Shown: positions 1 to 64,000 of the stretch, piece after piece
Numbering within the stretch: the stretch's first letter is position 1
How the letters are laid out: each line of letters starts with the position of its first letter
NCBI GenBank assembly: GCA_015956445.1
Contig: WIUZ02000001.1
Location: 3,100,001-3,164,000 of the forward strand
DNA: 64,000 bases
Source: Thelephora terrestris
Lineage: Eukaryota; Basidiomycota; Agaricomycetes; Thelephorales; Thelephoraceae
Direction: 5' to 3'
Program-made: the position numbers and the translations under genes
The notes under the pieces: generated by a model
The model's input: only the letters and a program-made list of their open reading frames with translations
Told to the model about the DNA's origin: nothing
Database searches by the model: none

Positions 1-39
1 ACGTTCAGGGGAAGCGAACGGACTTCCGATGAGGGGGGT

Positions 40-45
40 TATAAA
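40..45 (+). promoter_or_regulatory. TATA box of the malate synthase gene
   Basis: TATAAA lies 51 bases before the chosen ATG, between a G-run and a C-run, with a CT-rich leader (CCTCCACCTCCACTTC) between it and the start codon. This is the usual arrangement in highly expressed fungal genes. Position and sequence are seen directly; promoter function is inferred. Confidence 0.6.
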
Positions 46-96
46 CCCCAAGCCAAGTTTCCCGTCTCTTCACCTCCACCTCCACTTCTCACCCTC

Positions 97-1951
97 ATGG
101 CTGTACAAGGCGTTCAAATCCTTTCCAACGTTGTCCCAGAGGCTCAAGCAAGAATCCTCACTGACGATGCCCTCAAATTCCTAGCCACCCTCCACCGGAC
201 CTTCGAGTCCACTCGTCAGTCTCTCCTCAAAGCCAGGGAGTCTGTCCAGAAGCAACTCGACAACGGTGGAAGACTCGAATTTCCACCTGAGACTGCTGAC
301 ATCCGCGCTGAACACTCTTGGGTTTGCGCGCCCCCTGCCCCCGGTCTTGAGGACAGGAGAGTTGAAATTACTGGTCCTACCGACAGGAAGATGGTCGTGA
401 ATGCGCTCAATTCTGGGGCCAAAACCTTCATGGCCGACTTCGAAGGTGGGTTGCCACAATTTATGGCCTTTGAACTCACCCTCATGTCTCCTTTCACTCT
501 CAGACGCCACTTCTCCCACTTTTGCCAACCTTGTTACAGGGCAATTCAACTTGTATGATGCTGTCCGCCGTCAGATCGACTTTGATACTGGCGGCAAACA
601 GTACAAACTCTCTCCAAACCCTGCCGTATTGATTGTTCGGTATGTTTTTGTTTCACGCTTGAACACGGACAGCTTACTGAGATAATCTTAAGCCCTCGGG
701 GATGGCATCTCGACGAACCTCGGGTGAACGTCGATAACACCCCCGTTTCCGGCTCCATTTTCGATTTTGCCCTTTACTTCTTCCACAACGCTCGTGAGCT
801 TGTCAAGCGAGGATCTGGGCCATACTTCTATCTTCCCAAGATGGAGCACTACAAGGAAGCTCGCCTCTGGAACGACATCTTCACCTTCTCCCAGAGTTAC
901 ATTAAGATTCCTCAAGGAACTATCCGTGGAACTGTGCTGATTGAAACCCTCCCTGCCGCTTTTCACATGGAAGAGATACTCTTCGAGTTGCGAGAGCACT
1001 CGAGTGGTCTCAACTGTGGAAGGTGGGACTACATCTTCAGCTTCATCAAGCGAAGGAGGGCCGACCTCAATGCTGTGCTCCCTGACCGTGTGGATGTCAC
1101 TATGGAGGTTGCTTTCATGGACGCCTACGTCAGGAAGCTCATCCAAACCTGTCATCGGTAAGTCACTTCCCTCGCTCTTCCTTCGTATGAGATTTGACCA
1201 TTCGTTCTTCTAGGCGCAAGGTTGCCGCCATGGGCGGAATGTCAGCTCAGATTCCCATCAAGGATAATCTCCAAGCTCATGAGGTCGCGATGGGCAAGGT
1301 CCGTGCTGACAAGCTCAGAGAAGTTAAGAATGGCCATGACGGAACCTGGATCGCCCATCCCTTCCTCAATACTATCGCCATGGAAGTTTTCGATCAATAT
1401 ATGCCAGGTCCTAACCAGGTATGTTCGATTTGGATCGAATTTTCTATCGGCATTAACTCATCTACGACCACGCGCAGTATCACGTCCGTCGAGAGGACGT
1501 CAATGTCGTTCCTGCAGATCTAGTCAACCCAAACGTTCCCGGAAAAATTACCAGCGGGGGTGTGTACGCAAATGCATCCGCCGCTTTGGCTTATATGGCT
1601 GCCTGGCTCGGAGGGAACGGTTGCATTCCTCTGAACCACCTTATGGAAGACGCTGCCACGGCCGAGATTGCCCGCGTCCAACTCTGGCAGTGGGTCAAGG
1701 CCGGGGCTCGTACCAAGGACACCGGGGATATCATCTCCAAGGAGTACATCTCAAAGGTCATAGACCACGCCGCAAAAGAGCTCGAGAGCCAGAAAGGTTT
1801 CTGGAAGAGGGAGGACATTCCTTTAGTGGTTCGCTACTTGAAGGACCAGGTTACCAGGGAATGGCCAGGCGAATTCTTGACCAGCGATTTGATGGATGAG
1901 CTTGCCAGGAGGGATGGCGTCCATGTTAAGTGGCTCAAGAGCGTTCTCTGA
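97..1951 (+). CDS. malate synthase
   Basis: Malate synthase of the glyoxylate cycle condenses glyoxylate with acetyl-CoA to malate, for growth on C2 compounds and fatty acids. Five exons fit: 97-445, 504-639, 693-1157, 1214-1418 and 1478-1951 (1629 bases, 542 residues, usual family length). Each join restores a family motif: MADFE/DATSPTF, then VNLYDAVRR-type [27 protein letters not shown], and the late [13 protein letters not shown] block. The C-terminal part ([28 protein letters not shown]) is complete. The start follows a CT-rich leader and a TATA box. The C-terminus reads WLKSVL, without a canonical SKL-type peroxisomal signal, so cytosolic location or another import route is possible. 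The next gene is convergent, 132 bases away. The identity is very secure. Confidence 0.96.
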
Positions 1952-2083
1952 GTTTCTCTCGCGTACGTTAAAGTACTTGTATTTCTACTGGTTCTTTCCG
2001 AAATTCAGCACCCAGATGTATTATATCCGTCTTGAACGAGTTGCCTTAGCCATATGGTATGTCTGGAGCAGAGATTGTATGTA

Positions 2084-2737
2084 CTACAACTCTTCGCGAG
2101 TCGTGGGCTCCAACCCGACAAGCTCGACCTCGAAGACGAGGGCAGAGGATGGTGGGATGACCTTACCAAACCCACGGGCACCTGGAATTTCACACGCGCA
2201 TCAGAGAGGGAGGAACTTCCTCGTTAAGCAAGCAAACATACCGTATGCCTTTCTCGAAGGGATGGTAAGAACGCGCTTTTCGTTGACACACATGTCGAGT
2301 AGTCCTTCTTCCCATCCGGGAATAACTTGACCAGCGCCGACTACAGGCTCAGTCGTCAGAGAGGTCATTCCGAAGAATGCACGTCATAACCCACGGGTTA
2401 GTGGCAAGGGCTCGTTGCGGTCATGGCTGCAGACGTGTCACTCAGCGACCCAACCTCTGAAGGATAGTTGTAACGCAAGCGCACCTCGAGTCGAACTTGT
2501 TGCCGTTAATGAGCTTTCCGGTCTGGAGATACAGCGACGGTCGGTCAGATAACAAATGGAGAGCCGTCTATTCTTGTGACTGACGTAGTGAACACGAATC
2601 TTATCGCCCTTCTGGGACTTCACGGAGCAGTCCGCTGGAACATAAGTCTTGTCAATGACGAGTTCCGGGACATCTGTATCTGCAGAAGCTGCAAAAGCAG
2701 CGAAGGCGAGGACGGACAACCACTTGAGGACCAACAT
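2084..2737 (-). CDS. ER-lumenal FKBP-type peptidyl-prolyl isomerase (FKBP2 type)
   Basis: A prolyl cis-trans isomerase of the secretory pathway. Five exons: 2737-2585, 2522-2485, 2426-2395, 2340-2242 and 2181-2084 (420 bases, 139 residues). The start ATG opens a clear signal peptide ([19 protein letters not shown]). The FKBP fold follows: [21 protein letters not shown], then [33 protein letters not shown] and ALVFEVELV, the standard FKBP2 order. The C-terminus is REEL, which fits the K/H/R-D/E-E-L ER retrieval pattern. Two internal exons are only 38 and 32 bases, so automated gene prediction may miss the gene. Identity is secure; ER retention is inferred from the tetrapeptide. Confidence 0.93.
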
Positions 2738-4057
2738 TATTCCAGGTTGACGTTGAGCTTTCGATCGAGCGACGTGTCGCGGTGCCTTGCGCTCTATTTC
2801 TGGAAGCAATTGATGTCCCCTTTCGTAACCGTGAGAACGTTGCTGTGACCGTGAGATGTCATATACAGCTCTCGGGGATTGCCGAATAAACCCTAATCCC
2901 TGAACACGAAAGACCAACATCGACAACGTCCCCGAGTAAACAGACAAGCCGGCCATGGTAGGACTCCGTTATCAGCTAATCGGTTGATTCTGGATGAAGG
3001 TCGCTCATGCTTTGCCGTTGTAGCCATCCCAAAAGACCTTCCGCACGAAGCGCACGCTCGCAAGGGCCGCTCGCCAGAACAGGTGAGACATAACATGGGG
3101 GAACTAGGGTGAGGACAAGGGGTTAATCGAGATGCGAACGTAGGCCAATCCCACAATGGTTCCGTCTTAAGTCGGACACCAAGATCCAAGTGCGTATCCA
3201 GAATTTATTGGCTTGTAAGTGTGTTGACGTCTATCTCGATGGTACATAGTACAATGCCAAGAGGCGTCACTGGAGGCGGACAAAACTCAATATCTAGAAG
3301 AACCGAATCGCGCTTCCCCCTTCTCGAGGCACTGGGACTTTCATTACCTATGGAGGGTTTGGCGAGGTTGCGATTTCGGAGGTCAATCGACGAGCAGTTT
3401 TTTTATCCATCGCACCCGTGTATTTTGCTATCGGCCACGGCCACTGCAATCCATGCCATCAATTTCTCTTGAGCATCGTACGCCGGTCACGTTGCGAGGG
3501 ATATAGATCCCGGTGGTGTGTGCAGGTTGGGACAGGGCACGACAGTTTAAGTTTGGTCGGTTGATGTCCCATTCTGAATCGCGTCCGGGAAATGTCAGCG
3601 GTGCCGTTCAAACCCTGTAGGAGCACCCCCGCAACTACCGCGACCCCAATTGAATCGCGGACAACGGTCGGGATAGGGACTTCTCCTGGGCCACATGAGA
3701 TTTCTGGTGATAAGGCGGAGGACCCGTGAGGGTGAGCGCTCCGCCAAATGCTGGTTAGCGACTACTGCGACCACTGTACTGGATCCTTCGTACCAACCGC
3801 GAGGACAAAGGAATTTGCGGGTTAACGTGCCAGGGAGGCCTGGGCTTCTTGATTAAAGACTCAGAAAATTGAAAGTCACCGTGCTGTAGCGCGCCAGCCC
3901 CGAGAAGTTACAAAGCCCTGGTGTAGTACACAGACCCGACCGGATAGCGGTATTGAATGTTGCCGTTTCATGACACGGCTTGCGATCCAGAGCCGTCTAC
4001 GAATCTTAGTCCACGCTCACCCTCTCACGTACCACGATCATCTTTGAGTTCAGAGAT
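2738..4057. other. intergenic, no supported gene
   Basis: This 1.3-kb stretch separates the divergent FKBP2 and Spc34 genes. Both strands contain only short open frames (under 100 codons) with no recognisable domain, plus scattered stops. It must hold both promoters. I see no tRNA-like fold or transposon ends. Confidence 0.5.
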
Positions 4058-5803
4058 ATGTCCGCTCTATTGCTCCAGGATCATATCGAACTCGTGTCTT
4101 CTATCAGCAAATCCATTCGCACAAACGCGTCAGAGTTCCACAATTCTACTCCAGGGTTCTACACAAACGCGGTGCTGAGGACGCCCTTGACCGATCTCAT
4201 TCGTGAAGCCGATCCGTCGGAAGTTGGCCTTTTTACGCTCGTACCCCCATCTTCATATGGGGTCGGGGCTGCGCAAGACGAGCCTGGTAGCGCGACTCAC
4301 GTTACACGCGTTAATCTACCGAATGCAACGCCACTCAGGCCACGGACAGGAAGGGAGATCAGGGTGCAAGAGCATGAGCCAGAGGTCTACGTGAATGCCG
4401 CGTTGAAGTTTCTCGACAGATAGTGCGCAAACTTTCACTCTGAGCCGTGACCAAAGCTAACTCAGCTGTAGTCAGTCGATACAGCCGATGCCACGAGCTC
4501 GGGAAAAGACCGAGAGAATCCTCGAACAACTTGCCACTCTGAGGGGGAGTATCGAAAAACTAGCAGAACGGGCCGGGCAAGTAAGGCTACTTCGAGTGTC
4601 CCTATATCCCTCCTGTCGGTTCAACTAAGTATAGAATGCCCCTACAGCGTTAGGTGAACTGGTGAAGAACCCACAGCAGTCGATACAGGAGGAAGTGGAC
4701 AAGATTGAGGACTTGCAAGCTCGGATAGCGGAGTTGCGTCAGAGGGTATGTGAGACCATTCGTTCGGTCCGGATTTTTCCTTACCTTAAAGATAGAAAGC
4801 AGCTCTCGCTGCGAAGAAAGCCCCTTTCCCAAAATCCACCTTCTCGCGGTTCCAAACCCCCAAACCTGCATCTCCGTTATCCTCTCAAACTACCGAGGAA
4901 CAGCAGGAACTCTCTTTCTGGAATACGCCCGGTGCTCTGGAACGTACGGTGAACTTTAAAGGGGGCTTACTGTTGGATGAGAGTGTGAACTTGGGAGATA
5001 TTTCTACCTCGTCATTTGGAACACCTTTGCTTGCCAAGGCGACTGACTTCGATAACTCGCCGATAAATCAACCAATGTTCAATGCGGAGGATGATGAAAG
5101 CGAGGATGGACAGGATACTGCCCCTCCCTCGCCACTTTGCAATAAGGCCCCTGCCGAGCCAAAAGAAGCAGACGTGGCAGCCCCCTCTCATGACCTTCCA
5201 GACGGAAGTCGAACTCCAAAGGTGGATACAGAGCCGCAAACGCCGTCGCGTAGGCAGAGGATGCGGATCACGGTGGAAACGGAAACTATCGTTGTGAGTA
5301 CCTAGCCTTCGGTCTTCATGATTTTTTGATTAAACTGGGTCTCAAGGCAAAGATCTGGGCCACCATCGGGGATCTAATACAACCCGGATACCAATACCCG
5401 GGAGACGGAAAAACTTTGCATGCAAAAGAGACAATGTACGCACCTCATTTTCACCACCCACATGATAGGGACTGAAGAATGAGATAGTTCCACCTTGCGC
5501 ACGCTGGCATCGAAGATACCCGCTCCATCCTCTCCGACCGGGAGTTCTTTATCGTCCTTCTCGACTGCGCAGACTCCTGGCGATGAGCCCACCGTCCAGC
5601 AGATACAAACCGCGCAACTACTGCTTGCCCTGCTCGTGGCCCAGCCATCGTGCACGTTACCGATGAACCGGCTAAAAGATATCATGACCGGAAATGCTGA
5701 GACTGGGGTTTCCCATACGCGCGCGTTGTATGCTTGTGTTGCGAAGCGGTTAGTTAAGATAGAACGAGGGAAGGGAGAGCAGAGCGTTAGATTCGATATT
5801 TAG
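4058..5803 (+). CDS. SPC34: DASH/Dam1 complex subunit Spc34
   Basis: Spc34 is a subunit of the DASH (Dam1) ring that couples kinetochores to spindle microtubules. Six exons: 4058-4422, 4472-4580, 4635-4745, 4796-5293, 5347-5435 and 5488-5803 (1488 bases, 495 residues). Family landmarks are the N-terminal PGFYTNAVLRTPLTDLIRE block followed by DPSEVGLF, then YQSIQPMPRAREK, and the late KIWATIGDLIQPG block. A coiled coil (EEVDKIEDLQARIAELRQR) sits near residues 180-200. The middle, around residues 205-370, is disordered and holds about eight Ser/Thr-Pro sites (for example TPKPASP, WNTPG, FGTPLL, SRTPK), plausible CDK targets. The protein is longer than the roughly 300 residues of budding-yeast Spc34. 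The match rests on recalled motifs, so moderate-high confidence. Confidence 0.8.
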
Positions 5804-5942
5804 TCTCCTTGACCGTCTTGAAATTATACATTTAATGGCTGCAAGAATCAGAAAGCGGTGATTCATACTCGGCGGGCCTTGTCAATACTAGCATGCGGTG
5901 ATCGGCTGATCGACCTTCCTGCATTCGAGGTCATCATCTACC

Positions 5943-6929
5943 ATGGGCAAGCTCAACATCGCCCATCACAAGTCCTACCATCCATACAGGCGAGATAATA
6001 TCGAGCGCGTCCGCAGAGACGAGGAGGAAGCTCAGCTGAAGGAGGCTGCTGCGGAAGGGCGCACGTTACTAGCTGTGCGTGACTCGGCTATATCCACCCA
6101 ACCTCTCGTGTTCATACAGCTGGCTACCCGGACAGGATGCAGAGGCACGGATAGACTTGCTCAGGAGTCGAGCTGGTGTCTCCTCCAAGCCAAACAAACG
6201 GCAACAAGAACGAGAAGAAGAGAAGTTGCTTAGCCAACGGACCTCTGACGTGATTGAGAGTACACAAGGTCACGTCAACTTGTTCGACGATTTGGAAAGG
6301 GTAAGCAGTTTGTAAAAGTGTCTCCTTGGGTCCGCGGCGCTCACAGGTGTGTAGCAAGAAATGGTCATATCCACGAAGGCTAAGAAACCTCCGATTGAAA
6401 CGGATAAGGGGGTCCCGCTCGCTCCATCGGAGAAGGATTTGAAACCGTGGTACTCAGATAAAGGGAATGGGCGGATGCTAGATGACATGGACAACGATAA
6501 GAGGTATGTGATTCGACCGGTGGTAACATTTCCACGGTTGGTGGTATCTCACATCTCACACCCAATTCGCCTAGAATTCGCGAAACGAATCGTAAATCGA
6601 AAGCGGATCCCCTGACGTCTATCAACTCCCAATTAGCAAGTTCATCCCCGCGGAGCTCGTTCTCCTCTTCACGAAGTGACTGGAGGCGTCCCTCGAGCGG
6701 GCCACGAACTTCAGATCCCGGCCGGCCTCCTTCTCAGCTTGATACTCGGTTAAGTCGAGAGTCGGCTGAACGGCAACGGGCGAGAGAATTGATCGAGCGG
6801 AAGAAGAGAGAAATGGCTGGAAGCGCCACGCCTAGCACCGTCCGTAGCGGGTACGGGGATGTGTATAATCGGGTCGAGGTCGAGGAGGCTCGAAGATCGA
6901 AGGGGAGAGGGTTCGATCGAAGACACTGA
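5943..6929 (+). CDS. CIR-domain protein of the LENG1 family
   Basis: Four exons: 5943-6074, 6136-6300, 6355-6503 and 6575-6929 (801 bases, 266 residues). The N-terminus matches the Cir_N/LENG1 signature: MGKLNIAHHKSYHPYR, then DNIERVRRDEEEA, LLA/DAEARIDLLRSRAG and later VNLFDDLE. The tail is Ser/Arg-rich and ends in a highly charged helix (RARELIERKKREM) and a basic terminus. Human LENG1 is a poorly understood nuclear protein; CIR N-domains occur in spliceosome-associated proteins. A nuclear RNA-processing role is therefore a family-level guess, not shown by this sequence. The start ATG opens the conserved block directly. A 14-T run follows the stop by about 30 bases. Confidence 0.85.
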
Positions 6930-6960
6930 TTATAGCGTCGACTTGTTATTTCGTGTTTGC

Positions 6961-6974
6961 TTTTTTTTTTTTTT
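6961..6974 (+). repeat. poly-T tract, 14 bases
   Basis: An uninterrupted run of 14 T lies 32 bases after the stop of the LENG1-type gene. It is a simple homopolymer in the presumed 3' untranslated region, with no sign of a retroposed element (no target-site repeat seen). Confidence 0.8.
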
Positions 6975-7183
6975 GCTTCGTAGGTTTACCGGGACGTTAC
7001 ATCTGACAGTCTTACAGCATCGACTAAACAATTGCATTACCGTTGTGAATATTTACAAGGCACAATTGGGTGGCGATCATGAGTTCCGACGTGTCGAACT
7101 CTTGATAGGGGAAGGGAATTGGAAAGGCTGGGTGCTCAAGGATGTACGGAGCGGAGTGGGTTGTCGTTCTGTGCAAAACAGCT

Positions 7184-7546
7184 CTAGCATTCTGAATGGG
7201 GAACTTCACAACAGCGACACTCACAGATCAAGCCGGATGCTCTGCGAGATTCGTAGCCCCCGTACACCCTGCTGGTCCTCGGAGTGCCAAAGGCTCCGTA
7301 TACGTTGGACGTCCTCTGAGAGTCAAAGCCTCCGTACACGTTGCTTATCCTCTGAGAGTCAAAGCTGTCGGGCATTCTGCTGCTCCTCTTGGATTCGAAA
7401 TATCCGGACATCCGCGTGGTGTGATTGTACTCGCCCGGACAGCCGCCGTGAGGGGTTTTAAGGTGCAACAAAGACAGGAAGCACATCGTCATGGCGGACT
7501 TGAGCCGACGGACCGTCTCACGACGGAATTTCTTGGCAGAGGTCAT
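7184..7546 (-). CDS. hypothetical small protein with 12-residue tandem repeats
   Basis: An open frame of 120 codons starts MTSAKKFRRETVRRLKSAM, with a basic amphipathic start and a short hydrophobic stretch (MCFLSLLHL). Its second half is 12-residue repeats: FDSQRISNVYGG, FDSQRTSNVYGA, FGTPRTSRVYGG and a degenerate YESRRASG. The RxS core resembles a basophilic kinase site, but this is only resemblance. A TATA-like CATAAATAT lies upstream on this strand, near 7619. A GTGAGT donor near 7225 could splice to an acceptor near 7170 and stop at once, so the C-terminus is uncertain. I recognise no family. The periodic frame is preserved through every unit, which supports translation but does not prove it. 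Confidence 0.45.
   Translation of the reverse strand: MTSAKKFRRETVRRLKSAMTMCFLSLLHLKTPHGGCPGEYNHTTRMSGYFESKRSSRMPDSFDSQRISNVYGGFDSQRTSNVYGAFGTPRTSRVYGGYESRRASGLICECRCCEVPHSEC
7221..7400. repeat. 36-bp tandem repeat (minisatellite), about five units
   Basis: Units at 7257-7292, 7293-7328, 7329-7364 and 7365-7400 share the frame CTCCGTAnACGTTG...GTCAAAG, with a degenerate unit at 7221-7256. Units 2 and 3 are nearly identical. The period is exactly 36, so the repeat is frame-neutral on the minus strand, where it encodes 12-residue repeats. Confidence 0.85.
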
Positions 7547-8146
7547 GTCGGATTCGTCAAGGCTGTCCCTGAGAGTGGGATGGCCGAAAGGTCACTTATA
7601 CTCTCCGTGTCGATATTTATGAGCGGTGCGACGGTAATAACAAGAGTTGGGCATAAATGGAACCTAACCAAAGAGGGGACCTGTTCTCAGAGACAAGGTT
7701 TAGTGCGACCGCAGAGCCCAAGTCCTGTTCTTGAATCGGTTTCAGGTACATGGGAAGATAGAGTTCGAGGATGAAGGCCTCAGGATTTACGTTGGTGATT
7801 TCCCGTCATGACCAGAACAATTGCACGGTCGGCATCCCGTCCCACGATAACAATTGTGGGGTGGACCCACGGTTCGGGATCCTGCGACATGCACCAATGA
7901 CTTGCACTCAGTCCCTGGCTAGGTCGAATTCTGTCAATGTTTCAGTTCAGAGCGCTGATGTTGGCCAGTTGTTCCGCTTCCACGCCAGATTTCCACGGGA
8001 CATGGCGGCTGTGAGCCCAAGTCGGGTGATCGTCTGACAATAGGTCGTAGTAGTACTACTATCTAGTAGTCAGTATTGGAACGGCGTCGATCACAGAATT
8101 TCGAATTTGATCATCTTCATCTGTCCTACTCGATCTTTTCTTTCCA
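7547..8146. other. intergenic, no supported gene
   Basis: No conserved coding block is visible. The stretch holds a perfect 14-bp palindrome at 8048-8061 (TAGTAGTACTACTA) about 85 bases before the LTO1 start, and presumably the promoters of both flanking genes. Overlapping open frames are short and unlike any family I know. Confidence 0.45.
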
Positions 8147-8799
8147 ATGGATGTTGATATCGAATCTCTAGTTCACTTGGAGCAATCGTATGCGGTCGCT
8201 GTTTGGAAAGTCTTCTGTCTCTGACGCCGCATTTCAGCTTCTACGATCAAGGGTACGAAGATGGGTTTGCTCACGGCCGAATCCATGGGCTGATCGAAGG
8301 TCGTGCTCTCGGCCGTGAGAAGGGCTACGAGATGTTTGAAGAGCTCGGGTTTTACGAAGGATTTGCTTTGACTTGGCAAAAAATCTACGAATCTACCGGA
8401 AGATCCGAAGAGTTTGTACACTCGTGCATACCTATCATCGCGATGCGCTAATTATCTGCTCTGGTCAGTCGTGTGATCCACAACATCAGAGTGTTGCTGG
8501 ACTCAATCGCACAATTCCCAAGGACCAATCCTCCTCCACCTTCTGGGCCATCCTCAGAATTGGACCCTTCTACCGAGGTCGATATCCTCAGGTTATTTCG
8601 CCAAATCAGGGCACGATACAAGGTGCTTTGCGCGACGTTGGGTGCCCGTCCAAGCTTGAGAGCGATGGACAATGATTCGCAGGAGAGCGTAGACGGCGAA
8701 GAACCCATGCAGCTAGATTCTGGTTCCATACCAAAAAAAGTTTGGGAAGTGGACAACATTGGAAAACGGACGACGGGCCCGCAGCAGCTCAGCTTTTGA
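8147..8799 (+). CDS. LTO1: LTO1/ORAOV1 homologue (Yae1-type deca-GX3 protein)
   Basis: LTO1 with Yae1 forms the adaptor that recruits the cytosolic Fe-S targeting complex to the ribosome-recycling ATPase Rli1/ABCE1. Three exons: 8147-8187, 8238-8411 and 8469-8799 (546 bases, 181 residues). The start MDVDIESLVHLEQS is followed by the diagnostic GX3 repeat run: YEDGFAHGRIHGLIEGRALG, then REKGYEMFEELGFYEGFAL. The C-terminal part, after RVIHNIRVLLDSI, is less conserved and ends QQLSF. Yeast Lto1 needs a C-terminal Trp for targeting-complex binding; here the last residue is Phe after a variable tail, so that contact is not obvious. Family assignment is secure. Confidence 0.9.
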
Positions 8800-9184
8800 A
8801 GCCAGAGCCTGCCCCCAGACAGGTCGAAGACATCAACACGCTGGTGAACCCTTGTCGAGCGCGCCAGCCCCTACGGCCCCCTTGTGAGTCCCATCTCGTT
8901 TTTGATAGCCCCTTGTAATGGGCGCTTAACCCAAGGTGTGGTCTCAAATGGTCACCTAGATTGACGCAGAAATTACATGACGTACTAGGGAAGAGGGGCG
9001 GAGGTGGGTAGGGTGTCGCAAGATGGTAGGTAGGATGTATCGCAATGTAAGAGAAGATAGAATCGGAAAGCAAAAGTAAACCCATGCAACACAAACCAGT
9101 GATTTAAAGTGTTCCAATGCGCGTGGACAACAAGGTGCGATGAGGACATGCAAAACGAGGGAATCAAGAAAATAGATAAGATCA
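8800..9184. other. convergent 3' regions, no gene seen
   Basis: This 385-base stretch lies between the stops of LTO1 and the ribonucleotide reductase gene, which converge here. It contains only short open frames without family resemblance, and probably holds both 3' untranslated regions. Confidence 0.5.
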
Positions 9185-10621
9185 TCAGAAGTCCTCGTCC
9201 ACGGAGAAAGCTTTGTTGGGAGCAGGGGCTTCGGTGTTGGAAGCGTTAGTGGACGAGGTGTTGACTCCAGCCTTGGCGTAATCGGACACACGCTTCTCGA
9301 AGAAATTGGTCTTGCCCTGGAGAGAAATCATGTCCATAAAGTCGAAAGGGTTCGTGACAGCATACACCTTGTCGTTGCCGAGAGCTACCAGGAGTCGGTC
9401 GGCAACAAACTCGATGTACTGGCACATGAGCTTGGCGTTCATCCCGATGAGGGAAACAGGGAGGGCATCTAAACACGAGACGACGTTAGAGCCAGAGTTC
9501 GGAGGGGAATGAGAAGACTAACCGGTAAGGAACTCCTGTTCAATGGAAACAGCCTCGGTGATGATCTTCTCGACGAGCTTGGGATGCGGACGCCTCCTTA
9601 GGTGAGAGAACAAGAGGCAAGCGAAGTCGGTGTGCATCCCTTCATCACGGCTGATCAACTCGTTCGAGAAGGTCAAACCGGGCATTAGCCCACGCTTTTT
9701 TAACCAGAAAATGGAAGCGAATGAACCAGAGAAAAAGATGCCTTCAACAGCAGCGAAGGCAATAAGGCGCTCAGCGAATGACACCTGCCTGTCTGAGATC
9801 CATCGGAGAGCCCAATCAGCCTTCTTCTTGATACAAGGGATTGTCTCCACCGCGTCAAAAAGGTACTCTCGACGCGCAGGGTCCTTGATGTAAGTGTCTA
9901 TAAGGAGCGAGTAGGTTTCGGAGTGGATGTTCTCCATCATAATTTGAAACCCGTAGAAGCACCTGGCTTCAGCAGCCTGGACCTCGTTCGAGAATCGTTC
10001 GACGAGGTTCTCGTTGACAATGCCATCCGAGGCGGCAAAGAATGCAAGAACATGTGAGATGAAGTGGCGTTCGTTATCGTTAAGCCTGTTTGTCCAATCG
10101 TGGATGTCCTTGGACAAGTCTATCTCCTCCGCAGTCCAGAAAGAGGCCTCGGCTTTCTTGTACATTTGCCAGATCTGTGAAGGACCGTCATTGGATTGAA
10201 CACGGACGTAGGCGCGCAAATACATGCCTCGTGGTATTGAATAGGGAACAAGACAAACCGCCGCTTCGTCTCGATGAGTAATGGCTCTTGATCTTTAAAG
10301 AATGATCAAGAGATGGTCAAGAAGGGCAAGGCGGATTGGAGTACCTTCTGTAATTTCAATGTCACCAACGAAACGGGTACGGAGGTCTTCAAGCTCATCA
10401 ACCTCCGGGACTACTTCGGCTTCCTCCTCTTCAAAAACCAGCGCAGGAGACCTCTTTGTGGGCTCGATAGGATTCTCCAAAGACATGGCCTTTATAGCAG
10501 CAGCAGCCTGTCAAGACCCATTGGTAAGCAACGTGTCGGAATGCGCTGAAAGACACCAACTAACCTTCTTAGAGGGGGTGGAGACTGGCGGCACAGTGGT
10601 ATTACTCGGTACAGCAAACAT
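9185..10621 (-). CDS. RNR2: ribonucleoside-diphosphate reductase small subunit
   Basis: This is the class Ia R2 subunit, which houses the di-iron/tyrosyl radical cofactor and makes dNTP precursors with the large subunit. Five exons: 10621-10565, 10507-10345, 10292-10228, 10174-9523 and 9468-9185 (1221 bases, 406 residues). Landmarks: [53 protein letters not shown] (iron ligands and radical Tyr region), [17 protein letters not shown], and [11 protein letters not shown]. The C-terminal peptide FSVDEDF is the known docking tail for the large subunit. The third intron (10227-10175) starts with GC instead of GT, and the family alignment leaves no alternative junction. An ACGCGT element lies 111 bases upstream of the ATG, consistent with G1/S control. 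Identity is certain. Confidence 0.97.
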
Positions 10622-10731
10622 GATTTAGATAGACACAGGGCGGGTGAGAGAATGTGTAGGCAGGGGCAGGAAGAAATATTTAAATGTTGGTGGTGAGACG
10701 AAGAACTAATTTTAGAGCGACGCGACTTTAA

Positions 10732-10737
10732 ACGCGT
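10732..10737. promoter_or_regulatory. MluI cell-cycle box (MCB) upstream of RNR2
   Basis: ACGCGT, extending to ACGCGTCA on the plus strand, matches the MBF consensus ACGCGTNA and lies 111 bases before the RNR2 ATG. A related ACGCGA is about 13 bases nearer the gene, and a CACGTG is at 10743-10748. In yeasts, reductase genes are MBF targets. Function here is inferred: the hexamer occurs elsewhere in the window at about chance frequency. Confidence 0.45.
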
Positions 10738-10839
10738 CAAGTCACGTGGGCGAGACCAGCTTCCAGCCTTTCAGATTTTGGTCATCGACTCAGTTGTACC
10801 CAAGAAGATGCAAGGAGGCTGAGGCATGGATCGATGCTT

Positions 10840-12416
10840 CTACCTGGCGAGCGACAAGGATACGATAGAGACGGAGGAAGAATTGCGATCTGGTCTTCGA
10901 AGGATCAGCGCCTGTCGTGCGATTTCAACATCTGACTTGACCAGGCGGGGTCTCGAGACGGTACCTTGGGTTTGGTATCGAAAGACGAGGCATATGCGAT
11001 AGCCATGCTTGCGGTGGTGAAGGCGCACCAGAGCCGTGCTGCGGTTGGAGGTAAGATCACGCTGTAGAGGAGGGAAATCTGCTGACCGATAGCTGGCGTG
11101 TCCTTATCTTCTCCAGGCTCTTTCGTGATCGCGATTACGCCAACTTGGGGCTTATCCTTGTTGCAGGAACCTGTGGGGAGTTCAGCACCATGGACGGCAT
11201 TTGTTGTATCTGGCTGACGTCGTAGGTGGGTGCCCATAACTCTCCCGAACACGTTTTCAGTATCAAACCCGATTTGTGAGGAATATGATTCAAGCAGCTG
11301 CTCGGACAGAGTTCGTGCCATCGCAGCGCATATAATCTGTTCCCCGGTTCCTGTGCTCTGTCAATATTAGGTCTCAGGACCGAGTGGTCTATAAAACCTG
11401 ATACACTGCAAGTGACGCCGATCTGGGAGTCCGACTGCGACCAGCACCCGGCACCAAAAATTGCGGCCTTCTGCGCTTCAACGGAACGTCACAGACGATC
11501 ATGCAGCCCACTCACCTCGCCAATCCTACCTGAATACTTAAGGAGCAACCCACCACTGTCGAGGGAGTCGGTGTAAGAACATTTACATTTATGAGCGATG
11601 GCAAACCTCGAAACCCCTGCGGCAAGCCTCCCATTCGAATCCCAGGAAATCGCGCCGACGGTATCCTGCATAGGAAACTCTGCGAGTAGTTTCGTTGGCG
11701 GGACGTAAGATGAATCGGCGAGCATTTTCTTCCAATGCTCCCATTCCGCGATACAGCGGGGAGCGACCAGTGCGGTGGCATCACATGTAGGGATGTCATT
11801 CGCAACAGCGAAAATGTAAGCGCCATGTGCAACCAGCATCCTACGCTCCAGTGAGCGCTATCCTCGGCTCTATTGGGGGGAGTTTACAAGGGAGGAACTC
11901 GCCCGAGTGTAGATGATACCAGAGAATGGTTTAACACTGCATGCGCAAGCTGTATGGGGTTGCAGACTCCTGACACCCCGTAAGGATTTTTGGCGATGTG
12001 CGATAGCAGGAGGCTGACCAGATACGGCCCCGACACTTCCAAACTCACCGCCGTCATTCATGACAGAAGCATCGCATTCAACTTGACCGTCGATGGTTAG
12101 GTTAGAACCGTAGCCAGCATTTAGACAGGCATCATTCTCAAGCACGCCGATCGACGAGGTCACGGCGTCCAGCGCAGACGAACGATTGTTCAACGCAGTG
12201 ACGGCCTCCGCACAAGCGCTATCTATTCAGTGCGTCTCTAGAAACCAAAGCGAGGATTTTGGAAACCTACAGACGCAAGGCCTGTTTGATTTTTTCTACT
12301 TTGGATTTTGCTGATGGGTGATCGCCGGCGCCTCCATGCACAGCGACGAGGAACATAGGCATGACATCGGAGGCGCGGTGTTCCTTGCGCAGACCCAAGG
12401 TATCTTCGGCCTGCAT
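10840..12416 (-). CDS. Taspase-1-like threonine aspartase (Ntn-hydrolase, peptidase T2)
   Basis: An Ntn-hydrolase of the asparaginase-2/taspase family: a proenzyme cleaves itself, and the new N-terminal Thr is the nucleophile. About nine exons can be traced. Blocks in order are FLVAVHGGAGDH, NNRSSALDAVTSSIGVLEND, CLNAGYGSNLTIDGQVECDA, FGSVGAVSG/GVCNPIQLAHAVL, the cleavage site QDTVGAISWDSNG (Thr of DTVGA), then SGGLLLKYSGRIGE and FGAGC, CSVSGTGEQIICAAMA, and the late VGVIAITKE and LWCAFTTASMAIAY. These favour taspase over glycosylasparaginase. The C-terminal exon ends at 10840 after a splice near KPK. The start at 12416 is tentative; an in-frame Met-Pro-Met lies downstream. The gene is divergent from CHD1. 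Animal Taspase-1 cuts MLL and TFIIA; the fungal substrate is unknown. Confidence 0.82.
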
Positions 12417-12786
12417 TGAGCTATCTTAAGAGAGATGTTGGGGGGACAAGAGTAATCACCGGTGCAAGATAAAAAAGTGGACGGCCGCTGTTCGCCGTCC
12501 GAGATGATGACGACGGCCCTGTCCGGGTCGGCTGGTCTAACATTCAGAGGCAATTTAGACCCAGAGAACCTAGCGGGGTGTGCAGGCGAGGGTCATCGTA
12601 ATGAAACTGTAGTACTAGACAGATGGAAAACTATTGTCCGCGGGCGTCGCAGGCAATGAGCAAGGGCCGTGAGCGTCGTCGGCAACGATGACAAGGTGGC
12701 CTCGCCGGCGCCATTCAACGCATCACCCCCGCGAGCTAACGTCGGCCAGCTCCCCACGTCTCTTTCCCCACCATCCTCTCCGCCCG

Positions 12787-15700
12787 ATGTCGTCCTTCGA
12801 ATATGAAGAAGACGGTACCCACGACCCAGGCAGCACCATGGACGTTGATCCAGACGACCTGGACGACGCCCAGGGAGACATCGACATCGACGCCGACGGC
12901 GTCGTCGATTACGAACAGGACGCTCCCCAGCGATACTCTTCACCTTACGAAGCACAGATAGCTTCTTCATCAAGGAAAACGGTAAGTGCTGATCTCATAC
13001 CCCCTTCACCACGCATTCATATATGGCAACACTATTAGACCCGCCCCGCAGACGAAGATTGGGTTCGTCACTCCGCGCGCTTCATCTCAAAAATCACTCA
13101 ATTTTTACCAGGGATATGAGGAGGACCTTCACGAGACAGAGGAGGAAGACGACGAGGACGACGCCTCCTACGCCGACGAGGAATATGGCTCTAAGAAGAA
13201 ATCCTCTAAGAAGAAGAAACAACCCTCCAAACCCAAGGGTACTGTCCGCCACTGTATCCTCGTACTAAATATCACTCACAAACCTCAAATTCTAGTCACC
13301 GCGCGTCCATCTCGTCCACCAACAGAGTCCGACTCCGACTCGGATTATGGCTCTCGATCCAAGAAGAAGAAAAGAGTCCGCGCAGGTGATGAAATTAGGG
13401 TGTCCACTAGGGGTATAAGGGTCCCCAACTACGTCGACGATGTCGAAGACTTCGAAAACTTCGAAGAGGACACACATCCTGGATACTACTACACTGAGGC
13501 CATAGCGCAATATCCACAGGAGGATGAAATCGAACAAGTTCTGAGCCACACTCGCGACGAGGGCAAGGAAGGTGACCCTGAGGACAAATTCTACGAAAAT
13601 ATTGTAGGACTACTAGTAATTTCTCTCCGCAATGCGCTGAATGACCTCCTTAGCGGTTTCACATCAAGTGGAAGAACTTCTCCCATCTGCACAACACGGA
13701 CGAGACTTATGAATTCTTGAAGCGTTACAAGGGGCTGAAGCGAGTCGACAACTATATCAAGGCTTACAAAATCTATCAGGCACGCTTAAGGGCCCCTGAT
13801 CTTTCAAGAGAAGACTACGAAACCCTCCTTCTCAACAAGGAGCGCGAGAAGGAAGAACAAGAAAATTTCAAGAAGGTCGAACGAGTTATCTCCCAGCGCC
13901 AAGCTGTCGACGGCCAGGTTGAATATTTCTGCAAGTGGACTGGACTGGGATACGAGCATTGCACCTGGGAAACCCATGACACAATTAGGGCAACCTCCAA
14001 ACCCCAAATTGAGGCCTATCAGAGGCGGGAGGCGGAGGGAAAGTTCCCATACCGCAGCACGCATTATCCAAAAGACAAGCGACCAGTATTTGAAAGACTC
14101 AATTCCGACCCGGAGTATCTCGTAGTGACAGGGGGAGAGTTGAAGGATTTCCAACTCACCGGTTTGAACTGGTTGGCATACCTTTGGTCCAAAGGTTCGT
14201 TTAAACTTTTGATCCTTGTGCAACGTGCTTATACGATTTGACAGGAGAGAATGGAATTCTCGCGGATGAGATGGGCCTTGGAAAGGTGAGGTCTGCGCCC
14301 CACTGCATCCACTCGCCCTTTGACGCGTTTTGCAGACGGTGCAGTCTGTGTCGTACCTGTCGTACCTGTTTCACGACAGGAACCAATATGGCCCTTTCCT
14401 TGTCATCGTCCCTCTCTCCACCATCACCGCCTGGCAAGCACAATTTGCAAGTTGGGCACCAGAGATCAACGTCATCACCTACATTGGAAACGCTCTTGCA
14501 AGGGAGAACATAAGGACATACGAATTCGGGGAACTGCCCAAGAAACTAAAGATGAATGTTTTACTTACCACCTACGAGCTCACTCTGCGCGATGCTAAGG
14601 ACCTGGGAGAAATCAAGTGGCAAGTCTTGATGGTCGACGAGGCTCACCGGTTGAAGAATTCCGAGAGTCAGTTATACGAAGCCCTTCGCACGTTTTCCGC
14701 GGCCTCCAGGGTCCTGATCACCGGAACACCCCTCCAAAACAATGTCAAAGGTCCGTCCAGATTTCATAGAAATCCCATGCTCTCTCTGAAGGACGTTTCA
14801 GAATTGCTCTCCTTGATGCACTTCCTCATGCCTGACAAGTGTGGGTTTTGTTCAACTCCGGATGGTTAGGAGCAAACTGATTCATGCTGGCCTCGGTTCA
14901 GTCCACCTTGCAAATGAATTCGATCTCACTGACGATGACCACGAAGAGAAGATCAAGGAATTACACAAGCAACTCGAGTCGTACATGTTGAGGCGTTTGA
15001 AGCGTGATGTCCTCACATCTCTCCCGACAAAGAGCGAACGCATCCTCCGCGTGGAGATGAGTTCCTTGCAAACGCACTGGTACAAAAACATTCTCACAAA
15101 GGTCAAACAACTCCCGCGATCTGGTACATGTTTTCTAATCTTGCGTCTAGAATTTCCAAGGTCTTGTCAAGAGTGCCAATGGGAACAACAATATTAGTTT
15201 GCTCAATATTGGTGAGGCTTTGCACACACTTATTGGGATACTCGGTTGCTTATGTAAACTCAACAGCCATGGAACTCAAGAAAGCTGCGAACCACCCCTA
15301 TTTGTTTGATGGCGTTGAGATCCGTACAGAAAACCAGGAGGAGACTCTGAAGGGTATTGTGATGAACAGCGGGAAAATGGTTCTACTGGATAAACTTTTG
15401 GCTCGTCTCAAACAAGATGGACATCGTGTCCTGGTATTCAGTCAAATGGTTCGCATGCTTGATATACTCAGCGACTACCTGGCGCTCCGTGGCTACCAGC
15501 ATCAACGGTTGGACGGGATGGTATCTTCGGACGCCAGAAAGAAATCCATCGCACACTTCAACGCTCCTGGCTCGCCGGATTTTGCGTTCCTGCTCTCTAC
15601 GCGCGCTGGTGGTCTGGGAATCAACCTCGAGACTGCAGACACTGTGATTATCTTTGACGTAAGCCGAATATCCCGTCTCGATCGACCTCGTGATTTCTCA

Positions 15701-17964
15701 TGTTTGTGTTACATGCTGCTACTGCGTGCGTTTTCCGGTGACCTCCAGAGCGATTGGAACCCGCAGAATGACCTCCAGGCCATGGCGCGGGCCCATCGAA
15801 TTGGCCAAAAGTCCCATGTTAGCGTGTACCGGTTCGTGAGCAAAGACACGATGGAAGAGGATGTTCTTGAACGCGCCAAAAAGAAGATGGTGTTGGAGTA
15901 TGCTAGTGTGTATCATGTTTCAGCCTTTATTTCGCTCTTTATCTCTTCGGTCCTGTTTCCCCACCATGCTCACGAATACGTGTGCCGCACAGTCATCAAC
16001 CAGATGGATACTTCCCAAGCGCACCTCAGCTCGAAAGGCAACACATCCGTGAAGGATAACGGAAAAGCGAGCGATTTAAGCAAAGATGAACTTCAAGCGG
16101 TCCTGAAGTACGGTGCCCAAAGGATGTATGTGTATTTTATTCGTTTCAGAGTACGATAATCCCTGATCGTCTTCCTCCTGTCCCCTAGATTTGATAAAGA
16201 CGACAACCAGCAGAAGGAGAAGCTCGATAACATGGATCTCGACGATATCCTGAACCACGCCGAAGATCACGAAACCCTCGCTTCCGACGGCGCTGGTAGC
16301 ACCTCCATGGGTGGTGAGGGCTTCCTGTCTCAGTTCGCTTCCGTCAGCGACATCAAGAACGACATGAGCTGGGAGGATATTATTCCCCTGAAGGACAGGC
16401 AGAGGCTTGAGTCTGAGGAGGAGAGGCGACGCATCGAGGAGGAAGTTGCTGCACAGGCGAGGGATCGGAAGCGCGCGACAGCCCCTGTGTCATATGAAGG
16501 CATGGATGTTGATCATGCTGGATCGAGTTCTGCTCCCAAGAAGCCCAAGGCTCCCGCCCCTCCCCGCAAGACCGCCAGCCAGAAGGCGATGGAGCTCAAG
16601 GAGCGGGACATCCGTGTCTTGATCCGCAGCATGCAGCGATGGGGTGACATTCGACAGTGTTACGATGTAATCGTGCGTAATCTTCTCCCTCCGTGCCCGT
16701 TCTACACAGCTGACTTTGCTACAGGTCCAAGAAGCCAAGCTAACATCCAAAGATAGGGGCATGATCTTAGACATCGCCGACGACATTGTGGAAATGTGCA
16801 CCCAAGCTGTTGATGAAAGTAGTGCGTCCAGACGGGCGAAGGCAGATGCTGGCGAAGCTCTCAGCAACGCTCAGAAGAGCCGGGCTGTCTTGGTCACGTA
16901 CAAGAATGTTGGAAACATCAATGCCGAGACTGTTGTCAGCCGTAATCGCGATCTAAAGCTCCTTCATACACTCCTCAGCGACGTGGGCGACGCGGTTTAC
17001 GATTGGTCCCTCCCTGTCGACAATATCCGACCTGTATTGAACTGGTCTGGTCGCTGGGGCCCCCAAGAAGACGCCATGCTCCTTGTTGGTGCCTTCCTCT
17101 ACGGGTTCGGTAACTGGGAAGCGATGCAGAAGGACCCCAAGCTTGGTCTTGAAGGAAAGTTCTTCCTGGAGGAGGCAAAGAAGGGAGAAGACTCGTCGTC
17201 AAAACCAATTCCGAACGCCATCCATCTTGTCCGGCGGGGTGACTTCCTGCTCGGCATTCTACGGGAGCACGACGAGAAGTACCGTTCCTACGAGAACAGC
17301 ATGAAGAGGAAGGTTCACACTGCTTCGCCCACGCCAGTCGCGTCCTCTTCTCATGGTACAAAGAGGCGGGCGGACAGCGAGATCAGCCACTCTGTTGACG
17401 AGGGATTCTCGAGGAAGAGGAAACGCAGGGCAACCCCAACGTTCACTGATTCTGAGTCTTCCGATGAATGGTACGTCTCGTGTCACCTGTTGTTCGTCCG
17501 GCTTCCCAATCGTTGTTACAGCCCATCGATGGACGAAGCTGCGACCAAAGAGGAACTTCGACCGGTCAAGAAGCAACTGAAGGACCTCAAGCTTTCCGGT
17601 GAGGACATGCCCCGGGAAAAGAAGGTCGCGATCCTGAAGGATTCACTCTCTGCGATTGGCCGAAGGATAGAAGCTGTCCTAAAAGCCAAGGCTGCTGCTG
17701 GAGAGGATGCCGCTCGTTGGAAGAGACACTTGTGGACGTACGTCATTTTTTCAACTTCTGCAATGCAGCGGTGTTGTTGATACCCAATGCCTTAGGTTCG
17801 TCACGTTGTTTTGGCCAAAGAAGGTCAGGGCATCAAAGCTTGAAGAAATACATGGAAAGATGGTCATGAAGGAGAGCAGCGGCACTAAACAAACTCCCGA
17901 GTTACCAAAGAAATCCGGCGGGAGTAAGTTGAACGGTTCTGCCAACGGCAAAAGTGTTCGGTAG
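12787..17964 (+). CDS. CHD1: chromodomain-helicase-DNA-binding protein CHD1
   Basis: An ATP-dependent nucleosome-spacing remodeller. The gene has more than ten introns and encodes roughly 1400 residues. Order of domains: acidic, basic-patched N-terminus; double chromodomain ([14 protein letters not shown], later [17 protein letters not shown]); Snf2 ATPase with motif [11 protein letters not shown], motif [12 protein letters not shown], motif [13 protein letters not shown], then [33 protein letters not shown] and [19 protein letters not shown]-type linker-DNA domain ([19 protein letters not shown]); and the CHD1 helical C-terminal domain ([13 protein letters not shown], ending [15 protein letters not shown]). 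The start ATG ([10 protein letters not shown]) opens an acidic region typical of the family. I traced the join before the LANEFDL block through a T/gtgggt donor. All helicase motifs are intact. Confidence 0.96.
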
Positions 17965-19897
17965 TTCCTCCTCCATTGAACGTTGAACAGCAGCATTGCC
18001 ACCCGACCGCCATCCTCCACACCACTTGATTCTTGATGACCTCCTGTGCTATATGTTTTTTATCGGTGTTTATCGTGTCCTTATTCTTCGTATCTTTTTT
18101 ATCACCTCCACCTCGTCCGTTAGTAATAATTGTCGACTGTATATATCCTCCCGGGAGATTATATCGATGTGGATTGGTCATTTTGTCACATAAATCGAGG
18201 CTTATTTCATTGCTTGTCACAACGGTGCTCTCAGGGGACTAAGGCGTGCTTATAGTCTGACGAGGACCTTGTCTGCATTCGCTCTGCCGCTCTGGGGGTG
18301 ATTTCCAAGCCCCCATCCCGCAACTTTACCTCGTTCAGTTTCAAGTTTCCGGTCTTGACCAAGCCTGGGAGGGAGTTTTGCGGGAATACGAGCAGCAACT
18401 CCCCTTTCTTCATTATTGGACTCCCAGTGAGACGTGTCTTCCTATAGGCGACCGAAACGTCAGTGGCTGATGAAGGCAACCTCCGAGGGGCTGACCAGTG
18501 ACATACCAATGACCCCGTCACCCTTTCTGATGTTTCGAGCTGGGTGGGAGGTTTTTACGGACGCCAAAGGCGAGGTCTCAGGGAGCTTGTGATTGTGGGG
18601 GAAGGCCACCGTCACAACTTCGCGACTTGGGCGGGTATAGTGCCAACCGAAGGGCTCCGTAGGGAGAGATACAGGCACCTTATGCGCTTCTGGGAACGTG
18701 GGAGCACCGTGCTGGGTCAAGAGCATGGTCCGAGGGCCATAAATTCGAAAAGCCGCGCTCAATTTGTCGAAAGTCAGTCACGCAATGTTGTTAATTAAGT
18801 GATACCCGGAAATAAGACACGTACGAAACCCCGTCTTTACTGCTCCATTTAGAGGAAATGAACATTCGAGAGTCCTTCAAGCGAAGTCAGTCGAAAATGA
18901 GGTGCCCTCGCTTAGTCGAATAACCTGCATCAGCGTACGGGGGTACGTTAAATCCAGGCTGTGATAATGACTAGGGGTGCCCTTTGCTCACCCTGAAGAC
19001 CGAAGCTGCAGCGCCGATATTATGCATCGGACATTGTGGCCAGGACCACCCTTGACTATCTCTCTTGGGAAATCACAACTGACGTGGATCGCTGCGATCT
19101 CATGGCGCCGGAGGGCCGTGGTATAATGTTGCTGGACGCTCAGAAACCGCAACTCTGGGTTGCTCACACTTCCAATCCGTTGGATTAATCCCATCTAACA
19201 CAGCCTTGACAAAGGCTTCGTTACCACCGGGTGCCTATGCAGAAGCCTCTCCTGTAACGAGCTTGCCATCCTGTTGTCCACCGTGGGCCCAATCAAATGC
19301 GTCTGCGAAAACATACCTCTGTGGTAATAGCCCCCTTGCTTTTCCCAGTGCACTTTGTCCCATCATTAGCGAAGGGATCTCGACTGTGTGGCAGGTCGGT
19401 CTGTGACCAGTCTCAAGCCACCGGAAAAACCAAGGCAGGAATTGAGGCAGCCGGAGATACAGAAAACCCAAGATACATAGCCTGAATTCTTGCATTCAGA
19501 ATATGAGAAAAAAAAAACGGCTGAATCGTATGAGGGCCGTCATGAGACATCATCGGAGATTTTCAGAGCATCATGAAGTCTGGTGGGGTCGAGGTCCGCC
19601 AGAGTGATTCTGCGTTGAAAAAGATGAGGCCCGGGGTAGGAAGGCAATCGAAAGCATGTAAGATATGCGTGAGTAGCGGCAACATGAGAACATTTCATGC
19701 AGGGCTGGAGAAATTACTCCGGCTGCGTGACCGGACGTTCCTATTGGCGTGGATAGGTCGTTAAGAGGATGTACAATCGCTGCAGGTGAAGACAAATCAG
19801 GGAGATCTCAGGTAATGACGCGTATCATTCTGAACGCGCGTACCATCTCTCCTTCACATTTCCCCCACAATCCGTTTCCTTTCGATAATATCCTACG
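17965..19897. other. unresolved block with minus-strand coding-like fragments
   Basis: Past the CHD1 stop there is an AT-rich 3' region to about 18240. From 18240 to 19800 the minus strand holds several open pieces flanked by plausible splice sites. Examples are a piece with MKKGELLLVFPQNSLPGL (18231-18521), one with PTEPFGWHYTRPSREVV (18460-18762), one with REIVKGGPGHNVRCI (18988-19194) and one with TLADLDPTRLHDALKISD near 19600. I could not join them into one consistent frame or assign a family. It may be a many-exon orphan gene or a decayed one. The last 100 bases must contain the proteasome gene promoter. Confidence 0.3.
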
Positions 19898-20620
19898 ATG
19901 GACAGTTCGTTTGCCATCACCGGAAAGGGCTACGTGATAGTCGCCGCAGACATGACTGCCGCACGGTCAATCGTAAAAATGCAGTCGAACGAGGACAAGA
20001 TCAAAGTCCTCGGTTCTCATCTCCTCATGGCATTTTCAGGCGAACCAGGCAAGCGTCTCCGCTCCAATCTCTCAACTCGCTCACTCTCGCTCACGGTGGC
20101 TTGTGTGGATCATTTTTACACTCGTGAATACAGGCGACACCGTCCAGTTCGCCGAATACATCGAGCGCAACATCCGCCTCGCTCATATCCGCAACACCTA
20201 CCCCCTTCCACCCCCCTCTGCCGCCTCCTGGATTCGTCGCGAGCTCGCAGACTCTCTACGTTCTAGATCACCTTACGCCGTCAACCTTCTCGTGGCGGGG
20301 TACGATCTCCCTACTCATGAGCCGAAACTCTACTGGATCGATTATCTGGGGACGATGGCTCCCGTGCCATTCGCCGCTCACGGATATGGAAGTTATTTCG
20401 CCCTGAGTTTACTTGATAAGTTCGTGTCCGGTTTTGACTATGCAAGATTGGGATGTTGACGGGGCTTTCTAGATATCACGACCCAGAGGCCACTGTAGAT
20501 GAGGGATTGGCAACTCTACGGAGGTGCATAGATGAAGTTTCCAAGCGTCTCATCGTCACTCCCGGAAAGTTCAAGGTCAAGATCGTTGACAAGAACGGTG
20601 TTCGGGAAGTAGATTTCTAG
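19898..20620 (+). CDS. PRE1: 20S proteasome subunit beta type-4 (PRE1/PSMB2 type)
   Basis: A non-catalytic beta subunit of the 20S core. Three exons: 19898-20048, 20134-20419 and 20473-20620 (585 bases, 194 residues, normal for the family). Diagnostic blocks: MDSSFAITGKGYVIVAADMT, ARSIVKMQSNEDKIKVL, FSGEPG/DTVQFAEYI, NLLVAGYDLP with EPKLYWIDYLGT, and the C-terminal YHDPEATVDEGLATLRRCI. There is no N-terminal propeptide with a catalytic Thr, as expected for beta-4. The first intron begins GC (CCAG/gcaagc), a recognised minor donor class; reading GT elsewhere would break the GEPGDTVQF block. The ATG is preceded by a pyrimidine-rich leader. Identity is secure. Confidence 0.94.
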
Positions 20621-21018
20621 CCGTTACTCGCATCCCTCCTCACCACCCGATGTAATAAGTCAATTGTACGATTTCCACAACTGCAGCGTGCTTTTTGGGT
20701 GACCGGGACGGAATAGCTATTACGCATTGACGCTGAGAGCAAGCACGTCTATTCTACCTAAGCTACGCTACTTAACCTATGGTGTACAAGAGATTGTCGA
20801 GGAAAGGAGAGCTGGTTGAAAGATGTTACAGAAGTTACACACGCAGGGGATTGGTCGTTTCGTCATCAAAAAGTTGGGAATAATGAATAGGGATATCTCT
20901 GTGGAGGAAGGAGGAATTGGATCAGGTGTCAACGTAACTGCGAAGGCAAGTACTATTTGGTCTTGCCAGTACTTGGACCAGCTTCGCGTGAGCTGTATGC
21001 GGCGTGAGTTTATATACA
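20621..21018. other. convergent 3' region, no gene seen
   Basis: Between the proteasome subunit stop and the inferred stop of the orphan membrane protein there are only short open frames on both strands. A GC-depleted stretch follows the proteasome stop, as expected of 3' untranslated DNA. Confidence 0.4.
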
Positions 21019-22244
21019 TCATTCAAGTGCCATCACTACCCACTCTCTGGTTGTTACTCGGACGGATGGCTTGAGGGCGGAGGTACTGCGCCTCTTGCGA
21101 GGGAACTCGACGCTGACAACTGTAGGGGCGGGAGCGGGTGGAACAGTATTCTTGTAAGGTCTTGTCGCGGTTGGCCGTACAGGTGTTGGATAGGATTTGG
21201 ACCGTTCTAAGGGTTTGAGCCCAGACGCTGACAGCGAAAACGCGTCAACACACCAATCGCGAAGAACAAGAGGGAAAACATACCCTCAAGCAATTTAGCG
21301 TCCGCCTCTTTATGAAAACTGTCCACCAAAGCCGCGTACCGCTTTACCTGCCAGCCCATTTGTTCTGCACGCGCAGCGTTCCCCTGCGACAGTGCCCACT
21401 TTTTCTCTTCCTTGAACCTGCGTCGTTCCGTGTCGGCCAGCGACGCCTTGGCGCGTAAATTGGCGACTTCACGTTGGAGGGGTGTCATTTTGGATTTGGG
21501 ATGGATCAAGTCCGAGGAAGTGATAGAGTCTGCGGTGATAATTGAGCGAGATTCCCAGTCCCGCATCCTTTTGAAGTCTTCCAGCTTCTCGTCCTTGTGC
21601 CTATCGCGGCCGCTCCGCTCCCGCCCAGCATCCCTAGCCACATCCTTCCCCTTGTCTCTTGCTGGCTCCACGTGACTATTGGTCCTGGAAAACTGTACCA
21701 ACCGTCTGCTTGGCTTCCTTCGGTAGTGGTGGTGATGTCCTGGATTAGGTGTCCCCGCGGTACCTCCTAGTAGGGCTGGAAGACCATTTTCGTCCTCGAG
21801 GAACTGAGAGGCGATGTCGGTAACGAGGACACCGAGGGCGACACCTAATAGCGTGCACGCACACCTACTCGTGTCCCAGTTCCGCACAAAGTCGATCAAG
21901 AGCCTGCCGAGGATTCCGGCGGACGCTGCCCAGGCAAATTCGACTTGCCTCATGAGCAAATAGTAGAGGGCGGTTCCCTGCCATAAGCCTAGAAAAACGA
22001 AGTCCGGGATCGTGGAGGAGTCATAATGGTAGACGAATTTGTTGATAAATATTCGCGCTCCGAGACCAAGAAAGAGGGAAGGTGCAGTGGTGATGTACAT
22101 GTCTAGGGCGTTCGTGTTCGAATTGTCCGCTTCGAGTGCAACTTGTTTGCGGTTGTTTGTTGCATGCCAAGTGTCGGCACCCTCACCCTGCATGACCTCC
22201 TTCTTCGTTTGTGGAATGTAACGAACAATGTCCTTTTCCTCCAT
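21019..22244 (-). CDS. orphan membrane protein with a charged C-terminal coiled coil
   Basis: I recognise no family. The ATG at 22244 (MEEKDIVRYIPQTKKEVM) has an excellent context (GCAGCCATGG) after a pyrimidine-rich leader; an in-frame upstream ATG at 22385 is less likely. Residues about 50-150 hold three to four hydrophobic segments (APSLFLGLGARIFI, DFVFLGLWQGTALYYLLM, FAWAASAGILGRLLIDFV, LLGVALGVLVTDIASQF). These are followed by a His/Arg-rich linker and a charged helical region (LQREVANLRAKASLADTERR, later RAEQMGWQVKRYAALVDSF). The 3' end is uncertain: a donor after LLEG leads to a basic, Pro-rich tail ending at 21019, while unspliced reading stops at 21207 after a hydrophobic peptide. 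The arrangement, membrane domain then cytosolic coiled coil, suggests an organelle-membrane scaffold, but no function can be given. Confidence 0.6.
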
Positions 22245-23136
22245 GGCTGCAGCTGGAGCTTGGAGGTGGACAGTGGGCAGAAGTAAAGGAAGACACACTC
22301 TCGAGATCGGAACTACAGGAAATGAATATGTGACGAGTGGGAGCGCTTGGCCGGTCTCCTTGACGAAAGCGCGTCCTGGATTCATTGAACTTCATGCGGA
22401 AGTTCATGTACGCCCAGGGGTCGCGCTGGGCGGTCAGTGGGACATTCGCGACCTCTCCCTCTTTTTCCACCCGCGTTGGAGATGTGGGCGTAATAGATCA
22501 TCGAAATCACGGTCCGGGAATCTACTGTGGTTGCTGGTACCACAAACACGCTTGTGAACACATTCATGAGGTCTGACTTGACGCTGTTGCCCAGCCTGTC
22601 ATTGCATATCACACCAAGAACCAGGAGCGGTGAAATAAGATTTACAGGCACTCCTCGGGACCTTGAGCCCCTTCCTGAGGGTTTCCAGACCCCCGGACTC
22701 ACTCATCTCCACCGCCCAGCGTCGAGAGGGGTTGCGTTTGATTTTCGGAGGGACTCTTGTGAGCTGTGACGAACCCTCGGATCAGACGAGAGGTGATCCG
22801 TCCTCCGGCCTCGCTTCAGCCAAGATTCCGAGCTTCGACCAGGCACAGGATAGCCGATGAGCGAAGAACCCTTACCCTCTCCCGTCCCTGCCCTCGAAAT
22901 TTTCTGACGCTCGAGGTCGGACGATGGGTGCTGGAACGCGCCCTCGTTGTTGCGGAGGCTTCTCGGACAATTCCTCGCATTGCGTGTGACGGCTGTCAAG
23001 AATAAACTTGGGCGTGGGTGCCAACTAAAGGAACAATGCGTGAAAGGGAACGACCCATCACCCTTTCCCTTTCGTTCGCCACTTCCGCCCCCCTCACCCA
23101 CCACCGTCCTCTCTCTCATATCTATAATATTGGTGC
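22245..23136. other. intergenic; one minus-strand coding-like fragment
   Basis: The minus strand at 22382-22702 holds an open frame with a hydrophobic start (NLISPLLVLGVICND) and MNVFTSVFVVPATTV. I could not connect it to a start, a family or the downstream gene with confidence. The rest holds no recognisable coding block. It presumably contains the promoter of the orphan membrane protein. Confidence 0.3.
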
Positions 23137-23379
23137 ATGCTGGACGAACTACAATTCCGCAAACCAAACGCTCCCGATGCCGCCCTTCTCCCACGCACAA
23201 TCTACCTCCCAGAGCTGGACATGGAGATCGTGATCCCCCCTCCTGTCCAGCTTCCTCGCAGGGAACTACCGCCGAACGCCCCTCAAATCAACTCGAGGGT
23301 CAAACTCCTCAGGACCTCGATGGCCTTCGGTGGCATCAGCTTTCCCAAATCATGTCCTCTACCCAAACCGCCCAGGTAG
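23137..23379 (+). CDS. hypothetical small protein, 80 residues
   Basis: A short intronless frame starts MLDELQFRKPNAPDAALLPR and ends CPLPKPPR. It is Pro-rich (LPELDMEIVIPPPVQLPRRE) with no signal peptide or membrane segment. A TATAAT lies 12 bases upstream of the ATG, within a CT-rich leader. I know no family for it. Its support is the clean start context and codon use like its neighbours; it could be a chance frame. Confidence 0.35.
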   Translation: MLDELQFRKPNAPDAALLPRTIYLPELDMEIVIPPPVQLPRRELPPNAPQINSRVKLLRTSMAFGGISFPKSCPLPKPPR

Positions 23380-23841
23380 GGTTGGGTTCCTCCAATTCGG
23401 ATCCATAAGCCGACTGATGCGATTCCCACACTGTTACAGCCCTCTACGGCACGAACTTGCCAAGGCTCCCTTTTAGGCTATCTTGACGATTGACGATTTA
23501 TGTATATCTACTAATTACTCGGACTTTGCTTCCATCTTGGACAGAGAACTCACGACATTGCCTGCGTACCTTAGAACGCATCATCTCACCTTAGCTTCAC
23601 CCCCCACTCTTTTTTTGACTGGATAGACAGTGAACGTTTGAACATTTTAGTTTCTTGACCTTGAGCGCGCGCGCGACCTGCTCGATCTTAGGTCTTCCGT
23701 CGATTTGACGAGCCATTGATCTGCATGTTGTTACAGTGTAGTCGCATTATGTGCAAATTAAACATATGGGATTGAAGAAATACAAGCTGTCGTGGGTGAC
23801 AGTAGAAGCTAATGTAGCAACAAAGTTAACGTTCGAGGTCC
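23380..23841. other. AT-rich intergenic, no gene seen
   Basis: This 460-base stretch precedes the 3' end of SLU7. It is comparatively AT-rich, with many stops on all frames and a short GCGC run near 23665. It probably carries the 3' untranslated regions of both flanking genes. Confidence 0.45.
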
Positions 23842-25795
23842 CTAAACCTCAGTGTCGACGTAGTTGGCCATGGGGTCTTCCATCCTGTTCCTAGTCACCC
23901 TGTACGCCTCTGTGACAAAGATCAGCACTCGCATGACTGCGTCCTGGTGCGGTTTCTTACCAAGTTGTTCCTCTGTGACTTCGTACGATTCATCCCCTTT
24001 GGCCCGCTTCCCTGCCCGACCATCTTCATCACCTCGAGCCTTCCGCTTTTTCTCCTCCTTGAGAGCCCGGGCGAGTCGGTCCTTATCAAGCTGGACCTCT
24101 CCTTCTCCCACGCGTTCCTTGCCGAACGCATTCTTCGCGGCCCTCCGGCGCTCCTCTGCATCTGCCGATGACTCTCGCGCTGCCTCCACGGGTCGTGGCA
24201 CCGTCTCCACAGGTTTTGATGATGAGGCTAGCAAGTTTTTCGCAGTCGAGGAGGCAGCTGCTTCTATACCTGCCTGGCCCGTGCAGTACGATATGTGGAC
24301 TGTGGAGTGACAGCAAGCGTAACCCCAGGAACTTGTCGAAGGGTCATACCACGAGCCCCAGACGTGTGTGTGGTTGTTGATGTACACTAGAATGAATCAG
24401 TTAGCAAGGTCGAAAGAGCTGTAAACGACTCTACCCACCATCCTCAGCGTATTTTGACCTCGCTTTGATACGTTCCCTTCCTTTCAATAATCGGCCGGTC
24501 TGAGAATACTCAACGTAATCCTCCGTCTGACCGAGAAGTAACTCCTTCGGTGCCTTCTCCAGGTACTCCTCTCCGCCGTATCTGCTTAGAATACTTCCTT
24601 TGTTCGTCTCTTTGAGCTCTTCCCTTTTCTTCATAAACTGTTTGTGTAGGATCTCTCCTTCCGTTGGGTTGGCATGGACGTGGATATCGTGACCGCGTTG
24701 CGCAGATTGCCAGGCAAAGAGTTGGAGGCCCTGTACGTCGCTGGCTTCACCAGAGGCGCGAGTGAAATTCTCTCCTGAGAACCGTGACTAGAAAGCTGTT
24801 GGTGGTGGCTGCATGGGAGATCCAGAAAATGGAAACGTACATCCTCTGGTTGTTTGTTTCCCTCTGGGTTGTCACGCATCGAACGTGTCTTCGGGTCGTA
24901 GTAAGCACTAGATGGATCAAGGTTGATGAGGTACTTGGCAGTATCCTCTCGAATACGTAGGTTCCGGACGGTGATACGTGTCTTTGTGTCCAATTTCTGA
25001 CCGACGGCATCTGCAGCATCGGCGTATTTCTCCTCGTCTTCATCCTCGTCATCGCTCGAACCGAAATCATCGTCCTTGCGTTCAGCTTTTCCCGCCTTAG
25101 CGACTTTCCGGACCGCAGCGATGTCCGTAGTCATTTGTTTGTCGATCTGCTCCTCTCTTAACTTCTGCCGCGCCGCCTCAAGTGCTCCATATTCCTCGTA
25201 AATCTTGGCATGCTCGGCGGCATCGTAGCCATTCCATCTGTCACGCTTTGCGGCATAACCAGTTGCAACATTTTGAATGAACTCGTCGGGAGCGATATCC
25301 TTGCTCGTGAACCTGGCACCCTTCTTCCGTGGTCGTTCAAGGCAGTCCTTCTTCTTGTGAGTGATTGCGCCGCAATTCTCACATGCCCCTTTTCTGTACC
25401 CCTTCGCGGCCGGGCCGGTGGTGAGTCCCCTGTCGTACCAGTTATCAAGTTTGTCGGAGGAGTGGTCATATTCGGGTCGACGTTGGTGACTTAGTGAGGG
25501 TCCTCCGGTGTCCAGGTACCATGGGGCTTGAGCAATGTATTCTGGAAAGGTTCAAGGTCAAGCGTGAGCCCAAGGTCGCCGGGTGAGCAAATCCGTGAAC
25601 GCACGAGGAATGTGGGGGTTGATAGCCTTTCCCTCCTCATCGACAGCAGCCGGGGCTGTGCCAGCCTTTCGAGCCGCATCAAGGTCCTTTTGCCTGCGAA
25701 ACTCCTCGCGAGATAACTTTCCTAGCCCCGCAAGCAAAGTTAGAGGAGCAAAACTTGCGACAGGACAGTTGCCGCTTACCTGGACCAGAGGCCAT
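23842..25795 (-). CDS. SLU7: pre-mRNA splicing factor SLU7
   Basis: Slu7 acts in the second catalytic step of splicing, at 3' splice-site choice. The gene has about six introns. Start [19 protein letters not shown], then [22 protein letters not shown], the CCHC zinc knuckle [34 protein letters not shown], an acidic patch ([12 protein letters not shown]), [35 protein letters not shown], and [20 protein letters not shown]. The C-terminal half is Lys/Arg/Glu-rich with an NLS-like [19 protein letters not shown] and ends [13 protein letters not shown], the family ending. The last intron (near 23966-23911) removes in-frame sequence between EEQL and EAYRVTR. The gene shares a short divergent promoter with RNH202. 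Identity is secure. Confidence 0.93.
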
Positions 25796-25879
25796 GATGG
25801 CGCGGGTGAAAGATCGACTTACTAATACTAAACCCGGAAACGCGATCGTTCTCAAACCCCGTCACGTGTTCCTGCTCAA

Positions 25880-25885
25880 ACGCGT
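25880..25885. promoter_or_regulatory. MluI cell-cycle box between SLU7 and RNH202
   Basis: ACGCGT lies 44 bases before the RNH202 ATG, in the 133-base divergent promoter. An ACGCGA is about 40 bases further upstream, and a CACGTG at 25863-25868. The element fits S-phase control of an RNase H2 subunit, but the hexamer occurs at near-chance frequency in the window. Confidence 0.35.
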
Positions 25886-25928
25886 CTTGACCGCGATCCC
25901 TCAAGGCCTCATCGTCGTTTAATACTAG

Positions 25929-27222
25929 ATGACCACACACATCGGAGCTCTGCCCACAGGCGTGCTGGATGTAGTCGCGAATCAAGTGCTGGATCAACCA
26001 AGATTTTTGCGTCTTCCTCACCCACGTACCGGTACGTGATACCTTTATGGGGCATGCCACAAGGCTCACGGAAACTAGGCGTCCCCTCCTTATTTTTACC
26101 AAGCAAAAGGCGAGATGCGGACGACTCTCTGGATACTATTCTAGAGGTTCACGCGATTGCGCCGCCTAATCCCCGTTCTTGGTTCTTGGGCGAGCAGGTG
26201 ATTGAAGGTATGCTCATGCTCAATCACTCGTGTCGAGTTTCGGTGCTAAATCTACAACGAAGATGGGAAACTTTTGTTGATGACTCCAGTTGACCCGGTG
26301 TTTCTTCTGATCCCAATAGCCAGGGCTGTTGATAAGGTGGGGTTCCCATTGCTTTGGTTGTGCCTTGCTTTTTAACTCGGAAACAGGAGGGGGCACATGC
26401 GAATTTCCGTCCTATAGACGACATTTTCGACGACGCCGTGACTGCGCTGACGACCCAGAATGGGAAAAGTGCTCCACCTGATCAGCGGCTATCTCGTCAC
26501 GACCTCGTGAAGTTCACGTCGCTGAAATGCGTCGCGTCAGCGATGAAACACCTTTGCGAAGTGAAAGGTATACTGAATTCGCCTCTATGCCAAACCCTGC
26601 TTATGTGATGCGACAGAAATCACGCCAGAAATAAGTGTCTATCGATTTTCGATGGCCTCCCTCGTGGAATATCTCAGAAAGAAAGTCGCGAGGCTAGTTG
26701 CAGCCGACGAGCTCCGAGAGTCTCTCACGGTGGTCCGCCTACTTGCAAAGGATGGATTGATGGAAGATGGAAAAGAAGATCTCCTCGAAGGTGAACCATT
26801 CCTAGAGTTTGTTACGTGCTTCGCTGACGCATTTCTAGCTGGGCGCCTCAAAGCTGCCTGTGACTTAGTCGCTCACCACCTGCCTCCAGACGTGAAGACA
26901 GAGCTGATGTCTTCATATGAGTATGTCATACATTTACTAGGGCTTGCTGAGATTTTGAGATTTCGCCAGTTTCTCAGTCTTGGACGTTCACGTGAAGATA
27001 GTTCAAGAAGAATTCGCTGCTATGGCGGTCGTAGAAACTGAGAAGGGGAAGAAAAGGGTCACGAAGGCTGCGAAGGCTAAGACGACAAAGGCCGTGCCCC
27101 AAGGGGAAACAAGCAAGAAACGCAAGGCCAAGGAATCTCATGGCGTAGAAGTGTTAAAGAAGGTGAACGTCGAGGGGATGCAGAAGATATCCAACTTCTT
27201 CCAGAAGCAGCCCAAGCCTTAG
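25929..27222 (+). CDS. RNH202: ribonuclease H2 subunit B
   Basis: A non-catalytic subunit of RNase H2, which removes ribonucleotides from DNA and RNA-DNA hybrids. Seven exons: 25929-26031, 26079-26207, 26263-26336, 26387-26567, 26617-26790, 26839-26920 and 26970-27222 (996 bases, 331 residues). Landmarks: LRLPHPRTG/VPSLFLPSKR, LEVHAIAPPNPRSWFLGEQV, DGKLLLMTPVDPVFLLIPIA, HANFRPIDDIFDDA, VYRFSMASLVEYLRKKV and SSYDFSVLDVHVK. The C-terminal tail is Lys-rich with MQKISNFF close to the end, resembling the PCNA-binding motif MKSIDTFF of the human subunit, although the usual first Gln is displaced. The total length closes in frame, which supports the hand-made splice model. A cell-cycle box lies upstream. 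Confidence 0.92.
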
Positions 27223-27386
27223 CGCGACGACGCGACGAGGGAGTAGAGCCGTCGTCACATTTCACGTGTTTAGCTGTCACGCGTCCTTTATCAGTGCACC
27301 ATTTCGATCTCTGGTTCAAATCCAAGTCTTCCTGTCTTCAACCGCCATCTGCTCGTTTGTCCCTTTTCTTCCCTCGCTGTGCCTTC

Positions 27387-29721
27387 ATGTCGTCTTCAAA
27401 GGGATACGAATCTCGCGCTGTCCAAACCTCGTTCTCTCCGCCTTGTTCTCCTCGTTATGTCGTTTCTCCCCAGCCTTCACCTGTACATGGTGGCCCTCAG
27501 CCTGAGATATCAACATCTACCACCGAGCCTTCGTTAGAGACTCCAGAAAACCCCTCTCAAGACTCTGATGGCTCTCTTGTGTCTTATCTTTCTACTCCAG
27601 ACCGCTCCATGACCACCAGCCGCCGAGGCCTGAAAACCAGATTAGTCCCGAACTTCCCCTCCCGCGTAACCCAAATCATCAGCCAGCGAATCATTTCCGA
27701 ACCAGGAACAGCTCCATTATTCTCAGTCAAAACCCAAATCGCATCTCAACAGCGTGTCGTGTCAATGCCAGAGGATGTCCGCTCTCAGAGGTTGGAACAG
27801 GAATTCGTTCTCTACCCACCCGAATATGAAGATTCACTGATCGAAACTTCGAATTCATTCTCTACGAGTGACGGAAATGGTTCTTTCTGCCGCGCCAACG
27901 CAACTGGGACTGACATTTCCATCCAAAACTCGTCTCCTTCGTCCCCAGACTCGGTAGTGATCATCCAGAACAAGTATCATATCTCTCAGGCATTCTCGCG
28001 CCAGGCTGGGGTTCAAATGAAAGCAAAAACTAATGAGGGTATGACCGAACGAAACCAACACTTTTCCCGCTGATCTTCCATCTTCCAGACTGGATGACTT
28101 GGGCAAGTTCTCCGCCACGTCCAATTCCCGCACTCCACGGACCTTCCTCTCTTCCTTATGCCCGTTGTCCATCGTAAGTACAGTTAATTATCAACGGCTG
28201 ACCCCCTAACTTATGTTCTCCAGCGGCGCGGAAGGGACTATCATCGATGAACAAGACAACCTGCCGAGGATGATCTGGGGGCTGGACCAAGATACAGCCA
28301 AACCTGAAATCAGCTCTGAATCTTCTAGTCGCACTTTCGAAACCGCTACTGGGAGCGTTTCTAGCGTCGTTGCACCACAGAATCCATCCTTTACCACCAA
28401 CATAAAGAGCACCACGCCTGGGATAGAGCAGAAAACCCACCACCCCAACCTCATTGAACCAATCGATTTGGGGCACATGTTAGCTCCTCGTGTTCAAGAT
28501 CGCGCGTACCAACCACCTCAAACCGAAACCATGCACACGACATCTATTGGAGTCGCTGACACCCCATTCCGGCAAAAGTCTCAGCATGAGCGACATTCCA
28601 GTAAGGGGCAGGAACTAGGGGTCGGCCTCAAGCCCCTGCCTCGCAGGAACGATACCTACAAGAATGCCAAACCACTTGTCACAACCCAGCCCGTCGTGGG
28701 ATCTTCCCTCCCGATCATCATCCTCGAGTCTCAGCCTCAGTCAATTTCCGTTCCCACTAACCGTCGCCAATCCGCCATGGAGATTGCTCAGCAATACCGC
28801 AAAAACCAGGCCCTCTTCCAACCAGTAACCAGAACTCAGTGGCCTTCGAACTCCCCGTATCCTCCGGCGATGCAAGCGATACACCTTCCCACACTGCAAG
28901 CTGAGGTCCCCGAATCGTCTTTGTCAAACCAAACTCGGATATACAATCGCTCTGTCAACGATATCTATCTGGGTCCCGCTGCTGCGGTTGATTCTCAGGC
29001 GATCTCTGCCTACGACTTGCGTTATGCCGCTGGATTATCTCGCATTCAAAAGGCTTTGGCTTCTCCAGGTTCTGATCTAGGTTCTTACCCTCGTCCTCCA
29101 CCCAATACTCCTATGAACGCGCTAGCGAAATCTCGTATGACCAACGTACCTGTTCAAATCAATCACCTTCCTGCTTCCCCTGATTCACCATCTACGACTC
29201 TTCGATCCTTGCAGCACTCCAAGGTGGCACCTCTGAGTAGACTCTCCCACCGCCGTCTCTCTGCGGTACTTGAATCCTCGGAGGACCAGAACACCGATGT
29301 AGGGATGCGGTCATTGTCTCCACCACCGTTCCAACAGAACTTCCATCTCTCGCGACCTCTTATTCCCGATGGAACAGCTCACCCGTCTAGTTACGCAAAC
29401 CTTGTGAAAAATCGACAGAACTATTACCAACAACTCGAGAACGCATCAAGCGTTAATGCTGCTCTCGTTCCCGAAGACTTTGCAAAGTTGACTGTAGAAC
29501 CGTTCACTCCTGGTTGGACTCAGTCCAAGGTCCAGCTTGGTGCATCGCTCGTGCAGGTTGATTCTCAGCCGGTCCACCGGGGCCACAAGTCGGGTAAGAC
29601 GGGGTCTTCTGGAAAGGCTAAGGGCCCAGGACAGAAAAACCAACCTCAAGGTCAAGTTCAAGGAAAGAGGAACCGTCCCAAGAAGAAGATCGCCAATGGC
29701 ATGGTGGTCATCGCAGCATAA
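27387..29721 (+). CDS. orphan Ser/Pro-rich protein with basic C-terminus
   Basis: I cannot assign a family. The frame starts MSSSKGYESRAVQTSFSP. Two introns lie near 28039-28087 and 28176-28224, and the last exon is open for about 500 codons to the stop. The short middle exon encodes RPIPALHGPSSLPYARCP, continuing as SSGAEGTIIDE and LPRMIWGLDQ after the next join. This is the only compact, non-repetitive segment and looks like a conserved box. The rest is Ser, Pro, Gln and Thr-rich and probably disordered. The end is strongly basic (GKTGSSGKAKGPGQKNQ, then KRNRPKKKIANG), a plausible nuclear or RNA-binding tail. Total near 730 residues. It lies convergent to the methylcitrate dehydratase gene, about 230 bases away. 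Confidence 0.7.
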
Positions 29722-29948
29722 AGATAAGTTCGCCCTTTTTGTCCAGTTGGTGAGCTACTCTATCATGTCTGGGGCATTTTCTCATCGCTGATTCCCGTGT
29801 GCAACTTTGCGGAAACCTTATTATCGAAGATTGAGTTCTGACGAGAATGATCATTGTAGAGCACTGTTAATTGTATATGTATTGTGAACGTGGCTGGGTG
29901 ACCAGTTTGAAATATAGACCATTCGGACGATAGCTCCAAACAACCCCA

Positions 29949-31820
29949 TCAAGGCTTGGTGAATAAGTCAGTGAACTTGTCAACGGGGAGCTGGTCAAGC
30001 TCAGCAGGGTTCTCAATGATGGCGAGAATCTTCTTCTGAGTAGCGTCGTCGAAATGGGGCTTGATGTGACTAGTCATGATCATAAGTATCGATGTCCTAG
30101 TGGCACAAAGGAAATGAAATCTCACTTCTTGAACTTAGCCATCAGTAGAGGAGTACCCTCAGCTCTCCTCCTCTTGTGGCCAACAGGGTACTCAACCGAG
30201 ATCTCGTCGAGAATGGACCCATCGTTCAGCTCGATGGTGATGGCGTTTCCGATGGACCTCCTCTCGGGGTCGTGGTAATCGGTAGAGTAGGCTCCATCCT
30301 GGACGCAAGTGATCTTAGCGCGGAGAGCATCAATTCGAGGGTCAGCGGCAGCGGAATCAGTGCTGCCGAGGGGTCAGCGATCGGTGAGGATAGGGGTGGG
30401 AGGCGGTACGTACTAGGATTGAGAAGTCAACTCTCCGAAAATGAGAGGATAGGCAACCATGTAGTTGATGTCATGGCTATATGCGCAGGTTTTGTTAGCT
30501 GAAACTCCCATAAATTTCAGCTGGAGATACCTACTCTCGGTCAGCGAAGTTGGCAAGAGGTCCCTTCTTGTTGATGATCCTCATAGCGGCCTCCTGCGTC
30601 CTGATCCTGATGCTCTTGATATCATCCGAGGACTTGCCAAGGGCCTTGAGCTTGTCATGGAAGGTGTGGGCAATTTCAACGGCGGTCTGGGCGTGGAACT
30701 CAGCGGGGAAAGAGATCTTGAAGAGAACATTCTCCATGATGTAGGATCCGTAGGGGCGTTGGAACTGGAATTCCTTGCCCTTGAACAGGACATCATAGAA
30801 ACCCCAGGTCTTGGCGGTCAAAACTGAGGGCATACCGGTCTCTCCCTTCTTCACGAGGAGAGCGATGTTCACGGCACGAGCGCAAGCGTCGCCGGCAGCC
30901 CAGGACTTCCTGGACATGGTGTTGGGAGCATGACGGTAGGTACGCAAAGACTGGCCGTCAGCCCATGCTTGAGACACGGCGTCGATGATTTGATCTCGGT
31001 TGAGGCCCAACAGCCTGGAAGCAACGGCTGTGCTAGCGACCTTGACTAGGACGACGTGGTCGAGGCCCACGCGGTTGAAGGAGTTGAGGAGGGCAAGGCA
31101 CCCTTGGATCTCATGGGCTTGGATCATGCGAGTAAGAATATCATGAACGGTGAGCTTTTGACCCTGACGAGCGAGGTGATCTGCGACGGCAAGGATGGCC
31201 CCCAAGTTGTCGGATGGATGACCCCATTCTGCGGCGAGGAAACAATCATTGAAGTCGAGCCATCGGATCATTGTTCCAATGTTAAACGCGCCTCGAATAG
31301 GGTCAAGCTCATAGTTGGTTCCGGGGACTCGAGTGCCTTGATCACGGGTAAAACGAAATCCGCATGAGCATCATCGGACCATATTCGAGCGTTAAAGCCG
31401 CAAAGTTGACACACCGTTTGGCACTTGAGTTCCCTCGACGACCGGTCCGAGGAGTTTCGCGCACTCTGGGAACCTCAGGCCCTCAAGACCGCACCCGATG
31501 GTATCGATAAGGCAGAGCCTGGCAGTGTCATATGCGAGCTTGGAGTCAATTTTGTAGTCGAGAACGTAGTCTGCAATGTCCTGAATGACTTGATCTGGAG
31601 CTGGACGAACGGCGGACTCGGCGTGAGCGGACATGTTCCTGGTGTATGCCGGCAGGTTGAGGGCGGAGGCTGAAGAGGATGTCGGCCGACTGAGAGCCGA
31701 GCGAGAGAGTCTAAGCGTGGCAGCGGTCAAGGCCGCCCTTGTCGAGATTCCGTTCGCATTCGAAGGTCGCAACGATTGAGGAGGACCAGCGATACGGTTG
31801 AGACGAACTCTTGAGAGCAT
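29949..31820 (-). CDS. 2-methylcitrate dehydratase (MmgE/PrpD), mitochondrial
   Basis: A methylcitrate-cycle enzyme that dehydrates 2-methylcitrate, for propionate detoxification. The N-terminus ([14 protein letters not shown] and a long Arg/Ser/Ala-rich region) is a mitochondrial presequence. The mature part has [91 protein letters not shown], and the catalytic-region [20 protein letters not shown]. The first junction restores the [10 protein letters not shown] block using an acceptor at CTCGAG/TCCCC. At least four introns are present. The C-terminus ends [10 protein letters not shown]. The gene is divergent from the SNAPc gene across only 126 bases. Propionyl-CoA catabolism links loosely to the malate synthase at the window start. 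Identity is very secure. Confidence 0.95.
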
Positions 31821-31946
31821 GTTAGCTGGCCAAATGGGGTGGTATAGAAGAGAGCGAGCCTTTTCTCGGCTACCTCACCCCCGTCAATTGATCGAGAACG
31901 GAACTTGGACGCAACCTCCGTTACGTCCGTTAGCGTCCGACACCTG

Positions 31947-33369
31947 ATGGCAAACCCAAACAGCAACCTCGCCTTCGAGTCAAGGTTTGGCCCCCAGTCG
32001 AATCTCATAGATATCGCAGCTTTCGCGCAGTCCGCAAGCAACAATCCACCAGCACTCCCGGTCGACGAGATTGATCACGACATCGCGCAGGAGTGCAGGT
32101 CGGTGACGTTATCTGTGGCCGTGGTCAATTGGGACTGACAAGAACCAGCACAGGGTAGATGATCTGAAAATCTCTCTGGAGGACGTTTTGAATAATCCCC
32201 GCCTGGCGGCGCATGTTTTCAAGAACCATGAATTAACTGTGAACGCGATCCACGAATCCGCCGACACTTCTGGGAAACGAAAGCGCCGGCGTATGAACTT
32301 GCCAGAACCCGCTCTCGAGCACCCAGAGGTTACGGCTCTGCAACGGAAACTCGACGCCGTGAAACTCAAGTCCTGGCCTTACCTGCTGGATTCCGCCGCG
32401 TTCCTTCGTGGTCCGAGATACACGGATCTCAACCCGTTCACGGAACCGGTATGTACACAGATCTGTTCTGCCCTGGTCCAGCCATTCCACTGAGACCTAC
32501 TCCCACCAGAAACCCTCGTCATCCTCGAACGCAGCTGCTGCATCCTCGAATAACGAAGCTGTGTTGACCGTAACGGTGTTTCACCGATTGCCGTACCGAT
32601 TGACCGCTGTGGCGCGGAGCTCGCAACATGCCGCTTTAACCTCCCAAAACCTGGGGGACCTCGTGAACTGCATACCGTGCGTATCAAATGAGATGCCGGA
32701 GGAAGTCTACGAGGACGATGAGTTGGCTGGATACAGCCCAAACACCACCCACAAAAACCCTGGCGCCGTCGTCCTCATCGAAGGTGTACTTTACGGAGAT
32801 GATCAAGGCGATCAAGATTATGCAAAGTGCCGGTTTTTCTGTACCGTTTTCTACCCTAGACTCACCGATCCTCGTTTGTGATATAGTAAGCTGATAAAGC
32901 AGCTCGAGGAGCTCTCTCTCGACCAAGTCGACCCGTTGGTCAAATCTCCCACCTCACTCAACTCGACACCGCTCTCCTTTCTTTCGCTAAAACTCAACAA
33001 ACCATATTGGTTCCTCCACCAAGGCGATTGCGAACACTTCCTCGTCTTCGATCAGATCAGGTAAGGGCCCCGGCACTTCGGGAACTCCCGCTCGCGATTG
33101 CTGATTTTGGGTCCAGGATGATTCACCCAACAGATCCCAAGGATGGGTACCCGTTGACTTTGCAAATCACCCCTCCTCAACTTGACCTCTGTCGGGGTTG
33201 TTCTCGTGTCCCAGCGGTTTGGTCCATCGTTGGTGACGTGCGATTGGGCGAGAGCCCATGTCCGTTGTGCCACTTTTGTTGGACGATGATGGGTATGCCC
33301 AAGGACGAGCAAGCAGCTCAGGGAATCCTCGCTGTGCCGCTACCGAGGCATGTAGCGGGTTGGAGGTGA
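31947..33369 (+). CDS. snRNA-activating protein complex subunit 3 (SNAP50) homologue
   Basis: SNAPc binds the proximal sequence element of snRNA promoters for Pol II and Pol III. The start is the first ATG (MANPNSNLAFESRFGPQ), and five exons follow. The first ends at 32098 and the second begins at 32154. The C-terminal zinc domain is diagnostic: LNKPYWFLHQGDCEHFLVFD, MIHPTDPKDGYPL, CRGCSRVPAVWSIVGD, RLGESPCPLCHFCW. The paired Cys motifs CxxC and CxxC with the HxxxC-like HQGDCEH form the metal-binding core of zf-SNAP50_C. The N-terminal half has a basic stretch (KRKRRR) and an LPYRLTAVARSSQ block of uncertain role. The role in snRNA transcription is from the family. Confident on domain, less on the exact splice before the middle exon. 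Confidence 0.88.
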
Positions 33370-33608
33370 CATCATTCAAGTTGTGGACCAGGGTACGATA
33401 GAGGCTATAGTCGAAAACATCAACTTAATATGGAAGTGAGAGTACGGAATAATGTTAATAATACTCGAAATCAGCTCTGTGATATGTGTTAGTCCGACGA
33501 AAACATGTCCATGGGTCTATATCCCTTTCCTCCCTCAAGACAGGTCCTGCGGCGGCTTTTTAAACTCCCTCAAACCCCAAACTTGGACGCGGCCCGACGG
33601 AAACTTTG

Positions 33609-35497
33609 TCACACCTTTCCATGGGAAGGGAGGTAGCTCTCTGAAGGAGTGGGGTGATGAACTGGTTTGTAACCCCCCTTGCCACCGACAGGCGTGCCCT
33701 TGAACCACACCCTTCTTCCGTCCTTTTCCCTGACATTAGCCCTTCTCCTCCTGCGGAAGCACAAGGCGGCGACCAAGATCAGGAGGACTCCGCCGACAGA
33801 CGCTCCGACGGCAATCAGAATCGTCTTGTTCTTATCGAGCCAGCCGGAGAAACCGCCGTTGCTCTTCTTGACGTCTGGTGGGCCGGAGGGAGTAAAGCTA
33901 TCCAAGAAGGTTTGGCCAGCTGTCGTGTCGATGCCCTTCAATCGGACTTGGACAAAGTCGTTGTGAGCCTCGACCATCTCTGTGGTCGGAAGGAGTTGGA
34001 CGTATGGATCGGCGACTTGGTCTGTCTTGCCGTCGACGAAGTCACCGAAATTGACGAGCATGTAGGCGTTTCGGACTGATGGGAATGTGGTTGAGCCGAG
34101 TGCATCATAGACAGAGGTGGAGAGTTGACTCACGGAAAGCCATTCCTAAAATTACGTCGTAGTTGGTGTCGGTGGTTGTCCTAGGTTGGAACTGCAGGGG
34201 CTACAGTCGGACAAAGGCGAGTGCACGAAAGCAAGGGAGATCACTGACCGAACCAATGCAAAAGTCGGTTCCATTCGCATTCCATGACAGGGAGGTGTCC
34301 AAAGGATGAATTGGGTATTGGACACCGCCGATGATAAAGGTAAGGTTGACTTCAGCATCACAGGGGATCGACCAAGTTTGACCGGCGCCGCGCCCAACGT
34401 CACCAAAAGTTGCGCCAGGGATCCTCCCGTAGATAGCGTCGGAAACCTGCCTCGGCACCTGCGGCAAACTGAAGCCTGTATCCAAGACGGCGTTTAAACG
34501 GGGCCCTCCATCGACAATCGAGGTGACATTGATTACTTGGCCGTCCGGACCGATGATGCCATTCTTGTCAATAAGGATTTGCCAATGCTGGTCAGCCTGA
34601 TTCCGGACAGAAACCTGAGTGACGGGGAGCTTTGGAAACTGTGTAACGTTTTCGAAGCCGGGAACAAGTTCACCAACGGTGATATCGCCGGGAAAGAGGT
34701 CCGTGGGATCATCGGACCTGCCAAGCAAAACGGTGAGGTAATTGGGCGTGGAAGTGTTTGAGAGGAAGATTCGGTCCAGAACTGCGTTTCCTGAGGAGTT
34801 TTTGAGGAGCTGTTTGATGTTGGAGCCACGGTTTGGACCTAGGCCGATTAGGCCACTCCCATCGTCTTTTCCTGTTGCAGAAACTGTTCGAGAATGCGAT
34901 TATCAGCAAGGGAAAGTGCATTCAGGTTGCAGGGGACGCACTGAAGGCTTGTTTGGGGACGTTGTAGCCAAGGAAGTCTAGATCTGCGAATTCGATGGGT
35001 CCTTCGGCGGATCCGACGGCGTATTGGATTCTGCTGTACTGTCCCGAGGGCAACGCCCCTGGAACATTCCCACCAACCCACAAGTCTGAACTAATGATCG
35101 GTAACACAATCAGTACGCATATAGAGAGGGCTTGGCACACAGTTGAGGACTAGATTCACCTTCCTACAGTCAGATGATAATAGGGTCAGCAACGACGGGA
35201 AACGAACGCTTCAGAGGCAGACTGACCAGTATCGACTAATACGCTGGAAAAGTTCTTCCCGCCCAGAGTGAGGGAGGTGTAATAACTGATATCGTCCGAG
35301 TTCGTAAGAATGCCAATTCCATTGTCGGTGTATATGTTAGATCTCTTCTCGACGGAGGACCCCCTCCGTTGGGCCACCGCGCGTGCGTCGTTCTCCTGGC
35401 GAGAAGATCTTCCGTGGATTTCTAGTCGAACGGCTCCCACCAGATCCAAACAGGACAAGAGGAGCGGGACGATTGATGACGGAAGGAGAAATTTCAT
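33609..35497 (-). CDS. A1-family aspartic protease with C-terminal membrane anchor
   Basis: A pepsin-type endopeptidase, probably at the cell surface or in the secretory pathway. Six exons: 35497-35227, 35163-35160, 35090-34942, 34883-34249, 34191-34134 and 34075-33609 (1584 bases, 527 residues, in frame). Signal peptide MKFLLPSSIVPLLLSCLDLVG, propeptide with a dibasic site (VEKRSN), first catalytic motif VLVDTGSSDLWVGG, GSGLIGLGP, second catalytic motif AVLDTGFSLPQV, then TNYDVILGMAFLRNAYM. Near the end, NKTILIAVGASVGGVLLILV is a transmembrane helix, followed by RRRRR and a short cytosolic tail. The layout resembles yapsin-like or CtsD-type anchored proteases. The second exon is only four bases; without it the active-site motif is lost. 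A longer N-terminal start at 35587 is possible but would displace the signal peptide. Confidence 0.93.
35160..35163 (-). other. 4-base microexon of the aspartic protease gene
   Basis: On the minus strand the sequence reads ...GACTGTAG/GAAG/GTGAATC.... The upstream exon ends ACT G, the microexon gives GA AG, and the next exon starts T TCA GAC, producing ACT GGA AGT TCA GAC, that is TGSSD of the catalytic motif. Flanking introns are 63 bases (35226-35164) and 69 bases (35159-35091), both GT-AG. Skipping it would shift the frame. Confidence 0.8.
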
Positions 35498-35785
35498 GAG
35501 GTGGGCGTAAAGTGCAGGATCGTAATTGAGGTAGGTCGTGCGATGAGAGGTGAGTAGGACCCCGTCGGCGTGAAAGAGGAGGAACAAAAGGGATAGGGGA
35601 GGCCGTGCTACGGATTACTTATAAACAGGGAACGCGGCAGTGTGTTCTGGGACGGGATCAGCCTCGGCGACGCCCACGCCCAAAGTCCAAGAGCTGTGTT
35701 CGCTCCCCCCAATGTTCCCATCTCGGACAATACCGCGCCTAGCATAGCATGTCTGTATTTATGTAAATAGGTACACAAAAATAGT

Positions 35786-37923
<2,138 letters not shown>

Positions 37924-40759
37924 CAAGAATGTTTTTTCCTGAGTGAAGGGGAGTCGAACGGTGGGGGTCAATCAGCTTTCCTTGGGGTAGATAAACATTT
38001 TGTACGACGAGGATTACGAAATTCAAGGCGAAAGATGGTGTCTCCATCACGCCATCTTACATTGCCGGTCCCGTCACCGTCTCCGTCAGCTGGTTCAGGA
38101 ATCAGCGGCCAAATCGACTCGGTTTACGTTGGCTGGGGCTTATGGAATTCGCTTGGGTGCCACCAAACGGCAGAGTTATCGCCCGGCGTTCACCTTCTAT
38201 AGTACTGTATTTCTCTTTTCGAAGACATGGCGCACGTTCCGATGGTATATGCTGGTCACCAGTCTAGTCCGATGGACCGCTGCGACCTTTGGCAAGTTCA
38301 TTTCTTCCGATAGACTTCCGGTCTATCCGCAAAGGTTTTCCCCGTTTACGCCCTCTTAATTGGTGTTAACAATACCCCTTCCCCCAGGAATTGAGCCGAC
38401 ATAGAACCAAGGCTTCACCAATATAGGCATACCGAACGAGGGTGCCCTCGCCGGTGCGAGACGCTCAGGAGCTTTCAGAATACGACAAGCACTAACAAGT
38501 ACGATCGCGAGCCGCTTTTCGCTGTGTATGTCCGAAATGTGAAGATCCGGGAGTCAAGAGCCAAGTCGGCCGGGAGGATCTGCTGGAGTTCCGTAGGGGT
38601 TCCGTCCACGCTCTTCGCAATGATCCGAGCTGGAATGGAGGTCCCCCTTATCTCTCTGCTCTGAGTGGCCTGGCGGGCTGGTCCTCTTCCCTGTTCGCTT
38701 ATCGGCTGTGCACTTCCAGCGAGTCCCAATACGATAGACGTGATAGGTCAGTTTTTCTTGTTTACACCGTGCCACATAAACGATGGTTTTTGAGCCCGAG
38801 GCCACTCAGGTGAGCGCTCTCCACGGTTTGCAATCCCAAGGCACCATGTCTCCGTCCGATCTTTTTTTTATTTAAGAATTCGCCCCGTCCGATCATGAGC
38901 TGAAATATATTCGCTTATATGTCACAGTGTAAACCAAAAACCGACCGTGCTCTCAATTAAAAACGCGTCTATCGTTTTGCAACCCGCTGTCACTAGGAAA
39001 ACATGGCTTGGTCATTATATCTGGCAGTTCGAAATTCCCCAGGAATCACCGTTTGATCTTGTAATTCTACGTGAGTTCCCCAGGTCCCCCTTTCCGAAAT
39101 GGCAGAAAGTCAAAAACCGTTTTTGCCAAATTCCCCGCGAAAATCGTTTATTAATGGTGGGTTATCATAGTCCTTCATCTCCGGTTGTCTAATTGAACAT
39201 TGTTTCATTGAAATCAGCAAACGTGTTAGCTGATGTTCCAATAGTAAGGTGCATAGAGCGAGAATATTTTACAGGTCATTGTCCTTCGGGTGGATGGTAC
39301 CAAAGTCCTCTTCAAAGTCACCGTCCGCCCTCTGTCGAACCTTGAGGACACGGGCGAATTTTGTCTTCGTTGAGCGCGTCAAAATTCCGCTTGAAATCCC
39401 CGGATTGGATGCAATCGTGCGGTTTTGACAGACTCAACTCAGGTGGACGTTGTGCTGGTTTCAGATCCCTATGCAACGGAGGATTACAATGGCGATGGAG
39501 GCATGAATGGCATCGTCTTGATTGTAATAAGCGGCGTCGGCTATCAATCTCAAACTCCCATTGTTCACTCTACGGGAGAGGCGAGGGTCGCTCCGCATGA
39601 GGGAGAAAGTTGGATAGGAAGGGGGCAGATAACATTCATATGCGAAGGAGCTCAGACCGAAGTCAGCGAAGAATAGTCGGAGACCTGGGATGCCTACACG
39701 CATTTCAGACTTGTTCGCGCTGAAGTTGTGGCAATAGGGTTGTCACTCCCACTTGACACGCTATTGAACGCGTCACCGGTTACTCCGTCGCGCCAGCGAC
39801 GGAGCACGCCAGGTGGCGGGCATAGAGTATTGGGGATGCCGACCGAGTCTGTTAGACTACCCGAAAATGCTCCACCAGAGAGAGTGGGGAAAGCCGCGGG
39901 GAAAATCTTTCTGGGCTCCTTTCCCTCCACCTCTACCAGGAGGCAGAGCAAGGCAGTCAAGCGCTTCCGGTGAAGAGACTTTGTATTTCCTGACAGCAGG
40001 CACACAGTGAACCATCGGCTTCAGAGCAAGAACACGCATCGAGATCGTCATTAAGGCCAGCTACAAAAGGCCCGTCACAGGATGGTGAACCGGTTAAACT
40101 GGTGTGATGAGACCGTCACCACTGTTAATCGTGTGGAGCGAAGAGAATGCACCAGGCATGCTCGGGATCTGGTTGGGGTAGAGTCGACCACCGTGAACGC
40201 AAACGGTCCGCCAACGAAGTCGTCAGAGTCGGTATCCTCCTCGCTGTGGTTGTGAAGAGGGTTGAAGGGATGGTATTGAAAGATTCACTTCCCGAATAGC
40301 ACGAACCCGAATAGCACGAACGTCACTTCCAAAATACGTGGGCCTATTTTCAGTTTGACCTGTGTTCGGTGAGTTCAATGATTCGATCGCAGAGTAGATG
40401 GAATGGGAAACTACGACTCAGTAGCGGAAATCGGGGGCCCGGAAAAGAGGGGGCAGATCTATCGCTAGTATGATGCTGAGTAGGCCGCCTGGTGGCAGAT
40501 TGAGACTGCACCCGAGATCGCGGGCCGGCACCAGCCTGAATACGGAAGAGGGATACTAGGTATCGGTAGAAGAAACAGAGGGGGTCGACCCGTGACGGGA
40601 CCGCGGGTGGCTGACCGAAGAGAAGGTGATTGTTCCTCCCGTTAGCCTCCTCACAGATTTGTTTTTTTTGTCTGTAACCAACAAACATCAGGCCTTCAGG
40701 CACTGTGATGTAAAGTTGAAATACGAATGCGCACACTAAACGAGAGTCGGCAAGATCTC
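37924..40759. other. 2.8-kb gene-poor block
   Basis: The block begins with the MET3 promoter. No family is recognised in either strand. Plus-strand fragments look weakly coding: WLGHYIWQFEIPQESPFDLV near 39000, and RVDGTKVLFKVTVRPLS near 39290, followed in a shifted frame by VKIPLEIPGLDAIV. These may be remnants of a gene or parts of a lowly conserved one. A 15-bp tandem duplication lies at 40291-40320. I see no terminal repeats or transposase. Confidence 0.35.
40291..40320. repeat. exact 15-bp tandem duplication
   Basis: CCCGAATAGCACGAA occurs twice head to tail with no mismatch (40291-40305 and 40306-40320). It lies in non-coding sequence. This looks like a recent slippage duplication. Confidence 0.85.
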
Positions 40760-41200
40760 CTAACCTTCCGCCCGCGCTGAGTTTCGAACGAATCCTGCGC
40801 TCTGATACGTGTCCTTTTGGAGAAATGCTAGTGGCAGTACCGTCGTTGCGATTGAGCGCTTGGGCAAGGGCTTAGGCTGATCCAGATCACTATCAGAATT
40901 CCCCGCGCAGGCGGCCGATTCTCCGATCGTCTGAGAGCGTGTTCGGAGTCGACTATAGTTTAGGGCGTCCTGGAGGAATAAAGGAGTGTTGAAAGTGGCG
41001 CATAACGAATCGTTCGCGGGATGTGCGGAGAACGAGGCAACGAACGTAACTTTGAGCGGCGTAACAGCAGGTTTTCGCAAGGGTGTGGTCTTGAGCAGAG
41101 GGGAGGGGGGTTTCAGTCTAGCACCGACACAGGCATCGGTATCACGAGGCAGATCATTGAGAGTGCGAAAAAGATCCGACTGGTGATTCTTCAGGGCCAT
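40760..41200 (-). CDS. hypothetical protein, 146 residues
   Basis: An uninterrupted minus-strand frame starts MALKNHQSDLFRTLNDLPRD and contains KPPSPLLKTTPLRKPAVTPL, a basic Ser/Thr-Pro segment. No signal peptide, membrane helix or known domain is seen. Another plus-strand frame overlaps most of it (41021-41569), so one or both may be chance. A short minus-strand frame upstream (41279-41467) could be a 5' exon, but no convincing splice connects them. I give it only as a candidate. Confidence 0.3.
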   Translation of the reverse strand: MALKNHQSDLFRTLNDLPRDTDACVGARLKPPSPLLKTTPLRKPAVTPLKVTFVASFSAHPANDSLCATFNTPLFLQDALNYSRLRTRSQTIGESAACAGNSDSDLDQPKPLPKRSIATTVLPLAFLQKDTYQSAGFVRNSARAEG

Positions 41201-41703
41201 TGGGGTCGGTTGGAAAGCACGAGGGTAGATGAAGGCGAGGCCAGGGCGACAGAGTCTGCTGTTCTATCCGTCGAGATATCACACGCTCGGACTCCGTCGG
41301 TAACCGGTACTAAGTACCTGTATTTGCATGTTCACGTTCAGGTTTTTAAGAGTCTTCCCTTGAACAATGGTGACGTCATTGAACGAAGGATGAAGTTCAC
41401 CATCAGAAAAAACATGATCGGCGATCGTTCGACACTCAGCTCGATTCAACTTATCTATCATGCTCACTCCTCACTTCCCCACATCGAGCTGGAGACCGCG
41501 GCGTCACCCCTTCCTTACTCTGGAAGTTGCGATCGTGGCCGCGCACCGTTCACGGAGATTGCATCATAATGTCTGACCTATGAGGTCACTTTCTCAACCT
41601 CCTGTCCCCTCTCGAGTGCGCATATAAGCAGCGAAAGTTCGCCCATTTTCCTCCAACAACTCCCACCGCATCCAAACTCTCCCACCGCATACTTCTCTAC
41701 GCT
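41201..41703. other. upstream region of the Con-6 gene
   Basis: No supported gene. The last 100 bases form a classic fungal promoter and leader: a CCCCT stress-element-like pentamer at 41606-41610, a TATA box, and a CT-rich leader with the 12-mer CTCCCACCGCAT repeated at 41660-41671 and 41679-41690. Confidence 0.4.
41623..41628 (+). promoter_or_regulatory. TATA box of the Con-6 gene
   Basis: TATAAG in the context GCATATAAGCAGCG lies 75 bases before the ATG. It is followed by a pyrimidine-rich leader with CAAC-type start sites. Together with the small multi-intron gene this suggests strong, inducible expression; that is an inference. Confidence 0.65.
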
Positions 41704-42181
41704 ATGTCTTCTGGAAACAACCCAGGCAACGTCATCGGTGGCCACAAGGTATTGCCTCTACCTGCCACGGTGATATCGCTTGCTAAGGTTTGCTGATTCA
41801 CGATGCCTCCAGGCCAACCTTAAGAACCCCAACACCTCTGAAGAGTCCAAGGAACATTCTCGCAGCGTCCTCGAGCAGGCCGAAGACGGCACCATCGACC
41901 TCACTGGCTCTTCTGGAAGCGAGTAAGTTTTCTTTTCCCACTCCTTATGTATTTCCGTACTGAGGACCTTTCCACTAGCCACGCCACCGACGAGTCTGGC
42001 AAGGAGACCAACCGTGTTCTCGGTGGCTTCAAGGCTACCCTTCACAGTATGTATTTTCTACAGTCACCTTAGCGACATACTGACGATCACCCTGGCAATT
42101 TCCACAGACCCTAACGTCGGCGAAGAGGCCAAGCAGCATGCCAAGCATGAGTTGGAAAAGCACGGCGTTGACGTCGAATAG
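41704..42181 (+). CDS. conidiation-specific protein 6 (Con-6) family
   Basis: Con-6 proteins are small hydrophilic fungal proteins, abundant in spores and under stress or development; their biochemical role is unclear. Four exons: 41704-41748, 41813-41922, 41979-42046 and 42108-42181 (297 bases, 98 residues). Two Con-6 repeats are visible. Residues about 8-35: NVIGGHK/ANLKNPNTSEES, KEHSRSVLE. Residues about 62-95: NRVLGGFKATLHNPNVGEEA, KQHAKHELEKHG. Between them is a short acidic linker (DGTIDLTGSSGSD). A TATA box and CT-rich leader precede the start. The two-repeat organisation and length match the family. Very secure family call. Confidence 0.93.
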
Positions 42182-42436
42182 ATACGATGATCCCCACCAG
42201 TACATCGTAATTGTCTTTGACTCGGAATATGTACTCTTTGAATTGTAAGCCTTTAGCGCACCAACTCAGTGTGAACCCAATGTGTTATTGAAGTTGGTGA
42301 ATAATGTACAAGTTGAGGGCAATGTAAAATACGGATTGAGTACAGCGGTCGGCTCTTGCCTAGTACTAAAGAGCCCGTTTTGGGTCAGACGAGTGAGCTG
42401 AGGGGGCAACGAGTGAATGCAAAGAGAGGTCACGTC

Positions 42437-43740
42437 CTATACCGGTGTCATGACCACATCACCGTCGGGCTCTATCTCTAGGCCAAAGCCAACCAAAGGT
42501 TGTAAATCCAACCCAGCAACGGCGGACCTCACCGCTCTTTCCCAAGCTTCTTCGATACGATAACCACCAGCTCTCATGATTCCCTCCTTGTCCTTCCTTA
42601 CAAGTTCGCTCATGGGATCATGGTAGTTTGTCTGGACGACAAACTTGTCCGAGTAGTCGTCCCAATCGTCCTGAAGCGGAACGTGCACGGGGTCTGGTAT
42701 GACCGTGCTCTGTGCCGCCCTCGATCTCAGCAGTGACGAGGTGCTCCGAAAGGTCGTCGCCGACCTTGCCGCCGATCTCTTTTGTGCTTCAGCACGAGCT
42801 TTGGCGACCAGTTTAGTGGCGTCTTGCGTCGAGAACTCGAGTTTATCGATGAGCTCTCGTTCGCGTTTCTCCCTGTCCTCGCGCTCTTCGTCCTCTTCGC
42901 GGCGCAGTTCGAGGGCGCGTTGTTCGCGGACCCTTCGTTCGTAATCTTCTTGTTCTTTGAGAGCTTGGGTGGTCTGTTCCTCGCGTTGAATGTTGAATTC
43001 TATCAAGGCGGCGTTTTCAGCGCGATATGCCTGGATTCGGGCCTCGGTCTGGGCAACGTCGATGTCATTTATCAGGTTGAAGGCTATATGTACCCTTCAG
43101 TTACTGGTAGACAGGTTGATTGAAAGCCACGCACTGATGTCCTCGACTTCTTCGAGGTAGTCATTGTAGGACCGCGAGTCTGCAAAATCTTCTCTTCGTT
43201 TGTTGAACTCTTTTGCCATCCTTCGTCGCACTGCTACCTCTTTTTCGACAGTGAGGTCCTCAAAAGTTTGCGGTATGAACGCCAGCTTTCGTAAGGTAGT
43301 TTGGCATATCGGACACGGTGCAGGACCAAGCGTGAACAACCTATCAATGCAAGATTCACACCTGCAACCGGACCCCGAGTGCTCAGCAAGGGGCTCTGAT
43401 ACGATATTGAGGAAGAGTGGCGAACATTTTGTGATAACATGAACTGACGAGGAGCCGTAACTTTGGGTTCAAGTACCTATCGGATTTGCAAACTGGACAT
43501 TGGTCGTCCATTGACTGTGCGAGAATGCCTGAATCAGTCTGACGAACCCCACCAGCGCGTCTCTGGGTAACGCACGAAGAACTCCGACGTCCGTCCTGAA
43601 GGGTCCTTTACACCGCCCCCGAAGATTGTGCTTGAGGTCGAGACTACATGGCCCTGGGTAGGTCGTTGAGAGCTGGCGGCCGCACCGCCCTTTCGGACGG
43701 TCGTGCCTCGTAACCAGCCGTTTGCACCAGAACGGGACAT
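42437..43740 (-). CDS. TFB3: TFIIH/CAK assembly factor TFB3 (MAT1)
   Basis: MAT1/Tfb3 is a RING-finger subunit that links the CDK7 kinase module to core TFIIH, in transcription and repair. The model starts MSRSGANGWLRGTTVRKG, with an intron between FGGG and RRAGGVRQTD. The RING follows: CPVCKSD, LLVSSCYHKM/CESCIDRLF, CPICQTTLRKL, all metal ligands present. Then VEKEVAVRRRMAKEFNKRR and NDYLEEVEDI/TFNLINDIDV form the MAT1 central region, followed by a long charged coiled coil (Arg/Glu-rich). The hydrophobic C-terminus is GLDLQPLVGFGLEIEP. An alternative start at MDDQCPVC would remove about 60 residues of unconserved N-terminus. Identity secure; N-terminus moderately so. Confidence 0.92.
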
Positions 43741-44120
43741 GATTAGAGAAGTGATGCGCTCGGGCGTCGAAGGACGCGATCGGCAAATTCCGTCGTTACT
43801 TCTTTGACTTTCTCAGTGGTTCAGCATAACAAGTCATTCCCGCAGACCGCAGCATCACGGGTAACCACTGGATGCATTGGAAGTTTCAATTCATGAGTAA
43901 GGTACCTTACATAGCATCCACGCGGCTCGCACGAATTCAAACGATCCTTCAAGTGTCTCGTAAGCGTGATGGGTCATTGGGCCAGCAGATTACCCATCCT
44001 CGATCCCCGGATTCTCAGATTTAAAGGTTGGACGCCCAACCCACCCAACCCGACAACCGTCCTCTCGCGCTCCCCTCCTCACATCTGCCACTTGCCCCCG
44101 TTACCTGCCCTGCCGTGCCA
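43741..44120. other. shared promoter region of TFB3 and the dioxygenase gene
   Basis: A 380-base divergent intergenic region. No gene is seen. The stretch just before 44121 is CT-rich, as in the leaders of other genes in this window. Confidence 0.45.
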
Positions 44121-45336
44121 ATGACTGTGATGGCTCCAAAGACGAGAGAAGAGTGGCAGAAGGCGCTCGACGAACTCCCTCCTTCTCCGGCGAAAATACC
44201 TGCGTTCTTCTTCGCCCATTCCTCTCCGATGATGGAGATTGACATCCCAGTGCCGATGGGCAAGAACGGTGCAGTGTCGCATTTCCTCGACGATTTCGGA
44301 AAGGTGCTCCTCGAGAAGTACCACCCCAAGGCTATCGTGGTTTTTAGTGCCCACTGGGATGTTGACGGGCAGGTACTTGGTGCGTGACGGTCTTGTTTCG
44401 ACAGAAATATGCGCTTAAATTTAGGGCGATTGTATCAGTGACCGACTACGGGAACGAAAACCCGTTGTATTATGATTATTATGGGTTCCCCAGCGAATTC
44501 TTCCAGCTCAAATTCAAGTCGCACGGGGATTCGAACTTGGCGCAACGTATCGTTGGTCTGTACAAGGAAGTGGGCGAATCAGAACTTTCGTGGACGTTGA
44601 TTTCACTCACCTCTCTCTTAAAGGCTGGGTTGAACGCCAGGACGACGACGGCTTCAGAGCCTCGTGGCGTAGATGGTCTTGGGAAGACGTCATCGGGCTT
44701 TGACCACGGTGTCTTCCTTCCCTTCCGGCGCATGTTCGGATTGGAGACAGACATCCCTATTGTTGAGGTTTCAATCGACTCGAGCTTTGACCCTGAGAAG
44801 GAATGGAAAATTGGTCAAGCTTTGGATGAATTGAGGTGTGTGTTGCCTTGAAACACCGTAACGGCACAGCTGTTTGATTGTGTTGCTCGTCGAAGGTCTG
44901 AAGGAATACTGTTGCTTTGCGGTGGATTGACGATTCACAACCTTCGTGATCGATCCTGCATGCACGAAACCAAGTCGGCCGAGATTTATAGGCAGTTTGA
45001 TAATGCTGTGACACAGGCCGTTCAAGTCCGCGACGTGAGTTATAGATCCTCTCTTTCTCAGTCCTTCCCCCCACAATCTGGGCGCGCGAAGGAGAGCGCT
45101 TCAATGAACCTTGATCATTCTTACTCACCTTTTCTCACTAACGCCTGTTATTTCAGCCACAGGAACGGAAGAATATCATGTTCGATCTGGTGAACCATGA
45201 GGGATTCAGGGCTTCGCACCCCACGGCGGACCATTTCGTTCCCATCTATGTCGCTGGAGGCGCTGGTGGTAATGGAGACACGAAGGTCCTTGCTGCGATT
45301 CACGGGGCGCTTACCGTCGCTTTCGGATTACGATAA
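44121..45336 (+). CDS. LigB-type extradiol aromatic ring-opening dioxygenase
   Basis: A class III extradiol dioxygenase (4,5-DOPA dioxygenase-like) that cleaves catecholic rings with a His-bound non-haem iron. The start is MTVMAPKTREEWQKALDEL. Key blocks: AFFFAHSSPMMEID (first metal His), AIVVFSAHWDVDGQVLVTDY (second His), YYDYYGFPSEFFQLKFKS, SSGFDHGVFLPFRRMFG (DHG, catalytic His), GGLTIHNLRD (His ligand side), and the C-terminal HPTADHFVPIYVAGGAGG. All conserved His residues are present. The first intron uses donor CTTG/gtgcgt and acceptor gtatcag, which restores LVTDYGNENPL. Three further introns follow. Substrate is not readable; fungal members often act on lignin-derived phenols or DOPA. 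Confidence 0.9.
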
Positions 45337-46338
45337 ACATAGGGTCTGTTGTGTATCTGCACTTCCGTCAAGTGTAAGCGACTCGTAATTTCATCACAAA
45401 TGAGAACCCGTCGCGTTGGCCTTAGACCACGGAAATGGTGCTAAAGGATCTGGGATCACGAAGAGAGGCGGGTCGGATGTGACCCAAACAGTCAAGGCTG
45501 GTCGGAACGCGGTTTGACAAGTGTGAGAGACCCTGGCTGAGAACAGTTGCCAGCGCCATGACATTTGTTAGGACACAGTACCCAAGCCACCATCATGATC
45601 ATCCTCGCGAACGCCATCGATCAGTAGCAGAGGGGCTTATCTCCTGTGTACTTAGTGGGCTTGTCGCCAACCAAGGCACCATGGGAACCGCACATCCCAA
45701 TAGACTGACGTGCAAGATGTCGGTGAGTTCGAACTTCCGCGAATCAATGTTTCATAAAAAGTGTCATTTTTGACGGATGGATGGGTGGAATGGATGCCAC
45801 GCTACATACTTAAGGGTTGCAATTGTGCGACGTTCGCCGGGAGATGCTCAAATGTTGCGATGGGTATGCCGTTGCAAAGAGGTGGCAACCTCTGACGAGA
45901 CACGCGGTGTGGAGTTGCTTTTATTCTGTACTTAGCGATATCAGCGTTCTACTTACTGCGCGGTTGTTAGCGAAATCAAAAGGAGAAGATGAGTTTTATG
46001 GGAAAGAGTGCGAACGTGGATAATTTGTTTTTGTTGACTGCCGGAGCAGTAACACCGGCGATGTGGTGATGCAGATGACGATGGAATTCATTTCCCTCCC
46101 CCTCCTCTTCAAAAACCCTTGCCCGCATCCACGCTCTCCTTCATAAAATTATTTTCTCCTCCTCCTTCTCCTCCTCCCTACCTTCCTTCGGGTGAAGTCA
46201 GCGATCCCCCACTTGGTCCGTCTTTTTCCTGGACAATAAGTGGAAAGTGAATTACAACAACAGTGAACGCCCACACAACCGGTAAAGACGTCCGCGAACC
46301 AACAACGGTCCTCAACCTCCTGTCTTTCCTGCACCGCC
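45337..46338. other. 1-kb intergenic region upstream of PKA
   Basis: No supported gene. Open frames on either strand are under 75 codons and lack motifs. A polypyrimidine tract (CTCCTCCTCCTTCTCCTCCTC type) at about 46155-46195 marks the PKA leader. The long upstream region would fit complex regulation of a signalling kinase. Confidence 0.5.
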
Positions 46339-47779
46339 ATGTTCTCTGCCCCTCCCCCAACCTCCTTACCCTCCGTAGCGCCCCCTCTTCCTAGCAATGG
46401 CCTCAGCGCCTTCCACCCAATCGCCAGGAAAGACTCGCTATCTATCGCGCCAATGACCCCTCCCATGTCCCCGACAGAGACCGAATCACGAATGGACGTC
46501 GACCACCCCGCGCCCCATTCTAGAGATTCCGACGTTGACCATCTCTCTACCCAAGACTCGGAAATCGATCTGGAACCCTTGCAAATACATCCGCCAATCC
46601 GAACTTTGGATGAATCGAGGGAGTGTCTACCCCGGAGTCTACGTCTCACAGACTTTGAAGTCAGGGGAACCCTTGGTGAGTTCCAACTACGTATTTTCGC
46701 GCCCCTACCTTCTGCGCGACGATTGCCGACACTTTATTCTGACCATCTTACACGCGCCACCCACAGGTGCCGGCACTTTTGGGCGTGTGTTGCTCGTCCG
46801 ACTCCGCAGTCCCTCCCACCAAACGAGATCTGTTAATTGTTTCGCCCTCAAGGTCCTTCGCAAATCGGAGATCGTCAGACTCAGGCAAGTGGAGCATGTT
46901 AACGCGGAACGGAACATCATGTCCCGCGTGAGGCACCCTTTTATCGTCGATCTCTACTCCACCTTCCAGGACAGCCTCAACATCTACATGCTCCTCTCCT
47001 ACGTTCCCGGGGGAGAACTCTTCACACACCTCAGACGCGCTCAGAGGTTCTCGCCGGACGTCACCCGGTTCTACCTCGCGACGATCGTGCTCGCCCTCAA
47101 ATACTTGCATTCCTTCAACATTATTTATCGCGACCTCAAACCCGAAAACCTGTTACTAGACTCTCGAGGATATTTGCGACTAACCGATTTTGGGTTTGCA
47201 AAGATTGTCGAGGATCGTACCTGGACCTTGTGTGGAACCCCAGAGTACCTTGCCCCTGAGATCATCCTTAATGAAGGTCACGGGAAACCTGCCGACTGGT
47301 GGGCATGCGGTGTCCTCGCTTATGAAATGATGGTTGGATTCCCACCCTTCTTCGACGAGACTGCTCCAGGGATCTACGAGAAGATCTTGAGGGGGAGGAT
47401 CTATTGGCCAAAGGAGATGGACAGGTTGTCCAAGGAACTTGTCAAGGACTTCCTCCATCCAGATCGTACCAAGCGGTTGGGTAACCTCATCGGTGGATCA
47501 CAAGATGTGTTGGACCACCCTTGGTTTAGGGGCGTCGATTGGGACGCTCTGGAACGTAAAGAGATTCGGGTACGGTCTTCGTCATTCTATCCGTGCGCCG
47601 ACCTGTTCTGACTTGTGTAATTAATGCAGGCACCTATCGTCCCCCACGTGTCATCGTTGGACGACACACGGCACTTCTCCCACCTTCCTCTCCCTCCTGC
47701 GGAGGACATCCCCGGGTTGATGAGGAACGAGGCTGTACCGGTCGTCGATTCGCTCAACTACGCTTTCGTGGACTTCTGA
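46339..47779 (+). CDS. cAMP-dependent protein kinase catalytic subunit
   Basis: PKA catalytic subunit, an AGC kinase of nutrient and developmental signalling. Three exons: 46339-46675, 46767-47569 and 47630-47779 (1290 bases, 429 residues). After an unconserved Pro/Ser-rich N-terminus of about 105 residues comes the kinase domain: GTLG/AGTFGRVLLV (glycine loop), CFALKVLRKSEIVRL (catalytic Lys), HVNAERNIM (Glu), IIYRDLKPENLLLD (catalytic loop), LTDFGFAK (DFG), WTLCGTPEYLAPEI (activation Thr in TLCGTPEY), and KADWWACG-type PADWWACGVLAYEMM. The C-tail ends NYAFVDF, an FxxF hydrophobic motif typical of PKA. A long polypyrimidine leader precedes the start. All catalytic residues are intact. Very secure. 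Confidence 0.96.
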
Positions 47780-48463
47780 GAGTTCAACTTCCCTCTTCCA
47801 TTCATTGGCCGCCTTCCTTTTCCTTCTCATCGCTCTTGTATCATCCTCGCAGTTTTCGTTGTTTATTCTCTTGCCCGTCTCTTCCCTACCATTTTAATCC
47901 TGCGGGATATACACCCGGTAATCTCTACCTCAAGAACTTTGTCGGGATAGCTCATTGCCTGTCTCCTTCCGTATTGAAACCTTTTTTATTATTCTTTTTG
48001 TTGTGATGAACACCATCTGTTCCCTCCCTATAGCCTTATTATCTTGTTCTCTCTTTGCTTGCCACCACCGCCCCACTACGCAGTTGACCCCTTCATCTCC
48101 CCTCTGATCCATTAATGCTATCGCTACACCATACCGTCATTGCTGAGTTCATCTCCCCTCGTTCTCTTCTCGTATTTTATCATTCCTTCGAGTATAGCCT
48201 ATCAGTGTCCGCTCCCTTGTAGCCCTTACCGTCCTCGACGATCTCAACGTTGACTCCTTTTGTTTTACTTCTTTTCTTGCTACTTCCCGCGCTACATGTC
48301 CGACCTCCATCGTACATACATATATCTTATTTTTGAGCTTCGATGGTTCGTCTCTTGCTCCGTGCGACCAAGCGGTAGGGCTACCTGTTTTGGCAATCAG
48401 CAGGGTGATCGAAAAAACTTGAGTGTGGGTCCCGGACTTGCCCTCATCCTCTGCGCTCTAGAT
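47780..48463. other. 3' region of PKA and SSF1 leader, no gene seen
   Basis: This 680-base stretch is strongly T/C-rich on the plus strand (TTTTTATTATTC near 47985, repeated CCTTC blocks). Stops are dense. It is probably the PKA 3' untranslated region followed by the SSF1 promoter. Confidence 0.5.
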
Positions 48464-49940
48464 ATGGCTCGAAAACGAAAAAATCGTACCCATGTCAAAA
48501 CCGTGCCCGGAACTTCAGATAGCACTCCAAAAAGCTTTGTGATTAAACATGGGCAAGTTGGACGCTCCCTCACCCAGCTCGTCCACGATATGCGAAAGGT
48601 CATGGAGCCGAACACAGCGAGCAGATTGCGGGTCAGTCCTCAATTATCTTTCAGACCTTTGGGTTCGATTTTTTGATTCGGTTCTGACGGTTTATTGCAA
48701 GTGAAGGAACGTGCACGGAACAAGCTGAAAGATTATACCGCCCTCGCTCCCGCTCTCAACGTGACGCACCTCCTCGCGTTCACTTTGACGGACGTTGCGC
48801 CGTCGTTGAGGGTTATTAGGTTACCTGGCGGTCCGGCGTTGAGTTTCAGGGTTGAGAGGTACAGTCTCGTGAAAGATGTGCTGAGTAGCGTGAAGCGAGC
48901 GAAGAGTATCGGATTGGAGTATTTATCTCCTCCGCTGGTGAGTGTTATCACATTCGAGATGCGCAGGATGTTTTTCAGGTATCTCTAACGATTATTCAAG
49001 TTGGTGCTTGCGTCCTTTCCTCAAGGACCCAACACGCCTCCACACCTCTCCCTCGTGATGAAAGCCTTCCAGAGCCTCTTCCCCCCTCTCTCACCAGGAA
49101 CGATCTCCCTCTCCTCCGCCCGCCGAGTCGTCTTGATCTCGTACGACCCCGAAAAATGCACGATCGACTTCCGTCACTACCTAATCTCAGTAAAACCCTA
49201 CGGCGTATCCAAACGGGTCCGAAAAGTCCTGGGAGCCGCCATTTCATCCGCCAAGCGACCCTCATCTTCGGGAGTTTTGGATTTGGGGAACGAGAGAGAT
49301 GTCGCGGATTTTCTGTTGAGGCAGAGGGGGGAACCTGATCCCGGAGGCGGGTATGAGTCTGCCGCTTCGGACGCGAGTTCTGTGGCCGCGGATGAAGGAG
49401 ATGCTGTGAGCCTCGCTAGCGATTATGTCGGGAGGAATAACAGGAAGGGTCAGAAGAAGGCTATCAAGCTTGAGGAGATTGGACCGAGGATGGAGCTAAG
49501 GTTGATCAAGATCACGGAAGGTCTTCCTGGTAGAGAGGGAGGCGTGATTTATCATGATATCGGTTTGTGCTTGACATTCCCTGGTGGTTTGCGTGTGTGC
49601 TCACGCTTAACGAATATCAGTCAAGAAGACGAAGAAGGAAATCAGCGTTCTAAAGGCTGCCGCCGTCGAGAGGGAACGGCTCAAGAAACAGCGAAGAGAG
49701 GAGCAGGAGCGAAACGTCGAGAATAAGAAAACTCTTGCCGCTCAGAATGGGAAAGGTAACCAAACGGGTGAAGGTGAAGAGGACGCCGCCAGCGACAACG
49801 ATGGTGTGGACGACGATTGGGATGAAGAAGAGGAGGTTAGCGAGGGTGAAGAGGAAGTGGATGAGAACCCCTCTGAGAGCGAATCAGAACCTGAGCCCCC
49901 ACGACCCACAAAGAAGGCCAAGGTTCGGGGACACCGATAG
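48464..49940 (+). CDS. SSF1: ribosome biogenesis protein SSF1/Peter Pan (Brix domain)
   Basis: A nucleolar Brix-domain protein needed for 60S subunit assembly (27S pre-rRNA processing). Start MARKRKNRTHVKTVPGTS. Brix features: KSFVIKHGQVGRSLTQLVHD, RKVMEPNTASRLR, NKLKDYTALAPALNVTHLLA, LRVIRLPGGPALSFRVERYS, LVLASFP and SLFPPLSPGTISLSSARRVV. The sigma70-like block is KPYGVSKRVRKVL. LEEIGPRMELRLIKITEGL and the C-terminal KKTKKEISVLKAAAVERERL are the SSF/PPAN signature. The tail is highly acidic and ends in PTKKAKVRGHR. Four introns; the junction before KERARNKLK is the least certain (donor after CGGGTCA). The gene converges with CYC3 67 bases away. Confidence 0.93.
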
Positions 49941-50006
49941 AGCGGGGCGTTCCTCATTAGTCACGTAGTAACGTACAGGGTGGTAGCTGTTATGCGAAGG
50001 GAGAGC

Positions 50007-50855
50007 CTACGAACCCATGGGAGGCTGTGAAGGGGGATGCGGACCTGGTGACGAGGAGGATAACTGGGGGGTGACACCGAACAACCTTCCGCAGCACCTC
50101 TCGAATCGCAATTTTACACCCTCCCAGTTGTCGAGAGCTGGCCGCACATCGAGGTAGAAAGAAGGAGGGGCGTTTGGAGCGAAACTTCTGCCAGTATAAA
50201 AATCGATGATGTAACGGACGCGGTGACCGCACCGGTCGACTACCCAGTCATGTCGGTCAAATGGGGGTGAATATCTGGAGATGCCAGTGAGATGCTGCGT
50301 AAGATAACGAGAGTGGGAAACAAAGGCGACCTACCCCAACAGCGATTTGAACCTCGCTCTTGGACTAAGTTCCTGGGATTTACCCTTGAAACTGACCAAC
50401 CTCAACCCACCGCACGCTTCAGACCCTCTTCCCTCCTCCCATTTCAAGATCTCATACCACGTGCGCTCATTGACAGCGTTATGTATCGGAACGATGACTT
50501 TCATGTCTTTTGCCTGAGGGTCATGGTTCTTTCTAGCCATTGCGGCGAAGAACTGGGATTCGGAGGGGTACACCCATTTGTCCCCTTCCAACCTCGGAAT
50601 CGAAGAAGTTTCCCGTTCCGCGGAGAGGTTTGTGGGTACTTGCGAATGTAGACGTGGGTCTGGGGAAGGGTGACTTCCACTACCCTCGCCTGAGGAGGAA
50701 AAGAAGCGCGACCACGGTGATGATGAGGATTGCTGGTCAACCGGACATTTGTCTTGTGATGTCAGGGGCTGAGAAGGAGGTTTGTGGTCAACTGGACAAC
50801 TACCCACGTTAGAAGGTGAGTTAGTGTGAGCGGAATGGTCGACGGGACACGACAT
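50007..50855 (-). CDS. CYC3: holocytochrome c synthase (cytochrome c haem lyase)
   Basis: A mitochondrial intermembrane-space enzyme that attaches haem to apocytochrome c. The start [13 protein letters not shown] opens with a CPV haem-binding motif; two further CPV motifs follow ([20 protein letters not shown]). Core: [40 protein letters not shown] and [20 protein letters not shown] (catalytic domain with the NERTW and E-I-L-x-WE blocks), then, after an intron, [28 protein letters not shown] and [18 protein letters not shown]. An upstream non-ATG frame (LPSRSVLEYENPFPPP) is probably 5' leader. The C-terminal Ser/Pro tail is variable. Identity is very secure; start chosen because the family begins at the first CPV. 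Confidence 0.94.
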
Positions 50856-51188
50856 GGACGCCGGCGGAGGGAACGGATTTTCGTACTCAAGAACGGATCG
50901 CGACGGAAGCAATGCGATTTCCCACGGGTGCTTACTCTCGTAATAGTGACCTTGCGCCGTGACATCTTCCTATACGAGGAACGGGTTGGTGCTTTATCCT
51001 TGGTTTGCACTTAGAGGCTAAACTTAGTCTTTCCGACCAGCCTCACGGGGTTTCTACTCCGCCCCAACGACTGTGTTGATCACCTGCACTTCTGTGACCA
51101 AAGGAGGGTTCCCAGCACCTGATTATGATCCGGCATTTCGGCTTGTTCCATCCCGACCACATGCAAGCCTCCGTAGCTTGCAACCACC
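50856..51188. other. divergent promoter region of CYC3 and nitronate monooxygenase
   Basis: A 333-base stretch with no supported gene. Reading frames are short. The CYC3 side keeps an open frame upstream of its ATG, but without an ATG start. Confidence 0.45.
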
Positions 51189-52905
51189 ATGTCACCGTCA
51201 AAGCCCGTATTGTCGACCCCGCTCACCAAGCTATTCGGGATTAACCACCCGGTTATGTTGGCAGGGATGAATGTCCGTAAGAGGTCAAAGGAGGCTCGAG
51301 TGCAAGATGTCCTGACGAGAGTGATGCTGTAGGTCGCGGCTGGACCTAAACTCGCTGCTGCTGTTACAAATGCCGTACGCGCATTTCACTCTTTTGGCTC
51401 GGGGCGGGTTTGTCGACTGACTTGTACGCAAGGGTGGCATCGGCTCCATTGGTGGTATTAAAATGAGTCCGAAGATGCTTCAAGGCGCTATCGACGAGTT
51501 GAAATCACACCTCGAGGACAAGAATGCACCATTTGGCGTTGACCTTGCCCTGCCACGGGTCGGAGGTAACGCGAGGAAGACCAACGTATGTTCAAACCAC
51601 TCTGGGATGGCTTGAACCTTCTAACCCCTCGCTGGAATGTGCAGTACGATTATACTAATGGTCAACTCACTGAACTCGTGGACATTATTATTGCCAGCAA
51701 GGCGAAACTGTTCATCTGTGCAATCGGCGTTCCACCGAGGGAAGTGATCGAGAGGTTGCACAAAGCCGGGATCGTCGTCATGAAGTGTGTATACGCAGTG
51801 ACCCATCTCACCTCGAAGTGACCCGTTGACCTTCTGACATAGTATGGTAGGGCATCCGAAGGTGTGCGAATAGCTAATCCTCTCGGAATGCGGCGATTTA
51901 CCTCCTACGTAGCATGTTGCCAAGGCACTCGATCTCGGTGCGCGTACTTGTATTGAACTCTTGTTAAACGAGCTAACAACGAAATACTCAGGGGTCGATA
52001 TGATCTGCCCACAAGGTATCCGTCAAGGTTTAGAGTATTTCGAAACCTTATTTACCCTTTATAATAGGGGGAGAAGGCGGAGGGCACACGGGGGATATTC
52101 CGTTCTCAATATTGATTCCAGCCTGCATCGACGCCACAAAAGGCCGCAAGAGCCCTTTGACTGGCGAACCGGTGATGGTGGTTGCAGCTGGTACCAGTGA
52201 TCTCTCTACCCCCAATGAAAAGGTTGCTTAAGCTGGACCGCAGGAGGTATCTCGGATGGCAGGGGCTTGGCTGCAGCTCTCTCGTACGTCTTGTCCCCCC
52301 CTTCTTTCGACTCGTTGACGCCCACACATTCTGTTCTTCCTCAAAGCTACGGCGCTGTCGGGGTCTGGGTTGGAACTCGTTTCGTCGCCAGTGTTGAGTC
52401 TAGCGCTCCCAAAATGCACAAAGAGCTCGTAGTTTCCGCTGGATTCGATGACGTGACGCGCACGACTATTTACTCTGGCAGGCCTATGAACGTTCGTAGG
52501 ACTCCATATGTCCGTGGATGGTGAGCATTCGTGCAGAACCTTTGCCGTTGGCTCATGGGTTTCTGTAGGGAAAACAGGACACAGGAGATTGATGCCTACA
52601 TTGCTGAAGGTAAGATACCGGCTGATGTGGACTTGTCCCAACACCCGGAAAAGAGTGTCGAAGCCCGCGGATGTATGTTTCCGATACTGTTCAGCGCGGA
52701 GGGTCATAACGTTCACTCTTTTGATAGGGCTCATGGGGAGGGTTGCCGCGGCTATCAACGATGTCAAAACCGCTCAAGAGATGTGAGTAGGATTATCCCT
52801 CGTCATTTCCGCCTCCCAATTTACGACGACAGTGTGGACGAATTCGTGAACACTGCGGCCAAACAGCTTTCCACCGCCAACTCTTTCATTACCGCCAGAC
52901 TCTGA
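51189..52905 (+). CDS. nitronate monooxygenase (2-nitropropane dioxygenase type)
   Basis: An FMN-dependent TIM-barrel enzyme that oxidises alkyl nitronates such as propionate-3-nitronate. The start MSPSKPVLSTPLTKLFGINH is followed by HPVMLAGMN (FMN phosphate region). Further blocks: PKLAAAVTNA/GGIGSIGG, FGVDLALPRVGGNARKTN, ELVDIIIASKAKLFICAIGV, VDMICPQG/GEGGGHTGDIPF (catalytic His in GGHTGD), VMVVAAGGISDGRGLAAALS, GAVGVWVGTRFVASVESSAP. About eight short introns interrupt the frame. The C-terminal helix is LMGRVAAAINDVKTAQE/I, ending ANSFITARL, without a peroxisomal signal. The gene converges with the WD40 gene 73 bases away. Identity is secure; some middle exon boundaries are approximate. Confidence 0.92.
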
Positions 52906-52977
52906 ATAGCATACCATATCAGAACTCGCATGTGCTGTTATTTTCGGGAGTCGAAGAATACGATTTCGGGCTTCCCA

Positions 52978-54589
52978 TCAGTCGTCATCGTTCATAAGCT
53001 CATCCAATTCTCGTTCTTCCTCCTCTGTCAACTCTGCCGGGGCTTTCTGGCTCACTGCGGTCCCCTCCAAATTGGCCATATCCCCCCGCGGCTTTGGAGT
53101 CAACAGGTCTAGCGTTTATTCATCAGTTTTCTCCTTCTTTCTTTTGCGAACCGAAATCCCCCTGACCTTTCACCTTCCAACGCCTGATAGTGCCGTCTAG
53201 GCTTGCGCTCATGATGTACAGATCAGGAGAAGTATACCACGCTTTGAGGAGTGTTACGTCGTGCCAATGACCGTCAACCTCATTCCTTTGTTCGATCTTG
53301 TCGTCTAGATCAGAAGTGTCCCATGATTTGATGACGTCTCCGGAAGCCGTGAACAGATATGTTTCGTCTAGCGAAGGGATATATAACGGGAGCAGCGCTT
53401 TTACCCCGGTTGGATGCAGAATCGGTTTGATCGGTCGCTTCTTTCCGTCCCCCTGCCCTTCAGGTGTGTGAGGGTGAATCTTCACCGTTTCATCTGCGGA
53501 GGCTACCAAGACGGTTAGAGGGCGCGAAGTCCACTTGATTTCGCCGGGAGTAGCGCACCTGTCCAAATGTAGCCGTTGTGAAGGACCAGTTGGTTGATTC
53601 GAGTTCTGTGATGTGTAAGATCTTCTCGTAACGTAGCCCGCCACCGAGGAGGAACGCCTTCGGTTGCTTGTGTTGTATCGCGCTCAAGAAGCCAGATTTT
53701 TAGGACACCCATAGTATCCGCCGAGTAGAGGATCGCCGAATCATCGGATACGGCTTCCCCACCGAGAGCCTCGACAGGGCGGGTGTGAGCTGAGATGCTT
53801 CCCACCGATATAAGTGGAGCCGTGCCTGTTGCATTTGAAAGGTCCCTAGGTGTCCGAAATTTTGAGTACGCCTACACAGTGGCACACAAGGAGACTTTAC
53901 CAAAGTCTCAAGACCTTGTCCGAACTCGCGGAGACAAGGAGGTTACACTTTGGGAGGACGAACAAGGCTTTCACGAAATCAGAATGTGCTTCTGTCACAG
54001 ACACTAACTCTTTTGTCTGTGGGAGCGCATCAGGTAAACCTTCCGACGGGGGTAGTTGTCATCTCAGGGTACCTCGGTATCCCAAACTTTGATCGTCTGG
54101 CATGAAGTCAGCACGGTAAAGTCAGGGATACGGATTCGTCACGTTGATACTTTATCCCATGAACCTGTGATCATGATCTTTTCATCCCCTGACCCCAGAA
54201 CCCTGTCCACGAAGACGAGGGTGGTGACGGGCGCCTGATGACATCTAAAAGTCGAAATTGTCTCGTTCGTCTAGGCTCATAGCAGTCAGTTTTCGCTGCG
54301 CGAGCAACGAAACCCAGATGGCACACGTTCAGATCGATAACGAGGACAGATCCTGTGTTTTCGGCGACCCATAGTAAGTTTTTTCGAACCAACATATCCA
54401 GAGCCTGTCCTTTTAGCTTGATTGGTGATCCTAGACCTGCGATCTTCTTTTCTTTTCCTTGCCTTGCCTTTCAGCATTAAAACCCAGTTACCACCAGTCT
54501 GTTATTTCGTGTCTGCTCCCGCTTACCAGATCGAGAACGAGCTCAGATTCGGCCCGCAAGAAACTTGATTTATCGGGTTTGTTGGACAT
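52978..54589 (-). CDS. WD40-repeat beta-propeller protein
   Basis: A multi-exon WD40 protein of about 400 residues. Start MSNKPDKSSFLRAESELVLD, then LDMLVRKNLLWVAENTGSV, LVIDL. WD units: CHQAPVTTLVFVDRVLGSGD with IMITGSWDK/TIKVWDTE, SAHTRPVEALGGEAVSDDSA with ILYSADTMGVLKIW, SRPLTVLVASADETVKIH, YLFTASGDVIKSWD, and the last YIMSASLDGTIRRWKVK. The final junction (WKVK/DLLTPKPRG) leads to an acidic C-terminus ending EEEERELDELMNDDD. I cannot name the orthologue with confidence; such proteins are scaffolds. First residues and the join before CHQAPV are approximate. Confidence 0.8.
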
Positions 54590-55513
54590 GATGGTGGCCT
54601 GGATTCAAGTTGATCGCCAGCGAGCTGATCTGCGTTGCTCCCCCATTCCATTCTCACTCCATTTTGCCACTTTTATTTGAGATGACGTTGGCTCCCTTTC
54701 TATGCAACCGACCAGGTTCCTATCACATCAAGTCGAAATAGCATCAACGCCGCTGAGACTATGGCTTCGCCTTTGAATTGGCAGTACAGGGGCTTTGGTG
54801 CATGCTATAATCTGACTCGACTCGACACCTGTTATGCCTGTGTCTGTTTACAGAAACTCGCATCGCCCACCGCGCCACCCATTCAGTGCGTGCTACCGCA
54901 CCAAAAATAGGAGAACGAGCCCTCATCGATCGGGCGGTGGCCTCGACCGGAGATGTTCACCGAGGTAAAAATTGGGAGCTGGTCGCTTGCTCAGACTTGA
55001 GGATCTTGGCTGCCAGCTCAGTGACTCGGATCTGCACGAATAGAATCGTTACGGACCCTGAACGAGCAGGCGGTAGTGTCAAGTTAGGGGCGAAGATGCG
55101 CTGGCTTCTGGTCTCTTGGGGAATGGAACGTCAGACCGTTGGCCCCTTAGCGGCATCGCCAGCCATGACTGGTGATTGGTTGTTGCTCCGCGCGAACGAG
55201 TTCTCATCCTTCGTTGCACCTAAGGCGCAAGAATAATCCCAACGGGCCTGTTATTTTCCCGCCATACTGGCCATGGGTGCTGACGAGGAACCCGGAGATG
55301 CCTACAAACAACATAATCATATTGCATCATAACCCATGGGCATACCCAACGAGTAAGTGACTAATATACAATGCCTAAACGTGTGACTCCAGCTATTAAT
55401 ATCCTACAGTACTCTAAGAATGATGTCTGCTATGGTAAGTCAATGTTCCAAAGTCCGGTAGTGTTGATACAAGAAAAAAAATTGAAGGGGAAGAACCAAA
55501 AGGCTAAGTATCA
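54590..55513. other. intergenic, no supported gene
   Basis: A 0.9-kb stretch with one plus-strand frame of 116 codons (54886-55236) that resembles nothing and has no clean start context. It contains the WD40 gene promoter and the 3' end of the orphan gene that follows. Confidence 0.45.
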
Positions 55514-56860
55514 TTAAGCATCGACTTGCATGTGCTGCAGGAGCCCAGCATAGTATCGGGTGGTCAAAACCTGTTGGGAGTTTTCCCTGTATCCTCCAAC
55601 ACCCACCTCCAAGTCTGCGCAGATAAACAACAACTCTGCCGCGGTTCGGTATTGCCGAGCCGCGACCATCTCTTCCACTGCGATCTGGCGAATAATCGCT
55701 AGGGCCTCTTTGACCCTCTCTCTCGAAGCCGCGATCTCGTCGTCTGCGCATGCTCGGAGGGCCAACTCGACCACTCTGCCAACCTCGGTGTCGGTCTGTA
55801 GAGCGGCGTTTGTCCCTGCCCTTGCTTGATCCATGGCGACTTGTTGCACGAAATCTTCCACTTCGAGGAACGCGTACAGCTCTCCTAGAGTCGTCCTTCC
55901 TTCGCCTGGCTCCACGGTATCGACTAGAGCCATCTCTCTCAAGGCGGTGAATGCCCAATGACGGGAGGCATCCCCTCCGAAGGCTTCTCTCGCCATCTGC
56001 AGCTTCTTGTTCCTCTCCAAGTCCTCCCATGCCGACATCGTCACCAAACGTCCAATCCCAAACTCTTCCAACCTGAGCTTGTAGAACGCCCCGATATCCC
56101 TCTTCATCCCCGCCATGTTCAGCTGGTACTTCTCTTCAAACGCCCTCACGCACTCCTCGACGCCTCTCGTTCGATCCTCGGCCACACTCGTTGGTTGTCC
56201 GAACGTTAGGTTCCTCGCATGGCCGTACTTCTTCCTGAGCGAAGAGATAAGGAGGCTGGCTGGTTTGGCCAATGCCATCGCTAGGTTCGACGAGGACAAC
56301 GTAGGGGATGACGGTTCGAACGTATCCGTGAACCCAGATGCGTTCGTCATCCATGCTTCAGCGGCCCGTGAAAAGGATTGTGCGGGAGGATGGGAGGCGC
56401 CCGTCCCCCTTCCCCGTGATGATGAAAAGATAGAGTTTGTGCCTTCCACTTGTGTGTCTGTGCCAGGAGAGCTAACTTGAGTTCTCCAGAGGGGATAGTT
56501 GATGGTAGAAAGCAAAGAGTCCTTCCGACAGGTTGGACTATTTAAACCATCCTGTCGCGGCGAAGGACGCAGTACGTCCGCAGGGATTGCCGCCACACGG
56601 CGAGCCTGTGGCAGTTCAAACCTGACAAACCTGCCACATAGTTCGCCTTGTATGGCAATTATGGACACCTCTGACTGAGCGGGGTGATCCCATACAGAGG
56701 ATACACAGTCAAATATAGTCAAGTCGGGCGTCTCTCCGCCAGAGGCTACCGGAAACAGCGAAGAGTCCGACCCCTTGATTGTCTCCGCTAGCACGGGGCG
56801 ATGTGAAAAGCACTTTCGGCTCACTTTGGCCTCTCTCGCAGAAGAGAAAACCTCCCTCAT
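55514..56860 (-). CDS. orphan intronless protein, 448 residues, mostly helical
   Basis: An uninterrupted frame, unusual here where most genes have an intron every few hundred bases. The first third is mixed (SVWDHPAQSEVSIIAIQGEL, then RFVRFELPQARRVAAIPADV) and includes a low-complexity Ser/Arg/Gly segment near residue 150. The last 270 residues are rich in predicted helices: SLLISSLRKKYGHARNLTFG, NMAGMKRDIGAFYKLRLEEF, RLVTMSAWEDLERNKKLQMA, FLEVEDFVQQVAMDQARAGT, RQIAVEEMVAARQYRTAAEL. No signal peptide, membrane helix or known catalytic motif is seen. I recognise no family. Frame length, GC-rich third positions and start MREVFSSAREAK support a real gene. Confidence 0.7.
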   Translation of the reverse strand: MREVFSSAREAKVSRKCFSHRPVLAETIKGSDSSLFPVASGGETPDLTIFDCVSSVWDHPAQSEVSIIAIQGELCGRFVRFELPQARRVAAIPADVLRPSPRQDGLNSPTCRKDSLLSTINYPLWRTQVSSPGTDTQVEGTNSIFSSSRGRGTGASHPPAQSFSRAAEAWMTNASGFTDTFEPSSPTLSSSNLAMALAKPASLLISSLRKKYGHARNLTFGQPTSVAEDRTRGVEECVRAFEEKYQLNMAGMKRDIGAFYKLRLEEFGIGRLVTMSAWEDLERNKKLQMAREAFGGDASRHWAFTALREMALVDTVEPGEGRTTLGELYAFLEVEDFVQQVAMDQARAGTNAALQTDTEVGRVVELALRACADDEIAASRERVKEALAIIRQIAVEEMVAARQYRTAAELLFICADLEVGVGGYRENSQQVLTTRYYAGLLQHMQVDA

Positions 56861-57265
56861 TTGTGACGCAATTGATGATGATGACCAACTAGCGCTGCGA
56901 GCCGCGAGGCTAGGACTGGGTCAATGAGTGGCTGAATCGGGAGGTGGTCACCTGTCCATGTCAGCGCTCCTTTTATCGACTGACCCCCAACTGGTCCCGA
57001 GTACCACGTTTTTGGTTTTGTGGTCTCCGTGCCTTTAGATGACCTGCTGTGGGAGTGGGAGTGCCAACTAAATTCCACATGACCTCGCTGACAAGTGCCT
57101 GTGACCGTTCTTTCGCTTACAAACATCAACAGTTGTCGAGAATCGGTAGCCATAAAAAGATCATAGTGAGTAGTTGGATGGATGGCATTAATAGGAAGCA
57201 GGAGAAATGGAGTGCACTAAAAATATCAGTATATTGTGGGGTACCATACAAGTTTGAACGATCAA
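56861..57265. other. intergenic, no supported gene
   Basis: A 405-base region between two minus-strand genes. A minus-strand frame of 98 codons (56857-57153) runs through it, but shows no domain and is out of frame with the orphan ORF. It should contain that ORF's promoter and the SF3b4 3' end. Confidence 0.4.
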
Positions 57266-58545
57266 CTATTGCATGACAGGAGGAGGGGGAGGCATCATTT
57301 GGTTCACTGGCATAGTCGGCATCCCCGGCCCACCGAACCCAGGCGGTGGGGGAGGCATGAATCCAGGAGGCGGAGCACCGTACATACCCATAGGCGGAGG
57401 TTGCATTCCCATGGGAGGAGGCATACCCATAGTAGGTGGCATCATACCCTGCGGAGGGCCAAATCCTGGAGGCGGTGGAGGGGGAGCAGCCAGAGCACCA
57501 GCAAATTGTCCTTGATAAGGTCCCTGGTACGACATGGGAGGTCGAGCCACGCCAAAAGCAGTCGTTGGAGCTGCCGGTGGCCGTGCACTGACGGGCAACG
57601 CGTTGTTCTTCCGCGCTTGCGCGGCGAGCAATCTCTCCGCATTGGTTCCGTGTCTTTCCCCCTTTCCATCCTTTTTGAACGCGTATTGGACCGTAATCGC
57701 TTTGTTCATGAGGAATTGACCGTTCATAGATTCGATCGCCGCGTCCGAAGACTCGAAATCTGTGTATGAGACGAAACCGTATCCTTTCGAAAGACCTGTG
57801 CCGGGATCTCGGGCAATCTGACGTGTAATGAGAAGAACGCTCGGAAGATTCTGGGGTGACGCGTACCTTTGCTGTTGTAGCCATCATCCCAAAGGCACTG
57901 AACGTGTCGTATAACAGCCTCTCATCCACGCTTTCGTCCAAACTCCCAATGAACAAGTTCGCGCCAACATCCAGTTGTTTTTTATCCGAAGACGCCTATT
58001 CGTAGTAATTGGTTTCACCCGCAGCAATGATGATAGGTGTGGAGATTAGCAGGGCGCAGCGTGGAAACGAAAGGGATGTCAAAAAGTCGAAACTAGTCAG
58101 CATGTCGCACTTTCACAGGATTTGACAGGTGAAAGGATGCTCACCTTGTTAACTCTTATAGGTTTACCCCAGAGTTTTATCTGGTTCATGATTTTACAAG
58201 CGTACTCCGCGTCTTCCTCAGTCAAGAACTCACAGAACCCATAGCCCTGGTGAGCCATCGAGATCCTGTCTTTGGGCAGATGTACGTTCACTGTGCACAG
58301 GAATCCGAATAAACGAGTCAGAACGACGTTCGTTGGCTGTTTGAGCTGTGAGGGTTGTAGGTATTTGTGACGTACCCACTGGACCGGCTTGGAGCATTAG
58401 CTCCCAAATCAACGCATCTGTGCACCTTTCGTCGAGGTTACCCTGCGAGATTCCTGTCAGAAATTGGGCTATGGTGGGTGGGAGTTGGAAGACAGACAAG
58501 GTAGACGGTCGCCTCCTGGTTTCTATCCTCGTTTGGGCGGGACAT
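57266..58545 (-). CDS. splicing factor 3b subunit 4 (SF3b49/Hsh49)
   Basis: A U2 snRNP SF3b subunit that contacts pre-mRNA upstream of the branch point. Start [24 protein letters not shown]1: VYLGNL (RNP2) and [17 protein letters not shown] (RNP1); [18 protein letters not shown] links to RRM2: [19 protein letters not shown] (RNP2) and [20 protein letters not shown] (RNP1), then [16 protein letters not shown] and [20 protein letters not shown], the family signature. The C-terminal third is Pro/Gly/Met-rich ([17 protein letters not shown]), as in animal SF3B4. About five introns; TYLGNL and [12 protein letters not shown] joins are unambiguous. Identity is very secure. Confidence 0.95.
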
Positions 58546-58779
58546 TGTGGTGCAGGCACGAGCGCACGATCGGCCCTTCACCACAGCCGATCACAACAAA
58601 CGACTTTTCCCATACCTTACTTGCAGAACCTCGAGAAAACACAACTATGGTCATTGAATGTCGTAAAATTCGTAAAGTGATATAAACACTAAGGAGGAAC
58701 GGGTTGGGAATAAAAATGCTCTAGAAGAACGCCCAACGGCCCACATCGCGCTCCTTTTCCACCCCCCACCAGTGCTGTT

Positions 58780-59799
58780 TTAACGTTTCATCCCGCCGTA
58801 GTTGCTGATGGCCCTCGCGGAAAACAGGGCCATCAAAACGACCGTGCACGCAGCTCTAGCGGTCTCGTAGTCTACCGGAGCAAGCTTCTCGTCGCTTGGA
58901 CCGAGCCAGCCAAAAACGGCAGCGTGGGCGGTTTCCCAGAACGGTTGGGAGTGGGTGAGGAGAGAATAGATGCCTGTCACCAAAGGTGCACACCATAAAT
59001 CAACCGTCGTCCATCCGTAAGGCAAAAGCTCCGATGGGGTAGTAAGCGAGAGCGGCGTGGGATGGAGGAAATTGGTCAGGTTGAGGACGAAAAAGCCGAT
59101 GTTCGCGGAAAGCTGAGATGATCACGCCTTAGCAAAGGGAAGCTACATTTTGGGAACACTCAGCAAACTTACCAAGGAAGTTACGAGTAGCGCCCAAGGA
59201 GAACTGGCGATCTGTGGATGCGGACTGTTCAAAACCATGCTGGGGATGGCGTGGACGAGTAACAAAGTCCTGCTGAGCGCATCCAAGAACGAGAAAGGAA
59301 GCTCAAGCTGGAGGGACAAGTCCGGCACCGAAGGAATCCACTCGATGCCCGTCTGAATCAGGATATACGTAATTGGATACACGCCAGAAACCAAGAAAGA
59401 TGGTGGAACACCAAGGAAAGGTGCTGGTCGAAGGTGAAGATTAGCACGACACGTACAAAAAGCATGGGCGTCTTCGTAATGGGACACACCTATGGCGTCA
59501 CCTCCGTGGACGACTATAAGTGTAGCCACCAAGTCCCTCACCAAGGATTTCTCCTCGAATTTGGATGTAGAAGCAGCTACCGTTGCCTTCTCCCCCTCTG
59601 AAGCACCAGTAGCTGCTTGAGCGGCGTGGGCCTTGTGGCCCTTTGTGATAAGCTCTCGGACTTGACGGAGAATGAGACATAGCCGAACGGCAGCGGCGAC
59701 ATCGATTGTGTTGACTTGGATGCCGAACCACGAGAATGGAGCGACGGGTTCTAAGCCCCAGCGATATAGCTCGATGATGGGGGCGAGGGCGAGAGACAT
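58780..59799 (-). CDS. multi-pass membrane protein, family unknown
   Basis: Three exons give about 300 residues: from MSLALAPIIELYRWGLEPVA, joined at VVHGGDAIG/APFLGVPPSF and at TSL/LSANIGFFVLNL. Hydrophobic segments: SWFGIQVNTIDVAAAVRLCL, LVRDLVATLIVVHGG, FLVSGVYPITYILIQTGI, LDALSRTLLLVHAIPSMVL, ALLVTSLLSANIGFFVL, CAPLVTGIYSLL and AACTVVLMALFSARAI, so six or seven passes. The motif GGDAIGAPFLGVPPSFL between segments is notable, resembling glycine loops of small channels, but I cannot place it in a family. It ends YGGMKR. It lies immediately downstream of ERG24, on the same strand, so they could be co-located at the ER; this is only positional inference. Confidence 0.78.
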
Positions 59800-60021
59800 C
59801 GTTGTCAAAGTGAAAGAAAGGAAGCAGCGCGTGAGTAACTTCGAAATTTCAATCCTGCAAGCCGAAGCCGATCATGTTGAGGGAACAGATTGGGGTGATC
59901 GGACCGCTCCACAATCAGAAAGATATTCGGCCAGGATGTCCCTTAGGTGGACGGCATGATATCATACTTCAGAACAAATAGGTAGGCACAGTAGAAGGAT
60001 CGACGAGTAGACAAATCCGGC

Positions 60022-61657
60022 TTAATAAATATACGGGATGATACGATATGGGACGAGCTTTTTGTACGCTTTCCAGTCCTCCCCGTACCTGACAGTTGTA
60101 TCAGCAAAAGAGAACGTAGCCAATGATTGAACACGCTTACTTGACTTCACACATCTCATCGTCACGGAGTTGCCTGTGGACAAGCAACACGAAGAAGTAG
60201 ATGGGGTAGAAATAGGTGACCGGGGTGTCGAAACCAGTGGCAAGAGACCACGACAGAGCCATCAACCAATCGCCACTGGAAGCACCGTTAACAAAACACC
60301 CGAGCGACAAGGAGACAAAACACGCACAAGTAGTTGGGATGTCTCGATCTTCCCCACCAACCGGAGGTGAGGAGCTTGGTTCCCCGCTTAGTTTCCATAT
60401 AAGTGAGATCTATGGCGAGCAAATCAGGCCAAGGCGTGCGATCCTACGAAAAGCGAAACTTACTCTTAGGGTTGCGTCCATTCCTGAAGTCATTTTTCTC
60501 CCCGTTTGCGCTCCTGAAGATCCAGTAGCCAGTTAATGAAACGACGACGACGATTGCAGTTCCAACTCTTCCAAGTTCAACGTGTTGGAAAGCGAGGTAT
60601 CGCGCCTGGAGGGAGTAGGTGAAAGGAAGCCATGAAAGATCGCCGACGGCAAGCATGAAACCGAAACCGTCGGTTGTGATGTCCATGATGGTGAAGATTG
60701 CAGGCTATTCCGCGCGTTAGCTCCAACGGAGATTAAAGCCAGATATCAAGGGGCAGACCTCATTGTAAACCGCATCTGCAACATACCACAGATGGAACCC
60801 CAGGACGAGGATCATAGAATCCGTGAGTGTTCCACCGCGCCGGACCCATTGCTCGCAAGCCATACTGATGTCGACGAGTGCCCAAAGGATTAAGCCTGGG
60901 CGGAGTTCATTGAATGACTTGAGGTCGAACGACCCGATCATGGGGTTTAATTCACGACCAATGTAAAACTGCCGCAAAGATAAATAAGGGTGTCACGGCC
61001 CAATTCGTATAAAGTGTTGACTCACGTCATAGATGAAATTGCCGCTGTTTCCGCCCAAAGCAAGCAGCTTGCCGCCGTAGAATGAAGAGGCGTAGCAGTA
61101 GATGGACTGAACGATGGACATGGCAAGGGATGCGGTGACGAAACCAACCCACTTGTCGTAGAGGAAGGTGAACGATTCGGGACCGAAACGAAGGATAACA
61201 CCGGCAGTCACACCCAAAGCCAGGAGGAAGGTGGAGAAGGCTATAAACATTGAAAGGGGGCTCCAAAAGGTACTCAAGATGGAGCGTACGTACCATTGAT
61301 CTTGTACTGAATCTTCTTCCCGTTACGCATGAGAGTTCCATCGATCCAGTCCCCGGGAAGCACGAGCCATGCAACGACGCAGAAAGCGTACCAACCCAAG
61401 TACATCAACGTGGCCTCCGTGTCCCATAAACTCTTCCAGAATTCTGGTGTCTGAAGGGTGTCGAGGATTTCAGGATTCTTGATGGAGGTTAAAGGGGGTG
61501 GACATCCATTTTGTTGGGAACATCCAAAGTAAAGCAGGTACGTGGTCAATGGAACCCCAATGGTGATTAAAGTCGCCCCAATTGGTCCGCAGAACTCATA
61601 TGAGGTCGTCCGTGGGTTTAATTCTGACCTTTTTTCGACTGCGGTCGAGGATGACAT
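60022..61657 (-). CDS. ERG24: delta(14)-sterol reductase (C-14 sterol reductase)
   Basis: An ER membrane enzyme of ergosterol synthesis that reduces the C14-C15 double bond using NADPH. Start MSSSTAVEKRSELNPRTTSY followed by YEFCGPIGATLITIGVPLTT. Many membrane segments follow: YLGWYAFCVVAWLVLPGDWI, AFSTFLLALGVTAGVILRF, VGFVTASLAMSIVQSIYCYA. Diagnostic sites are FYIGRELNPMIGSFDLKSFN, LGFHLWYVADAVYNE, ITTDGFGFMLAVGDLSWLPF and the second sterol-reductase signature SGWWGRSRHPNYLGDWLMAL. The C-terminus PYRIIPYIY is the typical ending. About six introns. All signature residues are present. ERG24 is preferred over ERG4 because of the FDLK/FNELRPGLILW block. Very secure at superfamily level. Confidence 0.94.
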
Positions 61658-62232
61658 GGGCGAAGGTGGAGGGGGGAGTGACAGTGTGGCGATCGGTCAT
61701 CGAATCGAAATTCACAAACGTGACCTGGACGCGTCGCACGATCTTAGATTCTTACACTTTGATTTTTCCGATTGAACTCGGCTCGCCTTTATCCCTCGAT
61801 TCCCTGCTTTTTCAACATGGAAAGTGGTCTTTCTTATTATCTCAGTAGGCCATGGTTGCCTAGACGCATGTGCTGCGGGGATTATCGACCAGGTCGTGGT
61901 GGAATTGGATTGAGGCCGTGGACGTGTTGTTAACGATGAGCGTCTGGTGTTCTCGTTTAACATCGGCTAGGGTGCCATCTACATGATTCCGCCACCGCCT
62001 GTGGCTGGTCATGTCAATGATCAAAGGGCTCCTAGTCAAAGAGTTCCACGGCTTACAGGGCATTTGTGGCGCTTTGATAGCGGCGGCGATGGCTTTCCTT
62101 TGATCAAGCGTCTGGTATAAATGGACCCGGATTTCCAATGGCCCTAGACCCAGCAACCAATTCCTCACAGCTTTATTCTACGTCTCTGGCACTCAGCGAC
62201 GCTCCCCTCTACGCTCTTACCGAACTCTCGGA
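61658..62232. other. divergent promoter region, no gene seen
   Basis: A 575-base region between ERG24 and the coiled-coil gene. Frames are short. No recognisable coding block. It should hold the ERG24 promoter; I do not see a sterol-response E-box that stands out. Confidence 0.45.
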
Positions 62233-63244
62233 ATGTCTTCTTCCTCTGTCACTGCTCCCTCTTCTAGCGCCACATCTAAAACCGTTTGCTCGGAAGAGGT
62301 CACGAATCAGGTTCTCACGAGCGTGATTCATGAACTCCAAGCTCAGTTAACCTCCATATGCCATCGCCAAGACGAGTTGGAGGAGCTCATCCTCGATCTG
62401 CAACGCGAATTAAAGACGCGCATTGGACCGTGAGTTCAAGCCCCAATTCTCAGTGTCGAATATCAACAAATTGATTCATAGAACCATTCACGCCCCTGCA
62501 ACTGTTTCCCATTCCGCCCCGGAACCTGGCCCCTCTACTGTTCCCGAGGAGGCAGACACTGACCCTGTAGCCTGCGATTCGGCACCCCCATCCAGTCAAG
62601 GCGTGGGATCGGCCGTGGTGCATCCGACTCGCAAGCCAGGTCATCTCACTCCCGCTCCCGAGCGGCTGATCAGGAGGCAAAACGCGTTCTACCACATCTC
62701 GGACGCGGAAGTCCCCCCCTGGAAGATCCCCGGAGGCTACTACCCCTACCATTATAGTACAGACCCTACTTTCGGCAGAATCACGCCTGAGCAGCCAGCA
62801 TCCGCACCCCCTGTGTCCCTTCACCCTCCAATTGTACAGCATCGCGCATTGGACCCCCGTAACGGGCGTGATACCTTACCCTCACCAGACTCGCCCTCCC
62901 TATCACCGCTCCCACCTCCCCAAGAATTCCAGTCCCTTTCCTCCGAGACCAGGGGTATATTTACTGAGGCGCCTGCTACCTTCGGGACCCTCACCACTCA
63001 ACCTGCGTCCACCCCACGCACACACCTACTTCGCGGGGAAAGTGCATTCAGTTACGCATCGCGGCTCTCTCAACCCCAATTTGTAGCCCCTGGCCACAGT
63101 AACCTCCAATCACCTCCCCACCCCCTGACACTAACATCTAACACACCAGCAGTCCCCACTTCATCACCGAAGCGCAAACGGGAAGATGCCGAGCATGGCG
63201 ACGAGGCTTCGGACAAGAAGCGCACCCGGTCACCCCTCCGCTGA
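62233..63244 (+). CDS. orphan protein with N-terminal coiled coil and bipartite NLS
   Basis: Two exons: 62233-62429 and 62482-63244 (960 bases, 319 residues). The N-terminus is Ser-rich (MSSSSVTAPSSSATSK). A heptad-patterned coiled coil follows (VLTSVIHELQAQLTSI, RQDELEELILDLQRELKTRI). The long middle is Pro/Ser-rich and probably disordered, with one tyrosine-rich box (VPPWKIPGGYYPYHYSTDP) that may be conserved. The end is a bipartite nuclear signal (KRKREDAEHGDEASDKKRTR) and SPLR. The 52-base intron restores TRIGP/TIHAPATV. No family recognised; a nuclear, dimerising regulator is a reasonable guess only. Confidence 0.72.
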
Positions 63245-64000
63245 TGATGACGACTAGTCGCAGTGGTTTCACAGGTTGGCATGGATCGAAGCAAGGTTTT
63301 AATCGCTTGCCTCCCAAAGAGTCGTTATAAATTATACCGAGTCAATATGCATTGGCGTTAACGGCAATTGCCGAACGACGAGTATGGGCAGGCAATAACC
63401 ACGAGGTGGACAAATAAAAATTTCACTTCTCTCACCAGTTCCACTCGATCTCAATAATATTGTGCTCCTTTTTCGAGTCGCCAGCTACTGCAAGGTCCGT
63501 ACATTTGTCTGCCTCGCCCACCACACGCTCTTCCCACGAGCCTCCAAAGCTTGCGCTGCCACATCAACTGGCAGTGCTGATGGACTCCTCCACCACTGCA
63601 TTTCTCATCCACGACTTTCGTGTTGCTGCGGCCTCACCTTGACCACAAGGAAAACGGCACCCAGATATCATCGGCGAAACGCGAAAGGTTGCAGGTTCTG
63701 AAACGCCGCTAGAGAGATGCGCGAAATGCATGGGGGGTCGATTCCTGCTAGCACCACCTTCTTCCTCGTTCCCCCCCTTAAACGAATCAATTGACCTTGT
63801 GCTATGGGTGCGTAACACACGCTCCTTTGGCCATTAAGTTCCGATAACTCGCGACAAAGGCGACGAACACACGCATTTGCTGCTTGGAACTGAGGCACCC
63901 GCCCATACTATGAGCGTTTCAGCTCGTCCTCTTGCAGCCCTAGGACACATCGCGTTGGTCTAATGCTCGACGCGATCTGCGAATATCCCAACTTCTCGAG
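63245..64000. other. distal region, no supported gene
   Basis: The last 755 bases hold only short overlapping frames on both strands, none with a domain. A GGTCGATTCC at about 63736-63745 resembles a tRNA B box, but no cloverleaf can be drawn around it. The stretch to 64000 shows no start or stop of a recognisable gene. Confidence 0.4.

Follow-up and report, generated by a model that had tools for sequence, protein, structure and literature searches.

Ultra-small exons are already known in fungi and plants, and the available text of four sources describes the systems closest to the one reported here. In the filamentous ascomycete Fusarium, a one-base exon of the P450 gene CYP621A, the first for a fungal gene according to its authors, was recognized when orthologues were compared, within an intron stretch roughly double the normal length, and is backed by 18 RNA reads (PMC12940212). 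P450 genes of the basidiomycete Phanerochaete chrysosporium combine short introns with very small exons, the shortest of 6 bp (PMC1184071), and Xlr2 of Trichoderma virens carries a functional microexon of 20 nucleotides whose inclusion depends on glucose (PMC11121469). Plant microexons of 1-15 bases, identified from RNA-seq, are conserved across species, often unannotated and flanked by ordinary introns (PMC8831610).

Here we analyze a candidate four-base exon, GAAG, in an aspartic protease gene of the basidiomycete Thelephora terrestris, located in a 64-kb stretch of genomic DNA (the window; positions 3100001-3164000 of contig C1). Like the CYP621A exon, it lies in a filamentous fungus, falls in a conserved motif, is needed for the reading frame and is recognized by comparing orthologues across intronic sequence some two times longer than normal; like the plant microexons, it appears to be conserved across species and missed in annotation, and has ordinary flanking introns. 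The short introns and tiny exons recall P. chrysosporium, although the exons there do not lie at a protease motif. The Fusarium exon is confirmed by reads and that of T. virens responds to glucose; GAAG is predicted from sequence. In the titles and abstract beginnings of the open-licence literature, we found no report of a microexon in a fungal aspartic protease, and in the available text of PMC3990503, PMC4014442 and PMC8022950 the word microexon denotes an aligner setting only.

Results

A predicted A1 protease gene with a candidate microexon at its active site

The gene lies on the minus strand of the window (Table 1), and its product is predicted to be an aspartic protease of family A1 (pepsin-like) whose tail resembles a membrane anchor, the hydrophobic stretch and Arg residues of exon 6 being the putative anchor. 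Its Pfam Asp match scores 62.9 bits against a curated cut-off of 19.9 and covers residues 108-385 of a 530-residue version of the protein, with the first motif outside the match. Among solved structures, 6r61_A is the nearest in sequence; its DSGSSDLWVAG aligns with DTGSSDLWVGG. Both catalytic D[TS]G motifs are present: DTGSS, when the microexon is included, and DTGFS. At the second motif, Phe or Tyr follows DTG in 89 of the 90 pattern-matched homologues (30 of the 120 listed homologues were unmatched).

Table 1 Predicted features of the protease gene and of the competing single intron, in window coordinates
Feature	Coordinates	Strand	Description
Exon 1	35227..35497	-	271 bases, from ATG to GATACTG
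Intron 1	35164..35226	-	63 bases, GTCAGT..TGTAG; CTGAC sites end 22 and 6 bases before the 3' end
Microexon GAAG	35160..35163	-	Would supply the rest of the Gly codon and most of the codon for the first Ser of DTGSS
Intron 2	35091..35159	-	69 bases, GTGAAT..ATTAG; CTGAT ends 19 bases before the 3' end
Exon 3	34942..35090	-	149 bases; 5' start TTCAGACTTGTGG, opening TTCAGAC
Exon 4	34249..34883	-	635 bases; second catalytic motif DTGFS
Exon 5	34134..34191	-	58 bases; alternative acceptor 9 bases upstream (start 34200)
Exon 6	33609..34075	-	467 bases including the stop; hydrophobic stretch, then Arg residues
Competing single intron	35091..35222	-	132 bases, donor GTCTGC (35222); DTGHS; reproduces P0001

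With GAAG included, the protein sequence reads VDTGSSDLWVGG. When the deposited model's acceptor is taken for intron 4, the six exons proposed in the initial annotation add up to 1584 bases in frame (271+4+149+635+58+467), or 527 residues. Two intron-4 acceptors lie 9 bases apart (34191-34200) and give 527 or 530 residues; the upstream one (1593 bases, 530 residues) was dropped because P0001, the deposited T. terrestris protein, and its relative P0002 (..IGSFQPR..) fit the downstream one. Save at the first motif and for a 3-residue difference at exon 5, the gene translation is that of P0001.

Joining GAT ACT G, GA AG and T TCA gives DTGSSDLW, and GAAG was verified to lie at 35163-35160, preceded by TAG and followed by GTGAAT, the two introns measuring 63 and 69 bases. 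If GAAG is skipped (35227 joined to 35090), the frame shifts and a stop follows as the 38th codon after DT. The claim that direct splicing destroys the frame is correct for this junction, but it overlooks an in-frame donor at 35222, four bases downstream of 35226, which gives DTGHSDLW. The best protein match, P0001 ('acid protease [Thelephora terrestris]'), has exactly this reading, and splicing from 35222 to 35091 (GATACTGGTCA joined to TTCAGAC) reproduces it letter for letter. The deposited model thus escapes the frameshift by means of one 132-base intron, and Ser becomes His.

Splice-site and chance tests

Between 35300 and 35040, 280 in-frame GT/GC-AG solutions were tested (252 with two introns, 28 with one). 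DTGSSDLW is obtained by a single two-intron solution, the GAAG model, and by none of the single-intron ones; as the sole solution among 280, GAAG is needed for DTGSSDLW, whereas the frame alone is also kept by the DTGHS path. With any dinucleotides allowed, the only single-intron joins giving DTGSSDLWVGG use TC-AT and CA-TT introns, and they were rejected as non-canonical.

The predicted duplex with U1 is -5.0 kcal/mol for the donor of intron 1, -6.9 for that of intron 2 and -1.2 for the donor at 35222. Among 3,000 GTs sampled from the minus strand of the window, 16%, 5% and 77%, respectively, pair at least as strongly. However, weak donors are used in these genes (-1.4 for intron 3 of the same gene and -1.5 for one donor of the paralogue P0010), so that the value at 35222 does not by itself count that donor out.

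The 136-base interval was also shuffled 100,000 times with its dinucleotides preserved and scored at three levels, namely AG/GN(AG or TC)/GT giving DTGSS with both introns of at least 45 bases, the same with YAG and GTR, and additionally CTNAY in both introns (slashes mark exon-intron junctions). These levels were passed by 109, 34 and 6 shuffles, and the real sequence, TAG/GAAG/GTGAAT with CTNAY in both introns, passes all three. It also passes a broader criterion (any exon of 1-31 bases, 1 mod 3, giving DTG[ST]), as do 227 of 20,000 shuffles. The bare pattern YAGGAAGGTGAAT has six matches in the genome against three for a reversed control; therefore, the pattern alone marks nothing.

Homologues and deposited models

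A search with the 530-residue version, a query that already contained DTGSS, found 632 proteins, 120 of them listed. The first motif is readable in 118 of those listed, P0005 and P0015 being left aside, and DTG is followed by SS in 108, SA in eight, ST in one and HS in one. At the position of the P0001 His, 117 of these 118 homologues thus have Ser, the lone HS being P0001 itself.

The next proteins, P0002-P0005, are 70-83% identical to the query. Three of them (P0002, P0003 and P0004; 82, 83 and 77%) run uninterrupted on contigs of 1,848, 1,888 and 2,167 bases, read DTGSSDLW and are probably cDNA-derived. P0005, from T. ganbajun, departs from DTGS at the motif and reads VLIDTVHIDRALFPITSADLWVG. 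Its insert resembles both the open reading frame (ORF) P0145 before STDLW (ICIDRLPFPIISTDLW) and, in the same frame, the end of T. terrestris intron 2 (LPIISSDLW), and we therefore interpret it as intron retained in the model to maintain the reading frame; P0005 appears to hold translated intron sequence at its active site. Both P0001 and P0005 seem doubtful at the motif, and the microexon seems to have been missed in the models of two Thelephora species, as would be expected from the remark in the initial annotation that exons of this size are usually overlooked.

Read-through ORFs of relatives

A 122-residue query across the site retrieved 28 short proteins, apparently translations of unspliced DNA in which the predicted ORF continues into the intron. 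Exon 1 is held up to DTG in 26 of them, and two start downstream. The residue after DTG is Gln or Lys in 26/26, as G/GTCAGT or G/GTAAGT reads, and none of them thus encodes DTGSS contiguously. Provided that these 26 genomic relatives are representative, DTGSS in the mRNA would need bases from between two introns.

The comparison with orthologues that had been proposed as a check supports the exon: RKVN, as AG/GAAG/GTGAAY reads, occurs in all 13 ORFs that extend more than 22 residues past DTG. Because the relatives are read as protein, the codons (AGG, AAG, GTG) are deduced rather than seen. The preceding residue is Cys in nine, Tyr in two, Arg in one and Ser in one; TGYAG/GAAG/GTGAAY reads C-R-K-V-N, and the T. 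terrestris counterpart is TGTAGGAAGGTGAAT. Leu-Thr, as the branch-like CTNACN reads, lies eight residues before RKVN in 8/13 and six before it in 1/13, Ala-Asp (as GCTGAC) takes that position in 2/13, and neither is found in 2/13. The other 13 of the 26 end before the RKVN position; two of them have GR as their last residues, in agreement with GGAAGGTGA read in another frame, and the remaining 11 carry no information on the microexon.

In P0121 and P0122 the reading frame continues across intron 2 as far as SSDLW, and the deduced intron lengths are 67/71 and 70/62. No same-species pair of a probable cDNA and a genomic ORF was found among the relatives; the similarity between P0122 and P0003 is 97% across 36 exon 1 residues but 82% across 50 exon 3 residues. 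A scan of viral_contigs for the relatives' DNA gave two stretches that match a pattern, neither of which encodes a relative. Taken from these protein readings, the microexon appears to be conserved in relatives. Upstream of the motif, around window position 35240, T. terrestris and P0123-P0125 have one extra residue (NFSSVL or NFTSVL versus NFSVL).

Paralogues and a Lactarius-like outgroup

We searched the genome (40.6 Mb, 60 contigs) for paralogues. P0010 (locus L036 of C2, minus strand) has a 10-base exon, ATACCGGAAG, at DTGSSDLW, flanked by introns of 51 and 58 bases. At least 51 solutions exist for its mapping; the 10 examined agree from a 232-base exon onward, differ only in spurious start pieces and all contain the 10-base exon. 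This exon lies in the same genome and the same catalytic motif as GAAG, and its downstream intron splits the same Ser codon in the same phase as window intron 2. It differs in that the upstream intron lies six bases further upstream and in that the deposited model contains it. The eight resolved P0010 introns measure 47-58 bases, next to which the 132-base intron of the deposited T. terrestris model is long.

Beside P0010, on the plus strand of the same locus (approximately 3376-3440), a second paralogue has a single GC-AG intron at ACA G/GC AGC, the position of window intron 1. Eight other A1 loci gave the motif, five of them, outside C2, with an intron in or bordering DTG..DLW. The introns of these five (L006, L007, L015, L009 and L011, at C9:479, C58, C23, C15 and C9:526, the last with several fitting acceptors) hit or border the DTGSSDLW codons at differing places. 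It is as if these codons were often hit by introns in A1 paralogues. The pattern used demanded Ser or Thr after DTG, and it can therefore place introns but says nothing on the residue itself; no match to it was obtained on C12 or C14. The A1-like paralogue L019 (C14) has DTASSD in place of DTGSSD.

A Lactarius-based query returned 15 ORFs, 14 of them with DTG, and Arg comes next in 14/14, as GGNAG/GC or GGNAG/GT reads. In nine of the 14, the frame continues to SSDLW across a single intron of 48-60 bases, at the position of window intron 2, and RKVN is absent from all nine. Several of the Lactarius-like ORFs (P0149-P0157 and P0163) read DTGRQ or DTGRR, which, with codons deduced from protein, would point to GC over GT donors for the older intron. 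A single intron, placed like the second one of Thelephora, seems to be present in Lactarius-like relatives, which suggests that the microexon probably arose from an intron gain four bases upstream. The simplest history is probably that of an older intron at AG/Y and a later gain in the Thelephora line, an order based on one outgroup search. Mobile introns of the introner type occur in a genome as several similar copies. At E values up to 1, neither intron 1 nor intron 2 had a genomic match other than itself, and an introner origin was rejected on this ground.

Discussion

It is highly probable that the T. terrestris A1 protease gene contains a GAAG exon between two short introns, that this exon rebuilds DTGSS and that the upstream intron was gained later. 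The homologues, U1 pairing, shuffles, 10-base exon of P0010 and read-through ORFs of relatives all support the four-base exon first proposed from the window itself. Pre-mRNA splicing would include GAAG between two ordinary short introns and so restore DTGSS at the first catalytic aspartate, while skipping of GAAG would lead to a frameshift and then a stop. The Thelephora line would have gained its second intron four bases upstream of the older one, which is kept alone in Lactarius-like relatives.

Alternatively, both forms could be made, a tandem donor giving an active DTGSS enzyme and an in-frame, probably inactive DTGHS enzyme as an active-site splice switch. Both paths are canonical and in frame, and a second GT is inherent in GTNAGT donors, so that relatives with such a donor would be expected to share it. 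However, the second donor is weak and the three probable cDNAs of close relatives read DTGSS only, and we regard the switch as unlikely. If true, it would be a by-product of intron gain into active-site codons.

Returning to the GAAG exon, the order in which its introns are removed deserves comment. A recursive splice site is a zero-length exon, with the donor regenerated at the junction itself; here, acceptor and donor are separated by four bases. Upstream of the second donor, the bases that pair with U1 are AAG, which is part of the microexon, and this donor would thus be independent of prior removal of intron 1; either order of removal seems possible. Full splice-site complexes are unlikely to occupy two introns so close at the same time, an argument made for plant microexons in the available text of PMC8831610. 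We infer from this that introns 1 and 2 would be removed one after the other. The same argument is what favors the suggestion in the initial annotation that a real microexon of this size may need recursive or coupled splicing, which concerns the mechanism only and is compatible with the main microexon reading. Nothing shows such a need, however, as each intron has its own donor, acceptor, CTNAY and ordinary length, and plain sequential removal of two short introns would suffice. We consider the special mechanism quite improbable.

It is very improbable that the deposited model is right, with one 132-base intron from 35222, no microexon and a DTGHS protease. That model is in frame, agrees with P0001 letter for letter and has a donor whose weakness is matched by the intron 3 donor and by one of P0010. 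However, His at this position occurs in one of the 118 readable listed homologues, which is P0001 itself, 77% of the 3,000 sampled minus-strand GTs pair with U1 at least as well as its donor, and its intron is long against the 47-58 bases of P0010. It also leaves unexplained AG/GAAG/GTGAAT with a branch-like site in each half, and the echo of AG/GAAG/GTGAAT in the 13/13 informative relatives. Finally, gene decay or a faulty assembly, either of which would make the motif a remnant, was considered since frame problems often have such causes; this reading found no support and is scarcely credible, as the frame is otherwise open for 527 residues, relatives are 70-83% identical (P0002-P0005) and the same read-through pattern recurs in their independent contigs.

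From a biological perspective, the GAAG exon would add one more basidiomycete case to the few known fungal exons below 10 bases, sited in the catalytic site itself. Its comparative record is unusually clear, with a history that can be read from one-intron relatives, paralogues arranged otherwise and Thelephora with two introns four bases apart. ORFs from unspliced DNA can test the case for a microexon without RNA, and a missed exon can put a wrong residue beside the catalytic aspartate in a deposited protease sequence. The gene would also be a natural substrate for studying how the spliceosome handles two introns four bases apart.
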